Source of the DNA: Aplectana chamaeleonis
Lineage: Eukaryota > Nematoda > Chromadorea > Rhabditida > Cosmocercidae
NCBI GenBank assembly: GCA_029168955.1
Contig: JAPDOI010000215.1
Coordinates: 1,098,001 to 1,162,000, forward strand
Length of the DNA: 64,000 nucleotides
Reading direction: 5' to 3'
The notes under the pieces were generated by a model that was not told the origin of the DNA, did not search any database, and saw only the letters and a list, made by a program, of their open reading frames with translations. This document shows positions 1 to 64,000 of the stretch, piece by piece. Within the stretch, counting starts at the first letter, position 1. Each line of letters opens with the position of its first letter. A program made the translations under genes and the position numbers.

Positions 1-475
1 AGCGATTTGCAGCCGCAGGCTGCACCGTCCGAATAGGGTTCAAACTGATTTCCACCCCCGAAATACCCGATACACGACAGATTTAGCCTCCACGCAGGGG
101 ATTTCCTCCCCTAAGCGAGGGAGCAGCCGCAGGCTGCACCGTCCAAATAGGGTTCAAACCGATTTCCACCCCTGAAATACCCGATACACGACAGATTTAG
201 CCTCCACGCAGGGGATTTCCTCCCATAAGCGACGGTGCAGCCGCAGGCTGCACCAACCAAATAGGGTTCAAACTGATTTCCACCCCCGAAATACCCGATA
301 CACGACAGATTTAGCCTCCACGCAGGGGATTTCCTCTCCTAAGCGACGGTGCAGCCGCAGGCTGCACCGTCCAAATAGGGTTCAAACTGATTTCCACCCC
401 CGAAATACCCGATACACGACAGATTTGGTTCAACGCAGGGGATTTCCTCCCCTGAGCACCGTCCAAATAGGGTTA
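1..475 (-). repeat. 114-bp tandem minisatellite, about 4 units
   Basis: The core GCAGCCGCAGGCTGCACC recurs at positions 9, 123, 237 and 351, an exact 114-bp period. The last unit degenerates after about 425. Each unit holds a GC-rich palindrome around the core. Read on the minus strand it is related to the ~113-bp array at 60.2-61.6 kb (same palindrome, same flanking words), so this is the inverted copy of that repeat. No coding function is seen. Confidence 0.9.
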
Positions 476-1440
476 GAAATGATTTTTAAAGAGTTTCCAC
501 CTCGAAATTCACGGATAACAGCCAAAATTCTCAATACTTTTAAAATTTTCTTTCTCATTGATGAATTGCGATCAGTTAGTCTTGAATTGAGTCAGGGGGT
601 CGTGAATTACAATATAGGCGTAGCTGGGAGCGGTGTGTGCAAGTGCATACCACGCACCACAACGCATTATTTGACGGCTATGCTGGCAATTGGTGCTGTC
701 CGGCATTTCTCCTCCAGTTTTACTCTGACTATGAAGCTGTTCGGTTGCACTTCTTCAATCAGAGTTTTGACCAACAGTAAGATCTACGCACACCCGAAGT
801 CTTCCTTCCTTGTCGATTTTTGGTTTTGAATGTTTTTTTTTCGAATTGCAGCCAACACTAAAATCAGCGCCCACCCGGGGATTACCTCCCTTGCCTGACG
901 TCCAATCTGGGTTTCAAGTGATTTCAACCTGGTCTTTCTTCTTGCTTCCGCGGTTGCACCGACAATCCATCTTCCACCGCCAAACAACCGTTCCTATGTG
1001 ATTATTTAGGGGTATGGTATACTTTTGCGACACACGGTCGCGTCGCTCTGCACAGCGACAGCGACCGCCTCCCGTCCTTTAAACCTGTCGCTGTCGCAGT
1101 GCACTGCACAGCGACAGCGACAGTGGTAGCGACAGGCTATGGCACATTTGCAGTATGTCAGCCCTCCGCGACACGTCGCTGCGACCCACACGCGACATCT
1201 GTTCCTACGACGACCGTTGTCCTTGCTCCGATGCGGGTCCCGCCATGATTTGTGTTAGATTGCATGCCTGTCGCTCATTACAGCGACAAAGTATACCATA
1301 GGCCTTACTGAAAATGCGGTTGCACTGGTATTACAGGCGTGATTTTCGGTGTAATTTGTGTAATTGCACCATACGCTATATTTTACGGCTATCATGGCAA
1401 TTTGTCCCGCACGGTATTTTTCGTCTATTACTTATTTTGC
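476..1440 (-). repeat. Body of the minisatellite-bearing dispersed repeat (inverted copy of 59.99-60.30 kb)
   Basis: The segment 840-1000 matches, in reverse complement, 60.13-60.30 kb (ACAACCGCGGAAGCAAGAA followed by one minisatellite unit). The segment 1310-1440 matches 59.99-60.10 kb in reverse complement. The body is interrupted at 1015-1298 by a small TA-flanked MITE. Open frames here are short and not conserved between the two copies. Confidence 0.7.
1015..1298. mobile_element. TA-flanked MITE, TIR TGGTATACTTT
   Basis: The ends are inverted (TGGTATACTTTTGCG and, on the other strand, TGGTATACTTTGTCGC) and flanked by TA on both sides (1013-1014 and 1299-1300), as in Tc1/mariner-type non-autonomous elements. 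The interior is rich in GCGACA words and self-complementary stretches. A ~135-bp piece of a second, nearly identical copy lies at 42744-42879, so the family was recently active. Confidence 0.75.
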
Positions 1441-1962
1441 CGAATTCGTAAGAAGTGAGGGAGTATGCGAGGTAGGGATGAGCATGTTTACTGATTGTAG
1501 ATGAAACTAGAAGAACGCTGACAAGGCAGGATTTGGATTAGAGAGAGTCGGTGTGTGAAAAAAGCCGTTTTGGGATATTCTGAACTAGATTTCCTCAAAA
1601 ATTCCTAGAAGTTTTCACGCCACCGAATCCGTTTTTCGACAATTTTGGGTCCGACAATTCTCAAAAAAGCTTCAATTTTAGCTTTGGTGATAAAATTTGT
1701 GTTTCTTACCGCCAACCTGTGAACACACAAAAAGAAATCTGGGAAATCGAAAAATCGCGCTTCCTGGAGGTCACGTCACCTAGAAACCTGCCTTTAGATG
1801 ACAAGTGCTTGTCGAGGTTCTAATCGCTTATCATCTAACTGATTGGTTTGCCTGAGGTACATAGAAGGAGAAAAGAGTGCAGTTTCCGCGCTCTGGTGGC
1901 ACTAATCCGCGAAATTCTTATGGAGCTCTTTGCTAGCTCTTTGCTTACCGAAGTTTTTCCAG
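1441..1962. other. Unassigned AT-rich sequence
   Basis: No gene, repeat or inverted structure was recognised. The last ten bases end in a polypyrimidine tract plus CAG, the likely 3' splice site of the next exon. Confidence 0.4.
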
Positions 1963-2126
1963 ATGGAAGTGTCGTATTGTGACCAAAAGGTAGCTGGAAA
2001 TGGCTCGTTCGGTGTGATGTTTTTTTTTGCGAAAGCGCGAGAGAACAATGAGCCAGTCGCGATCAAGAAGGGGCTGCAGGATAAAGGATGTAAGAATCGA
2101 GAACTCCAATTCATGCGAAAAATAAA
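1963..2126 (+). pseudogene. GSK-3-like protein kinase exon, truncated by a repeat
   Basis: After a TTTTTCCAG acceptor the frame reads [18 protein letters not shown], later EPVAIKK and [13 protein letters not shown]. This follows the start of the glycogen synthase kinase-3 catalytic domain: glycine-rich loop GNGSFG, then the VAIKK strand with the ATP-binding lysine, then the NRELQ-MRK helix holding the conserved glutamate. It departs from the family at usually invariant places (loop Ile to Ala, VLQDKRFKN-type stretch altered) and has an extra Phe at a T-run. Right after MRKINE the frame enters a dispersed repeat at 2127, where the family would continue H-x-NIV. No other part of a kinase was found in the window. 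Most likely a dead exon or a diverged paralogue; the fold assignment is firm, the functional state is inferred. Confidence 0.75.
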
Positions 2127-3275
2127 CGAAACACAGAGAAAAATCGTTCGAGCACCGTAATCCAACCAAGCCGTAAACTGAAAATTTTGTGTGTGTTATC
2201 ACCACACTTTACATTACACGTATAATACGCCGTTTTTTCTTCGGGGTCGTAGACATTTCGCTTTTCAGATGACACCAGGATTGTGTCTGCGGTCGTGGAG
2301 ATTAAGTAGTATGTTTTGGAACAGGTGCTACCAAGCGGAGGGAGGGGGTCGGGCCACTATAGCGCGACGCCCTTGGCCAGGCCCATTTTACCGTGCCGCA
2401 CTGAATTTGAGCACCTACACGGTGTTTCCCTCCTCTGCCACAATCAGGGAGTCAGTGCGGCACGAGAAAATGGGCGTGGTCAAGTGCGATACCACAGTGG
2501 CACCCCCCCCCCCCCTTCGCTGCGATAGCACCTTGGAACATTACTGGAGAAGTCATTCGCGCCCAATTTTAACCCATCAAAACCTTTGCACCTACCGAGG
2601 TTCTCCTGCCCTTTCAAACAGGACTTTAAGGAGTCTAAGAAGTTCATCATTTGCACAAAGATAGCTTTTTGATTTTGAGAGTTTTCTCAGGAGTTAGTGC
2701 ATAAAAGAACACAGTTCTCACGCAATTTTTGCGTAGTTATTCATTGCTTTTGCCTTTTTTCAAAAGCGAAGGAATGAGATTCTATGTATTCGCATACAGT
2801 TCTGCTTGTCAAGCGTGAAGGGTTCAGTTCCGTTAAGCTAGAGAAGGAGGTTATTTTTAAGCGTGCCTTCAACTTTGACGACACCTCAGAGCATTTGTGA
2901 GCATTAGGTCAAGCACATGCTTCAAATCTGTAGTACTTTGTCGAGTTTGCGGTGAACATTAGCCTAGAGGAGCGCATTAGGATTTGTGAAAAGAGCGTAT
3001 CGTTAATGAATCAGGCAAATCGATTACGAAGCTGTGTTAAACTGGAGTTAAAAGCGTGTGTATCTCCATCTCTCACGGTGTTTTCCTTTTTCGTATTTTC
3101 GGTCGATTTCACAAAATCTGTTCCTATTGTATATGCCGCAGTCAGTTTGGCACGTCTTAAAAGTAAACGGGACGATACGGGCCTGATATGCGCTCTTTAG
3201 TGCATTCACAAACAACGCGTTTGATTTTACAGCCGATTTGATATACGGTGCTGAAACCATTTTCTCTGTGTTTCG
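2127..3275. mobile_element. 1.15-kb TIR repeat, copy 1 (TIR CGAAACACAGAGAAAA)
   Basis: The ends are inverted (CGAAACACAGAGAAAA and TTTTCTCTGTGTTTCG). A second copy with the same ends and much the same interior lies at 47266-48387. The interior contains a GC-rich palindromic module (words such as ATGGGCGTGG) that also occurs alone at 51.6 and 53.2 kb. No transposase is seen and the open frames differ between copies. It sits directly against the GSK-3-like exon. No clear direct repeat flanks this copy. Confidence 0.75.
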
Positions 3276-3463
3276 ATCCGACGCATTTATATCCAGGGTT
3301 AAGCAGGGCGTTGTGTAATTTTCCGAAGTCGGGGCGACCCCCTTTCAGCCACCAAGGTTTTTTTTTTTCAAAACTCCACAAATTCTGCAATTACCCCAAG
3401 GTGTAATTTTCGCGCACTTTTTTGCAGAATCTTTTTTTTTTGGATTTGTATTGGAAAGTTTCT

Positions 3464-6400
3464 TCTTCTTCTTTGCAGCCACATTGAGGGTTTTGTCATA
3501 GGTTGAGGAACTGGGCGACCAGTAACGGATTTGTCCATAAGTCCATTACGGTCAGCGTGGTAGGTCTCTCCGGACAGTTGAATAAATGTGCGGTATCGTG
3601 GCCGATGGTACCGCAGTCCGGGCACACATCAGATTTACTGCTGTCAATCCTGCTGACATAAGACATTAGCATTGTAGAGTGACCACAGCGTAATGATGCG
3701 AGCGTGCACCTGGCCCTTCTTCCGAGTTGAGCCTCGGATGTGCAGACTTGGGGCGGCACTACCCCCAATATGGGATTAATGACCGCCTTTTCCAGATGAC
3801 ACCGTACAAACTGAGTATGCTCCTCGCGCAATAGACGGAGTCGTTCTTGCTGTGAGTCGTGCCATCTCTGCAGATTGACTTTGCTGGGAGCATCGGCGAA
3901 TGGCTTTCTGATCTTTCTCTCTCTGACGGGGTTTAGCTTTCTCCAAGAGGGGTGATTTGGTTGTTTGACAATGTTGATGAAAAATTGTTGGGCCTGGAGC
4001 TCACAGTGCTCCCTTACTGGTAATAAGCGGGTCTCAGCATGCAAGTGATCGACCGGGGAACTTCTTGCACACCCGGTGGCGATTTGAAGAGCCGCATTCT
4101 GTATGCGTTGCATCTTAGTCCAAGAGGATTCCGAAACTAGATGCTGCCAAACTGGGGCGCCGTATTCCAGTGCAGGCTGGAGAATAGCCTTATACGTTGT
4201 AATAATGGTTTCTTTGCTGCTACCCCATGTTGTACCGCCCAGGGCTCTAAGCACGTTAAGCTTCGCTTTAACGATAGCCTGCTTCTGTTCCGTGTTCTTA
4301 TGGAATTTGAGCGATGGATCGAGTACGAGTCCGAGAAGTTTTGGGAAGCGGGCGGCAGGCAAACGATCTCCATTCCATACGACATACGGATGTGCGCTGT
4401 GTTCAGATGGGTCCGTTGTGAGTACGGATACCGATGACTTTGACGCAGAAATCTTCAGCATTTTGCGGTCGAAGAAGCTTTTCAGTGCGGTCAAGTACCC
4501 GTTAATCTTAGCGGCGGCCACATTTATGTCCCGATCACGACACAAGACAGTCATATCATCAGCGTAAGCGACCACCTTGATATCTTGGGGTGGGGCGGGC
4601 ATATCTTCGAGGTACAGACTGAAGAGAGCAGGCGACAATACACCGCCCTGTGGGACTCCAGCTGCAATCGGAATGCTGTTTGAGACATGATTCTGGAACA
4701 TCACTCTAGCCCGTCTTCCCTTAGTGAATGCAGCTATCCAGCGCTTTTGCCATGGCGGGATTGATGACTCCAGTCAGTTGTTTGATAAGATACCAAGATT
4801 CACTGTGTCGAAAGCCTTAGTGAGATCCAAGGCAACTGCTACAGTTCTTTCCGGCTTATACGCGTTGAAACCATCAATTGCATAGCTCGTAATTTCTAAC
4901 AAAGCTGTCGTGGTGGAATGCATTTTTCTGAATCCATGCTGAAACACCTGCCTCTCGTTGTGCTCGGCCAGGTCTTTGACGATCAGCTTTTCAGCTACTT
5001 TAGCAAAAAGAAGACAACAAGCTAATGGGCCGATATCCCTTGACTGAAGCTTGGGGCTTGCCAGGCTTGGGCAGCGGAACGACGTTTGCCATCTTCCAAT
5101 TCTGCGGGATAGTACACGACATGAACGAGGAGTTTATCACATCAGTGAGGAGCGGTAGTAAGTCAGTGGGGATCTTCTTCAAGACAGCAGGACATATCCC
5201 ATCAGGACCAATAGCTCTAGAGTTCCGCATTTCCTTTATAATCTTCTCAATTTGCGTCGTAGTAAACGCTTCGGCCGTGCTCATAAGCGGGAGGCGGCAC
5301 AGCTCTCTTACAGTCACTCTATTCTGCGGACCTCGTTTAGCACTGGTGATGAAAAAACTTTTCCCGAGCGCATAAGCGGCTTCCTTTCCTGATTTGAATA
5401 CGCCGTGGTCGAATTCGATAGTGGAGACGGTGGCGGGTGAGCTTTTACCCGAAAGCTTCCGTAAAACCTTCCAAGTAGCTGCACTGTCCGTCTTAAAGTC
5501 CATCTGTCCGGTGAACTTCTCCCACTCTTCTTTCTTGTGTCTGTCCAAATCCTTTTTGATCTCACTGTCAAGCTCAGCAACCACGGGGTCCAGATGATTA
5601 ACCGCTCTCCTCGCATCTCTCGTTCTAATTTTGTCGAGGATTTCCTGTTGACATTTGGATAGAACGTCTTGACGCGACCGATAGGGATAGCCGCATTCAT
5701 GGCCTTGCGGATTGCGTCAGATAGATGGCACTCCTTCTGGTGCACGCTTCCATTCCACGGGTAATCTGCCGATAGGCGAAGCGCAACTTCACTGAACAGG
5801 CGCCAGTCTGCTCGGCCTAAATTAAGATAAGAACGTTGGCGAACACCAGAAAAGGGAGCGAGAGAATTGGATAGATCGATGTGGACAAAGACAGGAACGT
5901 GGTCACTTGGCAGAGTAGTCGAGGTAGACCATGAGCAGCAGCTAGAAAGGTTGGACGAGACAAGAGATATGTCTGGGCTAGAAGATCGGCCGCTGGCAGG
6001 GAGACGAGTGGGCTGATCATCGTTTAGAATGACCAGGTCGCACTCATCTGCCCATTCTTCGACGTCATTTCCTCTAACATCAGGACCGAGAGACGAGCAA
6101 AAGGTGTGAGCGTTGAAATCACCCGCGAAAACGACCGAGGATGAGAGGGAGCAGTCGCTCAGCTGCTTGAGAAGTGGGGTAGGATTGTAAGATGAAGGGC
6201 ATGAAGGTGTAGGTGGAATGTATATGTTGAAAAGAGAAAGGGGTGTTTTTAGGGGAGATGGATTGGGAGGTACTCGAGAGTACCGTCCGTGGGGGTGCTG
6301 GGAATGAGGTGTGAGGGAAGTGAAGATAGAACGAAAGTAGAGACTCCACCGCCGAGAGATGACCTTGGAGCATGGTAAGAAGTATAGCCTGGGATATTGG

Positions 6401-6911
6401 GATGAGGATAGGTAGGGGATGGAGAGAGCTTGGTTTCTTGAACCATGATCACGTCTGGATGGTAAGTACGTGCAAAGAGAGAGAGTTCAGAAAGCTTGGC
6501 ACGAAGGCCGTTTAGATTGATATGCACAATGGAAAGGGGGCGATTTGGAGATAGAGGAATCTGAGATGGAAGGTGAGGAGCATAACACACAACGAAAAGA
6601 TGAGTTATGATGCCTCACAGAACTGAGACCCGAACAGGAGAGATGCACCCACCTTTGGCATCCGAAGCACTGGACGCTGGTATGTCTCCAGTTTACATCC
6701 TCTCCGCACGTGGCGCATTGGTACTTCTGAGCGGGTCCAGGATTCCTCTCCACGCCGGCCCTTTGCAGGAGAATCCGAAGGAGAGTTGCGGCCGGCCAGC
6801 ACCTCTCCCATGACAAAAACCCTCTTTGTGGAGGGGATGACGTCGGTTTGCACGGAGGCGATCTTCTTTCCTCCACACTGCCACGGCACGAACGTACGAC
6901 ATCTCGGCAGC
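3464..6911 (-). mobile_element. Full-length Ingi/Vingi-like LINE, copy A
   Basis: The 3448-bp element lies between copies of GGAAAGTTTCT (3453-3463 and 6912-6922). In element order it has: a 5' HDV-like ribozyme; a leader ending in the 2A-like GVERNPGP (6733-6756); a PHD-type C4HC3 finger (CATC, CFGC, HLSC, CVLC); an APE endonuclease with HINLNGL, QETK (catalytic Glu intact), GDFNAH and SDH; a reverse transcriptase with GPDGI, VPQGGVLSP and YADD (codons at 4557-4568); and a C-terminal knuckle CPDCGTIGHDTAHLFNC. It ends in an (AAG)n tail and no RNase H domain was recognised. Several frameshifts and a stop break the frame (near 5000, 5580, 5800 and 6240), so this copy is dead. The clade call rests on the RT and C-terminal motifs and on domain order. 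Confidence 0.9.
6839..6911 (-). ncRNA. HDV-like self-cleaving ribozyme at the LINE A 5' end
   Basis: Numbering from the first base of the element (6911): P1 pairs nt 1-7 with 29-35, with a terminal G-U pair as in HDV. P2 pairs 9-13 with 69-73. P3 pairs 14-16 with 23-25. The L3 bases AC (17-18) can pair with GU (36-37) as P1.1. P4 is GGAGG/CCTCC (38-42 with 54-58). The candidate catalytic C is nt 62 in GCAAAC. Stem changes in the other copies keep pairing. One departure from the usual fold is three unpaired bases (26-28) between P3 and P1. Inferred from hand folding only. Confidence 0.7.
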
Positions 6912-8866
6912 GGAAAGTTTCTATCTTCTTCACTTCCAAAATTTTTCATTTTTGGTCCAAAATTTTCGCGATCCCTCCTCCTAAGCTTCAATTTTGGGCC
7001 AGAAAACGCGACCGCCGTTGGGAAATTTCACAACCCCGCTTGACCCTGTTTATATCCTATCGGTGGCTGTGATTTGAATTCCCGCGCCCGCCGCGCGGGG
7101 TCGCCGCACCGCCGTCGCGATGCGGCGGCTGCCGGCCTGGCGCGATGCCAAAGAGCTGGATGAACGAAGAAAAACGCAATCTAGGTGGTTCCTGACGACT
7201 AAACGAGACAGTCCGGATGTTTCTTTCCTGGATAATGCTTATCAAAGGGTCTCTCTATAATTCGACCTAATTAGGGTTTTTATCATCGACTGGGTCGGCA
7301 GTATTAGGTCTATTAAGTTTTCTGAGTGCACAAGGTCCACTCATCGAAACTTTAACTCGTTGTTATGAGCTATTTTGAACCTGAATCATAGATGTAGAAG
7401 TAATTCGAAGCATTTAATTGCTGTAAACCTCATATGCACTAAATTCCTTCTTAGTATTGTTTCTATCGACTTACGTACCGTTGTAGCAAGCAAACTTCAG
7501 TATTCCGCTGTATACGTTTGCAGGAATACGATGTGCATGGTAGAGAAATGCGTCTAGTTCTTATCAAAGGATTCGCCACACTCATATCGCACTGCGGAAA
7601 ATCTCCAAGGAACCAAAAATCGCCTCTAAGTTCGAATACTTTTATCGACAACACTTTTCTAATGCTACCTAACATAATCATCCTGTTGCAGATACAGCTG
7701 CATGGCTGATTAGAGTAAGGGTAGGAACTTATGTCTCCCATCAGCCAATCGGCAATGTCTCAGGGTGTAAAGATCTCTGTCGATTGGCCGACGGAAGGAT
7801 TGACCCCGACCGTACTCCTATTTACCCCTATATAGGAATATGAATAGGTATGAGCTCGACAGTGCTTCTTCATCCAGTTTGATACTCAGCTTACCAGAGG
7901 AGATCAAGCATGCCTCCTTCTACCCAAGAAGTGAAGCCGAACCTTTCTAACAGCTTAACCTTCAAGGTTTGGCTTGATCCTCGTTCTCATTCCTCACGCA
8001 AGTTCAGTGGCGTGCCGCAGGCAAGGTTCGTACGCATGATACGCTCCGCATTGCTGCGCAAAAGTCACTTTGCTCCATTGCGTCCGTGCCGCGCGAACGC
8101 TGTTCTTCCCTTGATCGTTGTCTCTTCTCTTACTCCGCACACGCACGCGAGACAGGGAAATTTTTCTTGAAAAAAAAAATCGGGAAGAATAGCCTTGCCA
8201 GCACACTCTTCCTCACTATATCATCCTTGCGTTGACTAGGATTGGTAAGGAAGTGCTTTTGGAAGCACTGTATTCCAGCGTAACAAGATTTTGAAGAAGG
8301 GCTCTGAAGGTAATTTTGCAGTTCTCAATTATCGGTGAGGTTGTGTGACGAACAGAGCAGTCGATGGTAGTGGTCGACATCTTGGGGTGTTAACTTCGTG
8401 CTAAAACTTGGCGGTCGTCTCGCTTTGAAAACCCATTTTCTACCACCCCATTCAGCTGTATACAGCGAAAGAAGTTCGCATGGGAATCGAAGCGATAATT
8501 TACTCCAAAATAACGCTCACAAGTGTCGTTGAGGTCCGCCAACGGGCAAATGTTATGGAGTGGAGTCTAGACGTTGTGCACTCAGAAACTATATCAGACC
8601 TAATATTGGCGACCCAGTGGATAATCAAAACTCAATTATGTCCAATAATAAGCAGTAGCTTGTTTACTAACGTCATCCAGGTGGAAAACGGCCGAATTAT
8701 GTCGATTAGCCGTCAAAAACCAACCCAAAGCGCGTTTTTCTTCGCTCATTCAGTTCTTTGGCATCGCGCCAGGCCGGCAGCCGCCGCGTCGCGACGACAG
8801 TGCGGCGACTGCCCTCGGCGCCCGCGGGAGTTCAGATGACAGCCACCGATAGGATATAAATGCGTT

Positions 8867-9480
8867 GCGATCACTGTATCATGCGAAAGCTGTCGGCTGT
8901 CGGCAGCTGGACACCCCTGCAGAAATGTACAACCGTCAAGTCCGATGTGTCCGCAGCTACGGCCCACGTGCACCATACCATACGCGCATTTTTCAAAATA
9001 CGCAGTCACTGGATAGGAAGTTGTTCTCAAGGATTTCTAGCGCAGAAGAGTTTTTTTTACAACGGATCACTATGAATTACTCTTGTGTCAACGTTTTAGG
9101 GAGGAAATGCTCAGATTATGACACATCTAACCTTTTAGTCAGCAAAGTGACTTTTTTTTATCCTGAAGCGTTCAATACAGAAATTTGAGGCGCAGAGCCA
9201 AACAATGTAATCCATTTTTTAGACCTTGAAAATGTTAGGGTGAAATGTCTTATATATTCAAGTACCAATCTTCAATGAGGGCCGATCGTAGAAACCCGAA
9301 CTGGACTGCGAATCAGGAGAAATCCAGATTGGACGGTGCAGCCTTTGGCTGCACCGTCCGGCAGGGGAGGAAAACCCCGGGTGTGGGCTAATTTTTTACC
9401 CTAGCGGCTCCGGGAGGTGCGAATCAAGAGAAATACAGATTGGACGGTGCAGCTTTGTACTTAATAACGGTTTTAAACAC
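8867..9480. repeat. Unassigned sequence with one minisatellite-family unit at 9320-9465
   Basis: Bases 9325-9370 carry GGACGGTGCAGCC, a short spacer and its complement, followed by GGGGAGG and CCCCGGGTGTGGGC. These are the same words as the 113-bp array at 60.2 kb, with a second partial unit to 9465. Bases 8867-9300 show no recognised feature. Confidence 0.55.
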
Positions 9481-10707
9481 TGAATAAAAAAACGTCCCTC
9501 CAGCTTCTCTATTCTTCCAGCCTTCAAGGCATGATCGATGTCATATCTTTGATGTTTCGCCGTTTCTTTCAGAAGCGTTCGAAGTTTGCATTGTAACCGT
9601 TTCCGAGTATTTTTACTGCCGCTTGACAGTCCGTTCTAAAGGGATAGATGACTGGCACAATAAGATTCTTCGAACTTAGCGTAGAGTGATAGCGTTCTGG
9701 ACTGGCACGGATTGTCGGTTCAGCGTTTGTTTACCTTCACCGGTTACGGGGGTTTTGAGAGCGATCAAGAAAAATGATTCGGGTTTGACTCAAAACTTAC
9801 CCATGGAGGTTGTTCGCTGTGTCTGAGGTCACGAATCTGAGGTTTATTCGTAAACTTCCAAAGTTTTCCACTAAGTTCGTTCAAAGCCGGCAATCGGGGG
9901 AAAATTTCGGGGCAAAATGTGACTTTTGATGATTTCCGGAACGTTACGATAGAAATGGCTCAAAATGTTTTTCTATGGGTTATTTGGAGTGCTACACACG
10001 AGTCTGCAGTTCGTTTACCGACTTTTTTCTACCTACAGTGCTTGCCAACAAAAAGCGTTTAAAGGGTGAAGATTTTTTCCCTTCATTTTGAATGGGGTAC
10101 TGATGAATGACTTTTTAAAGTTATTTTTTGGTCAACATTTACTATAGCTGACATAATTTAATTTCGTGAACGAAGCTGATGAAGAAGAAATTTCATGTAA
10201 ACTGACCGTAATTTAGCCAACTATTTTCCTCGAGCATGACATGCAAAAAATTTGCTGGAAGAAAAGCGAAATCGGCCTTGTTTAGAAAAGTCCACTAGGA
10301 TTTGTGCATATCTTTTCATCAATTGAATGTCTAATATGAGTTTTCTACCGTCTTGAAGTCCATAAATATTGCAAACTACGTGTTTTGGCATTTTTACTGT
10401 TTTTTACAGAAAATTAGCACTCTTAATTTCGAAGTTTGTCAACCATAGTTTTCTACTTGAAGTACCAGTATAATTCTGACGTTTCTCATCTTCTGACACT
10501 TTTTGATTTATAGAGCTGCGATTTCTTGAAAAAAAGTCTCAGGTCAAACAAAGTAATCCCCGTTTCAAGCTCATTATGAGTGCACTTGAGAACCTGGGAG
10601 ATTTATTAGGTAGATTTCAAGCACTGGAAGAAAAGCAAAATCGGCCTTGTTTAGAAAAGTCCATTAGGATTTGTGCACATCTCATCATCAGTTTAATGTC
10701 TAATATG
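9481..10707. repeat. Non-coding stretch with an 85-bp direct repeat
   Basis: The segments 10255-10340 and 10626-10710 are about 90% identical direct repeats, both starting GGAAGAAAAGC and ending GTCTAATATGAG. The block around 9830-9990 is distantly similar to 46.7-46.87 kb. No conserved open frame was seen. Confidence 0.5.
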
Positions 10708-10809
10708 AGAAATCTAACACGGTATTGAAAATTAGGTGTAATGAGATATTATAGTTATGTTTTAATGTCTCATTACTACACCTAATTTTCAATACCGTGT
10801 TAGATTTCT
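10708..10809. repeat. 102-bp near-perfect hairpin palindrome
   Basis: The left arm begins AGAAATCTAACACGG. The right arm is its reverse complement over about 39 bp, with one 3-nt insertion near the loop. The loop is about 21 bp and AT-rich. It follows immediately after the second 85-bp direct repeat. It could be a tiny MITE, a foldback scar or a small-RNA precursor; no flanking TSD was identified. Confidence 0.8.
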
Positions 10810-11124
10810 GAGGTGCGTCGTGGGAATACCTGTATCCATGATCACACCTCGTCAATCAGGAGCCACAGGATCATTTCATGGTTTCGTCGTTGCAATATGG
10901 ATACAAACATGTTGAATTGCTCCCTGTCGTGCTCCAGCACCCGCTGACGCGACCGCAGCAATCAATGGCTCGCTCAGTGTGAGGTCTTGATTTCTGTCGG
11001 CCTCGTCTTGGGTGGTCTCGATGCGATTGCCCGGCGCTGTAATAGAATTTGTGTGCTGGCAATTTCGTGGATTCTTGCACTGAACAGATGGAAATTATTT
11101 CATTCTTCTACTTTTTGCATTCAG

Positions 11125-11217
11125 TGCGGTCGGTTTTGTGGTGAAGCTTTTTTTGTAATTGGTCGAGTTCTAGGGTACTCCTTCTGGTATCTGGACATGG
11201 CGCTGGAGCCGAATCCG
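11125..11217 (+). CDS. Candidate internal exon, hydrophobic, unidentified
   Basis: A pyrimidine-rich acceptor (CTTTTTGCATTCAG) is followed by 93 nt, exactly 31 codons, open in phase 0. A usable donor (CCG, then GTAAAA) follows. The peptide runs CGRFCGEAFFVIGRVLGY and then SFWYLDMALEPNP, which suggests part of a membrane segment. I do not recognise the family. A chance match of splice signals is quite possible, since no neighbouring exon could be linked to it. Confidence 0.25.
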
Positions 11218-11589
11218 GTAAAAACATTAAATCATATTTTAAAAGATTTCTGATAAAGGCCGTTATTGAGCGATATTTCAGAACCATATAGAACCGGGCA
11301 TAACGGATAAACTTTCATCGCTATTACATTGATAATCTACCCGGAATCGAGAAGGCAAAGTCATCTATCGAAGATGGCAGGGCGAAGTATGTTCTTTTCG
11401 CGAGTTATTTTAGTTACGGTTACATGTGGACCAACGGTCAGAGATGGTTTTTTTTAGTTTTATGGAGAGAAAGGTCAGAGTATTCACCAAATTTCTAATT
11501 TTTTTCCCGAAAAAAAATCTTTTCGGTTTTTTATTGATATTGTCGTGATTTCTCGGTGATTGCTCGGCTATTTTGCGGAAAAATCAAGG

Positions 11590-11630
11590 AATAGCCCACC
11601 AGGAGCCGCTGCGGAGTCTGGTGGGCTATT
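11590..11630. repeat. 13-bp stem hairpin of the TTGGCCGAG repeat family
   Basis: AATAGCCCACCAG and CTGGTGGGCTATT form a perfect stem around a 15-bp loop. The same word, with a nearby GCTCGG motif, marks the terminus of an element at 23889 (TTGGCCGAGAAATAGCCC). This is probably a relic of that family. Confidence 0.5.
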
Positions 11631-11651
11631 TTTTTCGGTCAAAACTGGGAG

Positions 11652-12744
11652 TAATATGTGGCTCGGAGTAACACGCTCGTACCGATTAAGAGGAACGCAG
11701 GGCTACCGTAATCCTGAGCGTAAAATAATTAGTGGCCGCTGCATGGCTGCGGACTTTGTCACATATCTTACTTTTCTGACCAGCTTTACGTCACAATTAA
11801 CCATCCAAATAGTGGTAGTTGTTTTGGGATTTAGATGCGTCCGTAAACCTATTTATTATCCGTATTCACACCATATTCTTCAAGTTTTCTGAATAAGTAA
11901 TTTTTTTGTCCCGGGTTCAACCTGGTGAATATTTGCTGGTGATAATTTACTAATCTACTCATTATTTTTCCAATATATGATTTTTAGAATAGCAATAGTT
12001 GAATTCGACAAACTAGTAATGGTCAAAATCTACAGGTCTGCCACGGTCTACAGGACCCCTGTTGTTTGTGAGACCGACATGGATTATGAATCCATGGTCG
12101 GATACAATGATGTGAAGCCATATTCGTATGTGCGTCATGGCTTCACCTCCATTACTGGCGCATTTGCGTGCGCACCAATCCATGTTGGTCCTGCCAAGAG
12201 CAGGGCAACTGTAGATCGGGGACAGGCCCGCAGATTTGGACCGTTACGGGCTTGTATGGATTTGCTCGCACTTGACTGTGTCGCGATAAAGATAGCGGCG
12301 CAAGTCGCATAAGGTCGAAAATGATCCGCAAGACAGAGAGATTTTTCTGAAAGTTATGAAACTTTTTACAAAATGTTGATTCTATTCATACAATCTTGAA
12401 ACATTAGTGCAAAGCCATTCCTTTTTTTCAACAGCAAAAAAATATCTTAGGTAAAATATCGTGGTCACATTTCGACAGTTATACCCTTACAGCTGTACAT
12501 TAACAATCAACATCACCTGCTAATTTATAAAACCGCCCAAAAACCCAATTTTGAACATTTCTGGGGTAACACGTTGTTCCTGGTTGAAATTTGCCTGGGC
12601 GGTAAGTCATACGCCAGAAAATGGTGGCTGCTGTAAGATATGTGACGAAGTCTGCAGCCATGCAGTAGGCGCTATTTGTTTTACGCGAAGAATTACGGTA
12701 GCCCTGTGTTCATGATCGGGGCGAGCGTGTTTGTTAATATGTGT
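11652..12744. mobile_element. 1.1-kb TIR element, copy 1 (TIR contains ACACGCTCGTACCGAT)
   Basis: The left ~140 bp (ACGCTCGTACCG, CAGGGCTACCGTAATCCT, GCATGGCTGCGGACTTTG) are repeated inverted at 12.59-12.74 kb. The shorter relative at 33071-33725 has the same ends and the same interior words (AAAATGATCCGCAA, TATCTTAGGTAAA). The interior 12040-12300, unique to this copy, holds consecutive small hairpins (GACATGGATT/AATCCATGGTC; GTGAAGCCAT/ATGGCTTCAC). No transposase was seen. Confidence 0.65.
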
Positions 12745-12882
12745 TATTGTTCCTGCGGTTCATAATCGACACTCCGATCTGCCTGCTTGGTTTCCTCGCG
12801 ATTCGCTGTTTTAAGTCATATTAATGAAGTGACACTATCTTTCAATTGCGTTTGTCTTTCGGCATTTTTTCCACTGTTGCAG

Positions 12883-13051
12883 ATACGAGAATATGAAAGA
12901 TATGGCTCGAACACTGGAGCAACTGAAATCCAGTCTGGATCAGCACATCAGAACTGTGAGGCTGAATGAGGGTTCTTTTGCTGGTACATCGGCTGTTCTC
13001 GAGTATGACACTGCCAAAACGCGCACAAACAACCTCATCAGTGTCATCAAG
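12883..13051 (+). CDS. Candidate exon encoding a coiled-coil-like segment, unidentified
   Basis: The acceptor TTTTTTCCACTGTTGCAG precedes 169 nt open in one frame (phase 1, 56 full codons) and ending at a possible donor, AAG then GTGCAG. The peptide begins YENMKDMARTLEQLKSSLDQ and ends KTRTNNLISVIK. It is charged and heptad-like at the start, with a normal amino-acid mix unlike the surrounding repeats. I do not recognise the family. It is one of the better protein-coding candidates in the window. No partner exon was located, perhaps because long introns hold the repeats on either side. Confidence 0.45.
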
Positions 13052-13734
13052 GTGCAGTCGTTTTACTCTTCCCTGTCTAGTAGCTTGTTTCGCAGATCTT
13101 GAAAATAGCCGTCTATTAAAAAAAATATTGGAGCTGTTTCCGGTGCATATGAGATCTTCTCGCCGTACCCGCGCGTCTGCGCGGTGCCTCTGCCTTGCAG
13201 CGCGCGTTCTCGCCCACGCATATTGATTGATAAGATACAGCGGTTCCTGTCTCGAGGGACAGCGATGTACTTGAAATCCTATGTGAGAGGAGTCATATCT
13301 CGCGGGTGAAAAAAAGGTGGGAATCCGTTAAGCCATTGGAAATTTGGGGTGAAAGGGACTTTGGGCCGAAAATGGAATTTTTCGGGGAGAAAACCATGAT
13401 TTTTCCACTAAATTGAACATCATTTCAGAAGAAAGGGTGGCGATCGTGGCGTTAAACACAGAAGAATGCAAAACTATGCGAAAAAATTTCAATAATTTTT
13501 CGAAAAATTCAGTTCAAATTTTGTAATTTTTTTCACATGAGGGAAATGCCCCTCCAGAGCTGCTTACGATTGCTATGAGGGTTGCGACTCAGTGCAACGG
13601 GGGGTCGTGAAAAAATTTGAAAAAGTGAGAATTTTGGGGGGATCGTAAAATTCTTGGAGACAAAAGAGGATTTGGAAAAAAATGAAAAACAAAAGTTTTC
13701 GAATATTTGATGCCTTGTTAATGGCACGGTAAAT
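13052..13734. other. Non-coding, AT-rich, with decayed MITE internal sequence
   Basis: Around 13560-13660 the words TTGCGACTCAGTGCAACGGG and GGGTCGTGAAAAA match the interior of the CAGGGTTGAGCAGG hAT-like MITEs in reverse complement, without clear ends. No gene is seen. Confidence 0.4.
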
Positions 13735-13745
13735 GATCACAACAT

Positions 13746-16700
13746 CTTCTTCTTCTTCGCAGCCACATAGAGGGTTTTGTCATAGGCGGAGGAACTGGGC
13801 GACAAGTAGTGGATTCGTCCATAGGTCCATTGGTGTCAGCGTGGTAGGTCTCTCCGAACAGTTGAATAAATGTGCGGTATCATGGCCGACGATACCGCAG
13901 TCCGGGCACACATCAGATTTGCTGCTGTCAATCTTGCTGACATAAGACATTAGCATTGTAGAGTGACCACAGCGTAATGATGCGAGCGTGCATCTCGCCC
14001 TTCTTCCGAGTTGAGACTCTGAGGTGCAGACGGGGGGCGGTATATCTCCTAGTATAGGATTTATGGCCACCTTCACAAGATGACACCGTACGAACTTGGT
14101 GTGCTCCTCGCGCAAAAGACGGAGTCGTTCTTGCTGTGAGTCGTGCCATCTTTGCAAATTGACTTTGTTTGGAGCATCGGCGAATGGCTTTCTTATACTT
14201 CTCTCTCTCTCACGGGGTTTAACACTCTCCACGACGGGTGATTTGGTTGCTTTATAATGTTAATGCGGAATTGCTGGGCCTGGAGCTGACAGTGCTCCTT
14301 CACTGGTAATAGACGGGTCTCAGCATGCAGGTGCTCGATTGGGGAACTCCTTGCACATCCGGTGGCGATACGGAGAGCAGCATTTTGTACTCGTTGCATC
14401 CTTGTCCAGGAGGATTCCGAGACGAGATGCTGCCAAACCGGTGCGGCGTACTCCAGGGCGGGCTGCAGAATTGCCTTATACGTTGTGAGTATAGTCTCCT
14501 TGCTGCTACCCCACGAAGTGCCGCCCAGGGCCCTGAGAACGTTGAGCTTAGCTTTAACGACTGCCTGCTTCTGCTCGGTATTCTTATGAAACTTGAGTGA
14601 CGGATCGAGCACAAGACCGAGCAGCTTGGAAAGCGAGCAGCAGGCAAACGGTCTCCATCCCACACGACATCCGGATGAGCGCTGTGCTCGGATGGGTCCG
14701 TCGTGAGAACGGACACTGACGACTTGGCTGCAGAGATACTTAGCATCTTGCGGTCGAAAAAGCTCTTCAGTGTGATCAGGTACTCGTTGATCTTATTGGC
14801 GGCCACCTGTAAGTCCCGATCTCGACACATGATTGTTATGTCATCGGCATACGCGACGACCCTGATGTCCTGTGGAGGCTCAGGCATATCTTCGAGGTAC
14901 AGATTGAAGAGGGCTGGCGATAGAACTCCGCCCTGAGGGACTCCAGCTGCCATAGGAATACTGTTGGAGACATGGTTCTGAAACATGACTCTTGCCCGCC
15001 GACCTTTAATAAAGGCCGATATCCAGCGCTTCTGCCAAGATGGTATTGACGACTCCAGAATGTTGCTTGACAGGACTCCAAGGTTAACCGTATCAAATGC
15101 CTTGGTGAGATCCAACGCAACAGCTACAGTTCTCAATGGCTTGTTAAAGTTGAACCCGTCGATAGCATAGCTGGTAATTTCTAGCAACGCCGTAGTTGTG
15201 GAATGTAGCCTCCTGAACCCATGTTGAAATAACTGCTTCTCGTTGTGCTCCGCTAGACCCTTGACAATGAGCTTTTCGGCCACCTTGGCGAAAGGTGACA
15301 TCAAGCTAATGGGACGATATCCCTTTACTGATGACTGAGGTTTGCCAGGCTTGGGCAACGGGATGACGTTGGCTGTCTTCCAGTTTTGCGGAATAGTGCA
15401 AGAGCTAAACGAAGTGTTAATCATATCAACGATGAGCGGAAGGATCTCAGTCGGGAGTTTCTTCAGTACAGCAGGACAAATGCCGTCCGGACCGACAGCT
15501 TTGGAGTTCCGCATGTCCTTTATAATCTTCTCTATTTGCGCCACAGTGAACGCATCGGCCGTGCTCATGAGCGGGAGGCGGCACAGCTCTCTTACTGTCA
15601 CTCTATTTTGCGGACCTCGCCTTGTACTCGTGACGAAGAAACTTTTACCGAGAGAGTAGGCGGCTTCCTTTCCTGACTTGAAAACGTTATTACCGAACTC
15701 AATAGTGGAGATGGTGGCTGGCGAGCTCTTTCCCGATAGTTTCCGAAGCACCTTCCAAGTAGCTCCACTGTCCGTCTTGAAATTCAACTGTTCTGTGAAT
15801 TTTTCCCACTGTTCTTTCTTGTGCTGGTCGAGATCTTTTCTGATCTCACCATCCAGCTGAGCGACGACAGGGTCTAGATGATCAACTGCTCTTCTGGCAT
15901 CTCTAGTCCTGATTTTCTGAAGAATTTCTCTGGTGACGTTTGGATAGAACGTCTTAACTCGGCCAACAGGGATAGCCGCCTTCATGGCCCTGCGAATTGC
16001 ATCAGATAAGTGATGCTCCTTCTGGTGCACATTGCCATTCCACGGGTAATCAGCCGCTAGGCGTAGCGCAACCTCACTGAACAGGCACCAGTCTGCTTGG
16101 CCTAAATTGAGATAAGAACGTTGACGAACACCAGAATAAGGAGCAAGAGAATTTGAGAGATCGATGTGCACAAAGACGGGAACATGATCACTAGACAATG
16201 TTGTTGAGGTAGACCATGAGCACGCGTTGGAAAGGTTGGACGAGATAAGAGTTATGTCTGGGCTAGAAGATCGACCGTTGGCAGGGAGACGAGTGGGCTG
16301 ATCATCGTTTAAGATGACCAGGTCGCACTCCTCAGCCCATGCTTCGACTTCTTCTCCTCTAGCATCAGAACCAAGGGACGAGCAGAAGGTGTGGGCATTA
16401 AAGTCGCCCGCGAAAACAACTGATGATGAGAGGGAATAATCGTTGAGTTGTTTGAGAAGAGGAATGGGATTGTAGGAGGAGGGGCATGAGGTGGTAGGGG
16501 GAATATATATATGTTGAAAAGAGAAAGGGGTGTTTTAAGAGGGAGATGGATTGGAAGGTACTCGAGAGTACCATCCGTGGGGGTGTTTGGTATGAGGTGG
16601 GAGGGGAGAGAGGATAAAACAAAGGTTGAAACTCCTCCGCCAAGAGCTGACCTTGGAGCATGGAAGGCAGTGTAGCCCGGGATATTAGGATGAGGATAGG

Positions 16701-17198
16701 TAGGGGATGGAGAGAGCTTGGTTTTTTGAACCATGATCACGTCTGGATGGTAAGTACGTGCGAAGAGAGAGAGCTCAGAAAGTTTAGTACGAAGGCCGTT
16801 GAGATTGATATGTACAATGGAAAGGGGGCGATTTGAGGAAGAGGAATCAGAGTTGGTAGGTGAAGAGCATAAAACACAGCGAAAAGCAGAGTTATAATGC
16901 CTCACAGAACTGAGACTTGAACAGGAGAGATGCACCCACCTTTGGCATCCGAAGCACTGGACGCTGGTATGTCTCCTGGTAACATCCTTGCCGCACGTGG
17001 CGCATAGGTACTTCTGAGCGGGTCCAGGATTCCTCTCCACGCCGGCCCTTTGCAGGAGAATCCGAAGGAGAGCTGCGGCCGGCCAGCACCTCTCCCATGA
17101 CAAAAACCCTCTTCGCGGAGGGGGTGACGTCGGTTTGCATAGAGGTGATCTTCTTTCCTCCACACTGCCACGGCGTGAACGTACGACATCTCGGCAGC
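13746..17198 (-). mobile_element. Full-length Ingi/Vingi-like LINE, copy B (best preserved)
   Basis: The 3453-bp element lies between perfect copies of GATCACAACAT (13735-13745 and 17199-17209). The order is ribozyme, 2A-like GVERNPGP (17020-17043), PHD finger, APE endonuclease, RT with YADD (14840-14851) and C-terminal CPDCGIVGHDTAHLFNC, with the (AAG)n tail at 13746. The frame is broken at three small indels: an AT microsatellite near 16507, a one-base loss near 14632, and a CT-run near 14210. Apart from these it is open along the whole length. The APE motif reads QKTK where copy A has QETK, a change of the catalytic glutamate codon at about 16725. So the element looks recently inserted but inactive. 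Flanks are unrelated repeat DNA. Confidence 0.92.
17126..17198 (-). ncRNA. HDV-like ribozyme, copy B
   Basis: This is the same 73-nt fold as in copy A. In P3, GUG has become ACG, turning two wobble pairs into Watson-Crick pairs. In P4 the last base C has become U, leaving a G-U pair. The GCAAAC catalytic segment is unchanged. Confidence 0.7.
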
Positions 17199-17257
17199 GA
17201 TCACAACATATCACAAGGTAGCCGACTTGTGCGCAAAACTCAGATGCAGATGCAGAG

Positions 17258-17544
17258 CGGGGTGTCAGTGGTGTAATAGTAACACTCTTTCCCGGAAAGC
17301 GTGCAATGCAGGTTCGAGTCCTGCCCAATCAAAAAAAAGAGGGTTGAAAAACGCCCCACTCAGGGATCCTCCAAAGAAGAGGACCCTAGAAAACTTGCTT
17401 CGATTATGCCATCTACGTACCGGAAGTTTGGATCCAGGATCAATGGTTATGGTGGAAGATGGGCAACAACAACAACCCAGTGCTAGTGGCCGAGTTTCTG
17501 AACCTATGACGGAACCCCTCTCTGTGGCTGCAAAGAAGAAGAAG
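17258..17544 (+). mobile_element. tRNA-derived SINE-like element with LINE 3' tail
   Basis: The head (17258-17330) is tRNA-like: an A-box-like TGTCAGTGGTG, a perfect B box GGTTCGAGTCC (17311-17321), and a 5-bp T stem GCAGG/CCTGC around TTCGAGT. The acceptor ends do not pair, so it is not a working tRNA. A ~140-bp body follows an A-run. The tail (17472-17544) is almost identical to the 3' end of LINE copy E (AACCCAGTGCTAGTGGCCG through TGGCTGCAAAGAAGAAG, one difference in about 72 bp). A tRNA head plus a LINE tail is the classical SINE architecture. No clear TSD was found, and chance juxtaposition of a tRNA pseudogene and a LINE scrap remains possible. Confidence 0.6.
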
Positions 17545-18054
17545 GAAGTGAAACCATTTGGCAAATCATTTCCACGAATCACATCTTTGCCTACTAGATC
17601 ATACATCTTTGGCTACTGGATATGGACTAAGATACATGCTGCTATGTTCAAGACGTCCCTTTGCGACGGCTTACATCTTAAGGAGTTCGAAATTGAGAAA
17701 ACTTTTCAAAGGTACTGAACGCTGAACTATAGGTGCCCTAGGCACAACTTTTAGAAACGGCCGCAAAATGGAACATCCCTCATTAGGCTAGATTCTGTGC
17801 ACAAAGTTTTGCACTTCGCCCCCCCCCCCTTCCTGCCACCGAGGAAAGTGCGTGAAGAGCTTTTTCCTGAAGACGATGATAGAATAACATCGGTACTGAT
17901 TTACATCTCTTGCTGGGAGGAGACTATCAGCCCATTTTATCTCCGTTTTGAGCAAAAACACTAGGGAATCCTTGTAATGCCTCCAAACATATCGAAAATA
18001 AGACGCTTTGTTATTTGTTTAGGGCAGTTCAGACCCAAAGCTAAGGTTGATCCA
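17545..18054. other. Unassigned sequence
   Basis: No gene or repeat was recognised. There is a C9 run near 17820. Confidence 0.3.
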
Positions 18055-18062
18055 TGCCTATG

Positions 18063-18592
18063 CAGAGTCAAGCGGGGTGTTGCGTAATTTTTGGAAAAAG
18101 GGGCGACCCTTCCACCACAAAATTTTTGTCCAAAATTCAACATTTTTGCGATTCCTCCCTCGAGGCGCGATTTCTGTGCAGTTTAGTTTTTCCAAAAAAA
18201 AATCTTTGTTTTCCGTGCTGAAATTGCCGATTAGTGTCGAAAACTCGACTATTCATTTTCACAAATATTCGATTTATTCATGAAGTCGGAGTATACGGTT
18301 TTGCGGATATTTGGGTCGTTCGGAAAACCAAAATAATCAATATATTTGATTACTAAAATCCTCAGACGCCGAAAATTCTGTAAGATGTCGGGCTCAAGCG
18401 TCTTGAACCTGAGCAATGCTAAGATCCTTTCCTTTGGGGACCGAAATATCGAGAATTTTTGGGATATATTCACCAAATTTTCATTTTTTGTCCGAAGTTT
18501 TTGTAATCCCCCCCATCAACCTCGATTTTCGGGTACAAATTTCTGCGACCCCCACTCCCTGTAGCGAAATTTCTCAACCCCACTTAACCCTG
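18063..18592. mobile_element. hAT-like MITE, 530 bp (TSD TGCC[T/G]ATG)
   Basis: The left end is CAGAGTCAAGCGGGG and the right end CCCCACTTAACCCTG, the same TIR family as at 3294 and 44994. The flanking octamers are TGCCTATG (18055-18062) and TGCCGATG (18593-18600), one mismatch. The interior is AT-rich. Confidence 0.8.
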
Positions 18593-18600
18593 TGCCGATG

Positions 18601-19326
18601 TTAGAAATGATCTTGGCATGAATATTTATCGTTGTTAGGAGCTTATTCACGATGTTATCCGTTCTAACCACCTTTTGAATTTCTCCATTCGAGCAGGTCT
18701 GGAGCGCCTCCGCCCATTTTCAATAAGGATAACCCGATGATTTTAAAGAGCATTTCTGACACGGGTGTGAGAAATTCTCCCGAGTTTTTTCAAGGGGTTG
18801 AAAGCCCTGGGTGGGAGCATTTCGGAATTGAATTGAGCACTTGAGTATTGGATCATGTCGCGTCTCAATCTATTAAATGCTGATAACCTTCTAGATGACA
18901 TTGTAATATGCTCTTTCATTCAAGCTTTTGTTTTTTAAAACACTGCCTACAAGGGGCCACTCCAAGGTTTCAGACTTTGCATGATCCTTAAATGTTTTAG
19001 GTCAGTACGAAGATACCCCAGTGCTTTTGCTCAAAACGGAGTTTAGATGTATGTGTCGGTAGTCATTTGCTCTGCATGATCTCAGCCCATCACCCAATCG
19101 GCCTGCTCGTTATCGATGTTGTGTGGTCGCCGCCGCGGCGATCGCCGCACATCGTATGCCGAGGCTGCCATGATTGGCAAAGGGCGAGAAGGCGGGCGCA
19201 CAAGAGCCGTCCCAGCAAGAGGTCTGAATTAGATCTAGGAACTTTTGTAGGAGCACGTGCTGCGGGGGGTGCGTGGCCTGTTCGATAGGACTACGTGGCG
19301 CAGAGCTAGTAAAACTCTTTACACAC
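18601..19326. other. Unassigned sequence
   Basis: No conserved frame, splice-flanked exon or paired repeat was recognised. A palindromic AGCACGTGCT lies near 19250. Confidence 0.3.
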
Positions 19327-19567
19327 CAGGGTTGAGCAGGGTTGCGACTCGGCAAAACGAGCGGTCGTCAAAAATTTCCGGAGTGAAAGTAATCATCTTC
19401 GAAATAGTCAGGTGCGTGGAAGAAGTATGCATTTTAAACCTTTGAATAAGCCTAAAAGGGTTTTCATCCTAGTGGATCGTGAAGATTTTGCTATTTTTTT
19501 GCAAATTTTTGATCAACGGGGGGTCGTAGCTCCGCCGAAAATTGGCGCAACGGCCTGTTCAACCCTG
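19327..19567. mobile_element. hAT-like MITE (TIR CAGGGTTGAGCAGG)
   Basis: The ends are CAGGGTTGAGCAGGG and CGGCCTGTTCAACCCTG. The interior has GGGGGTCGTAGCTCCGCCG, shared with copies at 34338 and 50373. The flanking octamers match only in their last five bases (CACAC), so the TSD has decayed. Confidence 0.75.
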
Positions 19568-19854
19568 GGCCACACCCCCGTTTCCTACGCGGCAGCACGT
19601 CGTCTATAATGGAATTACGTGGCGCTGGGGGCGGGGTCCCACCACTTAGAAGAGCGGGTCTCCCCCAACAAGGGTAGTTTCATGTCATGGCCCACAACAA
19701 GGGGTCACCCCCACCACAGTCCGCGACAAGGACATCATTCGCGCCACGGTCGACATTGAGGGAGCTTCCTCCCCCGAGGACCTTGGGGGGAGACCCCATC
19801 AGCCGTCAAAAATCGTCTGGAAACTGACTCGTAGTCAACCAGCAGGAGCGGACC

Positions 19855-19897
19855 CGAAAGGCCCACTATGCGGTGGCTGCAATGAAGAAGAAGAAAG
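19855..19897 (+). mobile_element. LINE 3'-tail fragment
   Basis: GCGGTGGCTGCAATGAAGAAGAAG matches the shared LINE 3' end (TGGCTGCAAAGAAGAAG). The preceding 19620-19855 is not recognisably LINE coding sequence and may be a diverged 3' region. Confidence 0.5.
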
Positions 19898-20310
19898 GCC
19901 GACTATGCTCCTTGTGGGATAGGCCCCTTATGTACGCTCTGTGTGGCTGATACGCGCCTGATTCATTGCGCCTCGTTCGTCGTCCAAACTGTATCGTTGT
20001 CGAATCGAAAACTTGTGGCGGTCGAGTGGAATGTTTATGTGTTGCAGCACGTGCTTCTCATTTCGACGACTATGAGGCCTTGTGACGCTCGAAAACTACG
20101 GGGCCGTATCGTCGTCCACAGCGCTTTGTAGTGGAATCGAAAGCCTATCGTGACCGAATCGGACCCCCCAATTGTCTGAGCATTTCGGCAGAATCCATTC
20201 AAACCCAATCATGCTTTTATGATCCTTGGCGCATTATAAACCAGTGATTGGAAATAACGGTAGTAGAGGCACAGTACAGCCTCAGACTCAAATTTTAAAA
20301 TTTGCATTTT

Positions 20311-20723
20311 ATTAAAGGCAGTGTTCAAGATGGAAATTTTTTTAGTTTTTTCACAGAAACGTGAGCTTTGGGAGCTGCCGATGGAAAAAGTGAGGAGAGA
20401 ATCACGAAAAACCAACGGAAAGTGGGTTAAAATCGCGTGGGCCAGTCAACCCACTGGGCCACCCTGCCTCCCAAGCCAATCCTTTCTGAAGAAGGATAAG
20501 GTTTATAATGTTATCGCATGGAAAGACTTCATTCCTTCACACCGGTCAATCCTTCCATTCTTAGAATTATGACGTCACAGAAAAGGTCCTGCTTAGGCGA
20601 AAAAGGGCGCGTTCTTCTCATTTTCTGCATTTATTCCTGACGCTGCTGTCACAGTAAGCCCTTGACCTATCACAATCTGTAAGAAGCTGAACGTCCAAAA
20701 TTTATCGTGGACACTGCCTTTAA
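20311..20723. mobile_element. MITE, TIR TTAAAGGCAGTGTTC
   Basis: ATTAAAGGCAGTGTTC at the left is mirrored by GGACACTGCCTTTAA at the right. The 35938-36430 element has the same ends (TTAAAGGCACTGTTCG). No transposase was seen. Confidence 0.65.
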
Positions 20724-20757
20724 GTAGTAGGTCTCTCCTTTATAACATTTACCAAGT

Positions 20758-21420
20758 GCGAGATCTCAATTCCCCCGAATAAGCCGACGTCAGCGATCAC
20801 CATGGGCCCGACCTTCTCAGTCACCACCATGGGTCACGTCACTTTCCTGATTATTGGATTCGATAGCGGCTAGATGGATGGATTAATTTCAACCGCCTAC
20901 TTTCTTTTCTTCACCCGTTCGTCTCCTCATCCTGCTTCGCTCTCGAGCGACGAGGGCTGTAGGGCTTAGAAGGGTTTCGGAGATACCGTCGTGATCAGTG
21001 TGTGATTCTCTCCAAGATAACCATAAAATTTAAGATATAATTTTGTGGGGTGTCCTTTGCTACTAAGCACAGCACTCAGCAAGTCTTGGAAAACAGAAGA
21101 AAAATCAAGAAAAGGATTCAGAATTTTTTTTTAAATCACGAAACAAAAAACAATTTTATCCGTTGTTGATATCCACACCTCAAAGGCACAGGACATCCAG
21201 AAAATTATTTTTTAGGTTTAGTCCTTATCTTGGGGAGGGTCACACTCTGATCACAACGGTATTTCCAAAATCGTCTAAGACCCTTGTACGAATGGAGGAT
21301 GACTCGATGGAAAATCATCCATCCATCTAGCCGCTATTGAGATCGAAAATTAGGAAGGGGGCCGGGCCTGTGGTGGTCGCTTATATCTCGCTTATTCGGA
21401 GGAATTGAGGTCTCTTATGT
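20758..21420. repeat. Inverted-repeat element with ~115-bp arms
   Basis: The left arm (GAGATCTCAATTCCCCCG ... GCGGCTAGATGGATGG) is the reverse complement of 21318-21420 with moderate divergence. The sequence just beyond the right arm (to about 21505) recurs at 54.14-54.30 kb (CTACACAACT, CATATCTGAGGGTG). Confidence 0.6.
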
Positions 21421-21509
21421 GGTGTGTATTATACAGGAGGGTTCTTCTACACAACTACACAAAAATCTCAAAATCCATATCTGAGGGTGTGCTATGCCTT
21501 TGAGGAAAA

Positions 21510-23121
21510 TACGTATAGAAACGACGATATCGCTCCATCAATAATTCCATCAGATATTGTCTAGCCTGTAAAGAGTCCAATTTCGTCATCAACTTTGTTA
21601 ACTTTGGTATGTTGTTAGAGAAATCCTAGAAACGTTTGATGACGCTCAGTCGGTTCTCTGGATTTCCGACTTGAAATTCGACAGCAACAAAAAAAACGAT
21701 GAATGGAAATCTAGGAATAATGAATCAACACGACAGAAAAGTTGGAACAAACGTTAAAGAACTATATATCACACATGGTTAAAACCAGTGCCGAAAGTCC
21801 AGATAAATTTCACAAAAACGGGTGGCGAGAAACTTATCCGACAATTACGGCATTTTTTTCACGGAATAATTTCTAGGCGTGAAGTGCGACCAGATGACGG
21901 TTTCCGATCGAGTAGTCCTATCAAGGCTTTCCAAAAAAGTTGAAGGTAAGTAATAAATGGCTTTTTTGAGAAGAGGAGAGAGAGCAGGGTCGGGCAGGGT
22001 TGTGTCGTGACATAGCAGGTTGTGAAGCGGGGTCGCAAAAATTTGGAATGAGAAAAAGAAAATTCCCGAGGAAAACGTGCATTTAAGGAGGATTTCTTGA
22101 ATTTTCTTATTAAATTTGGGTCACCAAGGGGAGTTGTAATGCCACAAAGATCCGACACAACGGCTTGCTTGGCTCTGGGAGAGAGAGGTGTACAGCTGCA
22201 TTGCTGCGCGAGCGGTCGCGTCACGTTGTCTTTCGTTTTGCTGCGGACAAAACATCTCACATTTTTTCTCTGGCTGCCTAGGTAAAATTGCGTAGGATGG
22301 TGATTACCTAACGTCTAACACGCGACTGCACGCGCAACAATCCAGTTGCTCTCACAAGGGTGGTCGGTGAGCAGATGGCATAGTGGGGCAGATCATTCCT
22401 CAGAATGTTGTAGGGGTAGGGTGTGCGGGTAACATGGAGGTTTCGTTTGTAGTATTTGAGCACACTGGGTTTTCGAAACCTCATGATCAGCGAAAAGGTG
22501 TACCCTTAGGGCGAGCTAACCCCTTCTCATATCAGATGTACACCTTTGACGGATTATGAGGGTTTTGTTTGACCTTGGTAACTGATAAAATTTTTCAGTT
22601 CCAATATTAGAGAGGTAATTTTTCTTATTTGTGGCTTTCGGTTTCGGAGGGGATTGAAAATAAAAAACGACATGAAATTCGGAGAAAGTGCAAAAAAATC
22701 CATCTGAAATTTGCAAAAATGCGAAATCGTTCGCGTGAGTAGCTTTTATTACTTTCACTTTTTGAGTTCCAGTGTCTAAATCATAGATTTCGTGAAATTT
22801 CTGGACACTAGGAAGCCATCGTCATAGTTGTCCATTCAGTCTGTTCGACATGCATAGCAGCATACGACGTGGCCGACTGTAACCAAGTCTGTTGATGTAT
22901 ATCTACACACCACAAAGAGTTTGAAAATCCACCCATTATGGTCGGCTATAGCCAGCTTGGTCCATATGTGTCCGCATCATCTGAAACTTGTGTTGAAATC
23001 CACCCATTGTGGCCGGCTGTAGCCAGCCTTGTCGGTGTGTGCCTTCATCATTTCCAACAAGTGCGAGAATGCACCAGTTTTAGTGGGCTGAATCAGGGTA
23101 GATATGCATCAAAGACTTGTA
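21510..23121. other. Decayed repeat DNA without recognised genes
   Basis: The region 21985-22170 has words of the hAT-like MITE family (GGGCAGGGTTGTG, GCGGGGTCGC). The region 22260-22440 is similar in reverse complement to 32.69-32.82 kb (CCTAGGTAAAATTGCGTAGG). The region 22900-23090 repeats CCACCCATT-TGG(T/C)CGGCT three times. No exon candidate is seen. Confidence 0.4.
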
Positions 23122-23888
23122 TAGACTGCGTATCAAAAAGATAGGACACCTCCTGAGTTTGTCGGTTTCCTGGTTGTAAGGCAGGATAGATCTTTTTCAT
23201 CAATACTGCTGTGATTAGGGTGTGAAATAACCCCCGTATACCTCTTTTGAGTAATATCAAATGTATGCGCACTTTTTGTAGAATACATTTTTGTTTTACG
23301 GCGCGTATCAAAAAGATAGGACACCTCTGGGTAAATCGGAATTCTCGTCCGATAAAATTGTGTGATCACGAATTCAATGTTCGATTGACCCTTCCTGCTC
23401 CTTTACTGCATCTAACACTCGATTTGGTATACTATCGACCTAGTTAACCAGCCTTAGTGCGTCGTACTTGCTCCATTTCTCGATTATGGCCTGTTGGAGC
23501 GCAGAAATCGAGGGATATCGCCGGCCGTTGGCTCAGACCCGACGAACTGAAGTACCCCAGAGGTTTGTCATTCTGTTGAAATCAGGGCTGGGGACCAGGG
23601 ATGTGCGGATTTTTCTTTTAAATTTCAGAAAACAGAAAATCGAGTTTGTCAGAAAACAGAAAGGCTAAAACGGCCAGAAAACAGAGATCAGAAAACAGAA
23701 ATTTTTCAGAAAAAATACTCATTACATTTTAACTTTTTTTCAAATGAAGAGAGGATGTAACTCTGAATACCATTGTCATACTCGAAATATAATATCTACG
23801 GAACTGCACAGATGACATATAAGGAATTGATAGTAGCAATGACGCGTCAATGACGGATACAAAATCGTTAAAGACACGCTGAGGGTCT

Positions 23889-24243
23889 TGGCCGAGAAAT
23901 AGCCCACCAGGCTCAACAACTGATCCTGTCGAGCAGATTCTCGAGTATTTCTTGATTATTCCTTGGCTGCCAGGTGGCTGCAACCATGTTGTTCGCGAAA
24001 TAACCGAAGAATAACCGAGAAAACATGGGTAGTTAAACCGACGGCGGTGTTGACATCCAAATCTGCCTCAACAATGCGTCTTACACTCCCCTTTGAGAGC
24101 ATTCTTTCGCGGCTGTTTCTCAACGACCATTATTTGACGCCTATTTCGCGACAACCAGCTCTTTTCCGAACACGACCTTGTTCTCGGCTATTAAGCGAAA
24201 ATCCGGCGTTTTGTGGCTATTTATCGGCTATTGCTCGGCCAAA
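23889..24243. mobile_element. Nested TIR element (TTGGCCGAG ends)
   Basis: TTGGCCGAGAAATAGCC at the left is mirrored by GGCTATTGCTCGGCCAA at the right. It shares its end motif with the hairpin at 11590. Confidence 0.6.
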
Positions 24244-24260
24244 ACTCTCAGAGAACTCAC

Positions 24261-24438
24261 CGTATGGTAGAACGTCAGCACAATAAGGGTTGCATCCTAG
24301 GACAGACATCGGGTTCAGACCCTCGCTGTGTGCAGCAGCTGCTGCGAACAACTAACTGCAGCAGCTGCTGACAAGTTGAGGTTGAATTCGTGCTCTGCCC
24401 TGGGATGCTACCCCTATTGTGCCAAAGTACTACCCTAC
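24261..24438. mobile_element. Nested MITE with ~40-bp TIRs
   Basis: The left arm (GGTAGAACGTCAGCACAATA ... CATCCTAGGACAG) is the reverse complement of 24395-24434 with a few mismatches. The centre holds two GCAGCAGCTGCTG palindromes. Confidence 0.7.
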
Positions 24439-24450
24439 GAGTGCGTTAGC

Positions 24451-24892
24451 AGGGTTCGCGATAAAAACGATTGTTGAATTTTCTTAATAAGAACGCAGGT
24501 CTGGTTATCACAAAAGTAAAAATAAGTGACAATTTGCATGGAAAACGCAAAAAAAACGTGTCAGAACGGCTAAATGGTGGGTGTAGGTGGGTGTACGCAC
24601 ACCCTCACTTAACAGGTTTTTTATTAGTGCGTATTTTCCGCCTTCTATTTTGCCGCTAAGAAAGTTAGTAGTCTCTCGGTGTCTAGCAACTACTCTAAAT
24701 GCAGAATAAAAAACGACAAAACAAGCAATTGTAGAAATCTAGTTAATTGGGGGGCGGGCTGAGACCCAGCAATAGCTTGTTTTTGAGCGTTTTTTCTCCG
24801 ACTTTCCACTTACATATTTTCACTTTTGTGATGACCAGGCTTACCTTCTTAAAAAGATACCACACTAAACTTTTTTATCGCGAACCCTGCTC
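24451..24892. mobile_element. Nested hAT-like MITE (CAGGGTTCGCGATAAAAA ends)
   Basis: The ends CAGGGTTCGCGATAAAAA and TTTTTATCGCGAACCCTG are exact complements. The flanking octamers do not match, so the TSD is not confirmed. Confidence 0.65.
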
Positions 24893-27685
24893 TTAACAGC
24901 AATCGCACCATTGAACACAAATAGTACCTCGTAAAGTACTAGATAAGCTGCGCTGTTCCACAGATCTGGATTTCGTTATTTTTTCTGATTTTTCTGTTTT
25001 TGGCAGTTTTTTCAGAAAACAAAAATCAGAAAACAGAAAGGCCAAAACGGCCAGAAAACAGAAATCAGAAAACAGAAATTTCCGCACACCCCTGCTGGGG
25101 ACCAGCCACTCTGAACAAGATGGTTATTTTCGAGCAAAGAAGCCGACATCGAACCAGCTCATGTAAAACTTTTTCGTTGTCTTGCTAGAAACCTCAACTT
25201 TGTCGCCCAAAACATAGGGAAATGAAGGTAGGTGTTACTCTTACATCCTCTGGTACTTAGTGAAGATCATCTGACTGCTGGCAAACGCAAGCTGTATACA
25301 GTGTGTTTCATTATATACTTGAACTCGGAATTATGTAGATATTGCTTTACAGCGTTGTGCTGGGCCTCCTCTACTTTGATGAGCCTACTCAGGGTGTTGA
25401 AAAGGCAAAATATCCATGGTTTCAGAATTGGTTTCTCTCCAAGAACTTTTTTATAACACTTTTTTTTCAATTTCAGGTCGTTTCATAACACACTTCCACT
25501 TTGCATAAATAGCTATTAGAACACTTTCTGTACCTACCAAACCTACTTTCTGTACCAATGTTTGGATCGAAATTGAAGAAACCTTTTCTTTTCTGTATGA
25601 AACGTGGTTCTCAACTATCTAGGGTGGATGAATCCAAAATCTGGACTCACCATGACGCCGGGATTAGCGGCTGTCGCATTCATGGTCGAAATGAGTGTCT
25701 GCTGGCCCGTTTTTAGTTTTATGAAAACGCACGGACACCTTCTGTCATAGTGGTGACTGAGGCGAGCGTAGAAGCTTTCTGGAAGTGATGAACATCTAAT
25801 TTGGAGGCGCAAATTCGACACAACGGCTAGCATTAACGAGATCCAGGTTAAACTTGGACTACCTATGTCTAAGCTCCCTCTCTGAAGGGCATCAAAATGC
25901 ACCGATAGTTCTGCTAGAGGAGTGATTTAAAAGTCTTCATATCTAGAAGTCGCTTGGAAGGCCGCTATTCTTCGAGCTGTGCGAAGGAACATGACAGGCG
26001 ATTCGAGCGAAATGCTATTCTGGGTTGAGGTAAAAACGAGAGCAGCACAAGCCCATTAAAAACTGATCTGTGGTGTCCTTGCGATCTCTCTCAACAATAA
26101 GGGTGCCTATCTATACAAACCTGGTGGAATGAAGTCCAGTAGGCGTGCCTCGAGGCGACAAACCCAATGCTTCTGTCGGCACAACGGATCTTTGACGACG
26201 TGGAGGGCATTCAGTCGTTACAACTGGCTTCAGCTGCACTCCGTCTCTTATCTACGGGCTTGGACGAGTATCAAAACGTTTGCACTATGACTTTATGTCT
26301 CCTTAAGGGAGGAACAGAGCAGCTATCCCAATAGGATACACTGTTGGGGATGCTCTTCACCCTAGTTGAAACTATATGAAGAACTTCTTACTTATCATCA
26401 GTCGTGGGATATACCCGAGCTACAGACAATTCTACTCAATTGATCAGCTAAAAACAGCGATCCTCGACATAGCGAACTATTTTGACTCCTCGGACCTCTG
26501 TAACTCGAAGAACAACTCGTCAAATTGACGGCAAATCGTGGAGCGCATGTGGATTACTGATAAGTGTGGATTCGTTCCAATTGTGAAATTATTTCTTTGT
26601 CAGGCTGAGTGAAATGTCCGAAAATCGGAAAAAAAAGTTTTATAAAGCAAGTTCTTGGGAAGATTAAATTCTCGAACCATGTATATGAGGGTTTTTCAAC
26701 ACGCTGAATTCACTCATGATAAAAGTAAAGGTCTAGCACAACGCTGGAGAGAGATGTCTTCAAAATTCAGGGTGTACGTTTATAATGAAACGCACTGTAC
26801 GTCCTCGACGGGCGAATGTTCTGACAGAAAATGGGAGATCTACCTTCGCAGTTCGGAAGGCTAAATTGGACAGGACCCACCAAATTCATGGACTTCATGG
26901 AACTTCCAACTATCAGTCCTATCGAGAATCAAATTCTTTTCGTCAGAAGCCATCGCCCATACACAAAGAGACGAAGTTGCTGTCCACTCTAGATATCGAA
27001 CTGATCGTAGATCTCCCGTTTTCTGTCAAGGATGTCTGCAGCTTGCGTTAGCCAGCAGTAGGATGATCTCCACAGCGTACCAGGGGATAACAGAGTGACA
27101 CCTACTTTCATTTCCCCATGTTTTCGGCCGACAAAGCGAGACAACGAGAAAGTTCACGTGAGCAGGTTCGAGGTCGGCTTCTTTGCTCAACAATAACCAT
27201 TTTGTCCTGAGTGGCTAGTCTACAGTCCTGATTTCAACAAAATGAAGAATCTCTCGGGTATGCTAGTTCGTCGGGTCTGAGCTAATGGCCGGCGATATCC
27301 CTCGATATCTGCGCTCCAATAGGCAATAACCGAGAAACGGAGCAGAATCGACTCGCGAAGGGTGGCTAACTTTGTCGGCAGTATACCAAATTGAGTATTT
27401 GGTGCGATAAAGGAGCGAAGAGGGTCAATCAACCATCAGATACACATTTTTATCGAATGTGAATTCCGATTTGATCCAGGAGTGTTCTATTTTTCTGATA
27501 CGCGCCGTAAAACAAAAATTTATTCTAGAAAAGTGCACAACCATTTGATCTTACTGAAAACAGGTATATGGAGGTTATTTCAAATCCTCATCATAGTAGT
27601 ATTGACGAAAGAGATCTAACGTGCTCAACGAACGCTAGACCGCGACAAATTCAGGCGGTGTCCTATCTTTATGATACGCAGTGTA

Positions 27686-28117
27686 TTCAGCCGGCCTCTG
27701 AGCAACTACGACGGCATCAGAGCATCAGACGGGGGCATCAGAGCTCTTTTGACGATTCCCACGGTTCACATGGAGGAACGACTGTGATATCAATCATTTA
27801 TCATAAAGGGTTTATTACGGACAATAATAAATTTCAAAACAAAATAATAATGTAAACATCCAGCTCGTTCAGCAACCAGCTCGTTTGGGGGGTGAGAACT
27901 GCAATGGTAAAAAATTACGCTAGTGCTCAAATACTACATCCGAAAACCCTATGTTACTGAATACCCTATTCATACAACTTGCTGATGAGTGCTCTGCCCC
28001 ACTACGCCAACTGGTCACCGACCACCCATGTGAGTGACGAGAGAGAGGGAGGGATAGCGGGTGTGCAAGGCACGCGGGCATCGCCAAATTTTTCAAAAAT
28101 AAAAAAAATCGGGCACC
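27686..28117. other. Unassigned repeat-like sequence
   Basis: The part 27890-28030 shares words with the 22340-22460 and 32.68-32.75 kb repeats (CACTACGCCA, GACCACCC). No gene is seen. Confidence 0.3.
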
Positions 28118-28225
28118 CCCCTCATGCGCCCCTCATGCGCCCCTCATGCACCCCACATGCACCCCCCTCCTGCCCCCCACATGCACCCCCTCATGCGCCC
28201 CACATGCACCCCCCTCGTGTTAGGC
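28118..28225. repeat. C-rich microsatellite (CATGCRCCCC)n
   Basis: About nine imperfect 10-13-bp units of ATGC(A/G)CCCC occur. The proline/histidine-rich frame through it is a by-product of the repeat. Confidence 0.85.
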
Positions 28226-28679
28226 ATGTTAGGCGTGCGATTAAGCTGCAGGATGAAGTCAAGTCCCTGAGTGCCCCTATGTGTGTTGTCCCTACCCCAT
28301 CACGAAACTAGTATCATTTCATAGTAAATATTAATACTATTAGTTTCAGCCTACTACGGAACGGACGCTTCCCGGAAGTGATCAAGATCATGGATTTTAT
28401 GACACAAATTACCAATTTTACTTTGAAATAAATGTTCATTTGACGAAATTCTTCCTTCAGACGTAGTTACAGACACTACACGATTTTGTACATCTTCAAG
28501 ATATTCAGCGTTGTTTTTTCAACTAGATGTTATACACCTATCGGAAGCGCAAATCTTGCTGCTTTTTTTCGCATAAATTAGGAAGCTGTGGCACCGCCGT
28601 GGTGGGCTACGCGTTCGTGCCTCTCCGGCTGCGTGCGTGCGGTCGCGCCGCACGCTCACTTCTGCTGGATAGCATGCGA

Positions 28680-29400
28680 TCTCGAAAGCCTTCTCTCTAC
28701 ACAGAGAGGGCATTGACGCGACGCGCGCGGCGAAAATCACTTTATCGGTAGAGCGCATTTACCATGAGCTCCCGGAAATCCACGGCTTTTTTTCGACTTT
28801 TATAGTCATACCCATAATTTTCTGGAGATGCTGAAGCTTCCACACGGGATTGCTGGTTCAAACCACCCGGAACTTTCAACCTCTGCCTTTCTTCCTTTCA
28901 TGCTTGGGCACCACATGAGCACCACGCTACCTCCGACGAAATACACCGCGTCGCCGCAGGGGTTGAAAATTCCGCGTGGGTTTATATGACAGGAACTATC
29001 AAAATCGAAAAATGCCGTGGATTTCCAGGAGCTTATGGTAAACGCGCTCCACCGATGAAGTGATTTCCGCCGCGGGCGTCGCGTTGGAACCAGGGATGAG
29101 CGGAGTTCCGCGTTTCGAAATCCGCAGTTTCGCGCAATTTCGGCATTCCGCATTCCGAAAACCACGGAATGCGAAAATATCGGGTCATCTGGGACGCGAG
29201 AAAATACTAGATGATTCCTGATTTTTTTCCGCGTTTCGCTTTCCGAAAACCACATTTCCGCGCATTCTCGGACGTTTAGCGCCCGATTTCCGAAACCCGA
29301 GAAATTTTTTTTTGTTCCGAAACCCGATTTTCGAAATTTCATATTTTTATTCCGCTCATCCCTGGTTAGAACCCTCGCTGTGTGGAGAGCACCTGACCCG
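28680..29400. repeat. Inverted repeat with ~110-bp arms, right arm split by a MITE
   Basis: The left arm 28685-28800 (ACACAGAGAGGG, GCGACGCGCGCGGCGAAAATC, CGGTAGAGCGCATTTACC) is mirrored by 28990-29090 plus 29373-29390. Excising 29091-29372 rejoins the right arm. Confidence 0.75.
29091..29364. mobile_element. hAT-like MITE, 274 bp (TSD GTT[G/A]GAAC)
   Basis: The TIR is CAGGGATGAGCGGA and the right end TCCGCTCATCCCTG. The flanking octamers are GTTGGAAC and GTTAGAAC. The interior repeats CCGCGTTTCG-type words. The TIR is one base off that of the 23596 element. Confidence 0.85.
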
Positions 29401-30129
29401 CATTCTGCGACTATTTCAAGTCTCCGACTTCAGAATATTGATTCTCATGCAGGATATCTAGCACGAGTGAGCACGTAGCGCGACCGCACGCAGCCGCTTC
29501 GGCTCGATTGTGTAGCCCACTACTGCGAAGTCACACTTCAACTAAGGCTCGCTTTAGAATTCCCATAGCGAAGTTGAAAACCGTGTTTGCCTATTATATA
29601 TGTTGGTATGGGACACGAAGTCAGTTAACCGCGGGCAAAATCCATTAAACACCTCAGGATATTCCAAAATAGGTGAGAAAAACTGAAACCTACAATGTTT
29701 CAGCTAACATGAATAAAGCTGATTCAAATGACGAATTGGCCAAGGACATGTTACCAGTAATTACACAAAAAATTGATGTATCGATTTTGCGGAGATCAGA
29801 GGCTATGCGATGTTGTCTACACCACTGAACTCTTACTGAGAGAGGACCCTTATAAGGCCACTACCCGTTCACCGATTCCAATGGTCGAGTGGATAGCGAG
29901 GCGGACCTCGAAACGACGATTTAGATGAGTTGGTGGTTCGAAGTTAGTTGCTCAAGTTCAGGTCAGACCTCCCTAGGGAAGCAGAACTACATAGACGATA
30001 CGGCTGTGTTAAAGAGTTCCGCATCGGGTTAGGGAGGGTTGGACGGATCACTCAGCACAAGATCGCCTTCGCCTCTTGCGCGCGTATCATACCCGTTTCG
30101 TGAAGGAACACTTGAATAGAGTCGTCATA

Positions 30130-30867
30130 AGGCTTCGGCATAGTGGCAAATCTGCGAGCGAGCAATGATGAAGGATGGGGAGCGCTATGCAGTTTGACAG
30201 CGCACGCGACCGCACCACATAGGCTGCGACGGAAGGGGGGGGGGCCGCAGAGTGGTTGGCTCGTCGCAAGAATCGCGAGCTCGCGGCGACAAGCGCGAGT
30301 TAATTGTGATTTTCAAGCGAGATTGCGAGTTGCTACCGATTTTCAGCTCCTTTGCTGAACTTTGCGCTCAATTCACGATAGCAATCAATCCTCCATAATA
30401 TTCAACAATTTTTGAATGATCTCAACTCTGCCAGCAACATCATTCAAGTTTTTAGAGATATTTTGTCTGTTTTTCTAGCAGTTTTTCAGCTATTCGTAAT
30501 TTCCTGTGTATGTTTTTATACAAAAACGCTGGTGTCCAGCCGTGAATGATGCAAACACCATTAGTTGTACGTACTAATTCAACTTTTGCTGTCATGAGGT
30601 TGAAATTAACAAATATGTACAATGAAGATGGTTTGTGTCACACCTGGTTACGTCCAGGGAGTAGAAAATTAGAAAAGTCAACAGAAAAATAGTGGAAACA
30701 ACAGTTTCGGAATCAAATTCCACCAAAACGACGAAAAGAAAGTCTCTAAATTGCATCCGTTCTCTAATCGAAATCACACTCTGCAGGGTTGCCGGCGACG
30801 CCGCTGCGGAATTTTAAAGGCCACGCCCCCAATCGCTCGCTCGCGCCTTTTCCGCTATGCCGAAGAC
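30130..30867. mobile_element. 0.74-kb TIR element inserted in LINE copy G
   Basis: GGCTTCGGCATAGTGG at the left and CCGCTATGCCGAAGAC at the right are inverted. LINE sequence is continuous on removing it (GTCATA joined to AACTCCATC). The target appears to be TA or TATA. The interior includes a G10 run. Confidence 0.6.
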
Positions 30868-31096
30868 TATAAACTCCATCATAGGAGTCGCACCTCCAAA
30901 GGTCAGTGAGAACGAGATGGAACTTGGCAGGCGTGCCGGATGCTCCCTTGCCTCGTTACGAGGTGGACACTCTCCTATGCAGATGTCATATTTTCATAGG
31001 ATTGGTAACAGCAAATCTGAGCAGTGCCTGGATTGCGGTAGTCAAGGGCTAACTACTGCGCACCTGTCTAATTGCCCGATGAGACAGACTACATTA

Positions 31097-31235
31097 AGGG
31101 ATCGTTTATACTTCCGCCGCCGAGCGGCGCGGCGAAGTGCAATCCTAAAATATCGATCGTGCCGCGTCCCATGATCAGTATTACGGAAATGCACTGTGCC
31201 GCGTATCTCGGCGGCGGGAGTATAAACGGCCCCTT
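31097..31235. mobile_element. 139-bp GC-rich MITE inside LINE copy G
   Basis: AAGGGATCGTTTATACTTCC and GGGAGTATAAACGGCCCCTT are imperfect inverted ends, each with GCCGCCGAG next to it. About 60 bp of LINE sequence seems missing at the site. Confidence 0.55.
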
Positions 31236-31517
31236 ACGACTGAACCTGTGACAGATCCCCTCTGTTGTTGCAAAGAAGAAGAAGATAACCGAGCCATTTC
31301 ATCGTTTGAATCACTTTCATTCAGGCCTGATGAAACGTTCTGACCTCTTCGAAATTCTTTTTTTTTGTCTTTTTCGGAATATTCCAGTATTCCGCGGCCT
31401 TTATACACAATTTACTGACGCTGTGTCCCTTGCCTACAATTAGAGAAACACGGTTTCGTGAAACCTCGGAGGGATTCCAAAGCAATCCCGAGTTAAAAAT
31501 ATTCGAATGTGCTCAGC

Positions 31518-32048
31518 CTCAGACAATCGCCGCAGTCAATGCGCGCAGAATATGCATTCAACTCGAGACAAGGCGGTTTCGGGCACAGTCAGGGAACGTG
31601 CTGCTAGGGAAGCACGTGCTCCTATTGTGGTTCAAATTACAGCACGTGCTTCAACAAATGAAACGCTCATGCGTGCATGATACACATTGAACTCGATGAC
31701 AAAACGATTTTCCGAAAAGGAATGCATACGACGCACTCTTGAGGTGGGACTCAGATGCCGGCAGCGTGTCTGGTTCAATTACCCCAGTTTGTGGTCCTTG
31801 CCCTGCAAGCCGCTGGAGGCATCGTCCAACCGCTGTCGGCCCCAGAGGGTGCTCGGCGAGTTAGCCGCTCCGCATGTGGGTGTTCCGGCCGCGTCATGTG
31901 ACGGTGTACTGCTACCATAAGGCTGGACTATCGTGCAGCACGTGCTGCTGCGCTAAGCTTTCCAGCACGTGCCTAGGGCCCTTTGATGGATATGGTCACT
32001 CGAGTTGAATGCTTATTCGACACGCATTGAATGCGGCGGTCTTCTGAG
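31518..32048. mobile_element. 0.53-kb TIR element rich in CACGTG palindromes
   Basis: CTCAGACAATCGCCGCAGTC at the left matches, in reverse complement, GCGGCGGTCTTCTGAG at the right, and the similarity continues to ATTCAACTCGAG. AGCACGTGCT-like palindromes occur at about 31613, 31641, 31936 and 31962. No coding frame is conserved. Confidence 0.6.
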
Positions 32049-33070
32049 GTGATGAACATTTTCTCGCTTTTGTATTGAATTCGTGAACAACAAGGACCTC
32101 ATCTATACGGGCAGCACCACTGAATACAAAAAAATGTGCTTTCGATAGATATATCACACTTAGTTAAAATACAAACACTGTAACATAACAATGCACAAAA
32201 TCGAGTGGTGTCATCAACGTCTGAAACAGATCTTCGCTAAACAGACACGCATTATAACATATTTATTCACACAGTCGCAATCAAGAAATTCCAAAACTTC
32301 TTCTTCAATTACTCATGGATTATCCAAACAAACGACTACACCATACAAGGGACGGGTTCCCCCGCGGGCTACGTCCAAACCACTGGTTACTACGAACCTA
32401 GAGCAAACCTTTCGATAGAAAAAAATCTAATGGGGTCAAATAAGAAAGGGATCTGGACCAACGCATCACCTGCTTTGGACACTAATTTACTGTTTTTCCG
32501 CGTGCGTGTGTGGAGCGAGGGGTGACACAGCGAGAAAGTGTGAGTGAGAAGGAGACACAGCATACGCGCACATACGCACGCGATCGACAGAAATAAATTT
32601 CACCCCGAAAGAGAGGATATATGTACTGTCGTTCTCGTGATGGGTGTGGATTACTTCCACCCTGGAGCACTCAGATACCCTTTCAAACAGATCCCCATCC
32701 TGCAGCTGCTTCGCACCCCTACAACATGACTAACCTCTTACAACTGGTTTGCTGCGCGTGCAGTCGCGTGTGAAACGTACATCGATCGTCCTACGCAGTT
32801 TTACCTAGGCGAGCGGTCAGAAAGGGGAAGTATACACACCCAAAAAAGTGAACGCGACGCGACTGCACGCGCGTCAACCCAGCTGAACCTCACTAATTAT
32901 CGATATATTTAAACGAACCTGTTAAATCCCTGGGGTCGCTTTGGCCGGCGGACGGAAGCTGGAGTTTTACCTGAAAAAAAAACTTAAAGGTATGACTAAC
33001 TTATGGCAGCCATGTCCCACCAGCGTTTTCGTTCACTAAATCTTAGTAGTTCAGATTCTAGAGAATAAAT
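32049..33070. other. Unassigned repeat-like sequence
   Basis: The part 32690-32830 matches 22.26-22.40 kb in reverse complement. The remainder has no recognised feature. Confidence 0.3.
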
Positions 33071-33725
33071 GGGGGTGCTATGGCAGACAAGCACGCTCGT
33101 ATCCATCAACGTGGACACAAGGCTACCGTAATCTTGAGCGTAAATTAAATAGCGCCGGCTGCACGGCTGCGGACTTCGTCGCATATCTTACGGCGATCCC
33201 CCTATTTTCTGGCCAGCCTGGTCGCGTGCAGATAACAGTTGATTATAGAGCTGACTATGTTTCATCGCAATTGTAAAGAACTATGACTCGGTCGCGATGA
33301 AAAAAGCGACACGAATCCCTTAAGATTGAAAAATGATCCGCAAAACAAACAGATTTTTTGAAGGGTATGGAACTCTTGTTCAGAAAAGCATGATTTCAAT
33401 CATACAACCTCCGAACCTTAATAGAGAGATATCCTTTTTTAACGGCAAAAAAAGTATCTTAGGTAAAGTACCGTCGACACATTTCGATATTTATCCCCTT
33501 ACAGCTGCACAACAAGAATCAACCCCGCCTGCTAATTTATGAATCCGGAAATCACCTAGGCGGGAAGTCATATGCCAAAAAAAAATAGTGGCTGCCGTAA
33601 GATACGTGGCAAAGTACGCAGCCATGCAGCCGGCGCTATTTAATTTACGCGCGGGATTACGGTAGCCCTGCGTCCATTTTGATCGGTACGAGCGTGATTG
33701 TGGCACATAGCCATTGCACATAGCT
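33071..33725. mobile_element. 0.65-kb TIR element, copy 2 of the 11652-12744 family
   Basis: The left end (GCACGCTCGTATCCATC, GGCTACCGTAATCTTGAGCG) is mirrored by 33.55-33.72 kb (GATTACGGTAGCCCTGCG, GTACGAGCGTG). The interior matches 12.30-12.53 kb. It lacks the ~260-bp hairpin-rich segment of copy 1. Confidence 0.65.
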
Positions 33726-33964
33726 AAGTGCTATGGCCTCACTGCGATAGCACCCAAATTCAACATAAAAACAGCACTTTTTTCCTACTGAAGAGTTCCA
33801 CGGTAGGTCTATTGAGCTTCAGTTTTTCTTTAAACTAATCATTGTCATTTATTACCACCAACTTGATTTTTTTCAGCTCCGTCACTCTCGAAAAGCTAAA
33901 GAAATTTTTTATCTCGAAAGAATCACAAAGAAATTTTGGGATTTTTCAAAGAATTTCGTCAAAG

Positions 33965-34012
33965 GAGGGGGTCGTAGCTCCGCCGAAAATCGGCCGGACG
34001 ACCTGCTCAACC
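33965..34012. mobile_element. hAT-like MITE right-end fragment
   Basis: GGGGGTCGTAGCTCCGCCG followed by CCTGCTCAACCCTG matches the right side of the CAGGGTTGAGCAGG family. The left part is missing or decayed. Confidence 0.6.
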
Positions 34013-34068
34013 CTGCTGCCAGCTCAAAACCTTCCATTTTTGTCATAGAATCGACACCGTTTTTGAGC

Positions 34069-34252
34069 TACTGTCGTTCTCTGGGCCAAATTCCGGTCCG
34101 CATTTGCGGACTACGGCTATTGCATCATGCAACACGTGAGAATCGTGCTTGGTCCCGGCACGATTCACTTTTGTCCCAGCACGATTGTCACGTGTAGCAT
34201 GATGAAACAGTCGTAGTCCGCAATCGCGGACCGGAATTTGGCTCAGAGAACG
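34069..34252. mobile_element. MITE with TTCTCTGGGCCAAATTCCGG ends
   Basis: GTTCTCTGGGCCAAATTCC at the left and GGAATTTGGCTCAGAGAAC at the right are inverted, extended by GTCCGCA/TGCGGAC. Another member with different internal sequence lies at 39665-39871. Confidence 0.75.
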
Positions 34253-34337
34253 AGAGTTGAGCATTGACTTGAATCCTTCACTAGCTAGATGATAACATTC
34301 ATACAACTTCGCAGAAATCAGAAATGTGAGGTCCGTG

Positions 34338-34613
34338 CGGGGTTGAGCAGGCCGTTGCGCCAATTTTCGGCGAAGCTACGACCCCCTCCCCGTTGACCTT
34401 AAGTTTTGAGAATTAAAAAAAATTTTTACGACCCCTACCGAGATAAAAATTCCTTAAGCTTTTTGAAAGTGTAGAAGTTGGAAAAAGTTCGTTTGTGGTA
34501 AAATTCGATCAAATCGTACAAGCCCCTCCCCGATTTTCGTTTTTTTTTCTCAGAAAATTTCAAATTATTTTACGACCCCCCGTTGCGCTGAGTCGCAACC
34601 CTGCTCAACCCTG
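34338..34613. mobile_element. hAT-like MITE, 276 bp, perfect TSD GGTCCGTG
   Basis: The ends are CGGGGTTGAGCAGG (first A mutated) and CCTGCTCAACCCTG. GGTCCGTG is repeated at 34330-34337 and 34614-34621. The interior carries GCCAATTTTCGGCGAAGC. Confidence 0.9.
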
Positions 34614-34621
34614 GGTCCGTG

Positions 34622-35267
34622 GGGATTTCAAGGAAAAATGTGAATCTGGATTGCTGGCCGCAAAATCAGGGTTCTGCACGAGGTTAGAAGAAGGCCAATT
34701 TTCCTAAGACCCCTCCCCCAAGAGCGCGACTTGGTCAATTTTTTGGTGATTTTCTCGGACCCTTCCCACATTTTGATTTGACCTGTTTTTTTGTTAACCC
34801 ATTCACGACCACGCCTTATTTTCGGTGACTGCACGTTCGGAGCGCGTGCAGTACTGCGCTACCGTATAACGTGTCCCACCGGTGAGACACCCGAGCTCGA
34901 ACGGCACGCCACCAAATATCGATTTTCGTTTTTCATGTTCAGAGTGGAGCTAACAATCATGTAAACATTGTGCCGAAATTTCCGCTCATGGAACCCTTTC
35001 TATCATGAAAAACAACTGCCTGAAGTCACGACAGAGTCAAGCGGGAATATTATTTTGCCACCACCGCTCCGGTGATATTCACAAGGAGATCCTTTGAATG
35101 TGATTCAGAAACCTGATATCTAATTTTAGATTGTGTCGCGTAGATTTGGTCGTGGTGGGTAGAAGAGTGAAAATTGAAGAAAATCGGTGTTCCGGGGTCA
35201 TGGTAGGTGTACCCATGGTGATGGCACGTTTCCAGGTGAACAAAACGAAATTCCAACTCGAGTTTTT
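34622..35267. other. Unassigned sequence
   Basis: No repeat boundary or exon was recognised. The minus-strand frame from LINE C continues to about 35050 (LETCHHHGYTYHDPG and beyond) but resembles no LINE domain I know. Confidence 0.3.
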
Positions 35268-35937
35268 TTCCTGATTTGAAGACGCTGTTATCGAACTCTA
35301 TGGTAGAGTTCGAGGAGGGGGCGCATTTTCCAGATATTTTCCTCAATACTTTCCACGCAGTTGTTCCGTCGGTTTTAAAATTCAACCTTTCAGTGAACTT
35401 CTCCGAACTGTCTTTCTTGTGCTTGTCCAGATCCTTTTTTGTCTCTTCATCCAGCTTAGCCACTTCAGGGTCCAAATGATTCTCAGCTCTCTTTTCATCT
35501 CTTGTCCTGATCTTCTGTGGAATCTCCCTGGTGACATTAGGGCAGAAACTTTTCACACGTCCTTCAGGTATGGCCGCTTTTGTAGCCTTCCGGATGGCGT
35601 CAGATATGTGACGCTCTTTCTGGTGCACATCAGGGCTGTGCGTAACTGAATTTTGTAATTTCGTAAATCGTAAATCGTAATTTTTGAAATTCCTCGTAAT
35701 TCGTAAATCGTAATTCGTAAATCGTAACTGATAATGAGTAATAAGCCCACACATGACCCAAACCTCATTCGATTTGGAAACACCGTAGCATTTCAATGAT
35801 GAGGTGTCTCCATATCGAAGGAGGTTGGAGGTTGGGTTTCATAGTGACATTTTTAGAGCAGCACTTGAATAAATATTCAGTACACACACGCGGGGTAGGA
35901 ACGACTTTAATAGACAAAATGGAAACTCTAAGTTTAT

Positions 35938-36430
35938 TTAAAGGCACTGTTCGGGATAAACTTCATCCTCGAATTTTTCATGACAAACGCTTCTCGTGGC
36001 TCTCAGAAGCAGAAGCAGAAAAAACGGGACGAAAAGCTACCCAGGAGCCGCAAAACGGCTTAGAAAAGTGGGCAAACCCCGCAGCTGTGGGCAAGTCTCG
36101 CCCCTTTCCGCCCCTCGGTGTGAACAAATGAACACTCGGGATCGTGAGATGAGCGATGGCTTCCGATCAGAAGCCCCGTTCTTCCCTTCATTCTCAACTT
36201 CTCTCTTTACTCAGGTCAGCTCGCATAAATTGGCTGCAAAAGACGGAAGTTACAAGCCTCGGACAACTCGTCCACCATGCCTCCCTAGCTCAATTTTTGA
36301 GGAACCATAACCCCATTCCCAGAAGGTTTTGTACAATTTTAGAAGCATCACTGGAATCAGAATGGGACCGGTTTCAAGATAGGCAAAAAAAAACAGAAAA
36401 TCGATTTTTATCGCGAACAGTGCCTTTAAG
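35938..36430. mobile_element. Nested MITE, TIR TTAAAGGCACTGTTCG
   Basis: TTTAAAGGCACTGTTCGGGA is mirrored by TCGCGAACAGTGCCTTTAA. Same end family as 20311-20723. Confidence 0.7.
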
Positions 36431-37125
36431 TACCACCACACCTGTGCCAGGTTTCGTACAACTTTTGAATACGAAAGCATAGGGAATTATCGCTCTAACA
36501 AACACAGTTCAGTTGAAGCCAAGGAGGGCAACACTGTGATGAGAAAAAATTTACGGTTGGATAGTTTTAGCCTTAACCTTTTAAGGAAGGATGCTTGGAT
36601 AAGGTGGCTATTTCAAAGGGGATATACATTTCCCTTCGAATATATACATTTACAAAACCACTTCTTGACGCAGAAAACGAGTCTGCTCTCTATATTTGTA
36701 AAGCGTTGCTCTGAACGGAGTTATAAGCGTTCCTCCCCATAAGCGTAAGTTTGTTGAGATGGAGATGGCGGAATGAGTGGTGAAGGTTGTTTAGGATTCT
36801 GAAATGCAAAAGGGTGAGGGCTCCCTCTAAATCTGCGCTTTCAAAAATAAGGTTCTTCATCTTCTTTTCTTTTGCGTTCAGAATTTGCTCCTCATTAGAA
36901 CATTTGAAAACTTCTTTGAAAAAGTAGGAGACTCTGCAGCCATTTCTTAGAAATATTTCAAACCAAATTTTGAAATTACGGATTACGGTAGAAATGAAAT
37001 TACGGCAGATTTGAATTCACGAAGTTCCACTTTTTTGTTTGTATCTTTTTAACAGCTAAAGATGAATGCGTGGGGAAGGTTGTTTTTGAAATCTCCGCAA
37101 AATTCTGCAACGAAGTGTAACTATA

Positions 37126-37505
37126 TTGGGTTCCAACCTTTACTCGCTCCATGAGCCAGCCAGGTCTTTGGAGCCGAGCCCCATATTTACTGTCTATTTA
37201 TGTGGGAATGGAATTGCTGTCCGCAGCTGCAGGCGACCGCTTTAGAAGTTTACAGAGAGCTAGAAGATAGTGGTGCCTGGACGAATATCAATCATGTCAG
37301 GACCTCGCGGTCACAGCATGATTCTGTTTGCAGTAAGTGTTGCAACAGCGGTTGTGCGGACCGAAATTTTGGTCCGATATAGACTGCAGCTCCACCAAAG
37401 GTCTGCGTTCCTGGTGTTCATCATGTGACAAGAGCATTCCATGGAAGTAAATAGCTGTGAGGCTACCGACCTGGCTCGGCTTGGGGCAAGGAAAGGTTGG
37501 AACCA
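37126..37505. mobile_element. Nested MITE, TIR GGTTCCAACCTTT
   Basis: GGTTCCAACCTTTACT at the left and AAGGAAAGGTTGGAACC at the right are inverted. Imperfect complementarity continues inward (GAGCCAGCCAGGTC with GACCTGGCTCGGC). Confidence 0.65.
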
Positions 37506-39010
37506 AATAATAAGTTTGGGTCCGTCAGAGTGAGAAGGGGAGCGATTGGTCATTCCTAAAGCTCGTTATCAACAATTATAGTTCTCCATGACTGACCTAC
37601 TGCTGACTTCTACCGGCCGGGCACGCACGGGTACGGGTTCACCGAAAATTAAAAATTTGAAGAGTAATCAAATATTAGGGGCGTGTCAAATTTGAAAGTG
37701 TTGAAGTTGTGTCGTATTGAAAGTGTTAAATTTATATTTGTACTAGACCGCCGATTGGAATTGCTCATTTAACCGCGTTTTAACGTTTTATTACGATTTG
37801 TTACGATTCGTTACGATTTTGGTCCCAAATTTCGTAAATCGTAAAAAAATTGCCAAAAACGCCCGTAATTCGTAAATCGTAAACCGTAATTCGTAATTAC
37901 GCACAGCCCTGGTGCACATCGCCATTCCATGGATACTCAGCTGCCTGGCGGAGCGCAACCTCTCTGAACAGGACCCAGTCAGCAAGGCCTAAATTGAGAT
38001 AAGAACGTTGACGAATACCAGTATAAGGGGCAAGAGAGTTTGAGAAATCAATATGGAGAAAGACGGGAATGTGGTCGCTGGAAAGAGTTGTGGAAGTGGA
38101 CCATGTGCAAGAACTAGAAAGATTGGATGAAACGAGGGAGATGTCCGGGCTAGAAGGTCGGCCGTAGGAAGGGAGACGAGTAGGCCGATCATCGTTGAGG
38201 ATAACCAGATCACACTCCTCAGCCCATTCCTTGACGTCTTCCCCTCTGGCGTCGGACGCAAGAGCAGAACAGAACGTGTGAGCATTGAAGTCACCTGCAA
38301 AGACAGCTGATGGGGAGAGAGAGCAGTCATGCAACTGCTTAAGAAGAGGTATGGGGTTGTAGGTTGGGGGACAAGAAGTGGTAGGAGGGATGCAAATATT
38401 AAATAGAGATAGTGGAGTTTTAAGAGGGAGGTGAACGGGAACGAAAAAAAGAGTACCGTCCTTAGGAACATTTGGAATTAGATGAGAAGGTAAGTTAGAA
38501 AGCACAAACGTAGAAACTCCGCCTCCAAGAGCTGTCCTTGGGATGTGATAGGCAGTGTAGCCTGGAATGTTTGGTTGGGGATAAGTGGTAGAGGGAGAGA
38601 GTTTAGTTTCTTAAACCATGATAACATCCGGATGATGAGTACGTGCGAAGAGTGAGAGTTCAGACAATTTGGTACGAAGGCCGTTAAGATTTATATGTAC
38701 AATAGAGAGGGGGCGGTTGGTGAATGAGGAATCAGAGTTGCTGGGGGCGGAGCACAGAACACAACGGAAGGATGAGTCGCGATGCCTCACAGAACTAAGA
38801 CCTGAACAGGAGAAGAGCACCCACCTTTGGCATCCAAAGCATTGGACGCTTGTTCCATTCCAGTTGACTTTCTTGTTGCAGGTGGCACACTGATACTTCT
38901 GCACAGGTCCAGGATTCCTCTCGACGCCAGCCCTTTGTAGTAGAATCTTCAGGAGAGCTGGGGCCAGCCAGCGACTCTCCCATGACAAAAACCCTCTCGG
39001 TGGAGGGAGT

Positions 39011-39083
39011 GATGTCGGTTTGCACGAAGGTGATGTTTTTTCCTCCACACTGCCACGGCACGAACGTACGACATCTCGGCAGC
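39011..39083 (-). ncRNA. HDV-like ribozyme, copy C
   Basis: Same fold as copies A and B. P2' reads GACATC instead of GACGTC, turning a U-G pair into U-A. P4' reads CCTTC, keeping pairing through a G-U. The P4 loop differs and the GCAAAC segment is unchanged. Confidence 0.65.
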
Positions 39084-39664
39084 AGGATACCATTATGTTT
39101 CATTAAAAAGGTGATTGATATCATAGTTAGCCCGCTTGCATACATTTTCAACCTGAGTTTTATGCGTGGAGACGTTCCGCGTAGATGGCGTACTTCCTTT
39201 GTTGGGCCGGGATCATACTTCCCGCGACCAGCGACAATGCACATCAGGCATATCGATTTTCAGTCGATATGGATGGTAAACATTGCGTTGCGTCGCTGGA
39301 AATATGATTCCGGCCTTACTCCTATACCAAAAAAGAAGAAGCCGTTTTCTGATCCCAACAATTGCCGGCCTGTCAGTATGACATCTATTTTTGCAAGGCT
39401 CTTTGGAAAAGAATTGAAGAAAAAAATTATGGCTCATCTAGAAAAGCACTCCATCATCTCGGAGCACCAGCATGGTTTCCAAAAAGGAGAAATCCACAAT
39501 TTCGGCGATGCTGTAGTCGCTTGACGACTGGAATCGTGCGCTGGCCAAGAATATTGGTGTAGATGTTGTTTATCTCGATTTTTCCCGGGCGTTCGACAGA
39601 GTTTCCCATCGTAAATCAGTAAACAAACTAGAAACAATGGGTATTCATCCGCGTGTACTGCGCT

Positions 39665-39871
39665 TCTCTGGGCCAAATTCCGGTCCGCAATTGCGTCTCG
39701 ACTTGCGGCCGCACGCGCTTGAGTCATTCGGGTTTCCAGCGCCAAAGCCGATTCGATATGGCTTTTTTATACAGGCTGCGGAGCTGGAAACCCTTCCGAC
39801 TCGAAAGCGCGCGGCCGCAAAGCGTGTCGAGATACGACTGCAGACCGGAATTCGGCCCAGAGAAGCACTGT
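39665..39871. mobile_element. MITE inside the CR1-like LINE (CTTCTCTGGGCC ends)
   Basis: CTTCTCTGGGCCAAATTCC and GGAATTCGGCCCAGAGAAG are inverted. ACTG flanks both sides. Removing it rejoins the CR1 frame around WIRAFL. Confidence 0.7.
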
Positions 39872-40419
39872 AGTGGCTTGGATTCGTGCTTTTCTAACGG
39901 GCAGTACTTTCAGATTTCGGCTTAACAGTACGTTCTCCTCTTCCCTGACCGTCCTTAGTGGTTTTCCCCAGAGTGGAGTGCTTTCACCTATTCTCTTAAA
40001 AATTTATACGTATGAACTTCCCTCGCTTATATCCTTGAACAACTTTGGCTGTTCGGCATCCGCTGATAACTTTAAATTGTATAATCCTATTTTGACCATG
40101 GGTGATTCGGAGTATTTGCAGAAAGCTCTAAATGATGTACCCAAATGGCCGAATGAATGGAAATTGTCTCTTTCCAGTGAAAAACTAAACTTATGAAGCG
40201 TGCTAAGAAAAAAGTTAGTACCTTCTATACAATTGACGGTATGCAGTTGAGCGAGGTCAGCGAGATTAAGGACCTTGGTTTTCTTATCAAGGGTGATCTT
40301 AATTTCGATGATCACTGCCTCCAGGTCGCGTCCATGGCTAAAAGGATGATGCACAGCGCGTTTAGGGCACTTTCAACTACCAATGCAAATGTCCTAACTG
40401 GAAGTATAAGACGTACATA

Positions 40420-42455
40420 TGATCTAGTTCCGCAATAGCGTTCAGTCCGCAAAGTCTCACTATCACAATCGTGGAAGCGAAGCGGTTGTTTTGAGAATGA
40501 TTTCTTCATCAAATCGGGAAAGGAGGCTGCAACTGCTCTCGGAAATAATTGTTTCACAACTCAGGCTAAGAGAGGGAAACAGAATCGAGTGACTGTAAGA
40601 GAGATCTGTAAGTTGCCACTCATGAATGAAGCAGAAGCAGTGACGCCCGCGCAGATTGAAAAGGTGGTAAGAGAGATGCGCAACTCGAAGGCTGTAGGGC
40701 CGGATGGCATTAGTCCAGCGGTCTTGAAGAAACTGCCGACTGAGATTATGCCAATCCTGGCTGACGTCATCAACACATCCTTTCGCACGTGCATCCTACC
40801 CCAAGACTGGAAAATGGCAAGCGCCATTCCGTTGCCCAAGCCAGGTAAATCGCCCTCAACGGCTAAGGGATACAGGCCAATAAGTCTTTTATTACCAACT
40901 GTCAAGGTCGCTGAGAAACTGGTCGTGAAAGAGCTTGCCGAGCATAATAACAAACAGCAGCACCAACATGGTTTCCGCAAAGTTCACTCCACTACCACGG
41001 CGCTGCTGGAGATTGCGAGCTATGTCTTGGATGGCTTCAACGCCTATAAACCTCAACGCACTGTTGGTGTAGCCCTGGACCTCACGAAAGCTTTTGATTC
41101 TGTCAACTCGGGCATACTGTCTGAGAAGCTTTTGAGGTCCACCATCCCGCCTTGGCAGAAACGATGGATAACCGCACTCATCAAAGGGCGCCGAGCAAAT
41201 GTACTGTTCCAGGGACATGTCTCTAATAGCGTCCCTATCGCTGCCGGTGTCCCTCAAGGAGGAGTCATATCGCCTGCTCTGTTCAGCCTTTACCTTGAAG
41301 ATTTGCCCGTCCCCCCAAGTGACATTAAAGTCGTTGCGTACGCGGATGACATCACCATCTTGGGCCGGGACAGAGACATTAATGTAGCTGCACGCAAGAT
41401 CAATAGCTACCTCATCGTTCTGGAGCTTCCTCGATGATATGATGCTCACTGTCTCTGCCGCTAAATAATCTGTATCAGTTTTCTCCACTGACCCTAAGGA
41501 ACACTGCACTCACCCCAATGTGAATTGGGAAGACGCTCGTCTGCCTGCCGCACGTTTCCCTAAGCTGCTCGGCCTAGTATTGGATCCTTCGTTGAGGTTC
41601 CACGAGAATACTGAGCAGAAACAGGCTACAGTGAAAGCAAAGCTCAACGTCCTACGAGCTCTGGGAGGAACGTCGTGGGGAAGTAGCAAGGAGACAATTT
41701 TGACCACGTACAAGGCAATCTCGCAGCCGGCATTGGAGTACGCTGCACCGGTATGGCAGCACATGATATCGGATTCATCGTGGACAAAGATGCAGCGAGT
41801 CCAAAGTGCTGCTCTTCGGATTGCCACAGGGTGTGCTAAAAGCACCCCAGTGGAACATCTTCATGCTGAAGTAAGGATCATGAATCCCGTGAGAGAGAGA
41901 CATATCAGAAGGCCTTTTGCAAATGCTCCCGAGAAAGTCAATATACAAAGATGGACAGACTCCCAACTGGATCGTCTGCGTCTTTTACGTGCGGAGCACA
42001 CCAAGTTCGTCAGGGATCACTTGAGTAGGTAGCCGTCAATCCCATATTGGAGGTCGTACCACCTGTAGTCAGCAACACCGAGATGGAACTTGGTAGGCGG
42101 GCTAGAAGTACCCTTGCCTCGTTACGCTGCGGTCATTCCCCGATGCTGATGTCATACTTGCACAAGATCGATCGCAGTAAGCCTGACGAGTGCCCGGACT
42201 GTGGTAGCCGTGGCCACACAACTTAGCACCTATTTGATTGCCCAAAGAGGCCGACCACTCTGACAACAATGGATTTGTGGACGAATCCGGTTTCAGTCGC
42301 CCGTTTCTTGAACCTTTGACTAAAACCTTCCTGCGGCTGCAAAGAAGAAGAGAAGAAGAAGATTTCTTCATTTTCATAGTTGAATTTTCAAAAACAACCG
42401 CTTCGCTTCTACGATTGTGATAATGAGGACTGAATGCCATTGCGGAACTGAACTA
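40420..42455. mobile_element. TA-flanked TIR element hosting LINE copy D
   Basis: The arms of about 75 bp (AGTTCCGCAAT, TTCAGTCC, TATCACAATCGT, GAAGCGAAGCGGTTGTTTT) are inverted at 40426-40493 and 42382-42450. Removing the element and one TA rejoins the CR1 frame as KTYIRPRMDYG. Confidence 0.75.
40510..42360 (+). mobile_element. Ingi/Vingi-like LINE, copy D: 5'-truncated, RT half
   Basis: It is flanked by perfect GATTTCTTCAT (40499-40509 and 42361-42371) and ends in AAGAAGAAGAGAAGAAGAA. It begins in the linker at KSGKEAATALG and continues with GPDGISPAVLKKLPTE, LPKPGKSPS, HQHGFRKVHSTTTALLE, VPQGGVISPALF and VVAYADDITIL. It is open for about 280 codons, then damaged (41437, 42030 and later), ending DECPDCGSRGH and a TGC(AAG)n tail. 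It represents a subfamily diverged from A and B. Confidence 0.9.
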
Positions 42456-42743
42456 TACGTCCACGTATGGATTATGGTACGGTGGTCTTAAATCCATACG
42501 AAAAGGGATCCATCGATGCGCTAGAGAAATTCCAGAATAATTTTGCACGTAGAGTTTTCTTCGGGGCATCATCGTTTCAGACTAATCGCAACCTGTGTCA
42601 TGTCACCAGAAACGCTAAATTGGGCCTAACCACTCTAGAGCACAAGAGTCCTGTCAGGAGAAGATTTGATATGATAATGATGTATAAGATCATTCATGGG
42701 AGTGCTGGTATCAAGGCTAGCCGGTTGTTCAACCTGAGAAGTA

Positions 42744-42879
42744 TGGTATACTTTTGCGACACACGGTCGCGTCGCTCTGCACAGCGACAGCGACCGCCTC
42801 CCGCCCTCTAAATCTGCGCTGTCGCAGTGCACTGCACAGCGACAGCGACAGTGGTAGCGACAGGCTATGGCACATTTGG
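42744..42879. mobile_element. TA-MITE (TGGTATACTTT) copy 2, truncated
   Basis: Near-identical to 1015-1150, with TA at 42742-42743 on the left. The right TIR is missing. It ends the CR1-like LINE fragment. Confidence 0.8.
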
Positions 42880-44088
42880 AGTACAGTTACGGAGCTTCGG
42901 GAGCGAAAAATATTTTGGCACAGGAGCACGTTTTCCTCCCGTCCCTTTAATCGTTGCAGGTTTTGCTATGCCAACCGCGACCTGCTCGTGCATAATTAAT
43001 GTTTTTGGGTAAATGGCAAATCTTTGAATTAAAAACATACCTCGATTTTGTACTAAAGATTGAAACTCCGTGTGGACGAAATTCTCGCGCGCGTTCTAAA
43101 TTTCTCACACTCCGGGGTTCCAACCCCTGGCTTAAAATCGGGGAAACCTCCGCACGAATGCGATCTGAATACCGCATTCAGCTCAGGGCAAACGCGACTG
43201 TACCTCAGAAGCCGATTTCGTTTATGCATACTTATACAACAAAATGACGTATGCAGACGCTTCAGAGAAATGCTTGGGGCTACTTTCTCTGAACTTTGGA
43301 GAGCAAAAATGTATTTGGCCTAAACAAACGTACATACTGGAGAGGGGTGTTAAAAAAGAATTCGCATCCACATCAACATTTTCCACTGTCGGGATTTTTG
43401 CTCCAAGGGGTTGAAACTCGGCGTGGACCAAATTTTGACGTGGGTACGGAATTTTTCTCCCTTTCCCCCTCTATTATGCGTATTTCAGCCTACTCCAAAC
43501 TCCCACACAACCCAAGGGTGTGGCAGTACAAGCCCGTATGTCTCACAAAATACGGTAACCATGAAATTTTGTAAATGATTACGCACGCCGAATAACCCCC
43601 GAATAGAAACTTTGAATGAAATCTGGTACTTTGCCCCAAATTCCATATACCCACCGTAAAGTAAAATTTCATGACGGCCTCTGCAGAAACAGCTGTTCTC
43701 GCGCTGCAATCTCATTATCAAAGAGCGACTACTGCTACCTTACTTCAGCTCACCAGGTGGTTTGGAAAAAATTCCTTTTTTTTCTCCGAAAAAAATTACG
43801 ACCACCTCCCTCCCCCAAAATTTCATTTTCCATTAAAAAATTGCAATTTTTTCGACATTCCGTTGCTCCAATTCACAGCACTGCTAAACCCTGGGTGGAT
43901 GAAGTGTATGCTTCGCTATTGGTGCTCGGTACCCCCGGCGTTGCTAAGCGCCGGTGAAACCGTAAAAGCATCGCAACTTCCTTGGAAGAATCTATTTCTC
44001 TCTTGTCGTTGTCAATTGCTCGGATGGTTATGTGCGAGCCAAAAACCGCCGGACATAAATAACCGCAAATGGATGGATCAAAACACAC
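42880..44088. other. Unassigned sequence with one MITE right-end scrap
   Basis: ACTGCTAAACCCTG near 43880 resembles a decayed hAT-like right end. No convincing exon was found; frames around 43.3-43.7 kb are open on both strands but show no family signature. Confidence 0.35.
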
Positions 44089-44208
44089 CCTCAACACGGC
44101 ACCCAGCGATTCTTCGGCGTATGTTCGAGTATCTTGATCAACATGATTAATCATCCTGAATATTATTTCCACAGACTTTGTGAGAAGGTCGCCATAACGA
44201 CGGTCAGC
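44089..44208 (-). CDS. Candidate HEAT-repeat exon (huntingtin-like?)
   Basis: On the minus strand the acceptor TATTTTTTCAG is followed by exactly 40 codons in phase 0 and then a donor AGG, GTGTGT. The peptide includes DLLTKSVEIIFRMINHVDQD and TRTYAEESLGAVLR: two amphipathic helices with the D-x-D-x-R...A-E-x-L pattern of a HEAT repeat. The pattern resembles the first HEAT units of huntingtin, but HEAT repeats are too degenerate to name the protein from 40 residues. A LINE fragment lies just upstream (44283), in what would be the preceding intron. No second exon was found, so this may be a live exon or a relic. Confidence 0.4.
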
Positions 44209-44282
44209 CTGAAAAAATACGGAAACATCAGCTAAAATGAACTCTAAACGATTGCCTGCCATTCATTAGACATCATATCCTT

Positions 44283-44818
44283 AAACGGACATTGAAAACG
44301 GTTACCCTGCGGAAATTAGAGCGGACTACGGTCTTCTGTCGTCCGGCCCCCAATCAAGAAACATACGCATGCCGCTCAATGCTTCCCTGTCTGCTGTCGA
44401 TCAACAACGCTGGGCTACATCCGAGCTCTCCCGCAGAAGACTCCAGATGGCTGAGCATACGCGCTTTGTGGCAGAGTACCTGTCTGATGCTCAGCCCAAC
44501 TCAATTTATGGCGGCGTACCCCCACGAGTCGACGACAGCGAAGCCGATCTACCGAGACGCACCCGAACAATCCTCGCTGGTCTGCGGTGCGGTCACTCCA
44601 CATATCTAAAGGCCTACGCCCATCGGATTGATCAGTCAGTCCCTGATAGATGCCCTGATTGTGAATGTGCTGGACATGATTCATTGCATCTATTTTCATG
44701 TCCCGCCAGACCTACAATGTTATCTGCTCGAGATCTATGGTACAGACCGTGTGAAGTGGCTAACTTCCTACGCCTCTGATGCGATGCTCTGTTCATGGCT
44801 GACAAGAAGAAGAAGAAG
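44283..44818 (+). mobile_element. Ingi/Vingi-like LINE 3' fragment, copy H (divergent subfamily)
   Basis: The frame at 44369-44779 ends ...RCPDCECAGHDSLHLFSCPA and RDLWYRPCEVANFLRL, with stop and an (AAG)n-containing tail. It aligns residue for residue with the C-terminus of copies A and B (CPDCG--GHD-AHLF-C; VAQFLRL) but is much diverged. 5'-truncated; TSD not identified. Confidence 0.75.
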
Positions 44819-44993
44819 AGCGGATGATTTGCTCATCTCTGCAAGGTCAAGCAGACCATTCCTCGATGCAGCTAAGACCCTCCCCTCTTGATAACAAAAA
44901 CTTACGGAAATGTCGAAAATGTTCACATCTCCATAGGTTGGAAATTTCGAGCTGTGCAACTGAATTTTCAAAACACTGAAACCCTAGGTTTTG

Positions 44994-45326
44994 CAGGGTC
45001 AAGCGGGGCGTTGCGTAAACTTTCAAAATCGGAGCGACCCCTCCCCACCCCCCCCAAAGCGCGGATCCAGAACAGTTTACATTTGATTACTAAGACTGCA
45101 AAACACTGAAAATCCGTTCAGTAGTCGGGCTCACGCGTCTAAACCTGAGCAATGCTACGCTCCTTCCGTTTCGTGACCAAAAATACGAAGAATCTTTGGG
45201 ATATCTTCACCATATTTTCATTTTTGATCCGAAATTCTAGCGATCCCCCTAACCTTCATTTTCGAGCCAAAATTCTTGCTACCCCCCACCTCCCGTTGCG
45301 AAATCTCGCGGCTCCGCTTGACCATG
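44994..45326. mobile_element. hAT-like MITE, 333 bp, perfect TSD AGGTTTTG
   Basis: CAGGGTCAAGCGGGGCG at the left, CCGCTTGACCATG at the right (CCCTG mutated). AGGTTTTG is repeated at 44986-44993 and 45327-45334. Same TIR family as 3294 and 18063. Confidence 0.88.
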
Positions 45327-45334
45327 AGGTTTTG

Positions 45335-45704
45335 CGTAGTTCCTACGGCAAATGTTGCTCAGTTTCAGTCGGGACTACGGCTCGAAGTGGGGTTTGGAGC
45401 TCCACAGGAAGAGTCTGAGCTGTGCCAGGAAATCAAGTGACCCCTTCTGAATTTCTTCATTCAATTTCACAAAAAGAAGCAGACCAAGTCACGTTCCTGG
45501 GGGTGACTGAGAAAATCGCCAAAAATAACCAAACTACACCCTGGGAGGTCAGAGAAAATCGTCAAAAATTTGACCAGATCATGACCCAACGGGAGGGTCG
45601 GAGTAAAATTGGCCTTCTCCACGCCTCGTGCTGTACCGTGATCTCGTAGCTCCGCTGAAGTCCTACGCAACCGCCCACGTGACCCTTAGCGCTTTACAGG
45701 GGCG
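45335..45704. other. Unassigned sequence
   Basis: No recognised feature. Confidence 0.3.
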
Positions 45705-45975
45705 GCATGCACGTACGCGAGTGTTACCAAAGGGTTGAATTAGGGTTTGGGGCGTCGGCGCGCTTGATGATCCCAGCGCGAGAGCCGGAGATCATCAATC
45801 AATGCCGTCTTAGCGGGGTCTGATATGCCCTACCTTCCGAGGTAGGGTTGGCGAAAAAAAAAGATTTTTTCCAGTGATCTCCAGTCCTAGCTCTGCGAGC
45901 ATCAAATGCGCCGACGCCCTAAACCCTGCCCTAACCCCTTCCTAACACTCGCGGACGTGCATGAAGCCCCAGGTG
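45705..45975. mobile_element. MITE with ~75-bp imperfect inverted arms
   Basis: CATGCACGTACGCGAGTGTTA ... GGGGCGTCGGCGCGC is mirrored by GCGCCGACGCCC ... TAACACTCGCGGACGTGCATG. The TTAGGG-like words inside are part of the arms, not telomeric repeats. Confidence 0.7.
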
Positions 45976-47265
45976 ATGTTCCTTGAAGGCGGCATTTCTT
46001 CGAAAGTATCAGCAATCTTTGCCGATAACTTCAGCCTGGTTTCCTCCAAGAAAATCAGCGTTGAGGGTATACTGAAGCCCAGAACTTTTCAAAACGGAGA
46101 CGATGCCTTTGCCACATTTTGAGGCTCACATTTAGCTTGCTGTCCATTGAACTTACTCGATGATAACTAATGTAAGATGCTTCAGGTATCTTAGATTAGA
46201 TATCATCCAGTAAGTCCAAGAGTGTTTAAGGTGCAAACCTCCTCCCCACCCGCCAAATTTGAAAGTGACGGCTGTGAAGATTTACACCTCTGAAGCGAAG
46301 CATTCTTACTTGCTGGTCACTATACAACGGGTTTCCTTCCATTTCTGCTTCAGAGAACATGATAGCAACCGCAGTTTTCGACTACAGCTGTTGCTGGAGT
46401 TGCGAACGTGTTGATATAACAACTAATTGTGTCATTCTGTTGCGACTGTAGCAACACTTGCTGCATATTTTCCAGTACAAGACTCGATCGGAAGTACTGC
46501 CGTAACTTAGGACCGAGGGCTTTTATAAAACCATGTGTCGATACTTGCAGGTATGGGACACAGTATTGATGATCCGTTTTCCAAATCCCCTAAATGCCTC
46601 AGAGCTTTGCAGGAGATTTCCAAAGTGGGCATTTTTATAGCTTTGCCAAGGAAAAAGTGGTACACGAATGACAATTTTTAGGACGTTCGAAAAACTGCCT
46701 CGAATTAAGATTAAAGCTTGTTTCTTGGGATTGTTCGGTACTGGTTACGAATCTGAGGCTCATTTGTCAATAATTGGAAAATTCCGTCTGATTTGGTCCG
46801 AAGCTTCAAAATGGGGGAAATTTTGCTGGCCAAACGCGACTTCTGACGATTTCGAGGATGCTACGAAGAAATCGCCTTAAAACTTCTGAATAGGGGCTAT
46901 TCGGGTTGAATAACACAAATCTTTGGTCGGTTTATCAATTTTCATTGGATCACGGGATGTAACGGTGGGTATGCGGTAGCTTGGTGAAAATCGCAGATTT
47001 GACTCAAAATTTCACTGTGGGTGTTAGTTGAGACGCTGCTCACGATTTTGAGGTCCATTTTCCGATTTTCAAAACTCAACGTGAGTGACGCCAGTTAAAA
47101 GGCATTATTCATACCGTAACCTACAGTAACCCTAAGTCTGGCCAGGAATAAACCCCCAGATTCGGGTTCAGCGCCTGAAATAACCCCGAGTTGAAAGTGA
47201 TGGACCGAAAACGAAAATTTTTTCTGAACACCCGAAAATTTACGGATGGGTACCCTTATAATTAT
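45976..47265. other. Unassigned sequence
   Basis: The block 46.7-46.87 kb is distantly similar to 9.83-9.99 kb. No exon or terminal repeat was recognised. Confidence 0.3.
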
Positions 47266-48387
47266 CGAAACACAGAGAAAAATCGTTTAAGCACTGCAAT
47301 CCAATCAAGCCGTAAACCGAAAGTTTTGTGTGTGATAGCACCGAACTTCACATTACACGCATAACACGCCGCTTTTACTTGGGCGTCGTGGATATTTTGC
47401 TATTCAGATGATACCAGGATTGTGTCTGCGGGAGTGGAGATTGAATAGCATGTTTTGGAACAGGTGCTATCTAAGCGGGGGGAGGGTACAAAGGCGCGAT
47501 TCGCTTAGCCACGCCCATTTTACCGCGCCGCACTGAATTTCAGCACCTGCCCGGGGTTTCCCTCCCCTGCCAGAATCAGGAGAGTCGTTGCGGCACGGAA
47601 AAATGGGCGTGGTCAAGTGAGATACCACATTGCCCCCCGCTGCGATAGCATTTTGGAACATTAGTGAAGAAGTGATTCGTGCCCAATTCCTAACTCACCA
47701 AAACCTTGGCACTAACCTAGGTTCTTCTCCCCTTTCAAAATCAGGAGAGTTAGGAGACCCAAGAAGAAAATCATTGACATTGAGTTAGCTTTTTCATTTT
47801 GAGCGTTCTCTCAGGAGTTAGTGCTTGGAAGAACGCTGTTGTTGCGGAGTAAGTCACTGCTTTTGCCGGTTTTTTAAAGGTGAAGAAATGTGATTCTATG
47901 TATTTGCGTGCAGTTCCACTGGTGAAGCGTGAAGGATTCCATTCCGTTAAGCAAGAAAAGAATATAATTTTTATATGCGTCTCCAACTTTGAAGGCATCT
48001 CAGAACTTTTGTTACTTCAAGCTCGTGCTTCAAATCTGTGCTACCCTATCGAGTTTGCGTTGAACATTAGCCTAGAGGAGCGTTCTAAGTACTGTGAAAG
48101 GAGCGTTCCTTCATGAGTCAGGCAAACCGCTTACGAAACTGTGTTAAACTGGAGTCAAAACCATGTTTATGCCAAACCACACCGTGTTTTTCTCTCACCA
48201 AACGCATTTCCGGCCGATTTCACAAAATCTGCTCCTATTGTACGTGCCACAGTCAGTTTGGCACGTCGCAAAAGTAAACGGGACGATACAGGCTTGAAAT
48301 GCGCTCTTTAGTGCATTCACACACCACACGTTTTACTTTACGGCCGAATTGGAGTACGGGGCTCAAACGATTTTTCCCTGTGTTTCG
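47266..48387. mobile_element. 1.12-kb TIR repeat, copy 2 (TIR CGAAACACAGAGAAAA)
   Basis: Same ends and interior as 2127-3275. GGTACCCTTA occurs just outside both ends (from 47249 and 48396), a possible 9-10-bp TSD. That size would point to a Mutator-like element, but several bases separate it from the TIRs. Confidence 0.75.
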
Positions 48388-48483
48388 ATCACTATGGTAC
48401 CCTTACCCTTTCGCGAAGCAATAAAATGCCATTTTTTGGAATCCCCGCAGCCATTTAGGAAATTTCAAGCACGGGTAATTTAT

Positions 48484-48650
48484 GTATAGTTAGGTCCGTG
48501 GCCTGTGTCCTCAAGAAAAAACGTTTAAATTCAAACCGCGGCTGGCGCGGCGGTTTAATTCTCAGAGATTGAAATTTAAACCGCCACGCCAGCCGCGGTT
48601 TGATTTTACACGTTTTTTCTTGAAGACACAGGCCGTGGATCTAACCATAC
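48484..48650. repeat. 167-bp palindromic MITE, ~75-bp arms
   Basis: GTATAGTTAGGTCCGTGGCC ... AAACCGCGGCTGGCGCGGCGG is mirrored by the right half with a few mismatches and a loop of about 16 bp. Confidence 0.8.
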
Positions 48651-48948
48651 TGTCACAGGCCTACAGCGACGACAACATGTTTTCCAAATCGCCATGGGAA
48701 GTGTGAATCAGTCCTTAGTGAGTAATTGGGGACGATTTCCCGGGAAATAATTATTCCCACTGTGGTCGACTCGGGCAGGAGATTGTCCGAGACAGCGGCT
48801 CCCAAAAAATGACCTCAACCAACACAAAAAAAAACAGAGTGAAAACGTAAACAACGCTCAATGAAGCAAAACTTATCCTTGGAATTCTAATAAAGCGTGC
48901 TTCAAAACGAGGTGAACAAGAACCTCAAAAAATTACAATAACACTCAC

Positions 48949-49121
48949 CCTATATAGGGTATTGTAGTCACTGGAAATGATGATTCCTCTGATTTCGGCA
49001 CATGCATTATGTTCTTTATCATATGAGACGGATCTCCTAGAACAACGTAGACAACGTAACTTCCTTGGTTTGACAGCCAAAAGTGTGACAATATTTGTAC
49101 GACATATGTGAAATTGATTAT
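48949..49121 (-). CDS. Candidate exon, frame uncertain
   Basis: The minus strand has a strong donor (TATAGG, GTGAGTGTT) and a weak acceptor (GTGGCAG). Two frames are open across the 173 nt. One gives PRKLRCLRCSRRSVSYDKEH; the other gives SNQGSYVVYVVLGDPSHMIK. I recognise neither. Reported because the donor is good and both frames are free of repeat signatures. Confidence 0.22.
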
Positions 49122-49254
49122 CTGCCACTGGAGCATGATTGCTGATTGGAACGCTCATATATGAGACACTTGTTTGAAATCGGCCAGGGCATTACCCAGC
49201 TAATAATCATTCTGATGCAGAAAAAATTAGGTTGAACTGAAAGTTTCCCCCACC

Positions 49255-49320
49255 CAGGGTTGAGCAGGCCGTTGCGCCAACTTTCAGCGGGGCTGCGACC
49301 CCCGTCGACCTGTATTTGAA
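49255..49320. mobile_element. hAT-like MITE left-end fragment
   Basis: CAGGGTTGAGCAGGCCGTTG and the following GCGACCCCC match the CAGGGTTGAGCAGG family. No right end follows. Confidence 0.65.
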
Positions 49321-49534
49321 AAAAAAAATGAACATTTCAAACTATCTCCCTCCCAAGCGAAGAATTGCTTTAGCTTTTTTGAGTGACAAATTTGGAAGAA
49401 TTTCTAACTTGTGGTGATATAGAACAATTTTTACTTCTCACACGCGACTGACGTTTACTATACTCTGTTTATCTGGAATTGCACAAAACACGGTCCGCCA
49501 ATAGTCCTCTAATTGGCCCGCTAGTACCGTAGTG

Positions 49535-49648
49535 TACGTCCACGACGCGTTTTCGGCAGACCCGAGTGTACACCCGGTATGCAGAGCAATCGATTCGTCA
49601 ATGCCGTCACTCGGCCACCCGGGTCTGCCGAGAACGCGTCGTGGACGT
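49535..49648. mobile_element. Small MITE with ~30-bp TIRs
   Basis: ACGTCCACGACGCGTTTTCGG and CAGACCCG are mirrored by CGGGTCTG and CCGAGAACGCGTCGTGGACGT around a ~55-bp centre. Confidence 0.75.
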
Positions 49649-49867
49649 TGACCCTTTCACATGATTAGATCAGTGTTTACGAGCCGAAACGTGTTATTGA
49701 TAACTACCAGCCATTGATTTCACTGATTGATTGAATTTCTTCGATCATCCGTGAGGCTATGCACTATGAACAGAATCGCTGCCGCTGCTACATCGCTGCA
49801 GCAGCGGGTGCAAAATCGCTGCGATAAAAACAGCAGCGATGCAGTCAAAACATGGCTTTAGACCTAG

Positions 49868-50265
49868 ATGATAGCGTTTGCGGGCAATTTCGACGGAGCG
49901 TAATTATTGATTTTTTAGCAGATTTTGTGATTTTAAAACTTCGGTCTTTTCAGGCTTTCCAAGAAGCTTCGGCCTCGAAGCTTCAAAGTTGAGTACAATG
50001 GCCAATTTTACACTCAACAGCCAATTACTGATAGTTTTTATTGAAAATTCGATTTTCGCCATTTTTATTGATTTTCGAAAAAAAACCAAAGATAATTGAC
50101 GAAAAATATTATTGAGTAGGAACTTCGACACTATACTTGCATTTGAAGCTACGAGGCTGAAACTTCTCGGACTGGCCAGAAAAGATCGGAGTTTCAAAAT
50201 CACAAAATCCGCTAAGAATCAATGATAGCGCTCCGTTGAAATATTCCGCAAACGCTATGTTACAT
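49868..50265. repeat. Inverted repeat with ~190-bp diverged arms
   Basis: ATGATAGCGTTTGCGG ... ACGGAGCGTAATTATTG ... AGATTTTGTGATTTTAAAAC is mirrored by 50085-50262 with many substitutions. AT-rich centre; no coding frame. Confidence 0.65.
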
Positions 50266-50372
50266 AAAATACCGTGGATATACCGTAGAATAGGCTCCTT
50301 GTCTTTGTTATATTTAAAGACGCAATTACAGAGCAACAAAAATAGCGTTCGCTTTCCAATCGGCAAGCCAGC

Positions 50373-50639
50373 CAGGGTTGAGCAGGCCGTTGTGCCAATT
50401 TTTGGCGAAGCTACGTCCCCCTCCCCGTTGGCCAAAATATTTGGAAAAATCCAAAATTTTTACCATACCCCTCACGAGATAAAAAATTCTTCAAGTTTTT
50501 TTTAGGGTGAAAAATTTGGAAGAGGTTCGAATTTGTGGTGAAATTCGGTCAAATCGTAAGAGCCCCCTGATTTTCTTTCTTTTAATCGATTACTTTACGA
50601 CCCCCCCGTTGCGCCGAGTCGCAACCCTGCTCAACCCTG
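50373..50639. mobile_element. hAT-like MITE, 267 bp, perfect TSD AAGCCAGC
   Basis: The ends CAGGGTTGAGCAGG and CCTGCTCAACCCTG are exact complements. AAGCCAGC is repeated at 50365-50372 and 50640-50647. Confidence 0.95.
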
Positions 50640-50661
50640 AAGCCAGCTGACCCATATGGGG

Positions 50662-50995
50662 TATACTTGTTCCGAATCGAATAATCGGATGAGTATCCGA
50701 CTGTTTCAGTCGGATAAAAAGGTCGACTTTTTATTCGACAAGTCGGTTATTCGAAAAAGTGCGATATCCGACTACAGTCGAAAAGTCGAATATTCGAAAA
50801 AGTGCGATATCCGACTACAGTCGAAAAGTCGAATATTCGAAAAAGGGCGATATCCGACTACAGTCGAAAAGTCGAATATTCGAAAAAGGGTGATATCCGA
50901 CTACAGTCGAAAAGTCGAATATTCGAAAATGTGCAATATCCGACTATAGTCGAAAAGTCGGATATTCGAAATAAATTCCATCTGGAACAAGTATA
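50662..50995. mobile_element. TSD-flanked mobile minisatellite: 43-bp repeats between TIRs
   Basis: The ends TATACTTGTTCC and GGAACAAGTATA are complementary, with ATATGGGG repeated exactly outside (50654-50661 and 50996-51003). The interior is essentially four 43-bp units (starts near 50785, 50828, 50871 and 50914) built of short palindromes such as TCGAATATTCGA and GACTACAGTC. An 8-bp TSD suggests a hAT-like transposase, but the TIR is not CAGGG-type. The lysine/serine-rich frames through it are repeat artefacts. Confidence 0.85.
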
Positions 50996-51003
50996 ATATG
51001 GGG

Positions 51004-51585
51004 ACCAAAAACTTTGAGACACGACCTTTGAGACAGGAGAAATGTTGGTGTCGTTATGGAACTTTTCTACGCCCTAACTCCAACCAAAGAATTATTAGGA
51101 GCGCTCACCACAAATATGCGCAGCAGGGGGATTTTTAAAACGAAAACCTCGTGTTGTTGATAAACGATTCCCAATCTTCCATGAGGGGTTGAAACCCCTG
51201 GGTGGTCAAAATCCTAAAGTAGGTGCGAATATTCTGGTACAGGGAAAAATCAGAATACGGGGCGGGGTTGTTTTCTCCATTGGTCAATCGGCAACGTCCT
51301 AGGAGGTGGAGAGAACACCATGGAGCGACCCAGCCCCGTACTCCCATCTCCCCCAGTACCAAATTTTCATCGACCCACATTACGTGTATGTAATCGAGTC
51401 AAATACAATTCCATCAAGCATTTTGGTAGCTTCATCAATGACAAGAACGATTTTAGTGTGCTAGCGGAGGTTAGGTACCGTAATCGTTGCGATGAAATTA
51501 AATGCATTGGGAGTGTTGGCTGCGGGCAGAACACCTGAATGGACGGCGAATAATAATTTTTAAACCCTCATCATCCCTTTTGAAG
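51004..51585. other. Unassigned sequence
   Basis: No recognised feature. Confidence 0.3.
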
Positions 51586-51800
51586 AGGTTCCCAAACAGG
51601 CCGGTGTTGTCGCAGCAGAGGGGGGGGGGCACTTGGCTATCGCACTTGGCCACGCCCATTCTTCCGTGCGGAAACGAATTCATAACACCAACCCGTGTTT
51701 TCCTGCCCTTCCAAAATTAGTACAGCCGCTGCGGCACGAAAAAATGGGCGTGGTCAAACGCGACAGTCATGTGCCCCCCTACAGCGATAGCACGAATTCC
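51586..51800. repeat. Palindromic module (ATGGGCGTGG type)
   Basis: GGCCACGCCCATTCTTCCGTG is mirrored by GGCACGAAAAAATGGGCGTGG, with outer TCGCAGCAGAGGGGGG and CCCCCCTACAGCGA. The same module is inside the 1.15-kb TIR repeats and at 53150-53325. Confidence 0.65.
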
Positions 51801-53145
51801 TAAATTGGGTTTAGGACACTGTAGTACCCCATTCTATTCTCAGGAAGTCGGAGCTCGCCACCCACTACCCTCTCGTCCTCGCTCGTCACCCACTATTGGT
51901 ATAGCGGGTCGCGAGCGCGAGGAGAGATGGTATAGCGGGTCGCGAGCTGTTTGCTAGCAAATCGCCCGCTGAATTGCTATCGTCCTTTAAAGTGTTTCGC
52001 AACATTTCCCGAATTTTCGCATATATCTCACTACTCTCATTTTTCTGTTTCTGTTTTATTTGTTTTTGCAATACTGCGGAGCTCAAACTCGATATATTTA
52101 TTTTCAACTCGATGGTAAGCGTCACAGCGACTGCGAGGGCTTTAGTTAATAGTTTCTTCACTCGCTTACACATAAATCGGTCTATCCTCTGTTTCTGAGT
52201 GAAATTTGATTAGGTTCATCGCGTGCATCTGCGCGTGTCTCCTCCTCCCCACACTTTTTAGCCTATCTTGGGACAGTGTAATCTTCGTTAGACGCATAAA
52301 AGTTTCGCGGTCCCAGAAGTTTCAACCCCTCCCCGAAATCCACAAGCAACCCATGCACTCGACGAGTTACACTCCGCAGCCGCCGTGAAGGTTACCGGCG
52401 AGTATATATTCATAGCCGGTGAACTTGCCTACCCACCTCATAGTGTGCCACTGACCCCCGGAGAAGAGCGACTTGTGGATAAAATCTCACCGCTCTTCCA
52501 TTTTATGACCACATCACTGAAAATAGATTATCGTGAACTAAAGAACGAGAAAAGCGAGTGAGGTTCGGGGAAAGCCCACGCTGTGGTGAAATGGAGGGGG
52601 GTGGATGCAGGGTCGGGCCCCGCTGTGACGAAAGGAAGGTGACGAAAGGTTCAAAAATTAGATGTTTCCGAAGAAGCTAACTGATTTTTAAAACAGTTTA
52701 ATAACTGAACTCCAAATTTGGAACGGTTCAATAATTGAACTCCCGAAACGATTAGAATATTCGTAATAAGGAATTACTGAATGTCCCGAGTGAACTCCAT
52801 ATACAAGAAAAAAGAGCCATGGCTATGCATTCGTTCCATTTCCTCCTCTGCAGCTCGCCACAAAGATATTTTCAGTAAAAAAATCCGTTTCATCACTGGC
52901 TGGAGAATTTGAATATTTGATCGATATGAGCTCCCTGGTTTCCGTTTAGGCTTAGAAAAACGTGATCTCGTTAATGAGAAATATGGCTCTATTTGTTATA
53001 ATTTAATCAGAAGAAGCACCTGATGTTCTAAGATTTCCTTATTAATTCGAAACTGACGGTAATAAATCATTCTGGAAAATCCTGGAGTCTCTGAGATTTT
53101 TAAAAATATGTAGTGTTACAAAAAAAAACCGGTGCCATCGCAGCA
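51801..53145. other. Unassigned sequence with a short duplication
   Basis: TGGTATAGCGGGTCGCGAGC is repeated at about 51898 and 51928. No exon is recognised. Confidence 0.3.
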
Positions 53146-53325
53146 GAGGAGGGGGAGGTAGGCCCTATGATATCGCACTTGGCCGCGCCCATTTTTTCAT
53201 GCCGCAAAGAATTTTTTGATTTCGGAGTGGCAGAAAAACCCTGGGTTAGTGTTTAAATTGCGCGGCGGCACGGAAAAATGAGCGTGGCCAAAAGCTAAAT
53301 CATAGCCCCCCTCCCCCCGCAGACG
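53146..53325. repeat. Palindromic module, second copy
   Basis: ATCGCAGCAGAGGAGGGGGAG ... TTGGCCGCGCCCATTTTTTC is mirrored by GGCACGGAAAAATGAGCGTGGCC ... CCCCCGCAGACGA. Confidence 0.6.
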
Positions 53326-53499
53326 AAAACATCAGATAACCGAAGCGAAAGTTCATGCATGGCATGAATTTCAAGCAGAAACCACATTCAACAGCACGCC
53401 ACCCGCTATCTTTCCGTCGGCGACCAGCGCTAGGCGAGCGCGCCGCTGCAATGTGGTGAGCGGGTGGCGAGCGCCAGCATGCCAGTGCTCGCCACCCGG

Positions 53500-53835
53500 G
53501 ACCCAACTGGGAGCGCGCCAAGCACCGAGGAACGTGAGCGCGCTCCAACTTCGGGTGCGCGAAGCGCCGAGCAAAGCGTGAGGGACTCAACTGGGAGTGC
53601 GCCATGCGCCGGGTACGTGTGCGGGATCTAACTGGGAGCATGCCAAGCGCCGGAGAACGTGTGCGGGACCCAACTTTGTGTACGCCAAGCGCCGAGGAAA
53701 GCGTGCGGGATCCAACTGGAAGTGCGCCAAGCGCCGGGGAAAGTGTGAGGCTCGACTTAGAAAGCGCCAAGCGCCGGGGAAAGAGGGCGGGACCCAACTG
53801 CGAGTATGCCAAGCGTTACGGATCGTGTGTTCGAC
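53500..53835. repeat. 42-bp minisatellite, about 8 diverged units
   Basis: Units follow GCGGGACCCAACTGGGAGTG then CGCCAAGCGCCGGGGAAAGT. The 42-bp period is a multiple of three, so long frames stay open on both strands, including a 170-codon minus-strand frame at 53300-53812. None has a codon-level reason to be real. Confidence 0.85.
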
Positions 53836-53840
53836 CCAAC

Positions 53841-54091
53841 CAGGGGCCGAATGCATCATTGGGCCGGGCTGAGGCAGGGGCAGGGCAGTCTTGCCATTGA
53901 AGAACTCTGTAAATCAACAAATCAATGGTGCCCCAGCTGCCCCAGCTCAGAGGCTGGGGCAGCTAGAGCAGCGAAAAACACGGCTGGGGCACGATTGGTT
54001 AGATGATCTACTGCCCTCGCACTGCGATCTTCAATGATGCCGACTGTCCTGCCCCTACCCCAACCCGGCGCGTTGATGCATCCGGCCCCAG
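53841..54091. mobile_element. hAT-like MITE, CAGGGGCCG ends
   Basis: CAGGGGCCGAATGCATCATTG is mirrored by GATGCATCCGGCCCCAG, and complementarity continues over about 65 bp. A CCCCAGC-rich palindrome forms the centre. No matching TSD. Confidence 0.7.
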
Positions 54092-54316
54092 GAGGACCGG
54101 CAAGGGAGTGAAAATCGAAAACGCGGTTGTGATTCAGCCGTTCATCTAGTCGTTATTGGGTTCGGAAACCATGAAAAAGGGTGTGAACTGTGGTGGTACT
54201 AGAAGGGGTGGGCAAGTGTTATGCAAGAGGGGTCTACTACACAACTGCATGAACATTTGAAAGGTCATATCTGAGGGTGCAATGGGCCCTTAAAAGGAAA
54301 CCTTTGCTAAAATAAA
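54092..54316. repeat. Copy of the 21.32-21.51 kb repeat
   Basis: TCATCTAGTCGTTATTGGG, TCTACTACACAACT and CATATCTGAGGGTG match 21.32-21.50 kb in the same order. Confidence 0.6.
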
Positions 54317-55055
54317 GTGAAATTATCTAACTGTTTTGCTTTGCTACGGATCAGTATGATTTGGAAATGAAACATTTGTGAGAAACTCGTTAAAAGAAGT
54401 GAAAAGTTTTATGCTACTGATTTGGCATGGGAATAAACTCGAAAGAAGCGCTAAAAACTCAGTGAAATGATTCATCGTTGATTTGGCTGTGCACTTGTTC
54501 ACTAAACAACAAAAATTGAGTGTGAGATTGAAAAACCAAATCACGCACTTGTTACTGAGCATTTATGTATCCGTGTGACAGCAGTTCTCTTATTTGACGA
54601 CATTCGCATAAACACACTACGTGATGTTATTTCCACTTTATTAATTGATAGTCAATCGGAAGCGAACGCGTCAAATAATTTAGTAATGCATGAAAATCAA
54701 TATTTCTGAATGATTGAGGTGGGAGACACAACATAATTTTGCAAGGACCTGTAGTGTGTCTATGCGAATGTTGTCAACTAAGAGAGTTGCAGTCACACGA
54801 ATAAATATGTGTGCTTAGTAAGATGTGCGTGATTTGGTTTTTCAATCTCACACTTAATTTTTGTTGTTTAGTAAACAAGTGCACAGCCAAATCAACGATG
54901 AATCATTTCACTGAGTTTTTAGCGCTTCTTTCGAGTTTATTCCCATGCCAAATCAGTAGCATAAGACATTTCACTTCTTTTAACGAGTTTCTCACAAATG
55001 TTTCATTTCCAAATCATACTAATCCGTAGCAAAGCAAAACAGTTAGATAATTCAC
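54317..55055. repeat. Foldback element: ~310-bp inverted arms
   Basis: GTGAAATTATCTAACTG at the left and CAGTTAGATAATTCAC at the right begin arms about 95% identical over ~310 bp, with a ~125-bp AT-rich centre. The two mirror-image 72-codon frames (54344-54562 minus and 54811-55029 plus) are the same sequence read from each arm. The transcript would be a long hairpin. It lies directly upstream of a CR1 3' end. Confidence 0.9.
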
Positions 55056-55490
55056 CTCTAAAGGCAGCATATTGAATACCTTTGCTGGTTGTCAGAACTT
55101 GGAACAATTTGCCGGCAGAAATCGCTGAATCCGGAAACTTTTCTATCTTTCGAAGTAGACTATCCAAGTACGATCTCAGGTCATTACAAGGAACGAGTGA
55201 GCGTCCACTCTGATTAAAAGGGTATTACTAATAATCTAATGTGACGGGTTTTTCCAGCTTGTTGTGTTTTTCTTTGACCCAGAAGCGGTGGCCTCAAGTA
55301 TCTTGAGCCAAGATGTCATTCGAATTGTAAAAAGAAAAATTTCCTCTGCAAAAAAAATCATATTTTGTCCCCTTCTCACTTCTGCCATTACTATGCATCT
55401 TTTTTTATACTTTAACAAAGAATCTCATTCACATACGTGTATATGTATGTTTCTTTATTTCCACAATAAAGTCGTTGAATGAATGCATTA
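55056..55490 (+). mobile_element. CR1-like LINE 3' end
   Basis: The frame reads PLLVVRTWNNLPAEIAESGN, then FSIFRSRLSKYDLRS, ending at TGA (about 55210). This is the WN-LP...F-S-L-K-DL signature at the C-terminus of CR1/L2-type ORF2. A 3' UTR follows, with AATAAA near 55467 and a TGAATGAATG tail. The 5' part is missing and replaced by the foldback element. Confidence 0.7.
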
Positions 55491-55620
55491 ATGAAAAGAA
55501 GGAAAAATGTCAGACCGCCCATGACAAAAAAAATCTTCCGTCAGCTGAATTGCTGCGGACGCAGCTACACCACCAACATTAGATACGACGGCAGGAATTT
55601 AGGAATGCCAGCAAAACTCA

Positions 55621-57441
55621 ACGCATTTATATCCTATCGGCGGCTGTCATTTGAATTCCCGCGCCCGCCGCGCGGGGTCGCCGCACCGCCGTCGCGATGC
55701 GGCGGCTGCCGGCCTGGCGCGATGCCGAAGAGCAGGATGAACGAAGAGAAACGCAATCTAGGTGGTTCTTGACGGCTAAACGAGACAGTCCGGATATTTC
55801 CTTCCCGGATAATGCTTATCAAAGGGTCTCCTATTATTCGACCTAATTAAGGTTTTGATCATCAACTGGGTCGGCAGTATTCGGTCTGTTAAGTTTTCTG
55901 AGTGCACAAGGCCCACTCATCGAAACTTTAACTCGTTGTTATGAGCTATTTTGAACCTGAATCATAGCTGTAGAAGTAATTTGAAGCATTTAATTGCTGT
56001 AAACCTCATATGCACTAAATTCCTTCTTAGTATTGTTTCTAGCGAACTACGTACCGTTGTATCAAGCAAACTTCAGTATTCCGTTGTATACGTTTTCAGG
56101 AATACGATGTGCATGGTAGAGAAATGCGTCTAGTTCTTATCAAAGGATTCGTCACACTCATATCGCACTGCGGAAAATCTCCAAGGAACCAAAAATCGCC
56201 TCTAAGTTCGAATACTTTTATCGACAACACTTTTCTAATGCTACCTAACATAATCATCCTGTTGCAGATACAGCTGCATGGCTGATTAGAGTAAGGGTAG
56301 GAACTTAACTATGTCTCCCATCAGCCAATCGGCATTGTCTCAGGGGTGTAAAGATCTCTGTTGATTGGCTGACGGAAGGACTGACTCCGTCCGTACTCCT
56401 ATCTACCCCTTTATAGGAATATGAATAAGTATGAGCACGATAGTGCTTCTTCATCCAGTTTGTTACTCAGCTTATCAGAAGAGATCAAGCATGCCTCCTT
56501 CTACACGAAAAAGTGAAGCCGAATCTTTCTAACAGCTTAACCTTCAAGGTTTGGCTTGATCCACGTTCTTTCGTAACGCAAGTTCATTGGCGTGCCGCAG
56601 GCAAGGTTCGTACGCATTATACGCTCCGCATTGCTGCACAAAAGTCACTTTGCTCCATTGCGTCCGTGCCGCGCGAACGCTGTTCTTCCCTTGATCGTTC
56701 TCTTATCTTACTCCGCACACGCACGCACGCGAGACAGGGAAATTTTTCTTGAAAAAAAAAATCGGGAAGAATAGCCTTACCAGCACTCTCTCCCTCACTA
56801 TATCATCCTTGCGTTGGCAAAGATTGGTAAGGAAGTGCCTTTGGAAGCACTGTATTCCAGCGTAACAAGATTTTGAAGAAGGGCCCTGAAGGTAATTTTG
56901 CAGTTCTCAATTATCGGTGAGGTAGTGTGACGAACAGAGCAGTCGATGATAGTGGTCGACATCTAGGGGTGTTAATTTCGTGCTAAAACTTGGCGGTCGT
57001 CTCGCTTTGAAAACCCATTTTCTACCACCCCATTTAGCTGTATACAGCGAAAGAAAATCGCATGGGAATCGAAGCGATAATTTACTCCAAAATAACGCTC
57101 ACAAGTGTCGTTGAGGTCCGCCAACGGCTAAAAGTTATGGAGTGTAGACGTTGTGCACTCAGAAAATATATCAGACCTAATATTGGCGACCCAGTGGATA
57201 ATCAAACCTCAATTAGGTCCAATAATAAGCAGTAGCTTGTTTACTAACGTCATCCAGGTGTAAAACGCCGAATTATGTCGATTAGCCGTCAAAAACCAAC
57301 CCAAAGCGCATTTTCTTCGCTCATCCAGTTCTTTGGCATCGCGCCAGGCCGGCAGCCGCCGCGTCGCGACGACATTGCGGCGACTGCGCGCGGCGGGCGC
57401 GGGAATTCAAATGACAGCCGCCGATAGGATATAAGTGCGTT
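55621..57441. mobile_element. 1.8-kb TIR transposon, copy 2 (uninterrupted)
   Basis: AACGCATTTATATCCTATCGG to CCGATAGGATATAAGTGCGTT, with GC-rich TIRs of about 145 bp. It is co-linear with 3281-8866. Small indels between the copies destroy any shared long frame, which argues against a coding function. No convincing TSD was found. Confidence 0.85.
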
Positions 57442-58107
57442 GGAATCGCTGTGCAACGACGTATAATATGCCCTCTTCCCAATTCCTGCATGCATTGCTC
57501 GCTATTCGAACGCGACGACCCACCGAAGAATTGCGCGTAAGGTGGGCGTGTCTTGTACGTGGATGCACACAAGACAATTTATTTCACGGCCAATCGTTTT
57601 GTGTCTTGTCTCCATGGCATTAGCCACAGACGCCTCGGTCATCGGGACTCACGCGTAAAATAAAATGCGTGTGGTGTAGGCGCCCATAACACTCGCGCCT
57701 TTACGCGCAATTCGCTAAAATTTCACCGACTCACCGCCTCTCGGATTTACGTTTGTTAGAGTCCGAATTCAGATCAGAAAGTGCTTTGCGGCCAGTTTTT
57801 CTTACAGAAGATCGTTTTAAATACGGAAACCAGTTGTCTTGTAAATACACTCAAGTAATACAACTGGAATAGTTTATTTTTTCATGTGGTGCGGAATCCA
57901 CTCATATATTCACCTGTGATATATTCTTTATACTTTATAAAGTCATTTTTTAATATTGATGATGACCAACGTGGGATATATATCCTTTAGAGGCACAAAG
58001 CTGAGCAACTCATGTGATCTGGTGGACAATAACACTGTGATAAGGAATTTGTGATACGAAACCGATGTACTGTCATTTGCGTTAGAGGGTTAAGAACATA
58101 TGCTGAA

Positions 58108-58251
58108 TCATTTACTTTCTTCCTCGTCTGTGTGAGCTTCCCCACAGTGCCTGGCGAGGTCATAGTAATGATGGAACGTTTCCTGACATTCAGGGCAGAC
58201 AACATTCAAGACTGCATCATTGACTTGATGATCATGCTGAACCCGTTGATG
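58108..58251 (-). pseudogene. C2H2 zinc-finger protein remnant
   Basis: Minus-strand frame ending at 58108: HQRVQHDHQVNDAVLNVV, then CPECQETFHHYYDLARHCGE and AHTDEEESK, then stop. It matches C-x2-C-x12-H-x4-H with the usual phenylalanine and leucine positions. A possible 3' splice site (GGTTCAG) lies inside the start. Upstream exons were not identified. It sits within the 2.2-kb TIR element and may be part of its DNA-binding protein or a captured host exon. The motif is clear; the gene is not. Confidence 0.5.
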
Positions 58252-58881
58252 GTAAAAAGTGGAATACGTTTCTTCAACACTTTTGTACCCCGTATTTATA
58301 TAGTTGAACGCTGAACCGAAAATCCGTATAATTCCAAAACGCTATCAGTCTGCAGAAGGTTCGGAAAATGTGCTTTCACGGAAACTTTGCTTAAGGGGGG
58401 GGGGGGGTGTTTCGGGAGCTAAACACTATTATAAGATCCTTTTCCGGATTTTCGTAAAAGTAGTGCGCTTTTAGAGGCTAGAATATGTACTAAAATCAGA
58501 AAAAACACCTTGTGCAAGTGGAAAACGCTTTCACTCTGTGCAAAGTTCGGAAAACATGCTCTCACCTGAACTTTAATCAGGCGGTTATTCTGGGCGCTGG
58601 ACACGATTATGAGGTCCGATTCCGGATTTTTCAAAGACTAAAGCGCGTTTCGGAACGTCCAGCAGGTGCGGAACTGGCTGAAAACGACTACACGAATTCT
58701 TAACTAGTTCACACGTCTAAAGAAGGACGCTTTCACGCTCCACTCTTGATACCCCTTGGCTTTGTAACCGTGAAACTTGCAGTAATCGGAATGTTTCAGG
58801 GATAGGGTTTTTGCAATTTTGTCATATCTAAGGGGTTAAGAATCTGATGATTAGAAGAACACACTTGGAGACTCCCAAAAA

Positions 58882-59000
58882 GAGGGCTAACCCTGTGGTT
58901 TTATCGAATTTTCGCCGAAAGTTGGCCGTTTCCAGCGAAATTTTCGGCAACGGCAAACCCCAAAAATGGCCGGCGAACGGCAATCGGCAAATGGCAAACG
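58882..59000. repeat. Short internal repeats (GGCAAACGGCAA type)
   Basis: GGCAACGGCAAACCC, GGCGAACGGCAATCGGCAAA and TGGCAAACGG follow one another. Nothing else is evident. Confidence 0.4.
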
Positions 59001-59869
59001 GATGGCAACGCGGATCGAGGTTCTGAGGAAAACTGGAAAAGACTCGTGGTGAGCTTGTTTAGGAACTTCCTGGAGAACTTGTCTGGTGCCTTAGAGTACC
59101 AGGTTATTTTTGCAGTGGCCTACAACACTCTTGTAATCTCGAAGTACCGAGCGGTACACATTGCCAAGGTTGCATAAAGTGGTGATACTAATTGCATTGC
59201 CACATCGCCGACTGCTTATGCTAACTAGGTAAACTCTCGAGTGAATACTGAAAATTATTGTTCTTGTTAAGAATTACATATATACACCGCTCGGTATTTC
59301 TCATTGAGTCCACATTCATACGAAAATCTGAAAGAAAACTCTGGGTGATCGTGATTGAAAAAGAATTATAGACGATGTTTCAATTTTTTACGCCTTTTTA
59401 TGATTTACGTTCCAGAAGTAGAACAGCTGTGAAGAGTGGAATGGTGTGTGACGTCTGTTATCAATGAAAAAGGCCCAATACGAAGAACTGAAAACTCAAC
59501 AAAACTGGCGCATTATGCCCGGAAACCAAAAGAAAACTTTTGTGCAGGAAAGAAGTGATGGGAACGGTAGCTAAGCAAACAGGGAAAATTAGCTTCGTAA
59601 TGTAAAGAGAAGAGTTACGGTGAAAATCTCCTTCCTATAAATACAGTTCTTTTATTCAAAGGAGTTGTTTTGTCGTAGTCATATACGTATGATAATGCAC
59701 TGTCGCGTATTCATCGCATAATTAACGCTTTATCCATGCTTTAAAAAATCTGTTTTTTTTATTTGCGCGTAAAAACGCGTGTGTTGTGTGCGCCTACACC
59801 ACCCCCATTTTATTTTACGCGTGAGTCCCGATGACCGAGGCGTCTGCGAGGATTAAGCCCTTATCCGAG

Positions 59870-61690
59870 AACGATTGAAATATTCGTTTTTAACCATGGT
59901 GCTGCAATTTTTAGCCAATATGCATGTCGCCGCGTTAGGCGCTATTCATACTCCTCAACGCACGCGCGTGCCGTGCCTTTGTAGTATGACTAGACGAAAA
60001 ATACCGTGCGGTACAAATTGCCACGACAGCCGTGAATTACAGTGTGTGGTGCAATTACACAATCCACACCGAAAACCACGTCTGTTATAAAATTGCAACC
60101 AAACTCTCAGCAAACATAAACACAGAAAACACAGAAACGGTTCTTCGGCGATGGGGAAGGGATTGCCGGTACAACCGCGGAAGCAAGAAAAAGGATATCA
60201 GGTTGAAATCACTTTAAACCCAGAAGGGACGGTGCAGCCTTCGGCTGGAGACCGTAGGAGAAGGGAGGTAATCCCCGGGTGTGGGCAGATTTTAGTGTTG
60301 GCTGCGATTCGGAGTGGTTTGAATCATTTGAAACCCAGAATGGACGGTGCAGCCTTCGGCTGCACCGTAGGGCAAGGGAGGTAATCCCCGGATGTGGGCA
60401 GTTTTTAGTGTTGGTTGGCTGCAGGGCAAGGGAGGTAACCCCGGGTGTGGGCAGATTTTAGTGTTGGCTGCAATTCGGAAAGGTTTGAATCATTTGAAAC
60501 CAAGAATGGACTGTGCAGCCTTCGGCTGCACCGTAGGGCAAGGGAGGTAATCCCTGGGTGTGGGCAGATTTTAGTGTTGGCTGCAATTCGGAAAGGTTTG
60601 AATCATTTGAAACCCAGAATGGACGGTGCAGCCGAAGCCTTCGGCTGCACCGCAGGGCAAGGGAGGTAACCCCCGGGTGTGGCAGATTCTAGCGTTGGCT
60701 GCAATTCGGAGTGATTTGAATCATTTGAAACCCAGAATGAACGGTGCAGCCTTCGGCTGCACCGTAGGGCAAGGGAGGTGATCTCCGGGTGTGAGCAGTT
60801 TTTAGTGTTGGCTGCAGGGCAAGGGAGCTAACCCCCGGGTGTGGGCAGATTTTATTGTTGGCTGCAATTCGGAAAGGTTTGAATCATTTGAAATCCAGAA
60901 TGGAAGGTGCAGCCTTCGGCTGCACCGCAGGGCAAGGGAGGTAACCCCCGGGTGTGGGCAAATTTGAATAATGTTATACAGCCCACCCCCCCCATTCGGC
61001 TCTCGTAAACAAAGTTAGTGATATCCAATTGATAAAGTGTAGGGTATAAAAGAAGTGGAGAGCGGTGGGTCTTCATTCTTGCACCGTCCTCCTCCAGGGT
61101 TCAGCAGTTGAGGCTCCGCACGGGCAAGAAGTTAGGAAAACAGCACCACCGGTGCTCAAGATATGGCAAATTTGTTGTGAAAACTTAGAAAAATTTAGAG
61201 CCAATTGGAGGGAGCCGATTGGGGGGGGGGTGGATAAGAGCACCCGGCAGATTTTAGGGCTGGCTGCAATTCGGAAAGGTTTGAATCATTTGAAAGCCAG
61301 AATGGACGGTGCAGCCGAAGCCTTCGGCTGCACCGCAGGGCAAGGGAGGTAACCCCCGGGTGTGGGCAGATTTTAGTGCTGGCTGTAATTCGGAAAGGTT
61401 TGAATCATTTGAAAGCCAGAATGGACGGTGCAGCCGAAGCCTTCGGCTGCACCGCAGGGTAAGGGAGGTAACCCCCGGGTGTGGGCAGATTTTAGTGCTG
61501 GCTGCAATTCGGAAAGGTTTGAATCATTTGAAACCCAGAATGGACGGTGCAGCCTTCGGCTGCACCGTAGGGCAAGGAGGTAATCCCCGGGTGTGGGCAG
61601 ATTTTGTGCTGGCTGCAATGCGACGTGGTTCTAATCATTTGAAACCAAAAATCGGCGAGGGAGGAACTTCTGGTATGGGCTGATCTTACT
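59870..61690 (+). repeat. Minisatellite-bearing dispersed repeat, right copy
   Basis: The segment 59990-60300 is the reverse complement of parts of 840-1440. It leads into the 113-bp array and ends near 61690. Confidence 0.7.
60205..61620 (+). repeat. 113-119-bp tandem minisatellite array
   Basis: Units contain GGACGGTGCAGCC then (GAAG)CCTTCGGCTGCACCG, GCAAGGGAGGTAA and CCCCGGGTGTGGGCAGATTT. Spacing of the core is 113 bp, or 119 bp where the 6-bp GAAGCC insert is present (for example 61310, 61429, 61548). Two ~50-bp partial units stretch some intervals. A non-repeat segment at about 60965-61245 splits the array. Confidence 0.9.
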
Positions 61691-61691
61691 G

Positions 61692-62018
61692 TTGGTCAAA
61701 ATTCACAAAATTCTGAATGAGGAAATTAAACCGAGCAGTCTCAGAGTAAATATATTAAAAACATGGTTAACACTCTTGTCTGATCACTCAAAATCCCTTA
61801 GATTACCGAGTCAGTACCCTTTTCATCCCTCAATCACATTTCACTACGACAATCACGACCAATTCCACCTGAATTTGCCGCTTTTCGAGAGAAACGTGAA
61901 AGTTTTTTTAGGATTTCCGCAACGAATAAATAAAATAGGCGTCGCTGTTGGGATAGATTCTGCAGCCACAACCACACACATGTCATTTTGCGACTGTTGT
62001 GGCAATCGGCTCAGATAA
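61692..62018 (+). CDS. Unidentified 108-codon open frame
   Basis: Open frame with ordinary composition, including HPSITFHYDNHDQFHLNLPL and FERNVKVFLGFPQRINK, ending CDCCGNRLR. It begins at the edge of the minisatellite repeat. No family is recognised and no splice context supports it, so it may be chance. Confidence 0.2.
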   Translation: MVKIHKILNEEIKPSSLRVNILKTWLTLLSDHSKSLRLPSQYPFHPSITFHYDNHDQFHLNLPLFERNVKVFLGFPQRINKIGVAVGIDSAATTTHMSFCDCCGNRLR

Positions 62019-62029
62019 TTTTTGGGCAC

Positions 62030-62200
62030 GACGCCTCGGCGAAAAGGGTGTTTTCGGCAGAGCCTCGTCAATGGTTGGCGACGCCTCAACCACTTTCAGC
62101 GACGCCCTGGCAGAGAAGTTTCAAAATACGAAAACGGGTCGACGCCTCAGCGAAGAACGTGTTTTGTCGACGCCTCGCCCTTGTTTGGCGACGCCCCGTC
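62030..62200. repeat. Imperfect duplication (CGACGCCTC units)
   Basis: CGACGCCTCGGCGAA and TTGGCGACGCC bracket two ~57-bp blocks (62030-62087 and 62141-62196) with a related spacer. Confidence 0.6.
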
Positions 62201-62407
62201 AATGAACTCACGGCCCTTTAATTACCCAATATTGATGCAAATTTACACTCATTGTTGAGTCGTCTGCAAGCAGCGGTGTTCTTTTCATCATTCCTCCGTT
62301 CATTCTAACGTATCTACAGCCTTAATAGTGCCAAATGAACCAGCACTCACCAACTGATTTTTTCTGAGCAATCCGATTTTGTGGGTATCAGTTTGTATAA
62401 TTTGCAG

Positions 62408-62677
62408 GCATGCAGTCATTTCTCTTATATGGCTGTAATTTACTTTTTGATTTTACGTTTTGTGAGAGCCACCACGGTTTTCCGAAGCAAGATCTGCAAA
62501 CCGATGGCAACAAATTCATAATCTACATAAACGGTTTGACATTGTCCCAAAAAGGTAAGTTAAAATTTCTTCTTTTAATGATCCTTTTGTATCGGTTTTT
62601 TCTTTCTTGTAGATTCTAATGAAACCTGTGGGCATATATTTTCGAAACATCCTGAGGGGCCGCTGACGGGTTGTTAG
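62408..62677 (+). CDS. Two-exon gene fragment, product unidentified
   Basis: Exon 62408-62554, intron 62555-62612 (58 bp, GTAAGT ... TTTCTTTCTTGTAG) and exon 62613-62677 ending in TAG. The joined frame, if read from the ATG at 62410, gives 69 residues starting MQSFLLYGCNLLFDFTFCES. A good acceptor (TATAATTTGCAG) just before that ATG suggests the exon continues an upstream gene instead. Only one frame is open through the first exon, and the intron size and splice sites are typical of nematodes. A hydrophobic start could be a signal peptide or membrane segment. The 605-bp LINE derivative begins 38 bp after the stop. Confidence 0.5.
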
Positions 62678-62714
62678 TAGGGGATGCTATTGAGCGCTGT
62701 CAAGGAATATTCGG

Positions 62715-62787
62715 GCTGCCGAGATGTCGTACGTTCGTGCCGTGGCAGTGTGGAGGAAAGAAGATCACCTCCGTGCAAACCGACGTC
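62715..62787 (+). ncRNA. HDV-like ribozyme, copy E
   Basis: Identical to copy A over the paired regions (P1 with terminal G-U, P2, P3, P4, GCAAAC), starting exactly at the first base after the TSD. Confidence 0.7.
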
Positions 62788-63319
62788 AATCCCTCCGCGG
62801 AGAGGGTTTTTGTCATGGGAGAGGTGCGGGCTGGCTGCAGCTCTCCTGAGGATTCTTCTACAAATGGCCGGCGTCGAAAGGAATCCAGGACCCGCGAAGA
62901 AGAAGAAGTACCCATGTGCCACATACGGAAACGCCTCCGTCTCTTGCGCGCGGAGCATACCCGATTCGTGAACGAACACTTGAGCAGAGTTGCCATAAAC
63001 CCCATCCTGGGAGTCGCACCTCCAAAGGTCTCCGAGACAGAGATGGAACTTGGCAGGCGTGCCAGGTGCACCCTTGCATCGTTACGCTGTGGACACTCCC
63101 CCATGCTTATGTCATACTTGCATAGGATTGACAACAGCAAACCTGACGAGTGTCCTGATTGCGGTAGTCAAGGGCATACTACTGCGCACCTGTTCAATTG
63201 CCCGAAAAGACCGACTACATTGACGACAATGGATCTGTGGACGAACCCAGTGCTAGTGGCCGAGTTTCTGAACCTATGACAGAACCCCTCTCTGTGGCTG
63301 CAAAGAAGAAGAAGAAGAA
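62715..63319 (+). mobile_element. Non-autonomous, internally deleted LINE (copy E), 605 bp
   Basis: It is flanked by perfect GGAATATTCGG (62704-62714 and 63320-63330). It keeps the 5' ribozyme, the leader and 2A-like motif (GVERNPGP, 62870-62893), jumps near 62930 to the C-terminal region (LRLLRAEHTRFVNEHLSRVA ... CPDCGSQGHTTAHLFNC ... VAEFLNL) and ends in TGC(AAG)n. PHD, APE and RT are gone. A 202-codon frame crosses the deletion, but it starts outside the element and reads the 5' part out of the 2A frame. The layout parallels the short RIME/NARTc derivatives of trypanosome ingi/L1Tc. Confidence 0.9.
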
Positions 63320-63605
63320 GGAATATTCGGTGTGGCTTACGCTTGTACCAAAAAATGAACATTTACTTTCAGTGTTTATTATGTACCATTGTTCTTTCTT
63401 TCCTATATGAGCGATATCAATCGACCGTGCCGCATGCCTAGGTCAATGAGTGATGTCCGCCCCCTCCAAGGTATGGTACCATATGTGTTTTGGTATGGGA
63501 AAGGTTTACTGCGCCTTTTTTAGGCATTTCAAATATTGCGAGACCTTATCCTTTATGCATTGGTATACCTGTTAATGGAAAGGAAATGTGATCATACTTT
63601 GTTAG

Positions 63606-63887
63606 TTGGGAAAGAAGGAGTATCACGTTGAGGAGATGTCCTTTTTCGCACGGAACGGTGAGTTAACCGACACTTTGAGATTACGTTCCATAAGAGATAT
63701 GCAGAATGCAGTTTTTGTAGAACTATCTCGATGTTTCGAATCGTTTCTTTTCTTGTTTGTGCGGCAAGAAAATCTAATTGCTCCCTTCTTACTGCTGCCG
63801 ACGGAACAAACGTCCTATCCAAGGCGGGTTTTTATCACATTTTCTGTGTCATATTCTATTCAGATGTTTTTGACCAGGTCAAATTGA
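63606..63887 (+). CDS. Candidate exons at the right edge, product unidentified
   Basis: Acceptor CTTTGTTAG, exon 63606-63657 (GKKEYHVEEMSFFARN), donor GTGAGT, 63-bp intron to TTTTTGTAG at 63720, then an exon open to TGA at 63885-63887 (LSRCFESFLFLFVRQENLIA and so on). A further acceptor (CTATTTCAG) ends at 63995, so the gene probably continues beyond the window. Short introns and matching phase support it. No family is recognised, and an alternative intron inside the second exon (to ATTCTATTCAG at 63863) is possible. Confidence 0.35.
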   Translation: MGKKEYHVEEMSFFARNGELTDTLRLRSIRDMQNAVFVELSRCFESFLFLFVRQENLIAPFLLLPTEQTSYPRRVFITFSVSYSIQMFLTRSN

Positions 63888-64000
63888 CATGTGGTATGAA
63901 GACAGTAACGTTTTGTAACACTTGTTTGAGAACTCGGAGAAGAGTAGAGGTAGATGGAGGTTTTGCCTTCGCTGACATTAATTTTACTATTTCAGATAGA

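Follow-up and report, generated by a model that had tools for sequence, protein, structure and literature searches.

The first 73 nt of a LINE in the nematode Aplectana chamaeleonis very probably form an HDV-like self-cleaving ribozyme, which would free the LINE RNA from read-through transcripts and set its 5' end. This is indicated by a fold that is conserved across two element families, by an exact junction between the folded sequence and the flanking DNA and by core nucleotides that both families share. An earlier note on the same DNA had proposed an HDV-like ribozyme at the exact 5' end of the element and, as far as sequence can tell, that proposal is well supported by covariation with a second family and by the exact junction in many copies. 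Here we describe the fold, its position and its variation, and weigh the explanations that compete with self-cleavage.

LINE copies in the window

The stretch that was analysed, hereafter the window, comprises 64,000 nucleotides of contig JAPDOI010000215.1 (assembly GCA_029168955.1). It contains the following complete or partial copies of the element:

3464..6911, minus strand: LINE copy A, about 3.45 kb from ribozyme to GAA tail, with TSD AGAAACTTTCC at 6912-6922 and 3453-3463
13746..17198, minus strand: LINE copy B, with TSD ATGTTGTGATC at 17199-17209 and 13735-13745
37909..39083, minus strand: copy C, 5' part, interrupted, probably continuing at 35267-35632
62715..63317, plus strand: copy E, 0.6 kb, having both ends but an internal deletion, TSD AAGGAATATTCGG
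40509..42358, plus strand: copy D, 3' part only, of a more divergent subfamily (about 69% at the DNA level)

No 3' end was seen for copy C. The TSDs of copies A, B and E all abut nt 1, with GAA-repeat tails at the opposite end. Their length, previously given as 11 bp throughout, is 11 bp in A and B and 13 bp in E, where two of the 13 bases are shared with the GAA tail. The reverse transcriptase (RT) of copy D is 71% identical to that of copy B over 312 residues. Just upstream of copy D, at 39291-40178 on the plus strand, lie fragments of a more distant RT with 32-35% identity to B.

Other repeats in the window include two 1.83 kb copies of DNA-transposon-like appearance (7049-8877 and 55626-57452), 94% alike and with imperfect inverted ends of about 300 bp (78-80%), as well as a 732-bp stretch of the fold-back type (54321-55052) that matches its own reverse complement at 85%. 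Tandem arrays are found at 60200-61652, with units of about 113-166 bp holding GCAGCCTTCGGCTGC, and at 8-457, with a 114-bp unit bearing GCAGCC.

Predicted fold of the first 73 nt

The window contains the following predicted ribozymes:

6839..6911, minus strand: HDV-like ribozyme of copy A, nt 1 being position 6911 and the predicted cleavage lying between 6912 and 6911
17126..17198, minus strand: ribozyme of copy B, P1.1 consisting of A-U and C-G
39011..39083, minus strand: ribozyme of copy C, with U11-A71 where the others have U-G
62715..62787, plus strand: ribozyme of the short copy E
6850..6850, minus strand: C62 of copy A, the predicted catalytic cytosine and first C of CAAAC in J4/2, invariant in ten aligned rows

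These first 73 nt are common to copies A, B, C and E, with 9 of 73 columns variable. With copy A read on the minus strand, the nested fold described before was recovered in all four as an HDV-like double pseudoknot, standard pairs being present in 92 of 92 pair cells, with the exception that P1 has six pairs rather than seven. It joins nt 1-6 to 30-35 and ends in the terminal wobble G1-U35, whereas the seventh pair, G7-U29, is only possible and competes with A17-U29 of P3. J1/2 is GA, P2 is formed by nt 9-15 and 67-73 (7 bp), P3 by nt 17-19 and 27-29 with an L3 of 7 nt, and P4 by nt 38-42 and 54-58. The order P1, P2, P3, P1.1, P4, with P3' directly before P1', is that of HDV-like ribozymes and is seen in both families. 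In the HDV-like consensus the catalytic C of J4/2 is followed by N-A-A before P2'. J4/2 is here GUGCAAAC and holds C62-AAAC, and CAAAC is indeed found at the position formerly named for the catalytic C in A, B, C and E; the role of C62 as catalytic cytosine is one that we assign by analogy.

All stem changes between the copies keep pairing, as had been claimed, and the substitution of U-A for U-G in P2 of copy C was seen at U11-A71. The two changes of copy B that had been read as P3 wobbles were misplaced: they concern nt 23 and 24, of which the wobbles with nt 36-37 become A-U and C-G, and belong to the putative P1.1. In HDV-like ribozymes P1.1 consists of one or two pairs that join L3 to the bases following P1'. 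This register, 23-24 with 36-37, pairs in all ten aligned rows. The register that we would expect here by comparison with HDV is nt 21-22 with 36-37, and in A-type copies it offers C22-G36 only, plus a U-U mismatch. Among copies A, B, C and E no pair has changed on both sides, and the window by itself is therefore only suggestive.

Exact 5' junction across the genome

The genome that was searched has 1.04 Gb in 2087 contigs. Three queries representing 5' ends yielded 947, 2194 and 1662 first-look candidates, of which 40, 40 and 40 were scored, and a query with the RT of subfamily D yielded 41,155 first-look candidates, of which 138 were scored. The A-type sample consists of 38 of the 40 scored places, fetched with enough downstream sequence. 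Since these 38 copies were found by means of their ribozyme, ribozyme identity is no evidence and only the junction counts; likewise, the CC at -2/-1 in most of them derives from the flank included in the query.

A perfect duplication of 10-13 bp that ends at nt -1 and is repeated after the GAA tail was found in 27 of the 38 testable A-type copies. The remaining 11 comprise two with a repeat that lacks the GAA tail and nine with no repeat. Two pairs of loci, L028/L029 and L030/L038, share flanks, which leaves 25 distinct insertion sites among the 27. L030 is a short, internally deleted copy of 669 bp that has kept ribozyme and 3' tail and has flank and TSD as in the full-length L038; it may represent a deletion after insertion or an assembly variant rather than a separate jump. 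The 30 C-type loci, one of which is copy C itself, had too little downstream sequence for the TSD test.

Starts that had not been targeted were listed from the fetched flanks and the window. Six of these 11 are at nt 1, namely window copies A, B, C and E, the copy of a second family in L063 (see below) and one in L078, most of them already known; the other five, among them the continuation of copy C, lie elsewhere. The D-type sample consists of four copies from the 138 RT matches, chosen for long open frames (1042-1155 aa), a choice that favours complete copies. Three of the four start at nt 1 and keep 94.5, 95.9 and 97.3% of the A ribozyme, and the fourth is cut near nt 84.

Site-specific insertion as in R2 was ruled out because the flanks differ between copies; the TSDs vary too, and Exo_endo_phos domains are present. 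A chimeric nature of L047, considered on account of its 36% RT, was rejected since this is a frameshifted copy with 80% at the DNA level.

A second family and covariation

A distant relative of the window LINE, here called family F, was met by accident in locus L063. The first 1270 nt of this F element form a single open frame of 423 codons that is 47-51% identical to the window copies (47.8% over 379 aligned residues in the case of copy C). Forty F copies, from 1662 first-look candidates, were scored in the genome at 97-100%, and eleven were read. By eye, 11 of 11 have flanks that differ up to nt 1 and a common sequence from there on. This sequence starts with GGATCC, or with GGATCG in L083 and GGATAC in L085, and what precedes it in L088 is a piece of a further F copy.

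The 5' end of F consists of 80 nt with an A-like fold: P1 is GGAUCC/GGAUCU, P2 GAUGCUC/GGGCAUC, P3 ACC/GGU, P4 GAGUC/GACUC and J4/2 AUCAAAC, P4 being displaced by one nucleotide relative to A-type. A first P3 register for F was dropped as it rested on a private mutation of L063. In the F majority sequence all 18 of 18 core pairs (P1, P2, P3 and P1.1) hold. Six pairs differ from A on both sides (2-34, 3-33, 4-32, 13-69, 15-67 and 19-27), and three more on one side. When random letters were drawn at the changed positions of F, all 18 pairs were kept in 44 of 200,000 trials; when the changes were placed at random, in 3 of 200,000.

The covariation alignment combined the four A-type copies with six of the eleven F copies, giving ten rows. 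Left out of the count were L083, L085, L086, L087 and L088, of which L083 and L085 each break one P1 pair. Pairing in the ten rows amounts to 98.8% of 162 cells. The covariation score was reached by 0 of 500 shuffles and exceeds that of all six slid registers, which pair at 51% or less. The number of pairs with two-sided change (matched by 264 of 500 shuffles) and the number of pair types (487 of 500) are no better than in the shuffles, since in effect there are only two lineages. The covariation is in essence one contrast, A-type versus F, and not a series of independent events in many lineages. A third family with other P1 letters was not found by a pattern that covered 8 of 64 possible triplets.

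No row of the ten departs from G1, U20, C22, G25, U35, G36, C62 and A63-A65. The CAAAC of J4/2 is kept in 10 of the 11 F copies, L063 having CAAAA. Stem-breaking changes occur in four of the eleven (L063, L083, L085 and L090), as expected of dead copies.

This contrast bears on the possibility that the 73 nt are conserved as an internal promoter, or as another DNA signal that sets the start at nt 1, the fold being incidental. Conservation in itself would suit such a signal: majority letters of A-type and C-type agree at 93% in nt 1-73, at 83% in nt 74-200 and at 86% in nt 201-500, a comparison in which the A-type copies had been found by nt 1-73. In L1Tc of trypanosomatids, the excerpted account has the same 77 nt acting as promoter and as ribozyme (PMC8256844), and the two functions may coexist here as well. 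However, a DNA signal would keep letters and not pairing, whereas the six pairs that changed on both sides between A and F have kept pairing, and we regard a DNA signal with an incidental fold as improbable.

Proteins of the element and the translation start

The following features concern the coding part of copy A:

6900..6902, minus strand: AUG at nt 10-12, within the 5' strand of P2 and at the same nucleotides in family F
6816..6822, minus strand: heptamer G GGU UUU at nt 90-96, in the AUG frame, candidate -1 frameshift site
6733..6783, minus strand: 2A-like stretch LLRILLQRAGVERNPGP, in the -1 frame

Judged by its predicted proteins, the element is a LINE of the AP-endonuclease type that has a 2A-like peptide and a PHD-like finger. 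With 1134 codons, the open frame of L025 is the longest; it encodes an AP-type endonuclease and a reverse transcriptase. Pfam at E up to 1 identified RVT_1, Exo_endo_phos and Exo_endo_phos_2, with PHD below its cut-off, and gave no RNase H match in this 1134-aa frame. RNase H after the RT is present in Ingi and absent in Vingi. Of the 72 rows examined, 67 have the 2A-like motif close to the start, and the F element has a motif of its own, GIERNPGP. The motif GxExNPGP is reported as active in duck hepatitis A virus, according to an excerpt of the source (PMC6249498).

Both families retain the AUG at nt 10-12, despite the changes that the surrounding P1, P2 and P3 have undergone. In the F copy of L063, which has no heptamer, this AUG shares the frame of 2A and endonuclease (EN) and directly opens the 2A-PHD-EN frame. 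In A-type copies the 2A-EN-RT frame is at -1 relative to the ribozyme AUG, and among the 67 readable rows of A- and C-type copies together, 61 have the 2A at -1. GGGTTTT, a canonical slippery heptamer, occurs near nt 90 in 69 of 72 A- and C-type rows, among which L049 and copy C are the same place, and lies in the AUG frame in 66 of these 69. A hairpin GGAGAG/CUCUCC follows 6 nt past the heptamer in the four window copies, to which folding was confined. A -1 frameshift at G GGU UUU would be the simplest reading; the alternative is a non-AUG start in the -1 frame, which is open from the first nucleotide in 65 of 67 rows. Tentatively, the ribozyme might double as translation start; translation of the uncapped self-cleaved RNA would then begin nine bases from the cut end, with frameshifting in one lineage.

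Between ribozyme and slippery site, at nt 76-93 (about 6819-6836, minus strand), a small hairpin CCCUC/GAGGG with variable loop is followed by a U run. It was read by eye in seven copies (A, B, C, E, L091, L093 and L094) and might modulate the ribozyme or frameshifting.

Alternatively, the structure could be real but have lost its ability to cleave, acting instead as a signal in the RNA that serves the LINE protein or the entry of ribosomes. We deem this very unlikely. U20 and G25 in L3, CNAA in J4/2 and the terminal G-U of P1, which we take to serve catalysis rather than folding, are invariant in the ten rows, and the fold starts exactly at the first base of the element. On the other hand, the AUG sits inside P2; for the 5' UTR of L1Tc a switch between ribozyme and a later translation structure has been suggested; and certain ribozymes of the L1Tc clade were inactive in vitro (both in excerpts of PMC4035085 and PMC8256844).

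Descriptor searches and Rfam

A strict descriptor, written after both families had been seen, demanded a P2 of at least 7 bp, an L3 starting with U and CNAA in J4/2. On both strands of the window it matches four sites, which are the four nt 1 positions, and it has no match in 20 random windows from a first-order Markov model. In 94 fetched loci (298 kb) it matches only A-type ribozymes (78 loci) and F-type ribozymes (7 of 11 F loci). A looser descriptor that predates the discovery of F matches 11 window sites over both strands, four of them the copies. A second loose descriptor matches nine, again including the four copies, and its five other sites compare with a random mean of 1.2 and maximum of 5. 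At z -0.06, the fold without pseudoknots has an unremarkable free energy.

That a 73-nt stretch with many possible pairs was shared by descent among the copies and folds by chance is hardly credible: the lack of two-sided changes in the four window copies, the average energy and the matches of loose descriptors at unrelated places would fit, but the compensatory changes of family F, the coincidence with the element's end and the strict descriptor's 0 in 20 random windows contradict it.

Rfam gave no match for the whole window at curated cut-offs. The earlier note had named a search with an HDV-like covariance model over genomic copies as a check; while covariation is present between A-type and F, no Rfam HDV model matches any of the copies scanned (copy A, copy B and two F copies) at E up to 10. 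The sole match, ES173 on the other strand of copy B (E 8.6, 12.1 bits against a cut-off of 90), is attributed to chance. Rfam HDV models may miss divergent members.

Proposed mechanism

An HDV-like ribozyme at nt 1-73 would operate as follows, in the manner of R2 and L1Tc. Transcription would begin either in the flanking DNA or at an internal promoter of the element and read through. The RNA would then fold into P1-P4 and, as P1 is formed only by nucleotides of the element, no flanking sequence would be needed. With C62 as general acid the chain would be cut before nt 1, giving a 5'-OH RNA that begins at nt 1 and retains the whole ribozyme. This RNA would presumably be the template and be reverse transcribed to its end, so that each new full-length copy would have the ribozyme with an exact 5' junction.

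Relation to known elements and significance

R2 inserts site-specifically into rDNA and has a restriction-like endonuclease, whereas the window LINE has varied insertion sites, TSDs of 10-13 bp and an AP-type endonuclease. L1Tc has a 2A peptide near its N terminus; compared with L1Tc, the window LINE has an AUG inside P2 and, in A-type copies, a candidate frameshift before the 2A.

The papers cited in this section were drawn on in excerpt. They agree with the earlier remark that HDV-like ribozymes are known at the 5' ends of R2 and L1Tc (PMC3774820, PMC4035085, PMC8256844). The R2 ribozyme of insects and other animals is HDV-like and located at the 5' end, like that of the window LINE, with a P1 of 6-7 bp, a P2 of at least 5 bp and a variable P4 (PMC3774820). 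In L1Tc a 77-nt ribozyme region lies at the 5' end of LINEs and of short derivatives, with cleavage just upstream (PMC4035085). This system, L1TcRz/Pr77 of L1Tc and ingi-clade elements of trypanosomatids, resembles the window LINE in its 5'-end ribozyme, short derivatives and AP endonuclease; L1Tc differs by its RNase H (PMC4035085), for which the window LINE gave no match, having a PHD-like finger. Among nematode elements, an HDV-like ribozyme has been proposed for R4 of Ascaris lumbricoides, and Dong is a further element with such a ribozyme (PMC3774820). Genomic HDV-like ribozymes of nematodes have also been described in Caenorhabditis japonica and Pristionchus pacificus (Webb et al. 2009, cited in PMC8256844), and are likened to the present one by description only. 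A literature search, with most subscription journals outside its reach, found no paper on a Vingi retrotransposon with a ribozyme.

As HDV-like ribozymes at the tips of LINEs are known from R2, R4, Dong and L1Tc, the kind is already known, and what is added to it is the element, the covarying family F and the AUG inside P2. A LINE lineage with AP endonuclease, non-site-specific insertion and very many copies (41,155 first-look RT candidates, of which 138 were scored) would thereby join the ribozyme-tipped retrotransposons. A-type and F constitute a covarying pair of families that is directly testable at the bench. The finding also bears on how an uncapped, ribozyme-ended RNA gets translated, and it offers a test of whether L1Tc and the lineage of the window LINE inherited ribozyme and 2A from a common ancestor. 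Should the RT prove to group with Ingi/L1Tc as well, the layout of ribozyme plus 2A would be an ancient design shared with the LINEs of trypanosomes.
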